Positions 1 to 64,000 of a stretch of 64,000 nt of DNA are shown here, piece after piece (the stretch's first letter is position 1; every line of letters starts with the position of its first letter). A program made the translations under genes and the position numbers. Below the pieces are notes generated by a model. It worked only from the letters and a program-made list of their open reading frames with translations. It was not told the origin of the DNA and did not search any database. Source of the stretch: Deroplatys truncata (lineage: Eukaryota > Arthropoda > Insecta > Mantodea > Mantidae); contig CM060984.1 of NCBI GenBank assembly GCA_030765065.1, positions 103,459,488 to 103,523,487 of the forward strand, read 5' to 3'.

Positions 1-974
1 ACAGAAGCAAAACTGTTCAGGTAAAACATTAATTTGTCTACTCTTAGCATTATGTGTTAGAAGTTTAGGATGTAAGGAAAAGTATAGTGAATAAGACATA
101 CAGTGTTTAAAAGCTAATGATCCCCAAGCTGTGCAATATACTGTATTAGCAATTTCATTTCACGGGTCCTGTCATCGTCTACGTGGTGCTGCCATGTGCT
201 CTGCGGAGTGATACATTTAAGTTTTGTTTATTTCTCCTTTCAACTTATAGTGAAAAAGTTATAGTAATTCCTGATGCAACTAGTGATGGCTGCTGCTTCT
301 GTACATCATTCTACGAAGGTACCATACGTTTTATAAATTGCAAACATAACTACATTCAACGAGATGACTATGTAGTCTTGACGCCAAAGCAAAGCTATAT
401 GTTTTCTCGCCATATTTGCAACATGTTTCTCTTTTACCGCGAAAATTTCGTATTTCGTATTGTCCCTATATGCCGCCATGAGACCGCATTGCTTGAGAGC
501 TGGAAAATCGTGTACGTATTCAACCCGATACGAGCTTTATATACACACGCAGATATTCCAAAATGTTTGGTTCGACATTTCTGCGCATGTTCCTAATCAT
601 TTGTTACTTACTAACCACCTCCATGGAAGCGTCTGGTATTTGTGCATCTCTCAAGAGTAGCCAGAAATTATGGTTACACCAATTTATACAATGAAAGGAA
701 CAAGTTAAAACAGTTTACAACCTCACTTAATGCAATAAATCCGTTTAGAACGGTTTGATTACAAACCTATTGTATACTTCTCCCAGTAAGTAAATTATTG
801 TGAGAATTGTTATCAATAACACAATTATAAAAGCTTTTGATTCGATGTAAAAACCAAGTTCTCCATTTTGGACACTCTTGAATTTTACTACTCATAATCA
901 GAATAAATTATGTGGAAACTGTCCGAATGTTATAAAACGTCAGAATAATGCTTGGAATATTCAGTAAAACTATT
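1..974. other. Unassigned AT-rich sequence
   Basis: No repeat family or gene is recognised. A plus-strand ORF at 183-596 has no recognisable motif and cysteine/tyrosine-rich low-complexity content, so it is treated as chance. Confidence 0.5.
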
Positions 975-1039
975 TTATTCGAATAGTCGAATACTACAGT
1001 TTTGATTCTCAAACTTCTCACAGAACAAATGTTTGTGCT

Positions 1040-1175
1040 TACCTGTGGATATACAGAATGGACCATTTAAGCTGAGAATGTACAATATCTCCAAAACTAA
1101 GGTTGTAGAAAGACATGTCTTGAATAAAATTGGTTTGATATTATGGAGGAAAGTAAACGTCATTAGCCGAGTAGC
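1040..1175 (+). repeat. Dispersed repeat Y, uninterrupted copy
   Basis: This segment matches, in inverted orientation, the two flanks of the cytochrome b fragment at 8.78-8.94 kb. The shared blocks include TGGACCATTTAAG, GTACAATATCTCCAAAACTA and GATATTATGGAGGAAAGTAA. Here the blocks run on without the mitochondrial insert, so the copy acts as an empty-site reference. The nature of Y is unknown. Confidence 0.7.
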
Positions 1176-1205
1176 ACTTGTGCTACTAGTTTGACATGAC
1201 AATTT

Positions 1206-1896
1206 AATTTCGCTTTTAAAATCATGCATTTTTGATAAATAATTATTACAAGAGGAAGGTCTTATCATTGAAAGAAGCATTTGTAAACCTCAATTAAATC
1301 GTCGTAAAACTATCAGCACTAGTGCTACTGCTGTTGATAGTTTTAAAGTATTGTGCTGAAAAACTAATAACTGATAGATACATAAGTTTTCTCCTACATT
1401 CATTTTTGTATTCCTATAATCTTTGCTTCGATTTTAATAGGGATCTAGGAAGTCTATTCTCATGCGTTTACCGTTCACTATTGGCGGTTGACACAACCTG
1501 TAAAAATGATTAGATTTGGTGATCTGTGAAATCAAAATATAACAGAAGCGGTACAGCTTGTATCTAACGCCGTATAATACAAAAAGAAACAAAAGTAGTT
1601 TTGCCTCTAATGAAATTAATAGATTATTCTCGCATTTTAAACATACAGTGATTATACTAAAAATAAAAAAGTGACATCGTTCTCAAATTGTAATTATCAT
1701 GCCGAATTCTCCTCTGGCTTATGTTTTTTAGGTAATGTAATTGAGAATTCAAATACCTGTATTTTTGTTACTACATGATTATTTCTCGATCTTCGGTTTC
1801 AAAATGGCAACACACAATCGTTAACCTCAACCGAAACCTATCAGCACATGTGCTAATACTATAGATAATTTTCAGAATAGGTATGAAAGTAAATGA
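1206..1896. other. Unassigned sequence
   Basis: AT-rich; nothing recognised. Confidence 0.5.
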
Positions 1897-1940
1897 TACT
1901 GGGTAGAGAAAGTAACGTGATTGTAACACATCAGATGCTT
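1897..1940 (+). repeat. X repeat, 3' terminal stub (X0)
   Basis: Only the last ~45 bp of X are present: GGGTAGAGAAAGTAACGTGA followed by TTGTAACACATCAGATG. The upstream body does not match X. Confidence 0.7.
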
Positions 1941-2675
1941 TAACTAAGTAATAAAGTTCACTTCAATAGGAAGAGCCAACCTATAAACTCGTATTAAGGC
2001 TATCAAACACCCAATAAAATCAGATGAGAATGTATCTAGTTCCTTCATTACAAGTCCCTGTAAGGCGAATGACGTAATCGTGTAGTGTAATCAAGATGTC
2101 ACAGGATATTGATGTGCTTAGTATGTAACAGGATTGAGTGATTGGTTCTTGAATTCGGACGTATCTACATCGATCGATATTTAACACCGTCTGGAGCAGT
2201 GATGCTATCTACATAAGCGTTGGAGAAAGCTGTTCGAGTATGATGCAGCCAGCCTGAAAGAAAAGCATACAATACCCTTGAAAATACCATCCAATTTTGC
2301 AACATATCTATTTGTATAAAGAAATATGACGAGAAGAAAAGTTATAAAATGCGAGATCTGAGGTCAGAGAGGTAGCCCAGCTTCCGAAATAGAGTATAAT
2401 GTGATCAAAAATACCAAATTCATCTAGTCTCAAAACTAATCCCTTAATTGTTTTTCGTTGTATCAATTTTACGTCGCTTTATCTACTTGGTCAAATTGCA
2501 ACGAATCTGTTGGGAGATACCTCGTGTCTCGGTGTGTAGCGGACAGTTAACCTTATAGATCTCATCCCTGTACTTCTTGCTTTTCTCACGCGTCCACAGA
2601 GGCATTAGTGCTAGGCAACTGCACCTCTGCTTCTGCACGTGACGGCACAGCATTCGTTATTTCCATCTATTTTCA
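1941..2675. other. Unassigned sequence
   Basis: No gene or known repeat recognised. Confidence 0.5.
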
Positions 2676-3473
2676 TTTTTACTTTCTCTACCATTTACAT
2701 AGTACTAGAAAAGGTATTACATTCCACCCAAAAATTTGATACCGAGATTTCACCGGAAATACATGGGTTGAGCCCCCCTGAATTCGAAAAAGAAGCACTT
2801 TTAGAAAGGGCTGCGTGTATATGTGTGTCTGTCTGTGAACAAATAGCTCAAAAACGAAAATTCGGATAAATACCAAACTTAGTATTTGAGTTTAGTATCT
2901 TCCAAGGATTCGACACGAAGATTTTCAAGAAAATTCCCTCACTCCAACTACCCTTTAGATGGAACATTTTTTCAAAATTTCTGATTTTCTAAAAAATGGC
3001 TAACGATTTTGATTAAAACACCATATATGAAAGATGTTTACATACAAATAAAATTTATGTCTTGAATTTTCAGGAAATAGCCTAGAAAGCCCTGTTCATT
3101 CGGATGGAATTTTGTATAATCTTATATTACTTGTAAATTTTAAGCGGTAGTCGAAAACGTAGCACACACAATTTACTTAAAATGAGATTTTTTGTTGCAT
3201 AAGCCGTTTCTGAGATATCCGCTATTAAAGGTTCGAATTGTTCAATACTTATGGAATTTACGGCCAGCATATACGTAGCTCCAGTTCTTAAACATTTGAC
3301 TATCGCTGTTCTCTTTGTATTTATAACTAATTGTGTAATATAGCTATTTCTGCAAAGGTTTATTTTGATTAAAATATAGTAGATAGAAAAATAAGCTTTA
3401 GTAAGAATAGTTAGTATACTCACTAATAAAGATAGTGGGTAGAGAAAGTCTGAATATATCACATCAGATTTTC
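2676..3473 (+). repeat. X repeat, near full-length, older subtype (X1)
   Basis: It starts TTTTTACTTTCTCTACC and ends GGGTAGAGAAAGTC...ACATCAGATTTT. Internally it carries the X blocks ATTCCACCCAAAAATT, a short GT-rich tract, and CGATTTTGATTAAAA. Its 3' third (AATAAGCTTTAGTAAGAATAG) defines an older subtype unlike the copies at 9.6, 28.8 and 63.0 kb. It is non-coding. Confidence 0.85.
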
Positions 3474-4694
3474 TTCTCTCTGCACAAATGTCTAGTTTAC
3501 TCTAAATGATCGCATTATGTTAGTGTTCCTTTTTCTTATCAGGTGGTAGCCTGCTCGGACCCAACGGTCTCAATTTTTTTGTTTCCGGTGTAAACACGAG
3601 GGGCATTATATAAAGGATTGTAGGTATCCTCGTAACCTTGTGTCGGAATTTACGAAGTGTGCTTGTGATAAAAAATTTGTTGGAAAGCCCGTGTGACGCA
3701 GGTCGCACCTTGCTCAATGTCTCTCCGTGGGGAGAGGTAGGCCTGTGTAGGAGGTACCGCCGTTTGGATATATCTGATGTTAGGGACCTCGCTTGCGTAC
3801 GAGCCTGCCGCCAGCATGTGGTCGCCCTCTGAATGATTAGCTCACCTCTTCCTCCTGGAGGTTTCCAGAAGCATAGGCGACTGTACGCTTAGGTGTCGAA
3901 ATCCCCCTTCGCTCCCAGATAACCATAAACATAACCTTGCTCACAAGTAATGCCGAGTTTTGTGTGCCAACTGTACAAGATGACGAGAAGTTTTCGGGTC
4001 CTTAGCGAGGATAATTTGCCTATAATGCCAATTCCGGTTCCTGACTCCACTGCAGTACAAGGACCCAGCCAATTTAATGGCTGTTCCCAAGAATTCAACT
4101 TGGCCAACTTTATATCAAACTAAAGTACTGCCAAAGTTGGAAGGGAATTTACTAGTTTCAGGCCAGTCAGTATGGAGCACTTATGTGAATACTAAAACTA
4201 TCTCAAATAAACGCACACGTGGAAACAACTCCTGGTTGAGTAGAAGTAGTTGTATTTACTTTAAACTCAGCAGTTGACGTCCTGTAAGATAATGTAGCGC
4301 CAAGGTAACAGCTGCAATTAACACCAACTACGGTCGTATCTTTACCTTGCGTGTATTTTAGAGCACTTGCTGGTACTGATGTCAACTGAACAAACAGAAT
4401 GTCACCAAAACTAACCAGAGAGCACTATAATGGGGAAAATATGTTACACTTGACTCTTGGTGTATTCCAATAGCTTGCGTTCACTATACATGGGCTGAAG
4501 CGATATTTCTAGGGGCATAAAAAGTAGCTGTTAAATATTAATAATGAAATAGTTACGATCAATTAATCAAGCCAAATTTAATCAACTTCTACAATTTTAG
4601 CCCCAGAAACCTGTAAATTAGAAAGTCCTTAAAATTAAACTGAGTTTTATTTATCGGCGTTTTTTAGCTGCTGTCGGGCCCTTAAACCCCACTC
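3474..4694. other. Unassigned, partly GC-richer sequence
   Basis: 3,690-3,870 is GC-richer and weakly resembles the body of the SINE-like family at 10.9 kb (TTAGGGAC-type block), too weakly to call. The rest shows nothing. Confidence 0.4.
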
Positions 4695-4760
4695 ACTCAC
4701 TTTGAATGCTGTGATCCTTAGCGTCCTATTCTATATGCTTTCACGTATGGAAAGCCGATT
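4695..4760 (-). repeat. SINE fragment (family S-II)
   Basis: Reverse complement matches the S-II body seen at 43.45-43.50 kb (ATAGAATGGGACGCTAAGGA type block). Only ~65 bp survive, next to the solo LTR. Confidence 0.6.
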
Positions 4761-5549
4761 TAAAGTAGGATGTATTATATTTCGACTGTTGGGGAGCCGA
4801 ACTTGAAGTAGTTGCAACAGCACGTATGATAAAAAGTTTCCGGTAGCCTTCACCCTAAATGTACTTTCCGGTGGCCTTTGCCCCAAGTGTTTAAAAAATA
4901 TTAACTTTGTAATTTTTGACTGTTTCTTTAAATATTATATTTATGTTTGCCTCGGCTGCGTCAGTATTATTGTTAGAGACATGTTTCTCTTTGCAGGGTT
5001 GTGGTGCGACTGAAGAATGTAGGCTTACACAGATAATTTTACTTCACTCCTTTTATTAATGCTTAACACTATTTAAATAACACTTCACTGATATAGAGAA
5101 AGAGAGCTGTGAGATTTTTCTTATTAATTACTTGCACTTTTTAACACGTAAACTATTTTTGTCTCACACAAAATACGTATTAAATTTATTTAACTTAAGC
5201 CTTTTTTGATTGTTGATTGGCTATTTTATAAACTGTCTCAAAATTACATTATTGTTGCTCCAATAATGACTAGTAGCATTATTAAACATTCTTACTCATT
5301 ATTGTCTCAAGGTTACCTCATTGTTAGCAACTTTTAACCTATTATTCTCACAGCTCCTACATTATTAAATTACGCAATACATTCACATAATATTATTACC
5401 TGTATACAATAATATAAACATATACAATGACTGTAATATATACTTTTTATATATTGTTACATACACATATTGCTTTAAGGTGGCTGTTGTTGAATTTATA
5501 TCTTATATAACTAGACTGAAATCATTTATGTGTTAAAGATACTGCCTCA
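4761..5549 (-). mobile_element. Solo LTR, family C, copy C1
   Basis: LTR fossil homologous over most of its length to the copy at 59.76-60.72 kb, in the opposite orientation. In its own sense it starts TGAGGCAGTATC at 5,549. Its other end near 4,761 resembles the CTACTTCA end of copy C2. The flanking 4-mers GATT and AATT are a plausible, slightly decayed 4-bp target duplication. No internal coding region is attached. It is clearly diverged from C2, hence old. Confidence 0.7.
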
Positions 5550-5558
5550 AATTCTATA

Positions 5559-6345
5559 CCAATCTTGTTATGTTACGTCCACATGACTTTCTCTGCGCAC
5601 TATCATTTACTATTTATTGAGCATTATCGTGTTTTTATGTCCAATTCATATAAATTGAGAAAAACGTTTGCAGAAAATATTTCACTACACATCTTATAGG
5701 TACAAGAACAAATCAGAAGGTTGAAGCGATAGCTAACTCTTTAAAAAGTAGTTCGATACATGCTGGCTTAAATTCCGTGACCACAATAAACAAAGGAATG
5801 GCTACATAGCACCTCAGAATAGATAAATTATTTTACAACCGAAACCAATAACAATGGGTATCTGGAGAATGGTTAATATAACAAAAATGTTATTTCTCAC
5901 ACACATTTTTGTCATAAGCATTTGTCCCTCTCTTAGGGTTTACCAGGTACACAAAATTACATAAAACTCATTCAGAATGCAGAGAGCTTCCCAAGATATT
6001 CCCAGAAAATTCAGGATATACATTTATCCTGCAAGTATTTTAATCAAAATGGTTTAGTCATTTCTGAAAAAATAAAACATGACAAAAATGTTTCTATGTA
6101 AACGGAGTTGGGGTGGGGTAATTTCTTGAAAATCTGTGTATAGCGTTCTTCAAAGATGCTTAACTTAAAAACCAGAATTGTAATTAACTCGTGCTTGAGC
6201 TATGGCGTTCACAGACACATACAAGGAGCTATTTCTAAAAATGTTTTTATATTCAGGGGACTTCTAAAGATGTGTTTCCTTGTGAAATCTCGATAATGAA
6301 TTCTTGGGTGGAATACAATACGTTGTCTAATAATTGGTAATTATT
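5559..6345 (-). repeat. X repeat, reverse copy (X2)
   Basis: The reverse-orientation X start (TGTTACGTCCACATGACTTT) is at 5,571. The body includes GTTCACAGACACAT and GTGGAATACAATAC near the end. The outer ~15 bp of the 5' terminus are decayed. Confidence 0.8.
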
Positions 6346-6694
6346 ATTACAGTCAAGGGAAGGTAAGAAATGAAAATGTACAGGATTTTTATTTAAAGTA
6401 AAGTTCACAAAAGCTGACAAAAATGGTGAAAAATTATAAAATAACATGCATTCTAAACTTTAAAAAACCAGAGATTTTTCCACCTGGGGAATTTAAAATA
6501 TTAATTAGCAGAAGATGTAAATGGACAGGTGCATGCTTATTAATATGCACTCCCAACTTTAAATTTTATTTTTTCTATAAACTATTTTTCAGTATTTTTC
6601 CCTACTCAAAATTCGCCACGCAAAGAAATTGTTACTAATTTAGTTCAAACCGTTTATACTGCCTCTCAAAAAGTACATAAAAATTACCACTTAC
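6346..6694. other. Spacer between inverted X copies
   Basis: About 350 bp between X2 (reverse) and X3 (forward); no feature recognised. Confidence 0.5.
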
Positions 6695-7458
6695 CTTTTT
6701 ACCTTCTCTATCACGTAAGTAGTGGATAAAGACGTTATTGCATTCCACCCAAAAATTAGGTACCGAGATTTCACAGGAAATATATACTTTGAGGCCCCTG
6801 AATCCCCCCAAAAATCCGTTTTTAAAAAAAGGTCCAAAGGTTCCCCTCTCCAAACTACCCTTTACATGGAACAATTTTCGAAATGTTTAATATTCTAAAA
6901 TGGCTTTAACGGCTTTTATTAACATATCATATATTAACTATATTTACAAAACAAATAAAATATCTTGAATTTTCTGGGAATAACCCTGGGAAGTCCTCTT
7001 CATTCGGAAGGAATTTTGTATAAACTTGTATAACTGGTAAATGTTAACGGATAGATGAAAAAACACTGCACAAAAAAATGTAGATATCTTTAAAACACAT
7101 AATTTATTACAAATAATCTTTTGCGGCATCAGCTATTTCCAAAATATCCATTATTAATGGTTCGGCTGATCAACATTTAGCCATTATTTTAAATTCCTGT
7201 GGATTTTCAGGTCTTTCTCGCAATGTCGTGGAAAGCGTATGGAATTTTAAGGCCAGCATACAGCGCTCAGTTCTAAAATATTTGTTTATTGCCATTGGCT
7301 TTCTATCCAAAGCACAATGTTAGTGCAGCTATTTTCGAAAAGGTTTATCTTTTTTAAAATTAGGTTAGAAAACTAAACTTTCGTGAGAATAATTTTCATA
7401 CCTACTATTAAGTACCAGCGGGTAGTGAAAGTAATGTGAATCTAACGCATCAGATTTT
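6695..7458 (+). repeat. X repeat, forward copy (X3)
   Basis: It starts at TTTTTACCTTCTCTATCAC and ends GGTAGTGAAAGTAATGTGAA...CGCATCAGATTTTT. With X2 it forms a long imperfect inverted repeat. Confidence 0.8.
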
Positions 7459-8351
7459 TAACATAAGGATTAAATGTTGAGAATGAGTTATTAGCTTGAA
7501 AAATCAAGATTTTAGATTTTACAAAAAGTACTTTTTCTGCATTAATTAGGGTTAGTATAAAAGATCTGATATAATAGACGTTTTTGCACTTATTCTCCGT
7601 AAAATCTGAATTGTTTATGTAAACATTTTTAAAAACGCAAAATGCGGGTAATTTTTATTAGAACAGTGAATGTACACAATAAAAGCTTAATATTTAAATC
7701 ACCATACAAGCTAAAACTTTAAATCATGGCAAAAAGATTACTGTTATTATGGAGAATAAGTGACACAAACTTCAACAAGATAGTGTTACGTACTGTGGCT
7801 TTTTCAAATTTCACAGATGCATTACCTTAAGAGGAGAGTTTTGAGAGATCTTAACGAATCGCCTATCTATCTAAATCTGAAAGAGCCAAGTACTTTACTT
7901 TCTTCTGGAGAACGGCCTGCATATGCCTGATATGCATATAGACTCTTGCCTGAGTGCTGCAGTAGAGAAACGCTGGAAGTCGAGGGTGTGCTGGGAAGCC
8001 CCATAAAAAGAAAAGGAAGAATAAATTACATCAATTCGTGATCGGGCAGTAAAGTGGAGAAAGTGTTCCAGAAACCCCATACAGACACGAACGAAAGGTA
8101 ATGGCGATGTTACTACAGCCATTCGCTATCTTAGAAATGGGAACGTTTTCGAATGCCTTCTTTTTCTGTTTCTACGTCTTTTTGTTTGTTTCACGTTTTG
8201 TGTTCCCATTTTACCTCTTATTTCTCCCAATTTTAGTTTCTTCTTTCTTTGTATGCACTTGTTTATTTCTGTATTTATAGCAATATTTTTCCTTTCACAT
8301 ATAGGTACTTTATACCAATCATCTTTCTCACTGTGCCTCTTCCTCTTTCTC
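7459..8351. other. Unassigned AT-rich sequence
   Basis: Nothing recognised. A pair of short complementary stretches (CACTTATTCTCC near 7,588; GGAGAATAAGTG near 7,759) may be a decayed small inverted repeat. Confidence 0.4.
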
Positions 8352-8632
8352 TTTACTTTCCCTACCATCTATCTAAAGAAGGCCGAGGAAGTATTGAAGT
8401 TCATCATATCTATATTTCACTGGAAACACACGTTTTGAGATTCGCTGAAACATAAAAGTTCTCTTAAATAAACATCCTTGTGTGTGTACTGGTGCATGTG
8501 TATATGTGAACAACATAAATCGAAAAGGAAAACTCAGATAGGTACAAAATATCATAGCTGCCGGTGTTTGAGCATACTAAGGGAAGATTTTGAAGAACAT
8601 TCCTCCCACCAAAACTACTATTCAAATGGAAG
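8352..8632 (+). repeat. X repeat, 5' part only (X4)
   Basis: It begins TTTACTTTCCCTACC and follows X through the GT-rich tract to about the ACTACTATTCAAATGGAA block. It then stops against repeat Y. Confidence 0.7.
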
Positions 8633-8639
8633 GTAAGAG

Positions 8640-8783
8640 ATAGGGGCTGATAAGTGGGGGAACATAAGTGTCATTAGTCCTAAAATGACCTGCATAACGT
8701 CCTCCAAACAAAACACGACTAAGAGCATTTACTTTCCTCCATAATATCAAGCAACTTTTATTAAAGACATTTCTTTCTACAAC
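8640..8783 (-). repeat. Dispersed repeat Y, left flank of NUMT
   Basis: Reverse complement of the Y copy at 1.1 kb: blocks GTTGTAGAAAG and GATATTATGGAGGAAAGTAA are shared. It continues further than the first copy into GC-richer sequence. Confidence 0.65.
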
Positions 8784-8944
8784 GCTTGGTTCTTTAAGAG
8801 ATAAAACAGTTAAAAATATTAATAAAATAATGAATCCTAAAACATCTTTAAATGTGAAATAAGTATGAAAAGGAATTTTATCAATGTTGCTATTGGTTCC
8901 TAAAGGATTGTTTGATTCAGTTTGATGAAGAAATAGCAAGTGAA
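8784..8944 (-). pseudogene. NUMT: cytochrome b fragment (mitochondrial DNA in the nucleus)
   Basis: The minus strand reads as an open stretch of about 53 codons of mitochondrial cytochrome b, the haem-binding subunit of respiratory complex III. Visible hallmarks are [36 protein letters not shown] and SLKEP, all in family order and corresponding to the middle of the ~380-residue protein, including the conserved HLLFLH histidines. Differences from the usual motif (SNNP is normally preceded by TG, here TE; PFHP reads PFHT) fit decay after transfer. It has no start or stop of its own and sits inside repeat Y; the uninterrupted Y copy at 1.1 kb fixes both edges to within a base or two. It is a dead nuclear copy, not a gene. 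Confidence 0.92.
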
Positions 8945-9005
8945 TTAGTTTTGGAGATATTGTACTGTCTCAACTTAAATGGTCCACCATGTTTATGTAT
9001 AGTTT
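8945..9005 (-). repeat. Dispersed repeat Y, right flank of NUMT
   Basis: Reverse complement carries TGGACCATTTAAG and ATATCTCCAAAACTAA, as in the Y copy at 1.07-1.10 kb. Confidence 0.7.
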
Positions 9006-9602
9006 TGTATTTTTACTAAAACTAAAACCATACTTAATAAATAATAAATTCAAAAACCTTCATATACTCATTAAAAAAACTAAGTGTCATTCGCTTAATC
9101 ACATTCAACACAAAATGTTTTTATGGGCGTAATTTTATGTTGGTGGTTGCTGTGATTGTAAAATTTTGGCAAGATAAGGTCCCTGATATGTGTATCCTGC
9201 ATCCTTAGTATGAAATGGTTACAGTGTAACTAATCTATCTAGTAACTTCGTATTTTTTTCACCAAATATTACATATTAATATTGTAATTGATGTATAATA
9301 ATTTTAATAAAAGTTAATTACATCAAATATGAATAATTTACATGCTATTAATACATATTCAAACCATTCGGCACCATACAGATATCACATGTGTTTACAC
9401 GAACGCGCGCATGCACGTGGTCCGATCGAGATTGGAATCTTGGTCCTCCTGTCCAAATCAAGTCTCGGTGAATTTCTCTACTCATGCAGGTGCATCCACC
9501 AGGTAGAGGTTTTACAGTTGCGTCGTGTGAAATGATGTGTTCGAAATTTATGAAATTCCACAGTATTTTATATACCTTTAACGGTAGCATGCTTTAAAAA
9601 AC
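9006..9602. other. Unassigned AT-rich sequence
   Basis: No gene or repeat recognised. Confidence 0.5.
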
Positions 9603-10458
9603 CAATCTGATGTGTTACACTCACATGACTTTCTCTACTCTTGTACAAACTATTTTTACAAACGCTCATTCTCCATATGCTTCATGTTAATCAAGATATC
9701 GAGATGTTAATCTTATTGCTAATTTTCTTGCAGATGCAAGGGGAATTGGTAGGTTTTAAGCGATAGTCAAATATTTTAAGAGCTGGTTGCTATGTGGAGT
9801 ATTCCATTCTCTTTGCATTACCAGGACAAAAAAAATGAATAACGAATTTGAGAAAAAGTATAAGTATTGGAAAATTTAAGGGAATAACATGCAATAGGTA
9901 TCTCGAAAATGGTTCACTCAACAAAAAAAAATGTATATAACATAAATTGTATAGTTTAACGCGATCTACATTTTTTGTGTAGTAACATTTTGTCTATCTC
10001 TTATTTACCGGTTATGCAAAAGTCGTTCAAAATGAATACTTTTGGAGACATTCCCAGAAAATTCAAGATATACATTTTATTTGTCATGAAAATATCTTAA
10101 ACATATGATATTTTAATCAAAATCGTTAGAGCCATTTTTGAGAAAATTAAAATTTTCGAAAAATGTTCTATGTAAAGGGTAATCTGCGGTGCGGGATTTT
10201 CTTGAAAACCTTCGTGTCGCATCTCTGGAAGATACTGAACCTAAATACAAGTTTTGTGTCTATCCAACTGTTCGTGTGTGAGTTATGCTTTTCACAGACA
10301 GACAGACAGACACACACACACACGGACGTGTTTCCAAAAATGCTTTATTTTGGATTCAGGGGGTTACAAAACATATTTCCGGTGAAATCTCGGTATCGAA
10401 TTTTTGGGTGGAATACAATACTTCCCCTACTTACTATACGTAGTAGAGAAAGTAAAAA
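9603..10458 (-). repeat. X repeat, full-length, younger subtype (X5)
   Basis: A complete reverse copy of 856 bp: AATCTGATGTGTTACACTCA at the left, GTAGTAGAGAAAGTAAAAA at the right. It is very similar to X12, X15 and X18, which defines the younger subtype. In the middle is a short (AC)n/(ACAG)n tract. Short ORFs inside it are not conserved among copies. Confidence 0.9.
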
Positions 10459-10880
10459 TGCCACCCTGCTGAGCGCATGCAATGGTGCTATGTAAAATAC
10501 AAAGCGTAATAGTTCTGGACGTCTACAATACTGCAAATGAATGAGAATACGATTAACCATTTAAGGACTAATACGGAAGAAAAAAGTGATAATGTTTGTA
10601 CGTGTTAGCGAAGCCCAGTCATTCATAAGGCAGATGTAAATCATAGCCACTACGCTGCGGAAACGGCATGCAGGTTAATGTGCTATAAAGACAAACTTCA
10701 CGGCAAATAGCGCAGTGGCTCTCCTGGCGAATGAAATTTGGGTTATATATTTTAATTTGGTTTTATTATTACGTAGAGTCATAAAATGTTGAATTGATAA
10801 ATTTGTCACATAGCCTGTGTCCTAATGCTTCTAATGAATATTAATTTATGCCAATCCGTCATGTATTTTCCCTAATAACC
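10459..10880. other. Unassigned sequence
   Basis: Nothing recognised. Confidence 0.5.
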
Positions 10881-11360
10881 GATCGAGGTGGTGCTGCGCT
10901 AACGTGTGCAACTCGCATTCGAAAGGTCTCGGGTTCGATCCTAGGTAACCGCCCATTATGACCTATGGGTTTTTCATGGTTTTCCCAGGGTTCGGCAGGC
11001 GAATGCTGAAGTGGTTTCTCGTCTGCTACGAGTTGCTTGCCCCTCATGTTGTAGGACCAGCGGCGATAGATGTGTGCTTTGTAGAGGTTTCTTCTCTGGC
11101 GTCGGTAGGGACTGCACAGTTGGGAACCCGTCTCCGAAGTAGGCCCCACCAGCGGGAACCGCCAGGGATTAGGGGCTCGTGGGTATGGTCAGGCCGCGGC
11201 GGATATATTCTACCTGAAAACGTTAGGGACTCCGTCCAGCGTGCGCCGTAATTATCCGGATCTGGTCGTCCTTCGGGTCTCTTCCCTCATCTCTTCCACC
11301 CAGAGAAGGTTAGAAGCAAAAAAGGCCGTTGGGCATACTTGCGGCGCTCTGCCCAGGTTT
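10881..11360 (+). mobile_element. Long SINE-like repeat, family S-IV
   Basis: A tRNA-like head has a B box GGTTCGATCC at 10,931. It is followed by a family body (GGCGAATGCTGAAGTGGTTT) and a GC-rich 3' part (TCCGGATCTGGTCGTCCTTC). Related copies lie at 11.9 kb, at 34.5-35.3 kb and at 56.5-57.0 kb. Such elements are transcribed by RNA polymerase III and mobilised by LINE enzymes; here only the head and body similarity is seen, and no clean target duplication was found. Confidence 0.65.
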
Positions 11361-11901
11361 TGCAGGTCCCTCCATAAAATTGGTATGTGCTTTTACCTTT
11401 TATTTTTCTTAATATTTGTTTGAAACCGTCGGCAAACTTTAGTGAAGCGTATATAAATTGAACAAACTTAACACTAAATCTTATATAATTATGACTGGGA
11501 AATCATACGAGATAGATAACAGTTTACTACTTGAAACATGTGGAACTCATTTGTATATTCAGTTTGTATCAGATACATGTTTTAATAGCGTTAGCAAGTA
11601 TTACGCCATGTAAAGGACATGCTTGAAAGTTTGCGATCCTTCTTTTCTCTTTCTATCGCAAGAACTCGTTACATTTTGAATACATTTAGAACGTTTTTGA
11701 AGCAAGTTGCTAAACAGTACAGCTTATGTGCTAAAACACATTTATAGTACAGCAATTAACAACGATATTCCATTTCCTCTAACTCTTAAGAATCTGCAAA
11801 AGATAGGCAAATCTAAAGAATGATCTTACCTGCCGGAAAAGTAATTATTTGAATCAGTAATTTTAAATGGCTTTAAGTGATACTTATTTAACTAATTAAA
11901 T
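11361..11901. other. Unassigned AT-rich sequence
   Basis: Nothing recognised. Confidence 0.5.
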
Positions 11902-12435
11902 TGTTAATCGAGCGAGGTGATGCCGTTCAAATGCGTGTGACTCGTATTTGGGAGGTCTTGGATTCGATTCCCTGCACTGCCCACCATGACCCACGGGTTT
12001 ATTCTGGGATTTTCCCGGCGAATGCTGAAGTGGTTTCTTTCACCCCCGAATTTCCTCTCTCTCCGTTTTGTTGCATTCATCATTTCATTCATCCTTCACC
12101 CTGTTAGATCTGTTTCAGGGTTCGAAGTGTCGGCGATGGTGTTTCGGTAGGGCTTGGGAGGGAAAAAGAATTATCACTTTGGAAATTTCTCCGTCCCTCA
12201 GCTTTCGGCTGATTGCCAGGGGTATACGGACCCCCCTTCGGAACAGGGTGGTGGTCCCTCTGTGGGGGGGGGCGGGCATCCCGGTCTGTCTGTTCGACTA
12301 TCGGGATGTCTCAATCTGGAAACCTGTCATTGCTATGCCGTCACTCCTGGTTCCGGCCAATATCACGCATCCCCCAGCCAGAAAGTTGACTCACGAGGCC
12401 AGGACCGCTATCTATCGCAGCTGCTGACTTTCCTC
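11902..12435 (+). mobile_element. SINE-like repeat related to S-IV
   Basis: The head GAGCGAGGTGATGCCGTTCA with B-box-like GGATTCGATTCC and the body block GGCGAATGCTGAAGTGGTTT match the copy at 10.9 kb. The 3' half (GC-rich, with an eight- to nine-G run near 12,266) differs, so this may be a subfamily or a composite. Confidence 0.6.
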
Positions 12436-12726
12436 AAGATGGCACAGGATATAAGTTGCATTAGTATAAACAAAAGCTAAGTGATCTACTAAGTATATAT
12501 TTGGCTATTCCGGCAGGATTTTTACACATTTCTTGGCCAACAAGTGTACATGATAGGTTATTCTACTCTAGTGGAATATTCAAGCCACTCTATTCTGCTC
12601 TTTGAATAGAACAGGCGTGTGTGTTTTGTAAGTATGCATTTCTTAGACGTTTGTCTAAAATGATCAGCATTAACGTGCTTTAGTTTTCTATTTTTCTTTC
12701 TTTTCTTTTTAATCGTTGTTTCTTGT
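12436..12726. other. Unassigned sequence
   Basis: Nothing recognised. Confidence 0.45.
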
Positions 12727-12927
12727 TTATCCTTCTCTTGTATTTACTAATACTTTAACTCCAGCCGAATTATTTTTGCTTTCTTTAGTGTATTGTTCGC
12801 TGTCAGCACGAAACATTTGAGTTGTGTAAGTAAAGTTTTCAACGGCTACACTGAAGCAAACGAAACATCCTATGCCAAAAGAGACGAGAAGGATTTTAGA
12901 GGTTTTCCAATCGAATGGTGATGTCAT
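12727..12927 (-). CDS. Possible small membrane protein or first coding exon
   Basis: A 66-codon reading frame on the minus strand. It opens with a short charged segment (MTSPFDWKTSK) and a hydrophobic stretch from about residue 12 to 28 that could be a signal anchor, followed by a polar, charged remainder. Codon third positions are mixed rather than AT-driven, unlike the chance frames around it, and a TTTCAG sits just before the ATG. A GTAAAT near the end could be a splice donor. No family is recognised and no partner exon was identified. It may equally be chance; treat it as a candidate only. Confidence 0.25.
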   Translation of the reverse strand: MTSPFDWKTSKILLVSFGIGCFVCFSVAVENFTYTTQMFRADSEQYTKESKNNSAGVKVLVNTREG

Positions 12928-13689
12928 CTGAAATCTCTTACTGAGTGCTCTTCAATTCTGTTTAGTCTCTTTTTATATGTATTTTACTCTTTCCCTTTTC
13001 CCAAATGTGTTCGCTATCCTATGGTTCGTGGAAATGTTTGAAACTCTAGCACCGAATAAAGTGTGAACTTTCCATTAACATGTCAAATCGTACATGAAAA
13101 CACTTTCAGGATCGAGAACCATCAAATCGAATTTCTTCGTGTAATGCGTAGTCTATCCATAGACATACCTCAAACTTAATGGTCTAGTGCTTGAATAGCT
13201 GCGCTTCTGTGCTCAAATGACCACCCAGAACACCAGTCTACAAGTGCAATAAGTGTATCGATGACTGAGAGAGCTTGTTCGGTAAGTTCTATTTGCTTGA
13301 AGTTCTCTTCCTTCAGTGGGAGAGACGAAAGACAATGTTTTATTAGAGCGCAGTACACATTCTTATGTTTAATTAAATTATAATAATAGTGTAATAGCTT
13401 AATGTTATTGTTTTATATTTTTGATGCTGAATTTTCTGTTATTAAGGGCAAACGCATGTTTAATTTTATTTCAAAATATAAACAAAAATAAACAGCATAG
13501 CTTACAACGATATAGGTTAAAACCGTATACAATTTATAGTTTACATTCTCTTGACGAATTTTGGCTTGTTCAAAATCAATATATGAGCAAAATAATTTAA
13601 AGAGTGAAATTACCGTTAAATGAGGTGCAAAATAATAGTTGCTTTTGCTATATAGCTGCAATACTTTTGACGTAGGACATTACCAAGCT
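12928..13689. other. Unassigned sequence
   Basis: Contains a 60-codon minus-strand frame at 13,176-13,358 without recognised homology. No repeats recognised. Confidence 0.4.
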
Positions 13690-13938
13690 TTTATAAGCAA
13701 TTCCACGCAATTCTACCCCTCTTCTACAAATCTTCTAGGTTGCTTAAATACAAAGTATGATACGAATTTATATTTTTGAGTTAAGCTGTTCACAGACACG
13801 GATGTTTTTTTTTTCTAAAAATGCTTTTCTTTAGGGTGCTTTAAACAGATGTATTTCCGTGAAATGTCGTTATCCAATTTTTGGGTAAAATGTAATACCT
13901 TCTCCAGCTACTAGTGCGTGGTAGAGAAAGTAAAAACG
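13690..13938 (-). repeat. X repeat, 5' third, reverse (X6)
   Basis: Ends GTGGTAGAGAAAGTAAAAACG. Blocks TGTTCACAGACACGGATG and GTATTTCCGTGAAAT are those of X; the left limit is uncertain. Confidence 0.7.
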
Positions 13939-14059
13939 GGTGCAATGTGATGACTTTTAAATTCCAATTGTTACATGACCACCAGAAAGACAATGAAAAT
14001 TGACTTAGATTTGAAAAAAAAGAATTATTTGAGACTTCGAAACAAAAATAAGGAATAGA

Positions 14060-14405
14060 TTGGAAATGGTAAATGCCAAAATATGATTATTTGATAGACA
14101 TCGTTATTTTAACAAACCTATTTTTTGTGGTGTAAGCATTTGTCTATCTTTTACGGTTTACAAGTTACATAAAATTATACAAAATTAATTCAGAATGAAG
14201 TGGTCTTCCCAGGCAGTTTTGCAGAAAATGAAAGATATTTTATTTAATTTGTCATCCAAATATGTTAAAAAAATGTGGTACTTTAATCAAAATCGTTAGA
14301 GCCACTTTTGGGAAAATAAAAAATAATGAAAATCTTTCCATGTAAGGGGTAGTTTTGATTAGGGGGATTTTCTTTTAAATCTTTGTGTCGCACAGATTTT
14401 AAAAT
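14060..14405 (-). repeat. X repeat, central part, reverse (X7)
   Basis: Carries TTTAATCAAAATCGTTAGAG and GGGGGATTTTCTTTTAAATC, and stops at CGCACAGATTTT. Neither terminus is present. Confidence 0.75.
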
Positions 14406-14420
14406 TAAATAATAAAAAAA

Positions 14421-15206
14421 TTGTTGGATGTGTTACATTCATGACATTCTCTACCCACTATTCAACAAAATATTATTACAAAACCTCATTCTTCTTTCTA
14501 TTTTCTGTTATTGGACATAATCATTTACAATAATGGTTTTATTACATATTTCCTATGTAAAAGGGGATTAGGGGAGTACATTAGGTTTAAGTGACACTTC
14601 AATTTTTTAAGAGAGGATCGTTCTCTTTGTATGATCACGAGAAAAAGGAAAAAATAAGGACTTTATAAATCAGAAAAGAATAAATATATGTAAATTCAAA
14701 CCAATATCAAGGAATATCAAGGAAATACCAAAAACATGTTTTTGATATAAATGTGTGCTTTAACGAGATCTACATTTTTTGAGGAATGAGATTTTGTCTT
14801 TCTCTTCCGGTTCACGTTATGTAGATATTATTCTGAATAAAGAGGACTTCAGAGGATATTCCTGAGAAATTTCATATACCAGTTTTCATGAAATTTTCTT
14901 AAAGATTTGCTATTTTTATAAAACTCATTGAAGCAATTTTTGAAAGTTTCAAAATATTCAAAACATTTTCCACGTGGAGGGTAGTTTGGGGTGGAATATT
15001 TTCTTGAGAATCTTGGTGTCGCATCTTTGGAAGCTACAGAACTTAATACCATGTTTGGTAATACCAAACGGACTCTTAGTTTTTGAGTTATGCTCTTCAA
15101 AGACAAACACACGGACCTTTTCTTAAAAAGTTCTCAAACTTATACTTCCGGTGAAACTCGACATTGAATTTTTGGTTGGAGTACAAAGCTTTCTCTGCTT
15201 ATTAAA
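14421..15206 (-). repeat. X repeat, near full-length reverse, older subtype (X8)
   Basis: Starts with GGATGTGTTACATTCATGAC and runs to TTTCTCTGCTTATT. It is the third reverse X copy in a row (with X6 and X7). Confidence 0.75.
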
Positions 15207-15826
15207 AATGTATTTACCAGTAACTGACGTGCATGGTTGTGGGAGTAACTTTCAAGCCACTGCAAAGAGATCTCACAAATTAAGTAGAGTTTAAAGAGAG
15301 TAGAAGGTTACGTTGTTCATAATATGAGAATGTCAATAAATATTCGGTGAATTAGGGCTGCAACTATTGATACATAGTACTTCTTACATATATCTATTTG
15401 GATATAAATGGAAAGTTACTATTTGGAATCCTCCAGTTCATAATTCAGAGTTAAAATAAAGGACGAAATGGAAGTACTCCCGGCACACGTTTTTACATTG
15501 GAACGTAGCTCCTTAGGGACCAAAATGCTGGGAGTATAAAGATATGAATATTCTACGGATGAAGACTACGAAGATGGGCTTTCAATCGGTAACAACAATA
15601 ATAAATACTGACAAAGGAAAGTGAACGGTAAACCAGGTATGAGGAGAAGAAAAATGTTGAGTTAGCACAAGGAAACTAAACAAGAGTGGACAATGGCTGA
15701 TGAGTATGGGTGAGAATTTGTGGAACAGAAGAGCTTCGTGACTCTAGAGTGGAATTGCTTTGTTGCTATCTGTGGCGAGACATGCTGAACGAAGAAAAGC
15801 TACCATCTTTTGTTCTAGATATGCTG
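15207..15826. other. Unassigned sequence
   Basis: Nothing recognised. Confidence 0.5.
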
Positions 15827-16525
15827 GTTTTTACTTTCTCTACCACGTAACTGGTAACCTAGTAGGTAGAGAAAGCATTGTGTTCCACCCAAAATATCGA
15901 GATTTCATTGGAAATAAATGTTTTGACACCCATTGAATAAAAAAAAACATTTTTAGAAAACGTTGTATGTGCGCCTGTGTATGTATGTGTGTATACTGTT
16001 GTGAGTAGTATAATTCTCAAAAATGCCACTAAAGACTTTAATACCATATATTTAAAATATTTGTATGACAACTAAAACGAATATTTTCAATTTTCTTGCA
16101 ATAGCCTGTGAACTCCTCTACATTCTTAAGGAATTATGTATAATTTTGCATAAATAAATTGTCAACGTTAAGAAGTACATAGAAACATACTGCAGAAAGA
16201 ATGTAGATCTCCTTAAAACACATAATTTATTTCCAATGTCTGTTTTGTGGCATTAGCCATTTCCTAGGTATCCATCATTATAGGTTTGGATTTTTTAAAT
16301 TGCTATCGCTATTCAGTTGTTTCCCACGATGACGGCCTGGCCCTTTAACATAGAATTTTAAGGGCAACTTACAGCCACTCGCTTTTAACATATTATTCAC
16401 TTTTCGCTCTATCTCCTTGTAACTTCAACAAAACGTGTAATGAAACTGTTTAAGCCAAGGTTTATCTGGATTAACGTAAAGTAGATACAAAAAATAAGCT
16501 TTCGTAAGAAGAGTTTGCAGAACCC
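15827..16525 (+). repeat. X repeat, forward, 3' end missing (X9)
   Basis: Begins TTTTTACTTTCTCTACCACG. The older-subtype 3' block AAATAAGCTTTCGTAAGAAG is reached but the terminal CACATCAGATTTT is absent. A second GTAGAGAAAG lies 30 bp from the start. Confidence 0.75.
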
Positions 16526-16764
16526 ATAAACGAATTGAACGATTGTTATGAAATAAAAAGTTCATATTGTCGGTTATTATAAGCCATATATAAATTAGTT
16601 GGCACGCAGTAATAATGACGTACGGTGAACACTTCTGGCCGAGAGAAGTAATACTTAAAACTACTGATTAATACTGTGCCGTTTATAATTTTATTTTACA
16701 TGAATGCAACAAATACAATCGTATACGTACAGGATATTCATGACAAAATTGATTCAAGTAAATC
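16526..16764. other. Unassigned sequence
   Basis: Nothing recognised. Confidence 0.45.
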
Positions 16765-16912
16765 CATGAAATTGGATTTAGAACTCTTGCGAGTCATTTT
16801 CCGGATGCTTATGTAAGGACAGGCTATGATGGTATGATTTTTAGTGAAACTATCACCTCAAGTTCGACACGTGGGTGGATTATGCAAATCATGCTGATAC
16901 CCGTGTAAGCGG
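16765..16912 (+). repeat. Dispersed repeat W, copy 1
   Basis: About 150 bp matching the reverse complement of 38,351-38,500. Shared blocks: GAGTCATTT, ATGCTTATGTAA, ATCACCTCA, ACGTGGGTGG and TTATGCAAATCATGCTGA. The identity of W is unknown. Confidence 0.7.
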
Positions 16913-17122
16913 GACCTAAGACATTTTTCAAATTAACTGTAATTTTGGTTCATAGAAATGTAATTCTGAGGTATAAAAACATATTATAGTATGGCATTTA
17001 TTCATTAAAAGATAAAGAACACATAGAAATTGCTTAACTAAATTATCTGAAACAATATCACCACTGTGTATAAGCACGTAACAAATACTCTTCAAAATCA
17101 ACCCACAATATACCTTGTGGTT
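16913..17122. other. Unassigned sequence
   Basis: Nothing recognised. Confidence 0.45.
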
Positions 17123-17861
17123 TTAGTGATTATTTTTTGTTTCCCAGGCTAAAATGCCTTCATAAAATGCTTTGTCTGGAATGTATTTAAACATTTTGTG
17201 TATATCTTGAAGTTTGATCTCAATGATTGAACATACACCGTTAGGATAGGCCTTTCTGATAGGAAGCTCAGGGAAATGTAGATATGTTGGCCCAAGTATG
17301 AAAGAATGTTGAATTGCTCCCTCAATGAAGGGTTTTGCCACTACTAAACCCAATTGTTCTGCAGAAAAGCAGAATTTCATGAATGTAGAAACACTGAAGG
17401 ATACCTTTTTGTCTCTGGGAAAGTCCTTAACAGAAGTCTTTATGGCATTGGCAGTTTTTTTTTTGTAATCATGTGGCCGCAGTTACTGAAATTATACACA
17501 TCCTCGCTTTCAACTGTAGTATCTGTAAAATTTCCTTTAGCACTTGAACAAACTATGTGTTCACACACATCCTTCATCGTATAAAGTCTGTCCACATGCC
17601 TCAAACGTCTTTTCACTACTGCAAAGCCCCTATCTGATGGTAAAAAGGAGTGTCCTCTGATAGGGAAAAGAAGTCTGATGCTCAAGAAATGCTTCTGAAC
17701 AGTTAATGCCATTAAAGGCCTGATAAGTGTTCTTATTTTGCCCCGGAGGTTGAAGTAATGGAGGAGAAAATTGCATACCTCATTTGGGCTTTTTCTAGCT
17801 TGTCTCTCATGGTAGATATAGAAGGATGCTGAATTAGTTTTCATGTTATGTACAGAGAAAA
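17123..17861 (-). pseudogene. DUF7869-type protein, terminal exon with one frame break
   Basis: The minus strand encodes about 245 residues of the insect DUF7869 family, which is poorly characterised and often found in transposon-associated multi-copy genes. Family hallmarks in order: SVHNMKTNSASFYIYHE, ARKSPNEVCNFLL, FPIRGHSFLPSDRGF, AVVKRRLRRVDRLYT-like text, then KFCFSAEQLG and a C-terminal part ending in TKNNH and a stop at 17,123-17,125. A 3' splice-site-like CTTTTTCAG ends at 17,862, exactly where the family similarity begins, so this looks like a last exon. The two halves are in different frames; the shift falls in or near a run of ten T (plus strand 17,455-17,464). No upstream exons were recognised. 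Frame break aside it is well preserved, so a sequencing slip in the homopolymer is possible. Confidence 0.75.
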
Positions 17862-17862
17862 C

Positions 17863-18828
17863 TGAAAAAGTAATTTTTCAATAATAATACATGTCCTGTA
17901 TTGGTAGTTTAGGCAAGCATATGTTTTGCATGTCGAAAATAACACCAAGAAAATCCTCTCTCTCGACACTTAACTTGGTTGCGTCTTCTGCTGCAGCTGC
18001 ACCACAATCCTTTAGTAAATTGCTTTTTTATTTTAAAGTTCAGTTCTTAACATGTAATGCATGTGTCTACACTGGGCCTACCAAACCTTAAACGGAAATG
18101 GGTATTGAAATATTTGTAGTGATAATAGTGATAAGAAACATTGCTCTTAGGATATTTGGCAAGAAACATACCATTTTTTTTTTACAGTCAGTTCACTGTC
18201 TAGATAATAAACCTCAGTGTTTCCACATGATTTATGTGCTCCAAGCCTTTAATTTATGCACGTTTTACTGTAGCTCTCTTATATTCAGAACTTCTTTTAA
18301 TGTCCTTTCCCCTTTTTCCGATATTATCACCACAACTTTTTGCACTATCCGTACATAAACCACTGCTATTGGATACCATTGTGATTTTTTACTGTCTAAA
18401 CTTAGGTCTACCACACAAAAGTAATGTATTTCCAACCTTGATCTATGACTAAAATTAATTACAAGCAAAACAGCTTAAGTCCTGGACTAAAGTTGTTTTA
18501 CCGCTAATCACGAATAATCGAACAATGAAAATGTGGTACAGAAGCCACGGATTAAAGTCATTTTGCCATCAATCGAGCAGCTTGTGCCTCAGACCATCAC
18601 TGTAATCGTAACTCCAATCCATGAAAATGTGGACTTAAGTTGTTTTGAAAATCCACTATTAATTACTTTATTCATCTACTGTATATCTTTGGCAGGGAAA
18701 GTAATATATGACAGTGGTTCGAAAGAGATATAAACTATTTTTATTAGCTTTTCCGAGTACTAAAACACACATTTAAACCACTATCACATTTTAATTTTTA
18801 CAGTAGACCAGATATAGGAATACTGTAA
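17863..18828. other. Unassigned AT-rich sequence upstream of the DUF7869 exon
   Basis: Would hold the intron or earlier exons of the DUF7869 gene if any remain; none recognised. Confidence 0.4.
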
Positions 18829-19818
18829 TTAACTTTTGAAACAGGATAACTCACGAGATATAAAAGAGGAAAAGAGAGAGTAAGAGATAAAAAAAGAAGA
18901 AGAAAATATCTCTACAGCACCACGAGCGTAGCTGAAACCTATACTCATACCATTGTGGTCTACTAACTGTCTTGCACGCCGTTGTATGGATGTTTTCCAT
19001 AAATAAGGGGTTGAAAATAAGGATGGTTTGAATGTCATAAGTAGCCTACGGTGATTCATTCGTACCAAAAGTATGCTTCCAAAGCGTTGTCCAGATTGAT
19101 CGAATGGTGGGAATTTGTATACAAGAGGTCGTAAATATGAGTTGGGGTAATTTTCTGAAGCTTTAAGGTATCCTATAGTTTTACCAAGTACATAAGTACT
19201 GGCCTTATTGGCCAAACAGGCCTGAGAATAAAGTGTGTCGTTTTGTAAAATTTCCAGGTACTGAATGAATATTTTTACTAGATGGGTTAAACAGTGCAGA
19301 TTTTCACATAGGAGTTTGAAAATATGTAGGGGTAGTTTCTGAGAACTGTAAGTAGCTGAGGTTTTTGGTGGATTCTGTATTATAAACGTATCCATTTTTG
19401 TCCAGATAGGTCAAAGAGTTTGATTTGCACGCTAGGACCGAAAATATGGACTGAAAAATGCATGTACTGGAAATTTCTAAAAGTTTTTCGGTAGTTATCA
19501 TTCTTTTCAGATTATAAAATATAAAACGTTTTGTAAAGATCATACCAAAAGCATTTATTGATAGAGTTCAGCGAAATTGCAGAGATATTTGGTGATACCT
19601 ACCCGATATGAAAATTTTCGGCTAAAATAACTAATTTTTAAAACGTTTTAAACCTCCCCACTCACTCCTTTACGATAGAAGTAATTACAAGTCTGCCATG
19701 TTTACAATAAGGAGCAAAAATGTACTCTAATATTAATATTCAATTAAAAAGGGTTGAAATTGTGATAATATGAAAGCTCCTCATAAGACTGCTTCCCCAG
19801 TTTTAAACATTTTGGTAA
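18829..19818. other. Unassigned; contains a 188-codon minus-strand frame
   Basis: The frame at 18,829-19,395 (minus) has no recognised domain. Its DNA carries phrases such as CCTATCTGGACAAAAATGG and CCCATCTAGTAAAAATATTC that look like degenerate repeats, so a decayed non-coding repeat is more likely than a gene. Confidence 0.35.
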
Positions 19819-21098
19819 TACAAGGCATGTTTTTAAAGTAGATACCGTTTTAATATTTCGCCACTGCAGCGCTACAGTCGCGCGATCGCTTCCCCCATTC
19901 ATTAGGAAGGCAGATATAGCTATGTGCGATCGTCATTTTGTGTTTTCCTGTTGTTAGAGCGTTTCGAAATGTTCAAAACAATCGAACGATCCGCCGACTG
20001 TGAAGTCAGATGAATGATTTGTTTTTTGAATGCGAGAAATGTTATGTCAGTATGCATTCACCGCTAATTGTGCGAGGTTTATGGGGAAACAATACTGAAT
20101 AATAGAATGGTGTGTAATGGATTAGACAGTTTAACGCAGGTCGTGAACATGTGCATGACGAGCCGCGGAGCAGTCGAGTCTGCGACCACGGTCGCACAAT
20201 GTTTTGGTGCAAGCTGTGGAAGAAAACAATTGGAGGACAGAGGTTTCATCATATCGGTGTTATCTTTGCATTTTCCACAAGTTTCAGGTCAGTACACTAC
20301 AACAGTGTGACAGAACGCTTAGAATTTCGGAAATGGTGCTCAAGTTGGATGCCCAAAAATCTTACTCATGACCACAAGAACAAGCGATATGCAGAGGAAG
20401 GCGATGATTTGCTAAGGTACATCGTTACAGGTGAAGAGACATGGGTATCTCACATCGCTCCAGAATCAAAGCAACAATCCATGGAGTGGAGGCACACAAC
20501 ATCCCCGTGAAGAAGAAATTCAAACAGACGATATCCGCTAGCAAAACCATCTGCACGGTTTTCTGGGACAGACAAGGTATTTTGCTGGTTGAATTCTTGC
20601 CCAGGAACGCAACAATCAACAATGACGTCAATTGTGAGACACTACGAAAGCTCCGTCGTGCAACACAGATCAAAAGGCATGGAATGCTTTCGTCGCGTAG
20701 AATCCTTTTTGTTCATGACAATGCCCGGCAACAAACAGCCAAACAAACTCAAGATTTGATCGCATCATTTTATTGGGAACAATTCGATCACCCTCCCAAC
20801 AGTCCGGATTTAGCACCAAGCGATTTTCATCTGTTTCTTTATCTGAAGAAATTCCTTGGTGTAAAACACTTCAACAATGATGATGTGAAACAAGAGGTGG
20901 AGACCTGTCTTTCATCATAAGCGGCATCATTCTTTGACGAAGACATAACTGGTTTCCCTTTACGACAAGTACCTGAATAACGACGGTAAGTATGTGGAGA
21001 AGTAGTGTAAGCTAATAAATGATAATAAAGTATTTGGAAAATAATGTGTTATTTTTTTAAAAGAATTATCGTTGTTTACTTTAAAAATACGCCTAGTA
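19819..21098 (+). mobile_element. mariner-family DNA transposon, full length, inactive
   Basis: A 1.28-kb element with imperfect TIRs of about 29 bp. The left end reads TACAAGGCATGTTTTTAAAG and the reverse complement of the right end TACTAGGCGTATTTTTAAAG. Both ends carry the TA target dinucleotide. Size, TIRs and the D34D transposase it encloses fit mariner. The right TIR mismatches the left at several positions and the transposase is broken, so this is an old, immobile copy. Confidence 0.9.
19969..21005 (+). pseudogene. mariner transposase pseudogene (D34D type)
   Basis: Translation from the ATG at 19,969 begins with the family text ERSADCEVR. It continues through LCEVYGE, VHDE-like MHDEPRS, LEFRKWCSSWMPKNLT, VTGEETW, QSMEW, TVFWDRQGILLVEFLP, FVHDNAR and NSPDLAPSDFHLF to LVSLYDKYLNNDG and a stop at 21,003-21,005. 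The second and third catalytic aspartates (HDN and PSD) are present with exactly 34 residues between them. The first is replaced by glutamate (VTGEET for VTGDET). Several frame changes and stops lie in the N-terminal third and near the C-terminus, so no active cut-and-paste enzyme can be made. Family mariners run about 345 residues, matching the span. Confidence 0.9.
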
Positions 21099-22937
21099 GT
21101 TTATAGCCTATGTCCGTCCGGAAGAACAGTGCTTTTCAACAGTGAAAGGATTGATTGAGTGGTATCTGACACACCATTCGCACATAAGCGCACGTAAGCA
21201 TTTTCAACCTCTATATTATAGTATAGATCAGGGTCGGCCACCACTAGGCACATGAATCAAATAATGATCCGTCAAGACAGTTCGATTGGCCCGCCGATAG
21301 CTTAAGATCGATTTGAGCCTAGTCATCATTACACACTGTTCCTCTTTCGAATTTTAAAAGAGCAACATAAATTTAGTTATAGATTCATTTTGGGTTTCTT
21401 AAATCCAAATTCGCTCAGTACTATAGTTGAAATTTAAACAGCAATGTGGTTTTCCACTTCTCCGAACTTAACTGAATTTTGGAAATATGTCCCTTCTTAC
21501 CGATTTCCTGAAATCTTCGATATAAGGCTGGTGTGCAGATTTGGCATACATTTGTGAGTAAGTGTGAATTTATTAAGAATAAATTACAAATTACAAATGC
21601 ACATCTTGCTAATATATTTGTTCTGTACACAAAATATTACACTTAAAATTGAGAAATTGGTAAATAACAAGTTCAAAAGCTATATTAATATTACAGGTTA
21701 TTTAAAATTCACTGGAATGTTCTTATTAAATATTGCAATAAGGAATACTCCCATTACAATTCTATGTGTTTCATTTTATGATAATTTTAAAATATATGTA
21801 AAGTATATGATGCTCTTTTAAAATAAAAAAGCGAATAATAAGAATACCTGAATGATCTATAAAACATTATATGTTAAATATAGGCGTACAGTTATACTTA
21901 CCTGAATACTTTACTAATGTCTATGTAATACTTTAGTTCAGGTTCAAAATAGCTATAAATATAAATTTAATTACATGGCTCCTCAAAAAAGTTTTATCAA
22001 TTCACTTGCCAAAGTTCAAAACAAGTTGGCCATCCTTGGTATATATTACTTAAGAAATTATTGGTGTATTCCTAATCGGGGGTTAACCAAATAGCTGTAG
22101 TGCTAGACCTACAGTATGTTGATTTAATCCTGTTTCATCTTATCTTTTTTGCATTTGCTTCCTCTCTGCTACGGAACTAGAAATATACCTCAATCGATGG
22201 AGACGAAAAAATTACCAGGGAGAGATGTTATAACTTTCTATAAACAACAAAGTAAACTCTCGAACCCGAGACAAAACACTTGCTGCTCTTAAAATCCCGC
22301 TCGCGATTCTGAACGCTTTAATAACCTCACATCGCTCCATGTACCGACGGAGGCTGCGTTTGAATGTAAGTTCTTCTGCGACGATACACCAGCGCAATAA
22401 AAAGCTATCACAACGTGCAGCTGAGTGTATATAGAGATGTTGCGAGAGAGAAAGAGAGATGTGAACGAAAAAAAAATAATAAATTCCTTTCACCCGCAGT
22501 TCTGTTTGCTATTTCTTTATTTCTTCTTTCTCCATCTCCTGTTTCTTCTCCTTTCCGGTGTTGCGGTTTTGGAGTATTTCCGCGCCTGTAGTCAACTGAC
22601 GTGTTTTCTGTTAGTCAAACTGGATTTCACACTTGAGCGCCGCAAGTCGCCTTTGACATCTTGCCAGACCTCTCCGCGGTGAACAGCTGCGCGGATTTTG
22701 GTGAACATCCGGAATGGGGCTGTTACCTTCCTTGGTGAATCAACACAGGCTCCTGAGGATCGATGACTCAATGCAGGAAGTAAAAGAAATACTTAGTTTC
22801 GCTATTTCTCTCTTCCAAGATAAGCATTCACGACGATTACAGAAGACAAAGATTATATGCCTATAAATAATATGGAATAACATACGCTGTGCAAAAATAA
22901 AGCACTGCTATACTTTATTTGATCCGAGGAATTAATC
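21099..22937. other. Mostly unassigned; one short repeat match
   Basis: 21,448-21,520 (CACTTCTCCGAACTTAACTG onward, TTTCCTGAAATCTTCGATAT) matches 34,848-34,912 and is therefore a stub of the S-IV-type repeat. The remainder shows nothing recognisable. Confidence 0.5.
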
Positions 22938-23243
22938 GAACGAGATGGCTCAGACGAAAACGCCTGTGGCCCGCACTAGGGAGGTCTCGGGTTCAAACCC
23001 CCGGACCCCACCAATCTGACTGAAAGTTTTTTTTCCGGTTTTCCGCGGTCGCTAGGCCAAAATTCTGGGCTGGATAATTTAATTTCTAAATTCTCCTATC
23101 ATCCCTTTCGTCAGATTTCATTTCCTTCTTTTTCACCGCCATACCAGGCATTGGGCTAATGACCTATCCTGAATATGCTATGATCCAAAGTTTGCTTACT
23201 CCTCGACAGGCTACTGACCCAAGGTATTGGATTGTAAGCCCTT

Positions 23244-24051
23244 TGTGGCAGTATTTTATATCACAACACTGTAAATGCCAGAGTGATTGTAGTGTAAATA
23301 AGCATTATTGTAGGACAATGGTTTGAGATGTTTGTTAATTATAAGCATTGTTAGGAAATAACTTTACACGACCTCACTGAAACTGACAATAGGAGCGGAT
23401 AAAAATGAGCGAGGGGGTGAGTTGTTTATTAATTAGAAGAGACAAGCAAATGACGTCAGATTGGCGCGCTTTTCTTTAGAAATGGAGGAAATATCTTCCC
23501 TAGAGCATATGTGTTCGTAATTTTGATTGGATATAAAAATAGACGCTAATGTTGGCGCGTTTTATTGACCAATAGCAGCTCGGTTATAATCTTTAGGCAT
23601 GTCGGGGTGAGGGAGTATAAATTCCGTGCCAGAGACGGGTAACACTCAGTTCTACAGAATCATGCACAAGGCAAACGTCGCGCAGTTCAACAGAATCATT
23701 CACGGGTTACACGTCGTACATCTCTCGCGTCGTAAAGTTAGTCACAAAATGTGAAATACTAGAATTAATAATGTACAGCAAATAAGTGATTATAGTTACA
23801 TTCGAAAATATAACAGTTTCAGTCGGGCGTGTATCAAGAGTAATTATGTGAAATTAATAAAGTGTGACGGCAATAAAGGTGTATAAACAAATTCTTTTAT
23901 CAGTGTTATCTTTTAGTAACAACTCCTTTCCGTTTACACACCCTGTTCAAGAGATTTGCTCGACTGAGTAATAATAGCTAGCCGGAGGACAAAGAACCCA
24001 AAATTCAAAATAGTAAAACAATAACAGGCGCCCACGAACGATACCGCGACA
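23244..24051 (+). mobile_element. Solo LTR, family A (copy A1)
   Basis: An 808-bp LTR fossil beginning TGTGGCAG and ending GCGACA, flanked by the 4-bp target duplication CCTT (23,240-23,243 and 24,052-24,055), as in Ty3/gypsy-type insertions. It holds a TATA box, an initiator and AATAAA signals (23,856 and 23,872), the layout of an LTR promoter with U3, R and U5. No internal region remains: it is the usual product of recombination between the two LTRs of one element. Confidence 0.85.
23616..23650 (+). promoter_or_regulatory. LTR promoter: TATA box and initiator
   Basis: TATAAAT at 23,616-23,622 and the arthropod initiator TCAGT at 23,646-23,650 are spaced about 30 bp, the canonical distance. 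Solo LTRs can keep this promoter; whether it is used is unknown. Confidence 0.6.
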
Positions 24052-24169
24052 CCTTGGGGGTGCAAGTCCTACAATGGGGAGGGTATCAGTTAAAGAGGAA
24101 GAATAATTAATTCATTATTGTTGTTGTATTGTTGTATTATTGTTGTATTAGAATTTTACGTTCTCCAGG

Positions 24170-24906
24170 GCTTATCTAGAGTAGAAGGAGGAGGTAATAC
24201 ACTCTATCCTGAAATTCAGTATAGAGATTTCACCAGAAGCGCACATTTCGAAGTCTTCCGAGTCAAAATTTAGAAAAACATCTTTGCGCGAGCAACACAA
24301 CTAAAAACGAAATTTAATACTCAGCGCGATACCGTTTAATACGTCTTGTAAATATTTTCAAGAAAATTCCTGCGTTAAAAATAATCTTCCACAGAACCTT
24401 TCGTTGTTTTGGTTTTGAGATTTGGATTAAAATATCTGTATTTAGGATATTTTATGATGAATAAAATTTACAGCTTAAATTTTCTCTTATAGTCAGTAAC
24501 ATTCTCTTCATTCGCATTGAATTGTATGTAACTTGGAATCTATACACACTAACTTGGAAATAAATAAGGAAAAACTTTTTTGTAGTAGTAACCGTTCCCA
24601 AGCTATTTTCTGTAGATCATTTGAATTTTCCAATGTTTTAAAAAACACACATTTAAAACCTAATGTCCGTTACTTTGCTCATTAACCCGAACAAAGCGTC
24701 TGCAGTATCAGTATTCCGATCTGTTTTTTCAACGTTCGAATGTCGACAAGCTTTGTGCTCTCCTCGTATTGACGTTTCAGTCAAAATTTACCACAACTTA
24801 CAGGAAATCTAAAATAAAGTGCTTTATAAATAAATTGCATACTTATCTACGAGAATGAATTATAGATGATAGAGAAATACGTGATTGTAACAAATCAGCT
24901 TTTTTG
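24170..24906 (+). repeat. X repeat, forward, diverged (X10)
   Basis: Blocks AGAGATTTCACCAGAAG, TTTTCAAGAAAATTCC and GAGAAATACGTGATTGTAAC follow X order. The 5' terminus is decayed; the 3' end is AACAAATCAGCTTTTTT. Confidence 0.7.
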
Positions 24907-25258
24907 TTTTAAGGAGGCTTGAAGATTCATTACCGATCAACTACCTCACAAAGACGGGAATTATCGCTGTTTGAAATAATTCTGCACTTTTTCTAAAAAG
25001 AAAACAACAATAAACGAAACATCTTCACCAATGTATCCAGACTTGATGATCATAATGGATGTGCAGCGGTATTTCCTGATTACACCATACAATATAGTCT
25101 TCCCAACTGTCTTTGTCTTTTTCTTGTGAATTGTTTGCAATTCAACTCTCACTGGAATATATAGATTAAAAAGATATCCTACATAATTACATAATATTCT
25201 CCGACTCGTTGAGTGCTTTAACATCCCTTCAACAAACCTTAACCCCTCTCAAAATATT
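24907..25258. other. Unassigned sequence
   Basis: Nothing recognised. Confidence 0.45.
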
Positions 25259-25800
25259 GTTAAAGAACTTCAGAAGGTGTAGAACCAAATGCTAATCTCA
25301 GATAAATTAGTTCATTCGCCTGGACTCCGTCTCATGTCGGAATTATGGGTAATGAATCAGCTGATAAAGCAGCCAAAGAAGCTACCAAACATCCCCCTCA
25401 GGACATAAAAATCCCACAGACCGACTTCATCAAAAAGACTTGCATTAATCAATGGAGACAAACATGGAAAGCCACGTCCAGAAGAAAGTTACTACACGAT
25501 GTCTACATTTCCGAGGCCAAACCTCAACACTTGTCATTTCAACCGCAAAGACCAAGGTGTATTAACTCGACTACGTATTGGATCATACTTCTATAATGCA
25601 TAAACATCTCCTCAACCGTGACCTTCCTCCTGTGTGCGACCTCTTGCAGATCCAACCTCACAGTTCATCATCTCGTCGCTATGTACAACACAGTGAAAGA
25701 TGAAACATCCTCAACAGCCTACCAGATGCCCTAAATTCAGCACAACAAAGAACTTTAAACTTTGCGAAAGTGATAAATTTGTATAATGTGTAACACACCT
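25259..25800 (+). mobile_element. LINE 3' fragment with RNase H remnant
   Basis: One frame reads FAWTPSHVGIMGNESADKAA, the C-terminal end of an RNase H domain as found in I/jockey-group LINEs, where it degrades the RNA template. It continues KEATKHPP...CINQWRQTWKA. Shortly after 25,560 the frame changes: VLTRLRIG is read in one frame and MHKHLLNRDLPPVCDLL in another, followed by QHSER and further breaks. No reverse transcriptase precedes it, so the copy is 5'-truncated, as most LINE insertions are. No poly-A tail is obvious. Confidence 0.8.
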
Positions 25801-26224
25801 ATTTAAGAGAATTAATGTTATATGTACTATTACTATTTAAAATATTGTGTTTTCATTGTAATCATGTTCTGTATTCTAAAGTAGTCAGTTTAAAGTTGAA
25901 GCGACAATAAAGAATATGTAAATTGTAATAATAACTTAAAACAGCTTGAATCAGGCAGAAGACATACGTTGCAGAAACTTCTAGGCATTTCAAAGCAGAG
26001 TCTTTAAGATAAAAAGATATATAGCTAAAAAAGATATAGATTCTGAAATGCAACGCTGGGGAAAATACGCCTAATGATAACAGAATGTTAATGCGAAACA
26101 CCAGAGGACATCAAACATTAACAGCTCAAAGACTATCTCAGAGCCTTCAAGTTGAAGTGGTATATTTGTTATTAGTTGGTAGTTGGAAGATGCTTCATGT
26201 TTATATGCCCCATGTATGGAAGCC
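25801..26224. other. Unassigned sequence
   Basis: Nothing recognised. Confidence 0.45.
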
Positions 26225-26228
26225 AATT

Positions 26229-27093
26229 TGTCGCAGTCACTTCGTGTTATCTTATTGCTGGGCGCCTGTTATTGTTTTATTTTGCATTTTGGGTTCATTG
26301 TGCTCCGGCTAGCTATTATTATTTTTCAGTCGAGCAAATCTCTTAAACAGGGTGTGTAAACGGAAAGGATTGTGTTACTCAAAGATAACACTCATAAAAG
26401 AATTTGTTTTTACACTTTTATTACCGTCACAATTAAGTTCACATATTGATTCGTGATACACGCCAAACTGAAACTGTTATATTTTCTAATATCACTATAA
26501 TCACTTATTTACTGCACATTATTAATTCGCGTTTCACATTTATAACAAACTTTAAGACGCGAAAGATTCTGTAGAATTGCGTCGTGTACTTTATGTATGC
26601 TTCCGTTGAACTACGCGACGTGTAACCCGCGAACGATTCTGATGAACTAACTGTGCGACGTATAACGCGTGCATGCTTCTGTTGGACTGACGAAATCTGC
26701 CTCTGACTTTAGCTTTTTATACTCCCACACCCCGATATGCCTAAAGATTATAACCGAGCTGCTATTGGTTAATAAAACGCGCCAACATTAGCGTCTATTT
26801 TTATATCCAATCAAAAATTACGAAAACATATGCTCTAGGGAAAATATTCCCGCTATTTCTAAGAAAAGCGCGCCAATCTGACGTCATTTGTTTGTCTCTT
26901 CTAATTAATATTCAACTCACCCCCTCGCACATTGTTATCCGCTCCTATTGTCAGTTTCAGTGAGGCCGTGTAAACTTATTTCCTAACAATGCTTATAATT
27001 AACAAACATCTCAAATCAATGTCATACAATAATGCTTATTTACACTACAATCACTCTGGCATTTGCATTATTGTGATACAAATTACTGCCACA
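26229..27093 (-). mobile_element. Solo LTR, family A (copy A2), opposite orientation
   Basis: The same LTR family as copy A1, in reverse. In its own sense it starts TGTGGCAGTA at 27,093 and ends CTGCGACA at 26,229. Its TATA box reads TATAAAAA (reverse of 26,714-26,721). Flanking AATT and AAGT are a likely target duplication with one change. It is clearly diverged from A1. No internal region is attached. Confidence 0.8.
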
Positions 27094-27097
27094 AAGT

Positions 27098-27889
27098 TAC
27101 TTATGAGTGATAGCTAGTGCACCGCCCTAGCGTACCTCTTACTCAATGACTTAATCTAGAGGAGAGTGCAAGAGCTACAAAGGAATTTTCGAACCATGGC
27201 TAAGGGGTAACGGCTAAACCCAGGATAAGGACTAGGAATGCCCCCCCCCAAAGCATTTTTTGAAAACACATGTCGTCTTATATTCTGGATTTATTTGGCA
27301 AAGTCTTTCACAAAATAACTTATGTTGTGAAATTTTACAATATTTACGGAACCGTAATCCACGTCTTTACCAAGCAACCTTTCCTTTCTGAATGTCACAG
27401 ATATACATAGGAACAGTAATGGACTAATTGCTTAACGTTTTAAGGGCATTTTTGAAATATGTTGCTAGTTTTTTTTAGTTTTGACATGATATATACTTTT
27501 AGCAGAACACACATCTCAAACGAGGCAATCATGGTGGCTTGCTGTTGTGATTCTGGTGCCAACATTGTAGTGAAAAATTAGCGCAAGGTAATATGTGCTG
27601 CCAACACTGGTAGTGCAGACAGCACCTGAAAGGGAAATGGATTACAAACTACGAACCTGATCGTTGCTACTTATTTAGGGCCGTAAACGGCAAAGCTTAG
27701 CCGAGAGATGTTTTTTTAGAAGGTGAGGGGACAGGAGCATTTTCGCAATGAAGATAGAAAACATGCACTTATACAGTCATCTTTATTTATTTAATGGTAC
27801 TCATACAGAGAATGAATTTTAATGCACTTATTGCTTAATGTATTTAAGGTCTGAAAATCGGCGGTACTTAAAAAGAATAAAGTATTGAA
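27098..27889. other. Unassigned sequence
   Basis: Nothing recognised apart from a C run at 27,241-27,249. Confidence 0.45.
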
Positions 27890-28477
27890 CAAATCCAACC
27901 ATTAATAACGGATATTTCGCAAATTTCTGATGCCACGAAAAAGTTATTTGAAATAAATTGTGTGTTTTAAACATATCCACATTTTTTGTGCAGTGCGTTT
28001 TCGTCTATCACGTAACGTTTACCAGTTACAGAAGGTTATACCAAATTCCTTCCGAATAAAGAAGACTTTCCAGGCTATTACCACAAAATTGATTGTGTAC
28101 ATTATATTTGTTTACTAATAAGCTTTAATGTATTTTAATCAAAATCGTTAGAATGATTTTTTAGAAAATAAAAGATTTCAAAAAATGTTTCAAGTAAAGG
28201 GTACTTTGGGGTGGGGGATTTTCTTGAAACTCTTCGAGTGGCATCTTAAAAAGATACTAACCTAAATACTAGGTTTGGTATTTATCCGACTTTTAGTTTT
28301 TGAGTTATGCCGTTCACAGACATACACACAGACACGCTCCAGACCTTTTTCTAAAAATGCTCTCTTTGGGTTCAGGGGTCTCAAAACATGCATTTCCGTT
28401 GAAATCTTGGGATCGAATTTTTGGGAGGTATGCAATACCTTCTCTACTACTGTGTACGTGATAAAGAAAGTAAAAAG
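27890..28477 (-). repeat. X repeat, reverse, 3' part missing (X11)
   Basis: It ends GTGATAAAGAAAGTAAAAAG. Its blocks GTGTGTTTTAAACATATCC and ATTTTTTGTGCAG belong to the older subtype. The open stretch at 28,275-28,715 that spans its right end is not conserved between copies. Confidence 0.8.
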
Positions 28478-28782
28478 TAGGAAATTGGTGGCGACATTCG
28501 TTGTAAGCCATGTTATTCGTCACTCCTTACGTAATCTGGTATTCCTACAAACCTTACACAATTTCACTTTGTCTTTTTACTTCACTTTAGCTACTTTTTC
28601 ATTGCTTCACGAGATTCCGTTAGTCGCAATTTTTTTTATCACATTGGCGCTAACTGCTTATAAAATATCCACCATCGCTAAGCGGTCGCCAAGTAGGGCC
28701 CAATATTATGAATAAATTAACAATTCCTGCTACTTTTAGAAGTCAGCACACTACACAATCGAGTCTACATATAAAAATCTGC
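28478..28782. other. Unassigned spacer between X11 and X12
   Basis: Nothing recognised. Confidence 0.45.
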
Positions 28783-29608
28783 TGTGCTCGGCTCACATGA
28801 TCTTCTCTACTCTTGTACAACCTATTTTTACAAACGCTTATTCTTCATATACTTCATGTTAATCGAGATGTTAATCTTATTGCTAATTTTCTTGTAGGTG
28901 CAAGGGGAATATGGCTTTAAGCGATAGTCAAATCTTTAAGAGCTGGTTGCTATGTGGCATATCCCATTCTCTTTGTATGTCCAGGACAAACAAATGAATA
29001 ACGAATGCCTATTTGAGTAATAGTAAAAGTATTGGAAAATTTGAGTGAATAACAAGCAATATCTCGAAAATGGTTCACTCAATAAAAGAAATGTATATGA
29101 CATAAATTGTGTATTTTAACGTGATCTACATTGTTTGTGCAGTAAAATTTTGTCTTATCTCTTATGGTTTACCAGTTATGCAAAAGTCGTTCACAATGAA
29201 GAATACCTTTGGAGACATTCCCAGGAAATTCAAGATGTACATTTCATTTGTCATGAAAATATCTTAAATATATGACATTTTAATCAAAATCGTTAGAGCC
29301 ATTTCTGAGAAAATTAAAATTTTCGAAAAATGTTTCATGTGAAGGATAATCTGGGGTGGGGGATTTTCTTGAAAACCTTTGTGTCGCATTTCTGGAAGAT
29401 ACTGAACGTAAATACCAAGTTTGGTGTTTATCCGACTGTTCGATTCTGAGTTATGCTGTTCACAGACACACACACGGACATGTTTCCAAAAATACGTTTT
29501 TTGAATTTAGAAGGCCTCAAAACATACATTTTCGGTGAAATCTCGGTATCGAATTTTTGGGTGGAATACAATACTTCCCATACTATACGTGGTAGATAAA
29601 GTAAAAAA
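28783..29608 (-). repeat. X repeat, near full-length, younger subtype (X12)
   Basis: Left end AAAATCTGCTGTGCTCGGCT, right end GTGGTAGATAAAGTAAAAAA. It is closest in text to X5 and X15. Confidence 0.85.
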
Positions 29609-30990
29609 CACCGGTTTCATATGTTTCGTAACATTTCATAGCTCCTACTCGGATATGAAATAATGTTCGTAAGATTAATACCAGAAGGCAGAATATTACC
29701 ACATTATTTACACTGGGATTACAGACCTCTGAAGTGTATATTCACAACTATCCACTTCACGCTAGCCTACAATCAATGAACTCGACTTTCATAATTCCCC
29801 GTGAGGCTAAGCACATAATTAACAAAACCAAGTCTAAAAAAGAAGCTTTACACACATTAACAATTAACCATTAAAGCTAAAACTAACAATTTAGCAAACT
29901 CTTATCAATTTTATTAAATAAATACCGCTTTAACATATTCATATAAACTCCCAACCGTTTAACAAGTATATAAATGCTGTGGAAACAACAGTTCTTTAAA
30001 GGCATTAAGAAAAACTGTAAAAAATAATAAAATTATCTAAAACGATCAATGGTATTCAGAAGTTGCATGCATTAACCCAAATCTCGAGAATACAATTATA
30101 ACAAGAATTAAATTTAGATAAACATAAATCCCGTCTCTGTCTCCGTTAAATACTTTCTTGTATACAAGAAGTAGCAGAATAAATCACAACGGGCAAGCCC
30201 AACGGAAATCCCAGTCAGAAACATTCTAAGCCAATGCAAAATTTCATAGCTTATTAAGCATTCGACGACTTACCAAGTTTAAGATGTGCCCGTGGCACAG
30301 GCAGTGAAAGCACTCCCTACCCCCTGTAAAGTCCAAAGCAAGCCAAGCTGGAAAAAGCACCTACGCGAACGAGCGGGGAAAAATGAAATTAACAAGAAGC
30401 ATGATACCGTAATCTAATGGAATCATAGCGCACATTATGATTTTCACAGAATAAATGCATGCTTATTTTAAATATTTAGTGCATACAAATGGGATGTCTA
30501 GTGATAACAGCCATCTACTGACAGGAAAATTCGAGTTGCGCATTTAAGTGTCAGAATTTTTCCAGCAGCGCGTATACCTAAGTGGAGACGTTATGGTTTA
30601 AACCCAAAGTGGTTTGAAGAATAATTTTTAAATGAATGTCATGATATATAACCGATATATGTGAATTTCGCAAGTAGAGAAAGTCATGTGAGGGTTTTCC
30701 CGATTCAAAAAGAAGGTTTCCATTTAAACTCATTAGAGGCAAATGCATGCACAACAATGTACAATGTACACGCAGTACTTTGGTCCATATTACCTTAGAT
30801 ATTTGTGACAATTCGACTCTTGGTTAAGTTTTCATTTCCTTGAATTCATGCGTGAATTAGAGTGAATCACTTGCAAGAACACGTAGTTCTTGAACCTTAA
30901 AACGTTTCGGTTAAAGTATTTATGGATGAAGGACCTACGAATAAATATGCACAGTTTGATGGAATACCAGTTGAATGTTTTTTCTTGTAA
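29609..30990. other. Unassigned sequence with one X stub
   Basis: 30,672-30,692 (GTAGAGAAAGTCATGTGAG) is a stub of the X 3' end. The remaining ~1.3 kb shows no gene or repeat recognised by eye. Confidence 0.45.
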
Positions 30991-33790
30991 TTTTTTATTT
31001 TATTTTATTAACACTTCCCTCAATTAAGGGCTGCCATATAGACAAAGTATACCTATACAATTAACAAATTTAAATTGATAACAATAATGGCGAAGTTAAC
31101 ATATCAAAATAATGAAAATCAACTTAAAATAGAAATATAATGAATTTAAATAGGAACAGAAAGTGGAATAAACAATCCTATTATGCAGTTAAAATAAATA
31201 AATATATAATAATTCATTAATTTCAATGATTTGTAAAGTGGTATATCAATATTATATTGAATTAAAATGATTTCTGAGGATGAGAATTGATCCTCTAATA
31301 GCCATGATTGCTATTTGATAAAGTAGGCGTTTATCTAGGGCATAATCTACCCAAAACTTGTGTAGATTTTTGGGTATTGTCTCTCTAGCTCCTATCATCA
31401 ATCCTGTGACTGAGGTTTTATTTAAATTGTATATATCCTTGTAATAGGAGATAGGGGTTCATAAATGCCTTTTTACCTGCGTCTACTTCTTCGGGCTGTT
31501 GACAGTGGGATTCAAAGCGCACAGTAGAATCAATGATTAACCCACTACTGTCAGATGATGTCGATGCGCCTGCTGCCACCACTGTTGGATAATCCATATA
31601 CCTCCTCGTGGACCTGAAAACCTTTTTCCTTCATACCTGCCATCACACTTCTTATTTTGTGATGTCTGCTGTTTCGCAGCACTTCTCCGTGGGCAACACC
31701 CAGAACGTGTGCAAGGGTTTCGTGCTCTCTGCCACAACGGCGACAGAGGGTATTGTTCTGGGACCTCCGTGGTAAGGAGCGTACAGCAATAACTCCAGCA
31801 GTCATTTTGATGGCATCTCCCCATTCAGAGCAAGAAAGTCCGCGTTGATCTCGGATCCATTTATTAGCAGGTGTGCGATCGCTGAACATTTTAACTCCTC
31901 TTCCTTTGTGCGGTAATTCGCTCCAAAGTTGCAGATGTCTCAGATGTCGTCTTACTTTCCTTGCATCTGGGAGAAGGCTTACAGGATCTCTGATGTCTTT
32001 TGAGTGATGTTGAGGAGTCGTAAACAGTTTTGAGTTTCTTGATCAAAATCTCTTACAATGTTAACAAGTGGGTCCTTGAAGCATTTTAGAACTTTGCAGA
32101 TGTTTATACGTGGGAATCTAACCTCCCATGAGGCGCAGAATAGACCAAGGCCTTTATAGTTTCTTTCAGAGTGTACCATATGGTCTGGAACGTCCGTTGG
32201 TAACAGTAAAATGTTTTTAAAGTGCATTTTAAGATTTTGTTAGCATCAGTTAAACCTTTTTGTGTAATTTTATCCATTGGAATAACTTGAAACGGATAAA
32301 TTAATGTCGTTGAGATGGATGAGCTTAGAACAATACATTTCTGGTCTGCTTGTAACAGGGGTGAACTTTCTAAAGTTTCAGCTTTTTTACGTAACTTTTC
32401 TAAAGTTTGATGACTGCCAAAAATTATTTCATATTTTAAGTTGATGCCTAGGTAAAGTATTTTCTCATCAGTGTTTTGTCAGTGAATTTCATTATCTGCA
32501 GAAATCATAATATTATTAGGAGAATGTTTTCCATTTCTAATGGATAAACAAATAGATTTTGATGTATTGATGGCGAGACGGATTTCTTGAAAACGTTGTA
32601 TTGTTAATTTAGTTAATTCTTTTGCTCCTTCCAATTTTTTCCCAATGATCACGGTATCATCTGCGAAACTCATAATTGTTAAATTCTGACAATTTGAAGC
32701 CAACGATTAACCATATTATTCAGACCAAAATGGCACACTGAGCTCTTCCATAGTTGCTAGATTGTAAAGAATAGGAGATATAGGTGAACCCTGTAATACG
32801 CCCCTTTTTATTTCTATCTGATTTGTTTTACTGCTATTGGTTTCAAATATTGTGGTGTTATTTTCTTGTAGACTCATAATTAAACGTGATAATTTGCTAG
32901 GAACACCAATGAAATCTAGTGTTTTGTGAAGATGTAAATGACCTATGTTATCGAAGGACTTTCTTATATCCAGAAACACTATAGTTATATTGTCTTTTCT
33001 TTCTTTGGTAGATTTTAGAGCCGCATTGGGAATGGTAGTTTTGATGCGAGTTCCCGGGGATGGTGTAAAGCCTCGCTGATAAGGGCTTAAGGTTATATAA
33101 TTACGCAATCTACGGTCAAGTCCTCTTTCAATAATTCCAGATTCTAGCATTCTGGTAGCTATTTTAGCAATTATTTCTGAAGCCAGGTCATTCTTAATTG
33201 TTCTCATCAACACGTGGTCAGGACCGCTAGCCGTATCAATCGATATACTTCTCATTGCATTATTTATTTCTTCTTTGGAGATTATTGTATTAAAGGTGTC
33301 GTTTATTCCTGTTAAATCGATATTACTGATTTTCTGAGAATATTCCTGTAAAAATTGATCATTTGTTATAGAAAATATATTTTTAAAAAAATCCTGTATT
33401 GTGTTACTATTCAGTTTACAGGTTATGTTATTTTCGTTAAAGACATTTCCAACTGCTTTCCTTCTTTGATTATAGTAGTAATATTGTGTTATTTGATATT
33501 TATAATTTGATTTTCTTTTTAATCTCTCTCTTTTAGTCACCCTTTCAGGATTAGTTGAAGTTTTATGCGAGCGCTGTGTTTGTATAAACCTTTTTGTTTT
33601 TCCTTGCCGCATAGTATTTTGCAGCGGGATGTTTAGGACCTGGTAGCACATGAATAACATCTGATAGAAACGAAAGAAAATCTTTTACTGTTTTATGAAA
33701 GCCGTCGTTACCTAACTCAGGTGAGTATTTTTCTTTCCAAGTTTGTAGTTGCTTGCTATATTCGTTCAGCTCATACAAGCTCATGCTTCC
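30991..33790 (-). mobile_element. R2-like LINE (restriction-like endonuclease type), 5'-truncated and decayed
   Basis: A minus-strand non-LTR retrotransposon. Reading order: conserved pre-RT segment, reverse transcriptase, thumb, CCHC zinc knuckle, restriction-like endonuclease, about 260 bp of 3' UTR, and an A-rich tail. The tail is the reverse of TTTTTTATTTTATTTTATTA at 30,991-31,010. R2 elements of insects sit in 28S rDNA; no rDNA is recognised here, so this is a member of an R2-like lineage with other target preference or a stray copy. N-terminal zinc-finger/Myb domains were not seen, hence the 5' truncation. Confidence 0.85.
31252..33784 (-). pseudogene. R2-like RT/endonuclease polyprotein remnant
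   Basis: 33,784-33,563 carries HPAAKYYAARKNKK; the next frame gives QITQYYYYNQRRKAVGNVF. RT motifs follow: TASGPDHV, SPYQRGFTPSPG, VFLDIRKSFDNIG (catalytic Asp), RGVLQGSPISPILYNLA and, after two in-frame stops, MSFADD at about 32,656-32,667. The thumb reads LPTDVPDHMVHSE and YKGLGLF. The zinc knuckle reads CRRCGREHETLAHVLG with WIRDQRGLS before it. The endonuclease reads GGSRRIDII, then after a frame change GLIIDSTVRFES, QQPEEVDAGKK, and TGLMIGARETIPK down to a stop at 31,252-31,254. All catalytic motifs of the RT are visible, but several stops and frame changes make it dead. Confidence 0.85.
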
Positions 33791-34509
33791 TTTTTATGTC
33801 CACCTGGATACTTTCTTTCTAAGAACAACTTTGTGTTGTATGTCCAATGTTCAAATAAGGATGTTTTGTTTTTATATATTCGTTATAGTGAACTACAATT
33901 TCAAGCTAAATTTCTAATAGTCCAGTAATTCCACCCAGAGCAATCTGCACTATAATTTGCTGCATAAAAGATGGCTTGATAGATCGTTTTAAAACTGTTA
34001 AGTGCTCAAATGCTAATATCAGATTAACACGCCAGCATGAAGTAATAATATTTGCATTTTCTGCCCGACTCGTGTGCTGTTGCTGTGAAGAAGGAACTCA
34101 TCTATCATACTGTGTGCGGGAGAAATTGACAACGGACTTGCTTTCTGAAAGCGCCTCGTACATCAAACATTAAAACTGGGAACATGAGCGGCCAGAGCCA
34201 TTAGGTAAACAAGATTATAAGCCGCTTCCTCTGCGCTTGAGCACCCAATTCCATTTTGGGAGCAGAGCGAAAGAATGGCACAGAAAAGGACCGGCAGATT
34301 TTTTTTTTCTCGAAGGATTAAAAATTGCAGCAGCACAGCATCTGTTCGTATCTGTCCCTCCATCTGGTTTTCTAATGGATGTCTCACTCTTTTGGCTACA
34401 AATCTGCTCATACTCGTATTATACAGTTAGTTTTTTATATTCCCCAAATTTTTCACTGCCTTACGTTCTTAAGAAAAGTATGAGAATGAATTAGGAGATA
34501 AGAGTAGCC
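33791..34509. other. Unassigned sequence
   Basis: Nothing recognised. Confidence 0.45.
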
Positions 34510-35320
34510 AGAGGAAGGGGCCTCCTGTAACTAGAGCACAGCACAGCAATTAGGCCATAGTGATACCTGTTTGCTTTCAACGTGACTCCTGGGAGCAAGG
34601 GTTGAAGGGAAGACCCAAAGGATGACTAGATCCGGACGACGATATGCATTACAAAGATGGGGTGCCTAACAATTCCAATCTGTTCTGACTACCTCTACCG
34701 ACTAGCTCTGCTTAAGTTCCGCGTAACCCGGGGATCCCGTGGCAATCGAAGCATCTTCCAGGAAGGGGGCCCAACAGTCTCACCAAACGACAGCGAGAAA
34801 TCTTTCCAGAATGCAAATTCCATCCCCTGCACAAACACACCATTCACTTCTCCGAATTTGACTTAATTTTGAAACGTGTCCCTTCAGACCGGTTTCCTGA
34901 AGTTATTGACCTGTTCTAAGGTTCTTTACAGTCCGGTCGACGATACGTGCAAGCAAGGGTGGGATCACTAACGATTCCAGGACGAAACCAGTTCAGACGC
35001 CTGCACGACTCTTCCTATGTCACTTCAATCTGGGGGACGTGGAATGAAACGCGCCCTTCCCACGAAGAGACCCCAACCCCCACATAAGTGCCACGGAGAA
35101 ATCTTTACACAATGCAAATTCCACCGTCCGCCGCAACACACCAATCGCCGTCTCTTGGTCCACAAACGTAAACCATATGAAGGTGAAATAGATAAAAGGA
35201 AATAATGGAGACAGGAAATTGTGAAAAGTAGATTAATGGTAGAAGAGGAACTATCTCAGCATTCGCCTACCGATCTGGGGAAGCCTAGAAAGAACAAGGT
35301 CAGAGATGCCGTTCCTTTGG
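34510..35320 (-). mobile_element. S-IV repeat, reverse, with internal tandem duplication
   Basis: On the minus strand the body block GTAGGCGAATGCTGAGATAG (near 35,265) and the 3' block TCCGGATCTAGTCATCCTTT (near 34,635) match the S-IV copy at 10.9-11.3 kb. Between them a ~300-bp unit is present twice (34,631-34,850 and 34,934-35,143), sharing GAGAAATCTTT, AATGCAAATTCCA and CGACGATA blocks. Its GC content is higher than its surroundings. Confidence 0.65.
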
Positions 35321-35464
35321 AAATCGAAAAAAAAACTAACTTAATGTTTTTTATTTTAAATGGGGGATGTATCTCTTCTGATAAAATGGAACGCAATATT
35401 TTTAACCACTATTACTTAGCTATCTACACAAATTTAAGTGCATAAAACCCAGGCTTTAAAAGAA

Positions 35465-35745
35465 AGTGGTCCCGGACTTTTAATTAAACTTTAAACAATG
35501 GTAATTAGAGCAACCTGATGAAAGCCGGAAGATCTGTGGTTCAAATCTCGGTTATGGCACTGAATTTTTCAGTCGTCTGATTCTACCTTTCCAACCTTGT
35601 CCTACACGGCTTGTGTGGAAGAACAATTAATTACCATTGATTGAACCAACATTGGTTAAACTATGTAGACCAGGACTTATAGTACTTACCGCATTGTAAG
35701 TCATCACTGGGGTATATAATCTCAAAATAATTTGAGATCTCCTTG
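35465..35745 (+). mobile_element. tRNA-derived SINE, family S-III, copy 1
   Basis: The B box GGTTCAAATCTCGG at 35,540 follows a decayed A box; the body TTAATTACCATTG and GGACTTATAGTACTTA match the copy near 62.0-62.1 kb. The next copy follows directly in the same orientation. Confidence 0.7.
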
Positions 35746-35945
35746 TGGTTTGCCGGGGAAAAATGAGAGTTGGGGAAATTAATGTCCTATTGACATGTTG
35801 CAATGATAGCTGAGTTGGCTAGAGCAACCGAACGGAAACCGGAACATCAGTGGTTCAAATGCTAGCCGTGACATTGAATGTTTCATTCATCTTTCCAGCC
35901 TTTGAATAACTTTGTATCAGGTAGTATTATTTACCTCTCAGCTTT
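35746..35945 (+). mobile_element. SINE S-III, copy 2 (head-to-tail with copy 1)
   Basis: Leader GGGAAATTAATGTCCTATTG, then a head GATAGCTGAGTTGGCTAGAG (A box) and GTGGTTCAAATGC (B box). The same leader-head order is seen at 61.88 kb. Confidence 0.7.
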
Positions 35946-36555
35946 TACGAATAATATGATAAGATGCAGAGAAAGTGAAGAATTTTGCATAAAGAAGTTT
36001 TTGAACAGCTGGCACTAAAAGTAAAGAATTTAACATGAGTCATCCATACTAAAATTGAACTGAAATTGAAGATAAGTGGAGTAACACTTTTATAATGGTC
36101 CATTGTTACCACTATTTTTTCTTGCGATGAAAATTTTATGTATATTAAACGGAGGCCTTGTATAGATTAATTCAGTGGCGGATTATTTGAATGATTAGGA
36201 AATGTATTCGCAGCATAAGAAGAAATCCTGGAAGCAGCGGAAAGGATAACGTTGGAATTGTTAGAAAGAAGTAGAGGAAACATACACAAGGTAAAAAATG
36301 TATATTTTTATATTTACATTGTAAAACGAACAATTTAGAAAATCCAGATTCTTTTTGCAACAGTTCTCTATATATTATAGAATATAATTACTGTATAAGT
36401 GGGCATGCTGTCAGTACTGGTGCTATAAAGGGCAAAAAAACAACAAACTGGAGCTCACGTTGCGCATGTCCGAATATACATACATTGGTATTTCCACACA
36501 AATTTCAACTGGATACTTTATAATTTAATATTAGGGTTGTATAAAATAAAGAGTG
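35946..36555. other. Unassigned sequence
   Basis: Nothing recognised. Confidence 0.45.
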
Positions 36556-37926
36556 AGATTTAAATCCTCCGCCAAACTTCAGAATGTGATACTTGACTGG
36601 AAATGCATCACAAAAGTTCATATTACCCTGTGCTCAGAAATGCATAGTTTTCATGGTAGATGACACTGACGGCATTCCCTCGTAACTTTTAGTATGCTTT
36701 GTGTATGTTGCAGACAGTGTGATTTAAGCAACGTAGAAGCACAATGGTCCGACATTCCAGGAACAAGCCGAGATAGTGTTCGTGCATGGCCAAGCAGGTG
36801 GAAACGGTCGAGAGGCAGCACGGATATACTGAGCCACGTACCCTGACAGACAGCACCACACACATCACACAACATTTGGAGTCATTTTCGGCGTTTGTGT
36901 GAGCAGGGGTCCTTTGAGACAGATGAACGTTCAGGATGGCCACGGACTGTGCGTACACCAGATGTGGAGGAACATGTTCTCCATGATACAAGCTCCGGGC
37001 AATTGGCCCGCCAACATGGTGTAAGCCAAAGGACAGTTCCCTGCATCCTACATCACCTCCAACGTGTGCAGGGATTATCACCGGCGGATTTTCCTCCACG
37101 GGAAAGATTCTGTAGCTGGTTATCACCATTATAGGATTTCTGTCTTCAGCCTTCTTCACCGATGAAGTGACCTTTGGTAGAGATGGCAGCATTAACTTGC
37201 ATACTGGTTATCTGTGGCCTACAGATAAACCTCACGGAAAGCTTGAAGCGTCTCATCAGCAGCGGTTAGAATCAATGTTTGGGCAGGGATTATTGGTAAC
37301 TGCCTACTTGAACTAGTTGTTCTTCCACCACGGCTGAACGGTGAAATGTATCTGGACTTACTGCAAAACACTCTGCCTCCATTTCTGGAGAATGTATCTT
37401 TGGCAATACGATAGGCAATGTGGCTGCAGCACGATGGAGCGCTAGCCCTCTTCTGCATTAATATTCACTGACACCTCAGTATCTTTCCCAGACGTTGGAT
37501 AGGATGTGGGGGCCCTGTTGCATTGCCCTGCTGCATTACCCCCCCCCGTGGAGTTTGGTTTATGGAGACATCTAGAAAGCATTGTATACGGTGAGCCTGT
37601 TTCTGATGTTTAGACTCTTCAACAGCGTGTCCACATAGCCTATGACGATATTCGGACACAATCCGAAACATTCGAACGAGTGAGACAATACATAATGAGA
37701 TGTGTGAACGTGTGCACTGCATCCCATTGAGACCACTTTGAACGTCTGTTGTGACATTAATGGAATTCAGGTCATGTACTGTGTGCCATGGCTCTTTGTT
37801 TGATATCGCTCCTCAGTGTCATCTACCATGGAAACTATGCATTTCCGAACACAAGTGATATGAACTTTGTGCTCCATTTTCCAGTAGTAATCAACCCCTG
37901 AAGTTTGTCGGTAGACTTCGAAATCA
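36556..37926 (+). mobile_element. Tc1/mariner-group transposon with long TIRs
   Basis: About 1.37 kb, bounded by imperfect inverted repeats roughly 110-120 bp long. The left contains CCAAACTTCAG, AAGTTCATAT and GAAATGCATAGTTTTCATGG; the right carries the complementary blocks, ending GAAGTTTGTCGGTAGAC near 37,915. The exact ends and target duplication are not certain by eye. It encloses a decayed transposase. Confidence 0.85.
36746..37760 (+). pseudogene. Transposase pseudogene, Tc1/mariner (IS630) group
   Basis: Pieces in several frames follow the order of an insect transposase family with a DUF4817-like N-terminus: AEIVFVHGQAGGNGREAARI, then CEQGSFETDERSG and WPRTVRTPDVEEHVLHD. Next come QHGVSQRTVPCILH, VQRVQGLSPADFPPRERFC, FTDEVTFGRDGSINLH (first catalytic Asp region) and LWPTDKPHGKLEASHQQR. 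Last come FERVRQYIMRC and HFERLL. The later catalytic aspartate/glutamate region near 37,440-37,560 is badly eroded. Many stops and frame changes are present; it cannot encode an active enzyme. Confidence 0.85.
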
Positions 37927-38350
37927 TCCTATATAGTATCCTCCAATGTAAGGTCACTTTACCTAAACCGGCGCCTATACCAGATGTGAGTGACGAGGGC
38001 GAGGACGTAGCTTAGGGATGTCATCGGGAGGGTTATACGTTGCGAGTAGCTGGAACGGTGGTGACAGGTAGCACGTGTAATTCAGATTCCAAGAGAGGCT
38101 CTAATCTTTATAATAACTAACCTAAACTACATTGCAATAGGGAGAGACTTAGACAGCTTTTGGGTTTACCTGGTTGACGGAAGACGTTCGGCTTTCCACC
38201 TTCATCGTGCCGTCACAAAACTAGCACAAATTGAATTTAAAGTGACGACCATCACAGAGCCCTGCTGGGCAAGTAATAGGCAGAACCCGGCCGTAAAAGG
38301 CTCAAAGTCAAATATCCCAGGAGTATGCTGACTACTGCTTTAAACAGCAC
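37927..38350. other. Unassigned sequence
   Basis: Nothing recognised. Confidence 0.45.
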
Positions 38351-38500
38351 TTACCTAAGCGGATGTCAGCATGATTTGCATAAACCACCCACGTTTTGAA
38401 CATGAGGTGATTATTCCCCTAAAATCATACAATCGCTACCCCTGTTTACATAAGCATACGGGAAATGACTCGAAAGAATTCTAAAGCAAAAATTCATGGA
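38351..38500 (-). repeat. Dispersed repeat W, copy 2
   Basis: Reverse-complement partner of 16,765-16,912; CAGCATGATTTGCATAAACC and TTACATAAGCATACGGGAAA are the clearest shared blocks. Confidence 0.7.
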
Positions 38501-39312
38501 ATTACTTTAATTAATTTTAACCTGAATATCTCCAACTTTATAAAATTAGATGTAAACTAAAACTATAAGCGTCACAATATGATGACCTGTTAAAACTGAT
38601 TTAATTTTGTTCGTAGAATTGCTACATCCGTCTTTCAGCCTCGTTCTGCAAACATTTCCAACCGCAAAATAAAACTCAACTGTTAACACTTGTTCATAAA
38701 CAATAATTTTGTCGTTAAATTTTGGTTTATAACTGATAAACCCTGCGTTGGTGTCAAAAAATATTCACCCACTTTTCCTTAATTTTGTTACTAAGAAAAC
38801 AGGAGTGTACTATGAAAGTACAGCATATTAAACTTCACGTATTCAGGAAATGTGTGTATGTGGTAAATTCATCTCTGGCGGGTTTGTTGACTCGCAGCTT
38901 ACTCACGGAACAGAATTCAATATGAGAGAGGAAAAAAGGAGGACAGACAGGAGAGATACTACGTGTACTTGGTAGCGGAGACGGAATTGGAGGGAAAAAT
39001 GTAATGAGGTCGCTATGAAAAAGGATGCAGCGAAGGCAGCAATATTTTGCTCATCATTCTAAGTAGTTGGTACTTAGGCATTCCATTTTATAATGACCAG
39101 ATACAAAGTGAAATGGGGAAGTTTCTGGTTGAACTTAACAAGGTGCCATATTGTGACATTTCGTGAACCGTCTCCAGGACACACCTTTTGAATTTTACAA
39201 GTCTACAGGAGTGAGAATAAAATAACTGCAGAAGAAAAAGGCACTGCGCGATGCATTCTCAAAATTCTATAATACAAGGTTTGTGTGATACAAATAACTA
39301 GGGATAAATGAT
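38501..39312. other. Unassigned sequence
   Basis: Nothing recognised. Confidence 0.45.
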
Positions 39313-39450
39313 TCACACCAGCACGAGCGACCGCGGTTATTAAGGCAAGGGCTTGTGAATGGGAGGTCCGAAGTTCAAATCTCGCCAGAACCATCCTTTC
39401 TACAGATTTTTCCATGTTTTCCTCAGTCTTCATAACTGGCAAACACAAGG
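39313..39450 (+). repeat. Possible SINE head (S-VI)
   Basis: The order GGGAGGTCCGAAGTTCAAATCTCG followed by ACAGATTTTTCCATGTTTTC resembles a tRNA-like B box and S-IV-like body, but it is short and degenerate. Confidence 0.4.
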
Positions 39451-39653
39451 GTGCTTGGACCGGGAACGTTTTCTATCCAAATTCTCTTTCGCAATTTTAT
39501 TTCTTCGTGTATTATAATGAGCAGGCTAAGTATCCGGGACAACTTAAGAGTGAAAATAAGTTTATTGCGTATCAAGTAGGCTGGAGTGAGATGGCGCATT
39601 GGGATGTTGTTTACCTGTGAGACCGTGTACAATCCGCTTCGTCACTAAAGGTA

Positions 39654-40822
39654 CAAAGAGCGCCAAAGAAAATCTCACTGCACCTCGCGTCTATGTAACA
39701 TTATTTATCGTTGCATCTGGCCTTGCAAAGTCATGGCCATTTAATTGGTTGCTTTAGGCCACGTTGCAAGGATTGCCAGTCCTTCTGCTAAATAGTTACG
39801 CCAATAACCACAGCAAAGGTTACAATAGGCGTAGAAACAAAACATATGTTTACGCTCTCGATCGTATTGGCTAAAAGAGAAAGAGATAGAGTGAGTGCAT
39901 TCTGTTTGTCATACAGACCTATTATCGTGATTGGTAGCCCATACATACCTCACATAGTGAAGGACACGCCTTTGAAAGGGTAAAAGCTAAGGGGAAATCT
40001 TGGTGAGCATCCAGGTTAACGAAAGCAAAATGTGTCGTGTAAGAAGATTTTCTGGGCGTGCAAATTAAAGCTTGAATGGTATTCATTAAATACATAGCAA
40101 GGCAGCACTGTATAACAAAAATAAACCGAACTGATTTCTCATAGTGGTATCAATGCTTGTTTCTGTATAGAAGTAAACATAACTAAATAATAAATAAATA
40201 AAGCAGAAATTTTTCCTAATTGGTTAATATACGTTTATTAACATATTTCTATAACATATTATGATCATAGGAATACAACAGCGTTATAGACAAAAATATA
40301 ATTCCAATTTTATTGACATAATATGCATGTCATATTCGGTAAACCATATACATATTTATCTCTAGTTTCTAAAAATAATCAATCAATTATAACAAAAGAG
40401 TAATTTGCATTTAGTAAACCAATATCATAATCTGCGAATGTTTTACGGGGAGTGCCCACTTACTGATGAGAATGTAGACCGCCTTCCCCACTTTCCTGGA
40501 ATATTTTTATCCAGTAATTTACTATAAAACACTTTTGTGCACTACCGTTACAATTGCTGTAACAGTGCGACCAACCTCCCACATACCCACGCTACGTCCA
40601 CAAGTAATTTTGCTAGTATATGCCATGACTGTTTCTAAGACAATAAACACGTTTTGGTTTCAATAACACCAGAAAAAGCATGGCATCAGCCTCTTCTCTT
40701 TTCCCCCTTATTGCTGTGTTATCAAGTCACCACGCTCTGTGATAGGTAAGGTGAAGGATACGCCTCAAAAGACCCCAGAAAACGATACAAAATCCGCCGA
40801 AGATTTTCTTTGGCGCTCTGTG
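39654..40822. mobile_element. MITE-like element with TIRs and TA target duplication
   Basis: The left end CAAAGAGCGCCAAAGAAAAT and the reverse complement of the right end CACAGAGCGCCAAAGAAAAT agree at 21 of 22 positions. Both are flanked by TA (39,652-53 and 40,823-24), as for Tc1/mariner or similar DNA transposons. The interior (1.17 kb) has no ORF. A 3'-end-like duplicate inside it (GAAGGACACGCCTTTGAAAG...GAAGATTTTCTGGGCG, 39,959-40,060) copies the true right end (40,754-40,820). The element may therefore be a composite of two copies or carry an inserted AT-rich middle. Confidence 0.75.
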
Positions 40823-40824
40823 TA

Positions 40825-41080
40825 CAATAAACTTTGCCTCTCATTCCGATGTTTGTGTCTTACTTCATTTTCTCCCATTGCTAGACTGTACTGTTTACAG
40901 TAACAAATACGGCAGCGCATTGGCATCTTTGTTTACATCAGCAGTGCTGTGTTTATGGAACTCGATAATAAGACTGCAAATACATCGGTTGCTAACTTGT
41001 CCCGGATCCTTAGCCTGATGATGAGTGTCACCGCCTGTGGTGGAATATGTATTAAAACGGGCGTTGAACACTACTAAAAC
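40825..41080. other. Unassigned sequence
   Basis: Nothing recognised. Confidence 0.4.
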
Positions 41081-41300
41081 AAATCGGATGTATTACATTC
41101 ACGTGACTTTCTGCACTCACTCTTCTACACACTCCTTCTACATTTACATATTATTCTATTTCTTAATGCAGATAAACGTTTATTTCAAATTTACAGATTT
41201 CGTTGTAGGTTACAGTAGGTAAAGCAACAGGTGTTTAAAGAGTGTGTCGCTATACGATGGCTTTGAAGTTCCATACTCTTTGCATGATGAATCAGTTAGC
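41081..41300 (-). repeat. X repeat, 3' quarter, reverse (X13)
   Basis: AAATCGGATGTATTACATTC and ACGTGACTTTCTGCACTC mark the reversed X 3' end; similarity is lost by about 41,300. Confidence 0.7.
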
Positions 41301-42269
41301 TTGCACCACGATGAGGCGGCAATTTAAACTATAGCAATCGTCATCACCTTTAAAGCCATTTACCTGCTTCCTTGTTGGTTCTGCTGCCGTGACCTCGTAG
41401 CTCATTCTGTTCTCATGTGTCAGCTGCTCTAGTGGTAAGCTACGAGGTATTTCTCTCAGGATATGCGTGGGCGTTTTTATAAAGGATAACACTACTTTAA
41501 GTTGACTGAGAAATGTATATTTTAGTTGCTGAAGTGAGTTGCCGACAGTTTGAGATGAAGAAATAGACCTTCTGAATTGTAGCGCTGGATATTCTAGTAA
41601 GTGTTTCCGCAATAAAAGAGACTAGTAGCGCAAGATTGTCATGAGTCGCTAAAATGCTTATGGGCGAGACCTTTCGCAATAGCCGCGAAATCCTACTCAC
41701 ACAACCGCGTCACTACGCGCTTAAAATATCACGAGTATGTACCGTTATTGGTACTAGAGTCAGAGTAACCCTCTGATCTAAAATTGCATGCCTTTATTAC
41801 TTTTAGCTCCGCCTACTTCATTACTCCCACCAACATTATTTACACCTGCAATCAATACTTAAAAATCATGCTTGTGCCTAATAACTTTGTTACTAGAGGG
41901 CCCGTCTAAAATCTCAGATTCTAAGTGTCTTTCCCCTTTCCAGAATTCTGCCTACGTCACCCTGCAAACGTACTGAGCTTATAACCTAACTGAATTCCCA
42001 GAATATTTAAGCTAATGCGTTCGCTACTTCGGCTGTCGGTAATGACTTTGGTTAACATGACTCGCTAATGACCTGTTTTTCAGACAAACATTTAAACTTA
42101 AGCTTATTATTACCTTATACGTTGATTTATTATACGGAAAATTTTTGTTGCAATTATTTCTTTATCTTACTGTTATCTATTTATTTAACTATTCATATCT
42201 GCCGTCAATAATTACGGTATCAATGACTACAAGGAAAGAAGAGGAAAACTAATAGAGACTTACACTTGA
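41301..42269. other. Unassigned sequence
   Basis: Nothing recognised. Confidence 0.45.
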
Positions 42270-42838
42270 AAAAGTTTAGGATTTCGAACATTCAAACCGG
42301 TAAAACTGAATATGTATCTCGAAAATGAGTAAAGGCACAAGTATTTTTATTTGACATAAATGGTGTGCTGTGACGAGATATGCATTTTTTGTGCAGTAAA
42401 ATTTTTCTATTTTTACACTTTATCAGTAATACAAAAGTCATTCAGTATGAAGAGGGCGTTAGATGCTATTCCAGAAAATTCAACAGATACGTTTCATTTG
42501 TCATGTAAACATCTAAAATATACCACAATTACTTTCGTCAAAATAGTTAAAATCATTTTTCAGAAATAAAAAATGTAAAACAAAATCCATATATTTTCTT
42601 TCAAAAATTTCGTGTCGTATCTTTGGAAGATACTGACTTAAATACCACGTTGGCTATTTATCTGCTTCTCGTTTTTGAAACATGCTATTCACACACACAA
42701 GCAGACGTTTTCATATAAGTGGTTATTGGGGTTCAGAAGGCCTCAAAAATGTATTTCCTGAAATCTAGAAATCTAATTTTTGGTTGGAACGCAGTACTTC
42801 CTCTACATACTGTAAGTTGTATGTAGTAGAGAAAACAA
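42270..42838 (-). repeat. X repeat, 5' two thirds, reverse (X14)
   Basis: It runs from ATCTCGAAAATGAGTAAAG to TGTAGTAGAGAAAACAAG, losing the 3' third of X. GTGTCGTATCTTTGGAAGAT is a diagnostic block. Confidence 0.8.
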
Positions 42839-43233
42839 GCAACTGATTCACCTGATGTATCAAAATTTGATTTGCTTTTGACTTTGCTATGGACTTGTTT
42901 ATGCGAAGCAATAAAAGTACAGATTGAAAATTGATCATGCTTTACCTAAAGGAGTATAAAAGATTGTAGTTATAACTTGACGACATTTACACAGATTAGT
43001 AATGGATCCTTTAGGAACCCCTTGTAGCTAAAACCTAAATGAGAGGTAAGAATTTAACCCTAATTTGTAATTATTTACTTTAGCGTCCAGTGACCGATTT
43101 ATTTTAAGCCAAGCTTAATATTTCCTAAAACTACCCAAATGATGTTTTGGGGTGACCTTTTGAGGTAAAGGTATAGTTTCGGAAATGAAGTTAAAAGCTT
43201 CATACTTGCACACTTGCTCATTAAACCTCATCC
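42839..43233. other. Unassigned sequence
   Basis: Nothing recognised. Confidence 0.45.
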
Positions 43234-43630
43234 TTGTCGACCTCCATTGTGTAGTGGTTACTATTCTAGCCTGTGGTTCTCGATGTCGTGGGTTCAAACC
43301 CGGAGGAGGGCGACGGATTTTTTTCGGGCGTAAAAATCCTTAGCATGGCTACCTTTGGAAAGGAACTAAAGCCGGTGGTCCCGTGTCGTAGATTCACGGC
43401 ACGTAAAAGAACCTCAAGCCTGATAAAGAGGACTCTAAGCAAAATTTCCGGTCTTTCACGCCGAATATAGAATGGGACGCTAAGGATCACAGCAGTTAAA
43501 GAGCGTTCATAAACAAAACTAAATTTCACACCTCATTCTCATTTCTTCTTATTTACCTCCCCCTTCCCTTATAGGAGGACCGAATGCCGACTGCTACCTA
43601 TAAGGACCGCTAGGGCCAAATCGCCCCATG
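43234..43630 (+). mobile_element. tRNA-derived SINE, family S-II
   Basis: A box TGTGTAGTGGTTACTATT at 43,249, B box GGGTTCAAACCC at 43,291. The body (GGGACGCTAAGGATCACAGC) recurs as a fragment at 4.7 kb. The tail has no clear poly-A. The head is tRNA-like but does not fold as an intact tRNA, so it is a SINE and not a tRNA gene. Confidence 0.8.
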
Positions 43631-44353
43631 TTGGTTTTCATTTATATGGTCAGATTTTATGGTCAATGTAAGCTGCATATATTTTTTTTTATTTGTTTGT
43701 TTTTACTTTCACATCTTTTGCTAAATTTCTATTATTATGCTTAAATTAATTTTAATTATCTTCTAACTAATATTTATCACTTTGAAAACATTTTAATCTG
43801 TGTTTCATCAACTTAATAAATTCTAGGGATTGTTTCAACATCACTTACTAATAGTGAATAGAATCACACATACATCAAGATATTAATAATAAATACTTCA
43901 ATATGACTTCACTGTTATACACTACACTCTCTACTAGAGATCACTTCTGTTTGTTACTACTCTTGTCACACCAATCTCGTCTTCATTTGTTAAATTTGCC
44001 CATATTGCCTCCCCCACAATCTCCCTCTGTGGTTTGTCTTCAGCATCTGCATGGTCTTGATCCAGCTCTTTATTGCTTGCAGCTATGTACTACGCTCGAA
44101 GATCTTCGCAAAAATCAAAAATAAACTTCCAGCTACTAGGTAGTTTACAAGTCAGTTCTTTATATAACATCCAGGAATTTATGGTGGCCAAATAAAGAAT
44201 ATTGTAGAATGCATGCATTGACCTTCGTCTTTATAATTATACTGACATCGCAACTAAGGTGTTCAGAGCAGTAAAGCGGAACTAATTCCTACCATGTGAT
44301 TTACTCCACGTGGGGAAGATATTCTGAGGTTTTAATTGGTTAAAGTTAGATAT
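43631..44353. other. Unassigned AT-rich sequence
   Basis: Nothing recognised. Confidence 0.45.
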
Positions 44354-44725
44354 GAGGCGGCGCCGTGGCCGAGTGGTTAGACCGCTCGCCTTCCACCGGG
44401 GCGGCCCGGGTTCAATCCCAGGGACCTGCATGTGGGATTTGTGGTGGACGAAGCGGCGTCTGGGCGGGTTTTCTCCGGGTTCTCCGGTTTCCCCCGCCAT
44501 TCATTCCACCAACTGCTCCATCACCACCTTTCCTTTCATCCATTTCACCAACATTTCGTTTCATCTACTTCCTTCATCCCATACCAGGCATCGGGCTGAT
44601 CCCCCATCCTGGATGTTCTGTCTGATCCATGAGTGTCTGCTCCTCGACGGGCCTCTGACCCCAGGCACCCGCCTGTAAGTCCTGGGGGGTGTAAGTCCTA
44701 CATAAGAGGAGGGTAAACAGATAAT
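44354..44725 (+). mobile_element. tRNA-derived SINE, family S-I, complete copy
   Basis: The head has A box TGGCCGAGTGGTTAGACC (44,366) and B box GGGTTCAATCCC (44,409). The conserved body follows: TTTTCTCCGGGTTCTCCGG, CATACCAGGCATCGGGCTGA, GTAAGTCCTACATAAGAGGA. The tail is ATGAATGAATA-like. It is GC-rich against its surroundings. The antisense open frame (44,282-44,500) and plus-strand frames here are by-products seen in this SINE type in many insects. Confidence 0.85.
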
Positions 44726-47112
44726 GAATGAATAGATATGAATGGATTCCTACTGAATGGATTTGGGGTAGTAGCTAATTCTGCGCCAGTTGACATTCTC
44801 AATTGGTCTGTGCGTCTCAGACCTACCATTCCTAAAAAGACATAAGGAGCAAGAAAGAGGCAATGCCACTTGATTCAGCGGCTGTAAACAAACAGAGAGT
44901 CAAAATGTACTGCTGTGCCTCTCAAATCTATCCTCCAGATAGACTTTAGACAGGGGTGAATAATTCTGTAACGATGTGTCATAGGATGTTGCTTTCTTGA
45001 CAAAAATGTTCCCCTCTGCGAGATCTATCGTTCCTCAGTTTGTCGCAGAGGTCATGAAACACTCTGTATATGCATTCTAAAAGTTTTCACCCATGTGATC
45101 TGTTTTCGTTCTCAAACATCGTGTTTCTTTATCGTCGAATTTGGGGCACCGAATGAGAAAAGCAAATCTGTTAGAGTCACCTAACTGCTGATGATGACGA
45201 ATGCCCTCGTAAACGTTATAGTTTTAAAAACTTAGAAATTGAAGGTTAGTATAAAGATAGTGTGACTCATTGTAAATTCAATAAGTAAACGTCTGTTGTT
45301 CTAACGCTAAACAAAACCAATGCTGCATACATGCGCATGGGAATAACAAAGCGGAGCTAACAATAAGCTGACACCAGCACACGCAGCTGGTCCATGATAT
45401 CCTAGGGCTGTTTGTCATGAGCTGACAGGAAGTACTATTGTTGAAATACCAGGTCCACCATACCAAACGATTCTTATTATACCCACTTAAAGGTACTGAG
45501 GAGATAGCTTCGTGGCACCTATTGTCATTGTATTAGTGTAGTAATATTCTTCTTGGTCTCACAGACCACCTGCGTTTACTTAAGGGTTAAACCCAATGTA
45601 ATGTCACTGGAGGGGTAGGGAGATACTCGATGATCTCTAGTGATCTCGGTTTTGTCACATTATGATTTTACGTTTCCAATTGGGTTTATATACTCAACTT
45701 TGCGGTTCAAATCCGTCAATGAAATCATTCTTTTTTGTGCAAGGCGCAGCATTTATATATAATATTAAAGCAGGAAGTAAAGACCCGAAGGATCATTCGG
45801 CTAGCCAAACACTGGGATTTAATTAACAAGATATTAAAAATGCATAGGAATTAAGTTTCTGTACCATACTTTGTGTAAATTTATGCCCAGAAATTTTAAG
45901 CCAGGGCCTCGGTATGCTCCCAGTTTCTTAGTAGAGAAATAATTGATCACTATAAAATTGGGTCTAAGCCATGATAACGTATGTTTTTATGTAACCCAAT
46001 AAACAAAATTAGGTTAGATTGAGATATATAAAGTTGATGAAATTTGTCTGCTGAACACATGATTTTGATTGTTTTCAATACTTGGAATACGAGTATTCTT
46101 TTAAATTCCTTTTATAAAAGTATTAGTGATCATATATATACCAGGTGGCCCACACAAGGCGTCCTTAGTTGAAGTTAGTTTATACCGGATAGCGCGGAGA
46201 CCGCTAAATAGAAAACCAATGCTTGAAAACGAACACTTTAACCGCTTTTACTGATCCCACAGATCCTTCGGTAGAGAAACTGCCTGCTATTTGTAGTGTT
46301 CCGCGTTTGATTCCCAGCTGGGCTATAGAAAGCTGACTTTAAACAGAGACATCTCACGGTATGCCCAGGGTCTGGTGTTTGAATGTGAGAGCACCAACCT
46401 ACCATGTGTGTGTGTGTGTGTGTGGAAGGGAGTATTATTGGTTATTTAATAAGCAATTCACCCATTTACAAGAATTCAGGATTACCACTTGACGCAAAAT
46501 GAGCACATGCGTTAAGTCACTTAGTTCCACGACAGTTAATCTCCAGCACTACAAAGTATATGGCACCAAGTGGTGCCGCAAAGTTAACAAGATTAAACAA
46601 AATTCTACTTCGATTATATGTATTTATGTACCCTTAAATGTGCGTTAGAATTAAATTCCTTCTATTGGTACATTATTCATAATCATGTCAAAAAACATGT
46701 CCCCTTTAGTGAACGAATTAATGTAAGGACCCATCAGGCGCACGTTCTATCAGTAATGATCCATCGTTTGTTAATATCATCTCTGTACGAGAGAGGAAAA
46801 AAACAACCTGCGCCAGCCTGAGTTGCATTTTGGTGCGTCTCCGCACAGATCGTAACCATATCCGTGTGTTCGTTATTGGTGAAAGTTACGTTTTTGTCTG
46901 AAAGACCTGGCTCGAATTACAAGTAGGAGACCACGCGACGCTTATCAGTACGAAATTGCCACGTAAATACATGCAGACATAAGCACTACCGCAGAGACCT
47001 TATGCTTCGTACCTGCACTACCCCTTTGAATATCAGCGATGCAGCAACTTCTTTTGCACCTATGTATGCGGGAAACATAAAACTGCAAAGGACGGCTGGT
47101 TTGGACCACCCA

Positions 47113-47145
<33 letters not shown>

Positions 47146-49585
47146 AGCAATAGTAACAGTGGATTTGTTTTCAAGTTTTTCTAACTAGAATGTCATCAGG
47201 TTTGTTAGGAGTTAAGGTTTGAAGTATCCATTGAAAGAAATTGCGTTCTATTATTTTTCTTAAGCGCTATTTAACTAACCCCATTCTCATTTCCCAAACA
47301 TTCAGAAAATTAAAATAACGCTTGCACCATAATTAAAATTGTTGTTACCATAGCCCGAATTTCGGTGACCTAAAATATTTGCCTATGGAATCATTCTAAA
47401 GCTTTTAAAAAATACATAATAATCGCAAATAAAGACCTAATACTAAGCTTTACTTGATTTATTAAACCTAGTTAGAAAGTTATAAATTAATTTATACATA
47501 TGTATAACTGCTATAAAAGAAGAAAAAGTAAACCAGAGCGATGATATAATTTAGAAAAATAATTTAAAATTCATTTGTTTCATTTTATTCTTTGAGGAAT
47601 CTGTAAATAATACTAAGAAAACTGTTTTTGAAGCAGACTTTACAAAATTATAGATTAACTCCTTTGAGTTTTCAGATTATACAAAATACATTGAAATGAA
47701 GAGGACTTCGCACCTATGATACGGCATAAGAATAAGGACAAGAGAAACCTGGCTGTACACACTCATTAATGCAAAGAATGGAAAACTAATCTGTCTCGTC
47801 TCTAGTTTGGACATGAATTCGTAACAGAATTAACATAACACATGTTCAGGTTAAGGCTGAAAAAGCAGAAAATGCTTAATTTTGGTCACCCCAACACGCA
47901 CATGGGGGGGGGGGGGTTGCAACTCGCTGGCAGCTAAAATTCGGGACTTTGGTGTGTAAATTTAGGGGTTTTTATATTACATTGAAAGATTACATAACAC
48001 ACAAAACCTGGGGTTTATTCACAAAAAACGTTTGGCTTCTCTACATAGCTAACAAAGGAAACAGGTTAAAGGGAGATGTCACAGACCGTAGACCAGCCAC
48101 ACACGACTGGTTCCAACGACCATTTACTCTCGAGTAAAGCTAATTTCCACCACTGTGTCTAGCCAAAGCTAGACGGGTCACACCAGACAATTTCAAACAG
48201 ATTTCTCCCTTTGTCGTAGTCCGCGCCAAAAGGATGACCGTTAAGCCGAAATATATCTAAGGAGGCCCAATAATGCTACGTCTGGTAGCGACAATACAGC
48301 AAAACAGTGAGTCTGGTAATGACAATGAAATTATTATGCCATAATATGTACCTGCTTCCCTGGCATTGCCACCCCTCCAACCGCAAGTGACCTTCAGAAG
48401 ATTAACCATAAAGTAGCAGCGTGATTTTCTTCATGAATGGAAGGAAATAAGCGACTTTGTCGAGTTTTTCAACTGTAACTTTTCACTGTCAGTATTCTAA
48501 TCTGATTCAACTTTCAATGGAATTTCACTTACTTCAAATTCTCACTTCAGTAATACGAACTGGTTCAGTTTCCCATCACTTCACGTTCTTCAAAATGTAG
48601 TCTCTTGTTGCGGATGATTCACTTGCTGGGGAATCGAACGCAAGTCTTCTACAATCTCTCGCTCGTCGTTGCACTTGCTGTACGTCACACAGTCGTCACA
48701 ATTTTACTCGGAGAACCACACATGATGTTGCAGCAGAAACGCGCTCATCAACTCGCTTACTGACTCAATGACCAACTCAACTGACTGACTGACTGACTGA
48801 CTCTCCCCGCGAGAACGCTCACTTACATAGTCAATGAAATCTTCCACAGAATATTCTAGAACTGTCTGGACACACATTCTGTAGACCCGACGAAAGAGAC
48901 ATCCAGCAGATTCTGGTTTTTTGCCGATAGCGCTTCTGGTGTTTACACCGGAGAGCGCAACTTACCTTTGTTTACCTCAACTGCCTGGCGCCGACCTCTC
49001 GATTACCTTGGGCATAGCCGCTGCATCAAAGTAATTACAAAGTTACTTACTTTTCTCAATTGAAAGTAAATTTGTGATGTTTAAAAGTTATCATTAGGTA
49101 AAATGACAATAATATAAAACTGTTTATAAACTCAATGTAAATACAAGAAAATGATTAACCAAAGTCTCAATGGGTGAGAAAATTACAACATATTGACGTC
49201 AAGTCCAAAACATGCCCTAAAATAGAAAAGAACATAGAATAGCTAAAAAGACCTAATAAATATGGACTTGCATAATCTGAGACCCATGAGAAGGATTTAT
49301 GTACACGTTAGCAATATCCGTGAAACAACAGTTAAAAGTTGACGTCATCAGAATCTGGGCCCCTGTTTATTACAGGGAAATATACGTCTTTTTAGTGTCT
49401 CAGTCTCTCTGCCATTTACAGTCTAACAGCATTACTTGTCGTAAAAGGCTTTTTCTTTAGTCATTTTTAACAAATAATACTACAAGTGCGTGAATGAATC
49501 ATATTCAATGAAGTTCAAATCAATCGGGATCCACCGAACTGAGAATCATTTAACATGTGTCTTATCAGAATAAGGGAAACTGTAG
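44726..49585. other. Large unassigned region with microsatellites
   Basis: 4.9 kb without a recognised gene or repeat family. It holds (GT)n at about 46,404-46,423, (GT)n(AT)n at 47,116-47,143, a 13-G run at 47,904-47,916 and (GACT)n at 48,780-48,802. 48,600-49,030 is GC-richer and includes CCTGGCGCCGACC, reminiscent of LTR/primer-site text but unsupported by a second copy. 46,300-46,325 has a B-box-like GCGTTTGATTCCC. Confidence 0.45.
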
Positions 49586-49748
49586 AAAAAATCTGATGTG
49601 TTACACTCACATGACTTTCTCTACTCTTGTACAAACTATTTTTACAAACGCTTATTCTCCATATGCTTCATGTTAATGGAGATATCGAGATGTCAATCTT
49701 ATTGATAATTTTCTTGTAGATGCAAGGGGAATATGGTAGGTTTTAAGC
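49586..49748 (-). repeat. X repeat, younger subtype, first part (X15a)
   Basis: AATCTGATGTGTTACACTCA at the left; the X body is interrupted at TTTTAAGC by the LTR retrotransposon and resumes at 55,724. Confidence 0.9.
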
Positions 49749-50798
<1,050 letters not shown>

Positions 50799-50799
50799 T

Positions 50800-50824
50800 T
50801 TGGCGCCCACTACGTTGGGGCTCG
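50800..50824 (+). other. Primer binding site, tRNA-Lys-like
   Basis: TGGCGCCCA and GGGGCTCG, separated by a few extra bases, match the complement of the 3' end of insect tRNA-Lys; the site starts two bases after the LTR. The extra bases make the tRNA assignment tentative. Confidence 0.6.
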
Positions 50825-51169
50825 AAATACTGCCAGCGGATAACGCACCCGGAGAACCGACAACGGAAGGAAGACGACGCCGATGACGACATCAGCAACC
50901 ACCAGCAGCAGAGTGTACCGATAGACGTAGGGCAACAAGCGACATCGACGCCGCTCCATTACAACGAGGAAGCAGACATTCAGCGCAGACAGCATCAGTG
51001 TTCAAAAAGTGTAAGTGTAGTGAAGTGTTTTGTGAACTATTACAACACTTCGCAGCAGCTCAACCCAGCACCGAGTAAGTGTTAACTGCATGATACATAG
51101 GTTAATAAAATTTTGGAAGGGAGTGTATATGCAATAGATATAAGTAAACTGGGTTATGTATGTTTGTAA

Positions 51170-53458
51170 ATGCTGTTAAGAAACAAGAAATTAACCGGCA
51201 ACGATATGGAAGGTAATAGCAATGAACAAGGGGAAAATTTCACTAACAATAGCACGCGGGTAGGTGTAGAAAATGGAGATATCGAAACATTAGAACACCA
51301 AGTTACCGGATCACTTAACGCGAGCGAAATGCTGCAACAAATGTTGGCTCAATTGAGCCTCCTAAACACTAAAATATCAGAACAAGAGCAAACACTTGGG
51401 CAAACACTGACTCAACGATTATCAGAACAAGAGCAAACACTTGGGCAAACACTGACTCAACGATTAACAGAACAAGAGCAAACACTAACTCAACGATTAT
51501 CAGAACAAGAGCAAACAATAGGGCAAACACTAACACAGCGATTAACAGTACAGGAGCAAACACTAAAACAACAATTGTCCACCCAAGAACAAACATTGCA
51601 GCAGCAGATAGCCTCACAATTAAGCATCCAACATAAGGAAATCAGTCAGGGCTTAGAAAATAAAATACAGGGTGTCTTGTTAGAAATTAGAGCAAGTCAA
51701 AATGTAATCTACGAGGATGTAGAACATATAAGAAACGAACTAAAAGCAACACAGAATAGTGTAGAGGTAGTAAGGAAGGAACTTGTCGTGGAAATAGACG
51801 CCATCAGGGCACAACAAATTGTAAGCAATGAAAACTTAATATGTACAATTAGTGATAAGGCAAGGGAAGAAGCAATGACAGTCTGTGTAGCATTACAGAA
51901 TAAGCAGCAGGCAGTGGAAGCAGGGGTAAATGATAAAATTAACAAAATAAGGGAGACCATAGAGGCACAGAATAGCTCGCAGATAAGCGAGATCGCTAAA
52001 TTAAGGGAGGAACTGACACAGACCGTCAATGCTCGCAGGGACGCACTAGCGGAAATCGAACCGCGACCCCAGGGAGCCACGGACGCGCGAATTACCTCTC
52101 AGGTTTCCGCGCTTTCGTCGTTCCAGTGTAACAACCCGAGTAGCGAACCGAGGTCGAACGAACCTGCCTGCACTCCTTCGGCCTCACCGCACCCGGCAAG
52201 TGAAATGTCAAGCACCGTAGGGCCTCTGCAACAATGCAATATACCTATACAATTTTTGAATGAACTGCCAATCCCCAAGTTCAACAGTGAAGTCGATAAT
52301 GCGAAGCAGTTCATTAATGACCTCGAATCTTATTTCGCGCTTAGGGGAATTCCCGACCGTTACAAAATGGTAATTATAAAAAGGAGCTTGATAGGCCCGT
52401 CCCTGAGTTGGTTTCGATTGACGGTAGGCGAGCATGCACAATATGAACATTTTAGGTCTGCATTTTTGGAAAAATATTGGAGTGGCGTTGCACAGTACAG
52501 AGTGCGCGCAGAAATAAATAATGGCCGATACAGGGATGAGAAGCGTGAGTCGATGGTTGACTACTTCTTGCGACTCGGCCAATTAAGCCAACTCCTGGAC
52601 CCACCGATGCCCGAAGGTGAATTTGTATCCCTCCTGACACGACACTTCCCAGACGTTATACGTCATCACCTCGTGGTAGCACGCCCGAGGACGCTGAGCG
52701 AAGCCATTGAACTACTTACCGCTCTGCAGGGGTACGGAACGCGGGAAGAAGATAGGCCCAGAATCAGGACTGAAGGCAGACACAGTGATCGGATAAATTC
52801 GCATCGTAATGATGGGACGAGGGCACAAGGTGCGTTGAACAACTACTCCACAGTCCGACAGCGTTATCAAGAGCCATTTGCAAGAAATCGGGAGAGAAGC
52901 TATAGGCCCTGGAACCAAACGGGCACGGGTAGGCCACCGAGGCAACATGAGGAGTATCCCGTTCACTACCTGAGATTCTCCAGGTACCCGGCGAATAGTA
53001 GACAACACTGGGGAAATAACCTCCACGGTGGAACAGCGGACAGGCCAAGAACGCCTCCGAACCGCCCAGAAACTCCCCCGAACCGACCTGGAAACACCCC
53101 GGGCAGGCCTAGGACACCTCCGAACAGGCCAAGAACGCCTCCGAATTGCCCAGAAACTCCCCCGAACAGGCCAAGGACACCTCCGAACAGGCCAAGAACA
53201 CCTCCAAGCCGGCCAGCGACCCCACGACATAGAGATGAGGACCATGGGCTCTCAAGCATGCCTACGTACAGCTACGCATGGACGCCGAGCGCGTATCTAT
53301 CACAGACACGACAGCCGCAAAATGTCCACCGCGAAATGGATGACGCGATAGGTCACCGAAGCGGGGCAATGGCAGGACAAAGTATAGGCCAATGGATAGG
53401 CCCCAGTCAAGGATCGTGGCCACGACGGTCGGAAAACTGGAGACAGGAAGAATTGTAG
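51170..53458 (+). CDS. gag-like ORF of the LTR element
   Basis: 762 codons, apparently whole. Order: a short acidic N-terminus; a glutamine-rich tandem repeat (about residues 70-145) of a ~15-residue unit such as EQEQTLGQTLTQRL, predicted coiled coil; a longer helical region; then a retrotransposon-gag domain (about residues 360-525) with PIPKFNSEVDNAKQFI, GPSLSWFRL and FRSAFLEKYW. The tail is basic and proline-rich with repeated PPNRP units. No CCHC zinc knuckle is visible; the Arg/Pro-rich tail may bind RNA instead. Gag proteins of this type assemble the particle in which reverse transcription occurs. The start was taken at the first ATG of the frame; ATGs slightly downstream are possible. 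Confidence 0.85.
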   Translation: MLLRNKKLTGNDMEGNSNEQGENFTNNSTRVGVENGDIETLEHQVTGSLNASEMLQQMLAQLSLLNTKISEQEQTLGQTLTQRLSEQEQTLGQTLTQRLTEQEQTLTQRLSEQEQTIGQTLTQRLTVQEQTLKQQLSTQEQTLQQQIASQLSIQHKEISQGLENKIQGVLLEIRASQNVIYEDVEHIRNELKATQNSVEVVRKELVVEIDAIRAQQIVSNENLICTISDKAREEAMTVCVALQNKQQAVEAGVNDKINKIRETIEAQNSSQISEIAKLREELTQTVNARRDALAEIEPRPQGATDARITSQVSALSSFQCNNPSSEPRSNEPACTPSASPHPASEMSSTVGPLQQCNIPIQFLNELPIPKFNSEVDNAKQFINDLESYFALRGIPDRYKMVIIKRSLIGPSLSWFRLTVGEHAQYEHFRSAFLEKYWSGVAQYRVRAEINNGRYRDEKRESMVDYFLRLGQLSQLLDPPMPEGEFVSLLTRHFPDVIRHHLVVARPRTLSEAIELLTALQGYGTREEDRPRIRTEGRHSDRINSHRNDGTRAQGALNNYSTVRQRYQEPFARNRERSYRPWNQTGTGRPPRQHEEYPVHYLRFSRYPANSRQHWGNNLHGGTADRPRTPPNRPETPPNRPGNTPGRPRTPPNRPRTPPNCPETPPNRPRTPPNRPRTPPSRPATPRHRDEDHGLSSMPTYSYAWTPSAYLSQTRQPQNVHREMDDAIGHRSGAMAGQSIGQWIGPSQGSWPRRSENWRQEEL

Positions 53459-54170
53459 CGTTCCCAGGCTCAACCTCGGAGAATGCGCGCAGGTTCTCGC
53501 ATTACACAGGGAACGAAAACAAAAATACCAGAAGAACCATTTTTATTGAATATTTGCACATTGGGAAAAGGCATTAACGTGGTAAGAATTTTCACGCAAC
53601 AACTGTGCGAAGGGAGAGATCTTAACGACACGCCTCTGCAGTCAGCTGATGAATCGGAAGTAGGTCAAGCACCCCAGTATTGTGAGTTAAACACAGAAAA
53701 TGAAAATGTTTATTTCGGTGAGAGACCGGACGACTTGCAGGTAGTCAGTGATCAAAACATGACCCTATCAGGTATACGCGAATATGTAGCATCAACAGAC
53801 TGCTTAAACCATCAAGAGAAAGAAGGAATACAGACGTATGCATATGTGTTGGAAAGGTCCTTATCGGATATCACAAACCTTCGGGGACAGGGTATTTCAA
53901 CTCCAACAGTTAAGGACCGGGAAAATAATCGGTAGGTACCATCTATCATTGATTCGCCCATTCAAGCAGGATCAAGGAAATTTAGTAGAGTCGGATAGGG
54001 AAAATGTACAAACGCACTCGGAACACCAGTAAGAAAAGTCATAGTATGCGAACATTGTTTACAAACAAATTGGTAGCTTTGGGATAGCAATGTCCTGTTA
54101 AAACCGTGTGCTTGACATTCACGATGTTAATGACATACAGTAAGAAAACCGAACAGAATGTATACCTGGC

Positions 54171-54262
54171 AAAAAAAAAAAAAAAAAAAAAAGGTACCAA
54201 AAGGTGTCTTGAGTGTGGAGGCTGCTAATAGCTTCAAGAAAACCAGCATTGTATGTAATGTG

Positions 54263-54318
<56 letters not shown>
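54171..54318. repeat. Poly-A run and (GA)n microsatellite inside the LTR element
   Basis: 22 A at 54,171-54,192, then (GA)n at 54,264-54,318. Both lie in the element's 3' interior. Confidence 0.9.
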
Positions 54319-54321
<3 letters not shown>

Positions 54322-54721
54322 TGGAACTAAGATGTGTAATTAAAAAAAAAAAATTATTGTTTGAAGAATGTATTGTGTGTATAAGCAGATTTCTTAAATG
54401 TAAATGTTTTGTAGCCTGGTTGTTGACGGCCAGATACTATGTAGATTGTTTTTCTTTTACTTGGTGAAAATACTTGTGTAAATTTGAAATTGTATTGTGT
54501 ACAGTGATTGAAATGTATTGTGAACAGAATAAATGTGTAACGGTGGGCTCGCCATCAAATCGTCGTAAGCCACTGACTAAAAAATGAATGAATAAATAAA
54601 TAAAATGATAAATGAAAGGAATAGAGGGAGAGAGGGACTTTAGATTAGCTTAGATGGGACATTAACGATAAACCCATCATCCAACCTAAAGGTCCGATGA
54701 TAAGTTTACCGTCAGGGCATA

Positions 54722-54748
54722 TGAAGCTGGTTATCGAGACCCAGGAGA

Positions 54749-54806
<58 letters not shown>

Positions 54807-55723
54807 TACGATCGAACATAGCGACGAAAATGTGCTGAATTCATGTTAGGAATGGGTTTTGGAGGAAAGACAGAGAAACAAAGTTTGCTCCCTCGAAGCA
54901 GAGGTATTTTACCTGCGATGGTCAACGAACCTGCATACCGGAAGCCTCGCCTTTATACTTTTGGCTCGGACAGGGTTTACAACGGTTCCCAAGGCTTAAA
55001 AGGGTGAGGAAGTAGATGTGCCTTATCTACGATCTAAGAATGTTCGGGGGAAGATTTTAAAACTCAAAATAAGCTGTAAGAGGCAGATGTGAAAGTTGTC
55101 ACGTGGGGGTAGCCAATAACAAAAAAAAATCATGAAACAAAAATTATAGCCAATCGAAAGATCGCGTAGGCATCATATGATACGTTTGAACTTAAAACAG
55201 AACGAAACTTAAGAAAGGGAGAGGGGAAAATTCTAGAGTTTTGGCGAAAGGCGTGAAGGAGGAAAGACACGCCGAGACTAGTCGGGTACAAACTAACCAT
55301 GACAACGGCCGAGGCACATTCCGGTACAAATTAACCACGAGGACGCGACGAAACAGAATTAGAACAAAATAATCAGAAGATTAATAGCGTAAAAGTGAAG
55401 TTGTGAAATCTAGGCAATTCGAGGGCTAGTCGGAGAAACACATAAGTAGCGACTTCGAGAGTAATAAGAATAACAGTGGTTTCGACGACGAAGGTGGCGG
55501 GTTGACCAGATAGGAATCTACGTAACAAAATAAAGATATCACCCAAACTTCTCCGGCAGTATTATTAATCTCATCAAGGCAGTGTCACCACCCCTGAAAA
55601 ACAAGAACCTCAGCTCTACCGAATCAAATCCCAAATCCCTGCCATCCAAACCACGAACCCAGGACTCTGAGTACACTGAAACAACTGCCAGGAACAATAC
55701 AGATGCGTCAGAGGTCAGCGTCA
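54722..55723 (+). repeat. Right LTR of the gypsy-type element
   Basis: 1,002 bp with the same ends as the left LTR; (AAT)n at 54,748-54,806; AATAAA at 55,529. Almost identical to the left LTR outside the microsatellite. Confidence 0.92.
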
Positions 55724-56451
55724 AAGCGATAGTCAAATATTTTAACGCTGGTTGCTATGTGGCGCATTCCATTCTCTTTGCATGTCCAGAACATAAAAAA
55801 AATGAATAACGAAGTTGAGAAAAAGTATAAGTATTGGAAAATTTAAGGGAATAACAAGCAATATCTCGCAAACGCTTCACTCAACAAAAGAAATGCATAT
55901 GACATAAATTATGTATTTTAACGCGATCTACATTTTTCGTGTAGTAAAAGTTTGTCTATCTCTTATGGTTTACCAGTTATGAAAAAGTCGTTCATAATGA
56001 AGAATACTTTTGGAGACATTCCCAGAAAATTCGAGATATACATTTTATTTGCCATGACAATATCTTAAACATATGATATTTTAATCAAAATCGTTAGAGC
56101 CGTTTTTGAGAAAATTAAAATTTTCGAAAAATGTTCCATATAAAGGGTAGTCTGGGGTGGGGGATTTTCTTGAAAACCTTCGTGTCGCATCTCTGAAAGA
56201 TACTGAACCTAAATACCACGTTTGGTGTTTATCCGACTCTTCGTTTTTGAGTTATGCTGTTCACAGACACACAGACACACAGACACACAGACACACAGAC
56301 AGACACACACACACGGACATGTTTCCAAAAATGCTTTTTTTGGATTCAGTGAGTCTCAAAACATGTATTTCCGGTGAAATCTCGGTATCGAAATTTTGGG
56401 TGGAATACAATACTTCCCCTACTTACTATACGTAGTAGAGAAAGTAAAAAA
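55724..56451 (-). repeat. X repeat, younger subtype, second part (X15b)
   Basis: It resumes at AAGCGATAGTCAAATATTTT and ends CGTAGTAGAGAAAGTAAAAA. Together with X15a the copy is about 886 bp once the 4-bp duplication is discounted. A (CACAGA)n tract lies at 56,264-56,314. Confidence 0.9.
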
Positions 56452-56454
56452 ACC

Positions 56455-56975
56455 TTTTAGGTATAGGTGATTCGATGGAAGGGGACACGCACGCTGCGAC
56501 CTGCACAGATAGATCTATTGTGACTTCCGCCTCCAGGAGGAAAGGATGATGTGAAGGAACCGCAGGAGGCTACAGGCCGTCCATAGAGACGCGCGGAATT
56601 CCCTAAAATTTCGAAGCTCACAGACCCGTTCCACTGCTGGAGTCGTCAAGAGAGGTCAATGAACAACCCCCCAATAAGCAGTCCTCTGGTTTCCAAGAGG
56701 AGTACTCTTTGTATTGAGCATACATTCGCGCCATCTGTCCGGCACCGCCATAGGCCCGAAAGCTAAAACCATATCTGAAAGATCAAAATGAAACGGAATG
56801 AAAAATAAATTATGGAAAGGAAATCGTGGTAGAGAGAAAGAAAAGAACACCCCGGCATTCGCCTCCAGACCCCAGGGAAAGCACGAAAACTCCATAGTTC
56901 AAAACCGGCTGTCACCGGGATCAAACCCGGGACTTAGGGAATGCGATTCGCACACTGCACCACTTCGCTGTATCA
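56455..56975 (-). mobile_element. SINE-like repeat, family S-IV, reverse
   Basis: The minus-strand head GAAGTGGTGCAGTGTGCGAA with B box GGGTTTGATCCC (reverse of 56,918-56,929) leads into GGAGGCGAATGCCGGGGTGT. This resembles the S-IV head and body at 10.9 kb. The 3' limit is uncertain. Confidence 0.6.
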
Positions 56976-57639
56976 CTTCAAACGAGGCTTCAACTCGGGA
57001 CACACAGAGTGAAAGGAAGACATACTGCTTCCTCACCAAGGAAGTGGGCTGTCCTTAGTGATATGAATGCTTCCTAATGAGGAGAGGGCTTGGATACAAC
57101 ATTCTATCAGCGACGTCTGTTAAATATTATCCGTGGAAACATGAAGCAAATGTAGTTATTCTCGAGTTACTTTGTGCCCATATCCACTCTCCTATAATTT
57201 AAGTAAACTCTGTTTACATTATATTTGTGAGTTTCGTGTACACTTTCATTCTACCAAAACCGCATGAATAGTAATGCCCGTTTTGGAAACTCCAAGACGG
57301 TAATTCTGGGAACATCATGCAGCTAACTTTGTACCTACAAATTTCCTACCAGAATCTCCAACTTAGTGGTTCAAGCCCTATTAAGTTACAAGCAGCACTC
57401 CTTTAATCCCAGAAGTTTAACTATATAAAACGGGTTAAATTGTGTATCTGCCTTTAGCAGTACTCTTGGATTATACCAAGGCAAATTCTAACATCCATTA
57501 CTAGAAATAGAGAGGAAGGAAGATAGTGAAAGGGAGAGAGGATAGAGTAGAAGGATATAAACGGGGAAAGACAGAATCTTCGTAGTTGACGCAAGCGTTA
57601 AGAAATGAATGTCAAGTTTCGCACACATTTTTTGTACTT
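56976..57639. other. Unassigned sequence
   Basis: Nothing recognised. Confidence 0.45.
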
Positions 57640-58230
57640 TTTTACTTTCTCTACCGCTTACGAACAGCAAGTAGGGGAAATACTACATTCCACCCAAGAT
57701 GTCGATACCCAAGTTCACCAGAAATACGCGTTTTGAGATCCCCTCAATCCAAAAATGCATTTTTGTCAATGTGCATGTGTGTGTCTGTGTATGAACAGCA
57801 TAACTCAAAAGTCGGTGAAATACCAAACATGGTATTTAAGTGCAGCATCTTCAAAGAATGCTACACGAAGGTTTACAAGAAAATCTCCCACCACGAACTA
57901 CTCTTAGTATGGAAAACTTTTATTTATTTTTATTTTCTCAAAAATGGCTCTTAACTTTTGATTAAAATCCGGTTTTATTAAGATTATTGACAATTAAATG
58001 AATTTGTTGAAATTTTTGCAAACAGTCTCTGGAGTCCTCTTCATTCTGAATGACTTTTGGATAATTGTAAACCGTAAAAGATATACAAAATCTTACTACA
58101 CAAAAAATGTAGATCTCGTTAAAGCACTCAACTTATGTGAAATTCAATTTGTTTGGCATTAACCATTTCCGATATTTTCTTTTTTATTAGTTTGAATTTT
58201 CAATTACGTTATACCTCTCTCAACAGCAAA
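57640..58230 (+). repeat. X repeat, forward, first part (X16a)
   Basis: It starts TTTTTTACTTTCTCTACCGC. X order is kept to GTTTGAATTTTCAATTAC, then the copy is interrupted by SINE S-V. Confidence 0.8.
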
Positions 58231-58255
58231 TCACTATTCTCCCTCTTTCCCTTTT

Positions 58256-58483
58256 TTAGTTTAGCGTCCTTAAACCGGGAAGATCACATTTGACAATGAA
58301 TGAAGGATGCTCAAATGAGCCCGGGTTCCATAGAGCTTAAAGCTACCCGACATTTGTCTTTTCAAGATAAGGCAAAACCCCGAAAAAACCTCATCTGGGT
58401 AACTCACCCTAACCGAGATTCGGCCTCGCGACCTGTTGAATGTGGGCCGACACGCTACCCTCACACCACAGAGGCGGGAAATT
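58256..58483 (-). mobile_element. SINE, family S-V, nested in X16
   Basis: The minus-strand tRNA-like head includes CTCTGTGGTGTGAGGGTAGC and a degenerate B box; the body GGTTTTTTCGGGGTTTTGCC follows. The antisense reading (MSPGS..., NRDSASRP) is of the kind this SINE leaves in cockroach gene predictions. It sits between the two halves of X16. Confidence 0.65.
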
Positions 58484-58494
58484 GTTTTCTTAGT

Positions 58495-58731
58495 TCCTTA
58501 TTATGTTCATGCAAAGAGAACAGAATTTCAAAGCCATCACATATCGTCCAGCTTTGAAAAGTTTTGACTATCCCTTTAGCCTGCTCTATTCGTCTTGAAC
58601 CTACAAGGAAAATATGTAAATTGAGTAACGAATATTTATGTGTATTAACAAGTAGATAGAAAAGTAAGCTTGTGTAAGAATACTTTGTAGAAGAGTGAGT
58701 AGAGAGCCATATGAACGCAACACATCAGTGT
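58495..58731 (+). repeat. X repeat, forward, second part (X16b)
   Basis: It continues X with GCAAAGAGAACAGAATTTC and TTTTGACTATCCC to GAGTAGAGAGCC...CAACACATCAGTG. Older 3' subtype. Confidence 0.7.
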
Positions 58732-58747
58732 ATTAGTAACATTTCCC

Positions 58748-59523
58748 TGTGTGTGTGAGTGTGTGTGAGTGTGTCCATGAACTGCATAAATGAAAAACGA
58801 AACATCAAACTTAGTACTTAATCTTTTACATCGCTACAAATATATTTTTTTTTTTAGGTTTTAGGTTTTTAGATGGTTACTTTCTCTAATTTCATATTAC
58901 ACTAACTACAGTAACTTTTCAACAATCAAATTAGGATATTTATAGCCTTTATAGTATAAAAATATTAACATTTTCGCAAAAAAACTGTTATGTTTTATAA
59001 TAATAATCAGCAAACTCCATTCAACTGAAAGCAAATGTAACCGTCAGGATCCAAGCGTGCCATTACGCCACTTGACACATTTGACTGCAGTCGTGGTACT
59101 CGAACTCGTGACATTCGGCTTTGAATGATGGCCGTTTTTTTCGATTCGCTCTAAGGATCACACCTATTTGAATCACTTCGGTTGTAATGTCGATGAAAAG
59201 GATATAAAAGCCGATTTGGCAATTACAGGAAGAGCGGCATACGTAGGAAAATAATTCCGGCAAAAAGGATTAAGTTCAGCGCCTTCAAGGATGCGACATG
59301 AAGTTACTCTATTGCACTAACCTTCAACAATAAAATTAGGCGATTTATTTCAAAGCCATTGCATAGCGATATGCTCTTTTATAATGTGACTGTAGGTTTT
59401 GTATTGTACAACGAAATGCGTGAAATGTGTGAACTCTGGATTAACAAGAACTATAATAAGCTTTTGTAAGAATAGTTTGAAGAATAGTGAGTAGAGAAAG
59501 TAATGCGAATGTAACACATTAGA
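58748..59523 (+). repeat. X repeat, forward, strongly decayed (X17)
   Basis: The GT-rich tract and AAATGAAAAACGAAACATC at the start and GTGAGTAGAGAAAGTAATGC...AACACATTAGATC at the end are clear. The middle is poorly preserved and may hold another insertion. Confidence 0.6.
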
Positions 59524-59669
59524 TCTTTAAAGTCATATTATTATATGATACACCTGAAATCTTACAGAAATAATATAAATAAATTTCTCCTAAAATAGAA
59601 GTAATTATGTTTAATTCAAAAGCTCTTGTTTTCTGTACTTAGGTGGTTCTCACATAAAAACACTGGAAC

Positions 59670-60772
59670 GGATCAATATTTCTTGAACAACGATCCAGTC
59701 TATGACATTGAATTTTTCACCCTTATTCTATCCTAAGTTTAACCTACATACGACATGTGTGATGAGGCAGTATTTTTAACACTTAAATGATTTCAGTCAA
59801 ATTGTATAATATATAAATTCAGTAATAGCCCGCCTTAAAGCAATGTGTGTATGTAACAATATATAAAAAGTGTATATTACAGTCATTTTATATGTTTATA
59901 TTATTGTATACATGTGTAATAATGTTATGTGAATGTATTACGTAATTTAATAATGTTGGAGCTGTGAGAATAATAGGATAAAAGTTGCTAACAATGAACT
60001 AACCTTGAAGCAATAATGAATTTGAAAGTTTAACAATACTACTTGTAATTCCTGGAAACAATAATGTAATTTTTGTGACAGTTTATAAAATAGCCAATCA
60101 ATAACCAGAAAAAGCTTTAGTTAAATGAAGGTATTCTATTGGACTAGGATTAGCCAATCAGAAACTAAAATGAAGCAAAATTTACAAGTTCAGAAGTCAG
60201 TTGCTTGTAGACAGCGTTTCTAAGCGGACGCGAGACGCGTCCTCGAGAAATCCAATACGTATTTTGTGGGAGACAAAAATAGTGTACGTGTTAAAAAGCG
60301 CAAGTAATTAATAAAAAGCAAATCTCACAGCTCTCTCTTTATCAGTGAAGTGTTATTTTAATCGTTTAAAGAATTAATAAAAGGAGTGAAGTAAAATTAT
60401 AATATGTGTAAGCCTACATTCTTCAGTCGCACCACTCCCTGCTAAGACATTCATGTCTCTAAAAAATAAATACTGACCTAGCCGAGGCAAACATAAATAT
60501 ATAATATTTAAAGAAACAGTCAAAATTACAAATTTATTATTTTTAAAAATTTTTGGGGCGAAGGCTACCGGAAACTTTTTACCATACGGGCGGTTGCAAC
60601 TGCTTCAAGTTCGGCTCCCCAACAATCGAACTACAATACAACTCCTTCAATACAAAAAACTTCTTCAAATTGGCTCCCAAAGCGTGGGGCAAATAACAAT
60701 ACAACAAAAAACCTACTTCAGTGAAAGAATAATTAATTATCATAGGCTTACTTAATAGTGGTTAACTATGAA
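59670..60772 (+). mobile_element. SINE S-III, split by a solo LTR
   Basis: Left part 59,670-59,762 (GACATTGAATTTTTCA, CCTACATACGACATGTGTGA), right part 60,721-60,772 (GTGAAAGAATAATTAATTAT, CTTAATAGTGGTTAACTATG). Joined, they follow the S-III copies at 35.5 and 62.0 kb. Confidence 0.75.
59763..60720 (+). mobile_element. Solo LTR, family C, copy C2
   Basis: A 958-bp LTR fossil, TGAGGCAGTATT...CTACTTCA, flanked by the exact 4-bp duplication GTGA (59,759-59,762; 60,721-60,724). It includes TTAATAAA-type signals near 60,310 and 60,373. The terminal text resembles family A (TGTGGCAGTATTTT), so A and C are probably related lineages. No internal region remains. Confidence 0.85.
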
Positions 60773-61645
60773 GAGCGGAGCATACATGGGGACTTATAGT
60801 AAATCGCTCGGGGTATTGAGGGAGGTGGGATGTTATGAAGACTCAATACACTGTAAAATAAGAGCAGTAAAGTACCGGATGAAGCTGATGCAGGGGGTAA
60901 CTCCACACTACGATCCAAATGTTATAAATACCAGCGAGAAAACCTGTCTCCTGAGTTTTGGGCAGCTGATTTGGAAAGGGGTTTGAGGAGAATAGGAATG
61001 GGCTCAGTATGTCAAAGAGACGAAACAAATGACAAAAACATATGGAAAGGTGTCTAAAGAAGACTAAGAGACATCAACCAACAGGAAATAGAATCGGATT
61101 GTAAAATTAAACCTTCTCCAAGTCTAGCAAATGAAATAAAATTGAACTGGAGTAAAGAGGCATATATACTTAATTTAGGAAGAAAGGAAAGATCAGGAAT
61201 GGCATGGTTTATACTGGGGAGCTGGAGGGCACAGAAAATGACTGACGATTCGCAGGAGAATCCGCCCATTCTGTGATTTGGATGAGGACTGGGTACATAT
61301 TTTGGCGGAATGTGCGCAGTGGGTGAACCAGCGAACGATTAAACTCAAAGAGAAGTTCTTAAGTCCGTCAAGAAAGAGATTGGCATGTTGGAAGCTACTG
61401 GATGACCAAAGGAACTGCCAAAACACAGGGAATTTCTTGGCTAAGTGCGCGAAGCTAGGTCAAATTTGTTGTTCGTCAAAGGTAATTTATCTCTATTTTC
61501 CTTTTTCTTGTTCCTTTTTGTTTTGTTTTTCTGTTGTTTATTTTGTCACCATACCTTTAATCTTAAATATGCATGTACGGTCAATGATCCATGCACTAAA
61601 TACTTGTGTAACAGCTTCAATAATTTGAAACCAATAAAGATCCAT
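60773..61645 (+). mobile_element. LINE 3' remnant with microsatellite tail
   Basis: Frames read LREVGCYEDSIHCKIRAVKY and, after many breaks, CDLDEDWVHILAECAQWVNQ with ACWKLL. This is the thumb-to-C-terminus pattern of LINE polyproteins, whose last part carries a degenerate zinc knuckle. It ends with ACCAATAAAG followed at once by (CCGT)n/(CCAT)n. The copy is 5'-truncated and full of stops. The clade is uncertain. Confidence 0.65.
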
Positions 61646-61800
61646 CCGTCCGTCCGTCCGTCCGTCCATCCATCCATCCATCCATCCATCCATCTGCCTG
61701 TCCGTCCGTCCGTCCATTCATCTATCTGTCGCTCTATCTATCTGTCTGGTATGTCTGTCTGCCTGTCTAGTCGGTCGATCGGTCGGTCGGTCTGTTGTCT
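61646..61800. repeat. Compound tetranucleotide microsatellite
   Basis: (CCGT)n, (CCAT)n, again (CCGT)n, then (CTGT)/(CGGT)-like units. It directly follows the LINE tail, so it probably grew from it. Confidence 0.85.
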
Positions 61801-61869
61801 GTCGCCATTGGGGTATGATATTTCAAAATGAATTTGAAAATAACTCTGTTAAATACAACGCCTTGTGTT

Positions 61870-62140
61870 TGCAGGGAAAATCTGAGTCATTTGGGGAATT
61901 TATGTCGTGCCTGCATGTTACCATGGTAGCTCATTTAGCTAGAGTGGCGACACAGTAATTCGAAGATCCATGGTTCAAGTTCCGGCTATGGTACTGAAGT
62001 TTTCATTTGATCTACCCTTCAAACTTAAGCCTACACCCGGTAAGTTGAAGGAACAACTAATTATCATTGTCATAATAGTGGTTATTTATGAAGCCTGGGA
62101 CTTAAAGTACTAATGTACAACGTTGTAGTGATATGATATA
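61870..62140 (+). mobile_element. tRNA-derived SINE, family S-III, copy 4
   Basis: Head TAGCTCATTTAGCTAGAG (A box) and CATGGTTCAAGTTCC (B box at 61,973), then AACTAATTATCATTG and GGACTTAAAGTACTAA. The leader GGGGAATTTATGTCGTGCC precedes the head. Confidence 0.75.
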
Positions 62141-63008
62141 TCATTTGTATATTGTACAAGTGCGGAAAGGATATCTTTGCAGAACGAGGAAGAAGTTTGA
62201 AAATACAAAACGAAGTCGAGCAAAGCACTGTATTGTATACTATTTTTTTCGACGTTTATAGATAATAGAAATGCTTACTCAAAAATAAAATTAATCACTA
62301 TCAGCTGTTCAAAAATAGTATCAAGGTCACCGTAGCATCTGTGAGCTGGTGATATATTAGTCGCGTCTGATAATTTGACCAAGTCAACAACCAAAGGTGA
62401 CATGGTTGCTTACGCCGAAAGAGTTATATTTAAACGCTGCATAAATTAAATCGTAAGCAAATGTTAACAAATAGAGGGAAGTAAAGACGGTAAAATTCAA
62501 CCATCAAAATGATTATATATGTTTGGAACAATTAATATACATATCAGTAGTTGACATTACCTATAAATAAAAGAAAGGTTCATAGCATTTAAGGATATGA
62601 AACCATAAGAGCAGAAATAGTGCTTGAAAATAAGATAACAGAACAGGTTAATGTATTCAATTACATGTTATAATATAACATATACTACGAATAATGATAT
62701 AGATGTAAAACTAAACAGATATAGACATCTATGTGGTACAATAGTACGTGAATTGAAAAATATAGTTAGGAAAGAAACTAGTGATAGGACGATACACTAT
62801 ATCTCGATAGTCGATACTGGTACCGATACTGATTTTTGAGCACCGATAATCGATACTCATTTTATAAATCCTGTAAAGGCAATAGCTTATTCACCTAATT
62901 ATGTTCTTATTAGTGGTGTTCTGTGTATAAACGCATGTAACCAATTTTGTATTGCACGCTAATTTTGAAATTGTTCCTGTTTAAGATTCTCCATTTGGGA
63001 GCATTTCT
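62141..63008. other. Unassigned AT-rich sequence
   Basis: Nothing recognised; ACTATATCTCGATAGTCGATACTGGTACCGATACTG-type short repeats near 62,796-62,860 are low complexity (GATA/GATAC units). Confidence 0.45.
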
Positions 63009-63891
63009 TTTTAATTTCTCTACTACGTATAGTAAATAGGGGAAGTATTGTATTCCACCCAAAAATTCGATACCGAGATTTAACCGGAAATATATGTTTT
63101 GAGGCCCCCTGAATCCAAAAAAAGCATTTTTGGAAACATGTCCGTGTGTGTGTCTGTGTCGTATGTGTCTGTATGTGTCTGTGTGTCTATGAATAGCATA
63201 ACTCAGAAACGAACAGTCGGATAAACACCGAACTTGATATTTAGGCCAGTATCTTCCAGAGATGCGACACGAAGGTTTTCAAGAAAATCCCCCAACCCCG
63301 TATTACCCTTTACATCGAACATTTTTCGAAAATTTTAATTTTCTCAAAAATGGCTCTAACGATTTTGATTAAAATATCATATGTTTAAGATATTTTTATG
63401 ACAAATAAAATGTATGTCTCGAATTTTCTGGGAATGTATCCAAAAGCATTCTTCATTGTGAACGACTTTTGCATAACTGGTAAACCATAAGAGATAGACA
63501 AAATTTTACTACACAAAAAGTGTAGAAGTGTGAAGTGTTAAAATACACAATTTATGTCATATACATTTTTTTTTGTTGGGTGAACCATTTTGGGGATATT
63601 GCTTGTTATTCGCTTAAATTTTCCAATACTTAAACTTTTTCTAAAATTCGTTATTCATTTTTTTGTCCTGGTAATTCAAAGAGAATGGATACTCCACATA
63701 ACAACCACCTCTTAAAAATATTTGACTATCGCTTAAAGCCTACCAGTTGCCCTTGCATCTGCAAGAAAATTAGCAATAAGATTGACATCTCGATATCTCG
63801 ATTAAGATGACGCATATGGAGAATAAGCGTTTGTAAAATAGTTTGTACAAGATTAGAGAAAGTCATGTGAGTGTAACACATCAGATTTTTT
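63009..63891 (+). repeat. X repeat, full-length, younger subtype (X18)
   Basis: The best forward copy (883 bp). Order: TTTTTAATTTCTCTACTACG; GTATTCCACCCAAAAATTCG; a GT-rich tract; CGACACGAAGGTTTTCAAG; CGATTTTGATTAAAATATCA; AACTGGTAAACCATAAGAGA; CTCGATATCTCGATTAAGAT. It ends GAGAAAGTCATGTGAGTGTA followed by ACACATCAGATTTTTT. It has no ORF. An inverted pair ACTTTCTCTAC / GTAGAGAAAGT lies at or just inside the ends; no transposase was seen, so a non-autonomous DNA element (MITE or Helitron-like) is the working guess. Confidence 0.9.
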
Positions 63892-64000
63892 ATCCTGACG
63901 ATGCCACAGATGATCCCCTGTTGTAGTCAAGAATAATAATAATTTCTTTGCTCCCCTTTTTATATAACTACCTTTTGTGCTGAGAACTTTCTTTTAAGGA

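Follow-up and report, generated by a model that had tools for sequence, protein, structure and literature searches.

A short mitochondrial-type cytochrome b segment in a repeat whose uninterrupted copy lies on the same contig

A segment that reads as cytochrome b lies inside a repeat (here called Y) on a contig of Deroplatys truncata, and a second copy of Y is found close by. This raises the questions of where the segment came from, by what route it entered the repeat, and whether the second copy shows the site as it was before the insertion. The window referred to below is the whole stretch of DNA analysed (64,000 nucleotides), and all positions are those of the window.

The cytochrome b segment

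The segment occupies 161 bp at positions 8784–8944 and is on the minus strand, though the base at 8784 is possibly part of Y, which would shorten the insert to 160 bp. The minus-strand frame from 8944 to 8784 consists of 53 open codons, from HLLFLHQT to LKEPS, with no stops under either translation table 1 or table 5 (standard and invertebrate mitochondrial). Several stops are present in each of the remaining two minus-strand frames, and also in the one plus-strand frame that was translated.

A query of 56 codons (8784–8951, minus strand), made up of the 53 codons of the segment and three from the upstream flank, was compared to PDB sequences using phmmer, and 43 distinct sequences were matched at E values up to 1. 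The best match (E 2.5e-17) covers residues 194–247 of a cytochrome b, and, going by their names, 36 of the sequences are cytochrome b chains (E 2.5e-17 to 0.19), the remaining seven, which are the weakest (E 0.43–0.94), being unrelated proteins. A Pfam search at E values up to 1 returned a sole family, PF13631 (Cytochrom_B_N_2), at E 4.4e-7, above the cut-off. Hence, the cytochrome b segment reported in the first-pass annotation, which gave no strand, is real.

The interrupted repeat and its uninterrupted copy

The segment interrupts a copy of Y that lies on the minus strand. In the sense of the cytochrome b frame, the first part of this copy (8945–8986) is upstream of the segment and was aligned by BLASTN to 1059–1100 (92.9 % identity, 42 columns), and the second part (8728–8783), also located by BLASTN, is downstream, with 8728–8791 matching 1095–1157 at 89 % over 64 columns. 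The other copy, at 1059–1157 on the plus strand, runs without a break through a join at ACTAA/GGTTGTAG, and its match in the minus-strand copy falls into two pieces with E values of 1.3e-17 and 3.5e-12. When the insert is removed and 8784 is counted as part of Y, 90 of 99 columns are identical and there are no gaps. The earlier claim that an empty site is preserved in the window is therefore upheld, the site being a paralogous one. Two of the nine differences between the copies are transitions, and the divergence is 9.1 % (Jukes–Cantor distance 0.097).

The pairing of the two copies was also examined using ungapped comparisons. The left 40 bases of the uninterrupted copy match at 37 of 40 positions in the second copy, the next best place in the window giving 27/40, and the right 58 bases match at 51 of 58 positions, with no more than 60 % identity elsewhere in the window. 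The flanks of the segment are thus nuclear and not mitochondrial, as Y is found on both sides of it and also occurs elsewhere without it. Beside the uninterrupted copy, at 1170–1329, there are short inverted arms (1170–1222 against 1329–1279) that share 77 % identity over 53 columns (E 4e-5).

The two Y copies, by themselves, are silent on which state is older, and we infer that the insertion came after the copies had separated. One filled and one empty copy would fit equally well with a history in which the insert entered an ancestral Y and was multiplied with it, the copy at 1.1 kb then representing an insert-free lineage, and in fig wasps NUMTs that were duplicated along with flanking DNA have been described (PMC7600805). 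However, a search of the 64 kb window using a profile of the two copies found neither a second filled copy nor any third copy of Y (the other five hits have E values of 2.6–9.3), Y is alignable over only approximately 99–120 bp, and the copies differ at 9 % of positions; this history is considered unlikely. It is very improbable that the cytochrome b segment was original to Y and was deleted from the copy at 1.1 kb. Though two copies alone cannot polarise the change, such a deletion would need to have been exact to about 1 base at both ends to leave Y gapless. We hold it to be just as improbable that the assembly is chimeric, with a piece of a mitochondrial read joined into a nuclear contig, as the resumption of Y at the very next base would not be expected; a weaker point against a chimera is that the E and T replacements in the segment, described below, hint at decay.

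Source of the segment

In order to find relatives, an alignment of the window segment with three PDB stretches (A1) was used as the query in a scan of genome_contigs, which yielded 354 candidate stretches, 321 of them encoding relatives. The best 80 of the 321, all filed under bacterial titles, were compared with the segment. Four of these 80 (L001–L004) stand apart, sharing 30 (L001), 33 (L002), 32 (L003) and 31 (L004) of the 53 residues in an ungapped comparison in which the next among the best 80 shares 18. Their ungapped BLOSUM62 scores are 171–184, with the other 76 of the best 80 at 88 or less, a measure that penalises indel-bearing sequences such as the bacterial L008 and L024. In gapped tblastn searches L001–L004 still lead, by a narrower margin (E 6e-17 to 6e-14 versus 4e-13 for L005). 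At the nucleotide level, 104 of 159 bases are identical to the segment in both L002 and L001 and 101 in L003 (L004 was left out of this count), and in 1000 codon-shuffled controls of L002 the identical bases averaged 48 and never exceeded 68. No cytochrome b relatives were found when viral_contigs was scanned with a single protein and with A1.

The PDB and Pfam matches, together with the ranking of L001–L004 over the other 76 loci, point to mitochondrial DNA, and the source of the segment was very probably a mitochondrial-type cytochrome b from an animal. Bacterial cytochrome b is homologous, as the 321 relatives illustrate; L005 comes near to L001–L004 in gapped searches, and L008, titled Rickettsia, is 60 % identical over residues 2–41. 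However, the best four loci match without gaps, and both L008 and L024, the two translations inspected among the other 76 loci (together with eight 53-residue rows), carry two additional residues ahead of IPFH (ISFH in L024) that are absent from the window, and an origin from a bacterium, e.g. a Rickettsia-type endosymbiont, instead of a mitochondrion is hardly credible.

L001–L004 are filed as Herbaspirillum, Emticicia, Micavibrio and Lentisphaerae and contain a mitochondrial-type cytb with adjacent genes, recognised from their translations, with tRNAs located by ARAGORN in L002 and L004. Judged by this gene content, they appear to be mitochondrial contaminants of bacterial assemblies. In L002, nad6 and cytb are on one strand, followed after cytb by tRNA-Ser(UGA), and nad1 is on the opposite strand (the three protein genes were recognised by eye from translations), an order which we take to be the ancestral arthropod order. 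L004, with tRNA-Glu and tRNA-Pro around cytb, resembles vertebrate mitochondrial DNA. The Q in the HQT of the segment is common to L002, and E is found there in L001, L003, L004 and the three PDB rows. The first-pass annotation expected the segment to identify the host. Nonetheless, the arthropod-ordered L002 (33 residues) is hardly nearer to the segment than the vertebrate-looking L004 (31 residues), and the identities to the references are too close to rank, singling out neither arthropods nor any order. A tree of so short a segment (53 residues) with just these four mitochondrial-type references would not place the host.

Junctions and mode of insertion

The joint in the uninterrupted copy reads CCAAAACTAA / GGTTGTAG and in the interrupted copy CCAAAACTAATTCAC ... 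GAACCAAGCGTTGTAG. The insert is either 160 bp with one adjoining substitution or 161 bp with one target base lost, and the placing of the joints decides whether the target is otherwise intact to about 1 base or includes a near-duplication of 4 bases (CTAA on the left and CCAA on the right). The left junction, CTAATTCAC, makes good cytochrome b as well, L002 having ATAATTCAC at this position, and L001 and L003 do not include ATAATT there. Up to three or four bases at the left junction (TAA or CTAA) may represent shared microhomology when compared with L002 only, and as the chance of a shared run of at least 3 bases at one junction is approximately 0.07 (mitochondrial base frequencies being assumed), TAA by itself does not reach significance. 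At the right junction, CCAAGCGTTG is similar to CTAAGGTTG of the uninterrupted copy, which blurs the boundary. Because of these short matches (CTAA on the left, C-AAG on the right), the junctions can be resolved to about 3–5 bases only. They are readable, though the first-pass annotation, which placed the breakpoint within a base or two, was somewhat optimistic, and its statement that there is no obvious target duplication holds for a clear or long one, a tiny one being possible if the CTAA/CCAA near-duplicate is counted.

We consider it highly probable that the segment arose by end joining. A fragment of approximately 160 bp from the host's own mitochondrial cytochrome b would have been the donor, and would have been ligated into a double-strand break within one nuclear copy of Y by non-homologous end joining, possibly assisted by microhomology, after which it would have drifted as a NUMT that is presumably non-functional. 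The marks of end joining are present: the junctions are simple, neither a long target-site duplication nor a poly-A tail is seen, and little of the target is lost. End-joining capture, as had been suggested from the sequence, fits these and the gapless Y; it is from these features that we infer repair of a break.

The primate numts captured by non-homologous end joining are similar. Microhomology of 2 or more bases was recorded at 53 of 152 numt fusion points and no chromosomal bases were lost in 49 of 90 insertions (PMC2567098), and the segment studied here is like them in its absent or minimal loss of target and in possible microhomology at one end. Repair both with and without microhomology is described in a review, which gives junction microhomologies of 1–7 bp (PMC2820518). 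The nature of the empty site differs, as in the primate work it is the locus in a related hominoid genome (PMC2567098), whereas the site studied here is read from a paralogous copy of the repeat that is 9 % diverged. The same logic, in which an interrupted element is aligned to its family, underlies the study of repair-mediated duplications, where an ancestral consensus was used; however, the inserts treated there are chromosomal DNA in vertebrate elements (PMC2671141), and here mitochondrial DNA is found in an unnamed repeat with two copies.

Age and decay

If the insertion followed the separation of the two Y copies, it can be no older than their divergence (9.1 %). The open frame had been read as a sign that the insertion was recent, and this reading did not survive a simulation of neutral substitution that started from the present segment without indels (4000 runs per point). 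At 2 % divergence 89 % of runs still had a stop-free frame, and the share fell to 74 % at 5 %, 52 % at 11 % and 32 % at 20 %. As a short fragment is often free of stops at 10 % divergence, the open frame is compatible with a wide span of ages, and dating from it was rejected. In insects, 2,816 of 8,423 COI NUMTs have neither indels nor stops, and 978 of these are 151–300 bp long (PMC10249859).

Two residues of the segment are unusual. In HQTE, the E replaces a G that is found in the three PDB rows and in L001–L003, L004 likewise having E. In FHT, the T is found where the three PDB rows and L001, L002 and L004 have P and L003 has S. From these comparisons, the two replacements hint at decay after transfer without dating it.

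Other features of the window

Further mitochondrial pieces were sought in tblastn searches using the long mitochondrial frames of the 3-kb loci L001–L003, which leave most of a mitogenome uncovered. Six hits were obtained at E values up to 0.1. Three are the cytochrome b segment (E 3e-17 to 1e-15), two are at the same place on the opposite strand (E 7.7e-4 and 0.009), and one is near 53.5 kb (E 0.082). No RNA genes were found in the window by Rfam at the gathering threshold or by ARAGORN with the bacterial code, which may miss mitochondrial tRNAs.

A young-looking LTR-type element lies at 49749–55723 (plus strand), with terminal repeats at approximately 49749–50798 and 54722–55723 that have one mismatch in 975 aligned columns and a difference in the length of an AAT run. 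Its ends are TG...CA, there is an apparent target duplication of 4 bases (AAGC), and its insertion site lies within a copy of a different dispersed repeat. Pfam gives a single sub-threshold match, a weak one to Phage_Mu_Gam (E 0.0019), for an ORF of 762 aa (51170–53458), and none for two frames of 158 aa. The element may be non-autonomous and without pol, because YxDD and CCHC were not found by simple patterns in the six frames of its interior. Within the 762 aa ORF there are tandem 21-base units like CGAACAGGCCAAGGACACCTC at 53037–53246 (plus strand) and a second repeat array at 51355–51633.

A large dispersed repeat family is represented at 9604–10458, 28776–29584, 49590–49732, 55724–56450 and 63008–63838, in both orientations, and the pieces reported are approximately 60–97 % alike. 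An open frame of 322 codons at 32719–33684 (minus strand) includes a reverse transcriptase domain (PF00078, E 5.7e-13), and another at 20435–20917 (plus strand) includes a partial DDE transposase domain (PF01359, Transposase_1, E 8.7e-15).

Significance

The core interpretation, a short NUMT in a repeat, is very probably right. Such NUMTs are known from insects, especially from orders with large genomes, where short fragments of single mitochondrial genes are likewise found in the nucleus (PMC10249859, PMC4204883). One of these studies gives 30 % of insect COI NUMTs as under 150 bp and 71 % as under 300 bp, with averages per species, for COI NUMTs of at least 100 bp, of 140.6 across five Orthoptera and 84.0 across five Blattodea (PMC10249859); the present case, in which the gene is cytochrome b, does not differ from these in any substantial way.

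The NUMT is thus an ordinary one, of a kind that animal genomes commonly contain, and the approach of reading the empty site off an interrupted repeat has been practised before on other repair insertions (PMC2671141). Wider consequences would follow only if copies of Y in the genome prove to carry the insert. It is conceivable, but improbable, that Y is still multiplying and that the filled copy founded a subfamily which would be spreading a piece of cytochrome b as part of a mobile element. The only special merit of this locus is that a sister repeat on the same contig shows the site as it was before the insertion, and a second genome is not needed.
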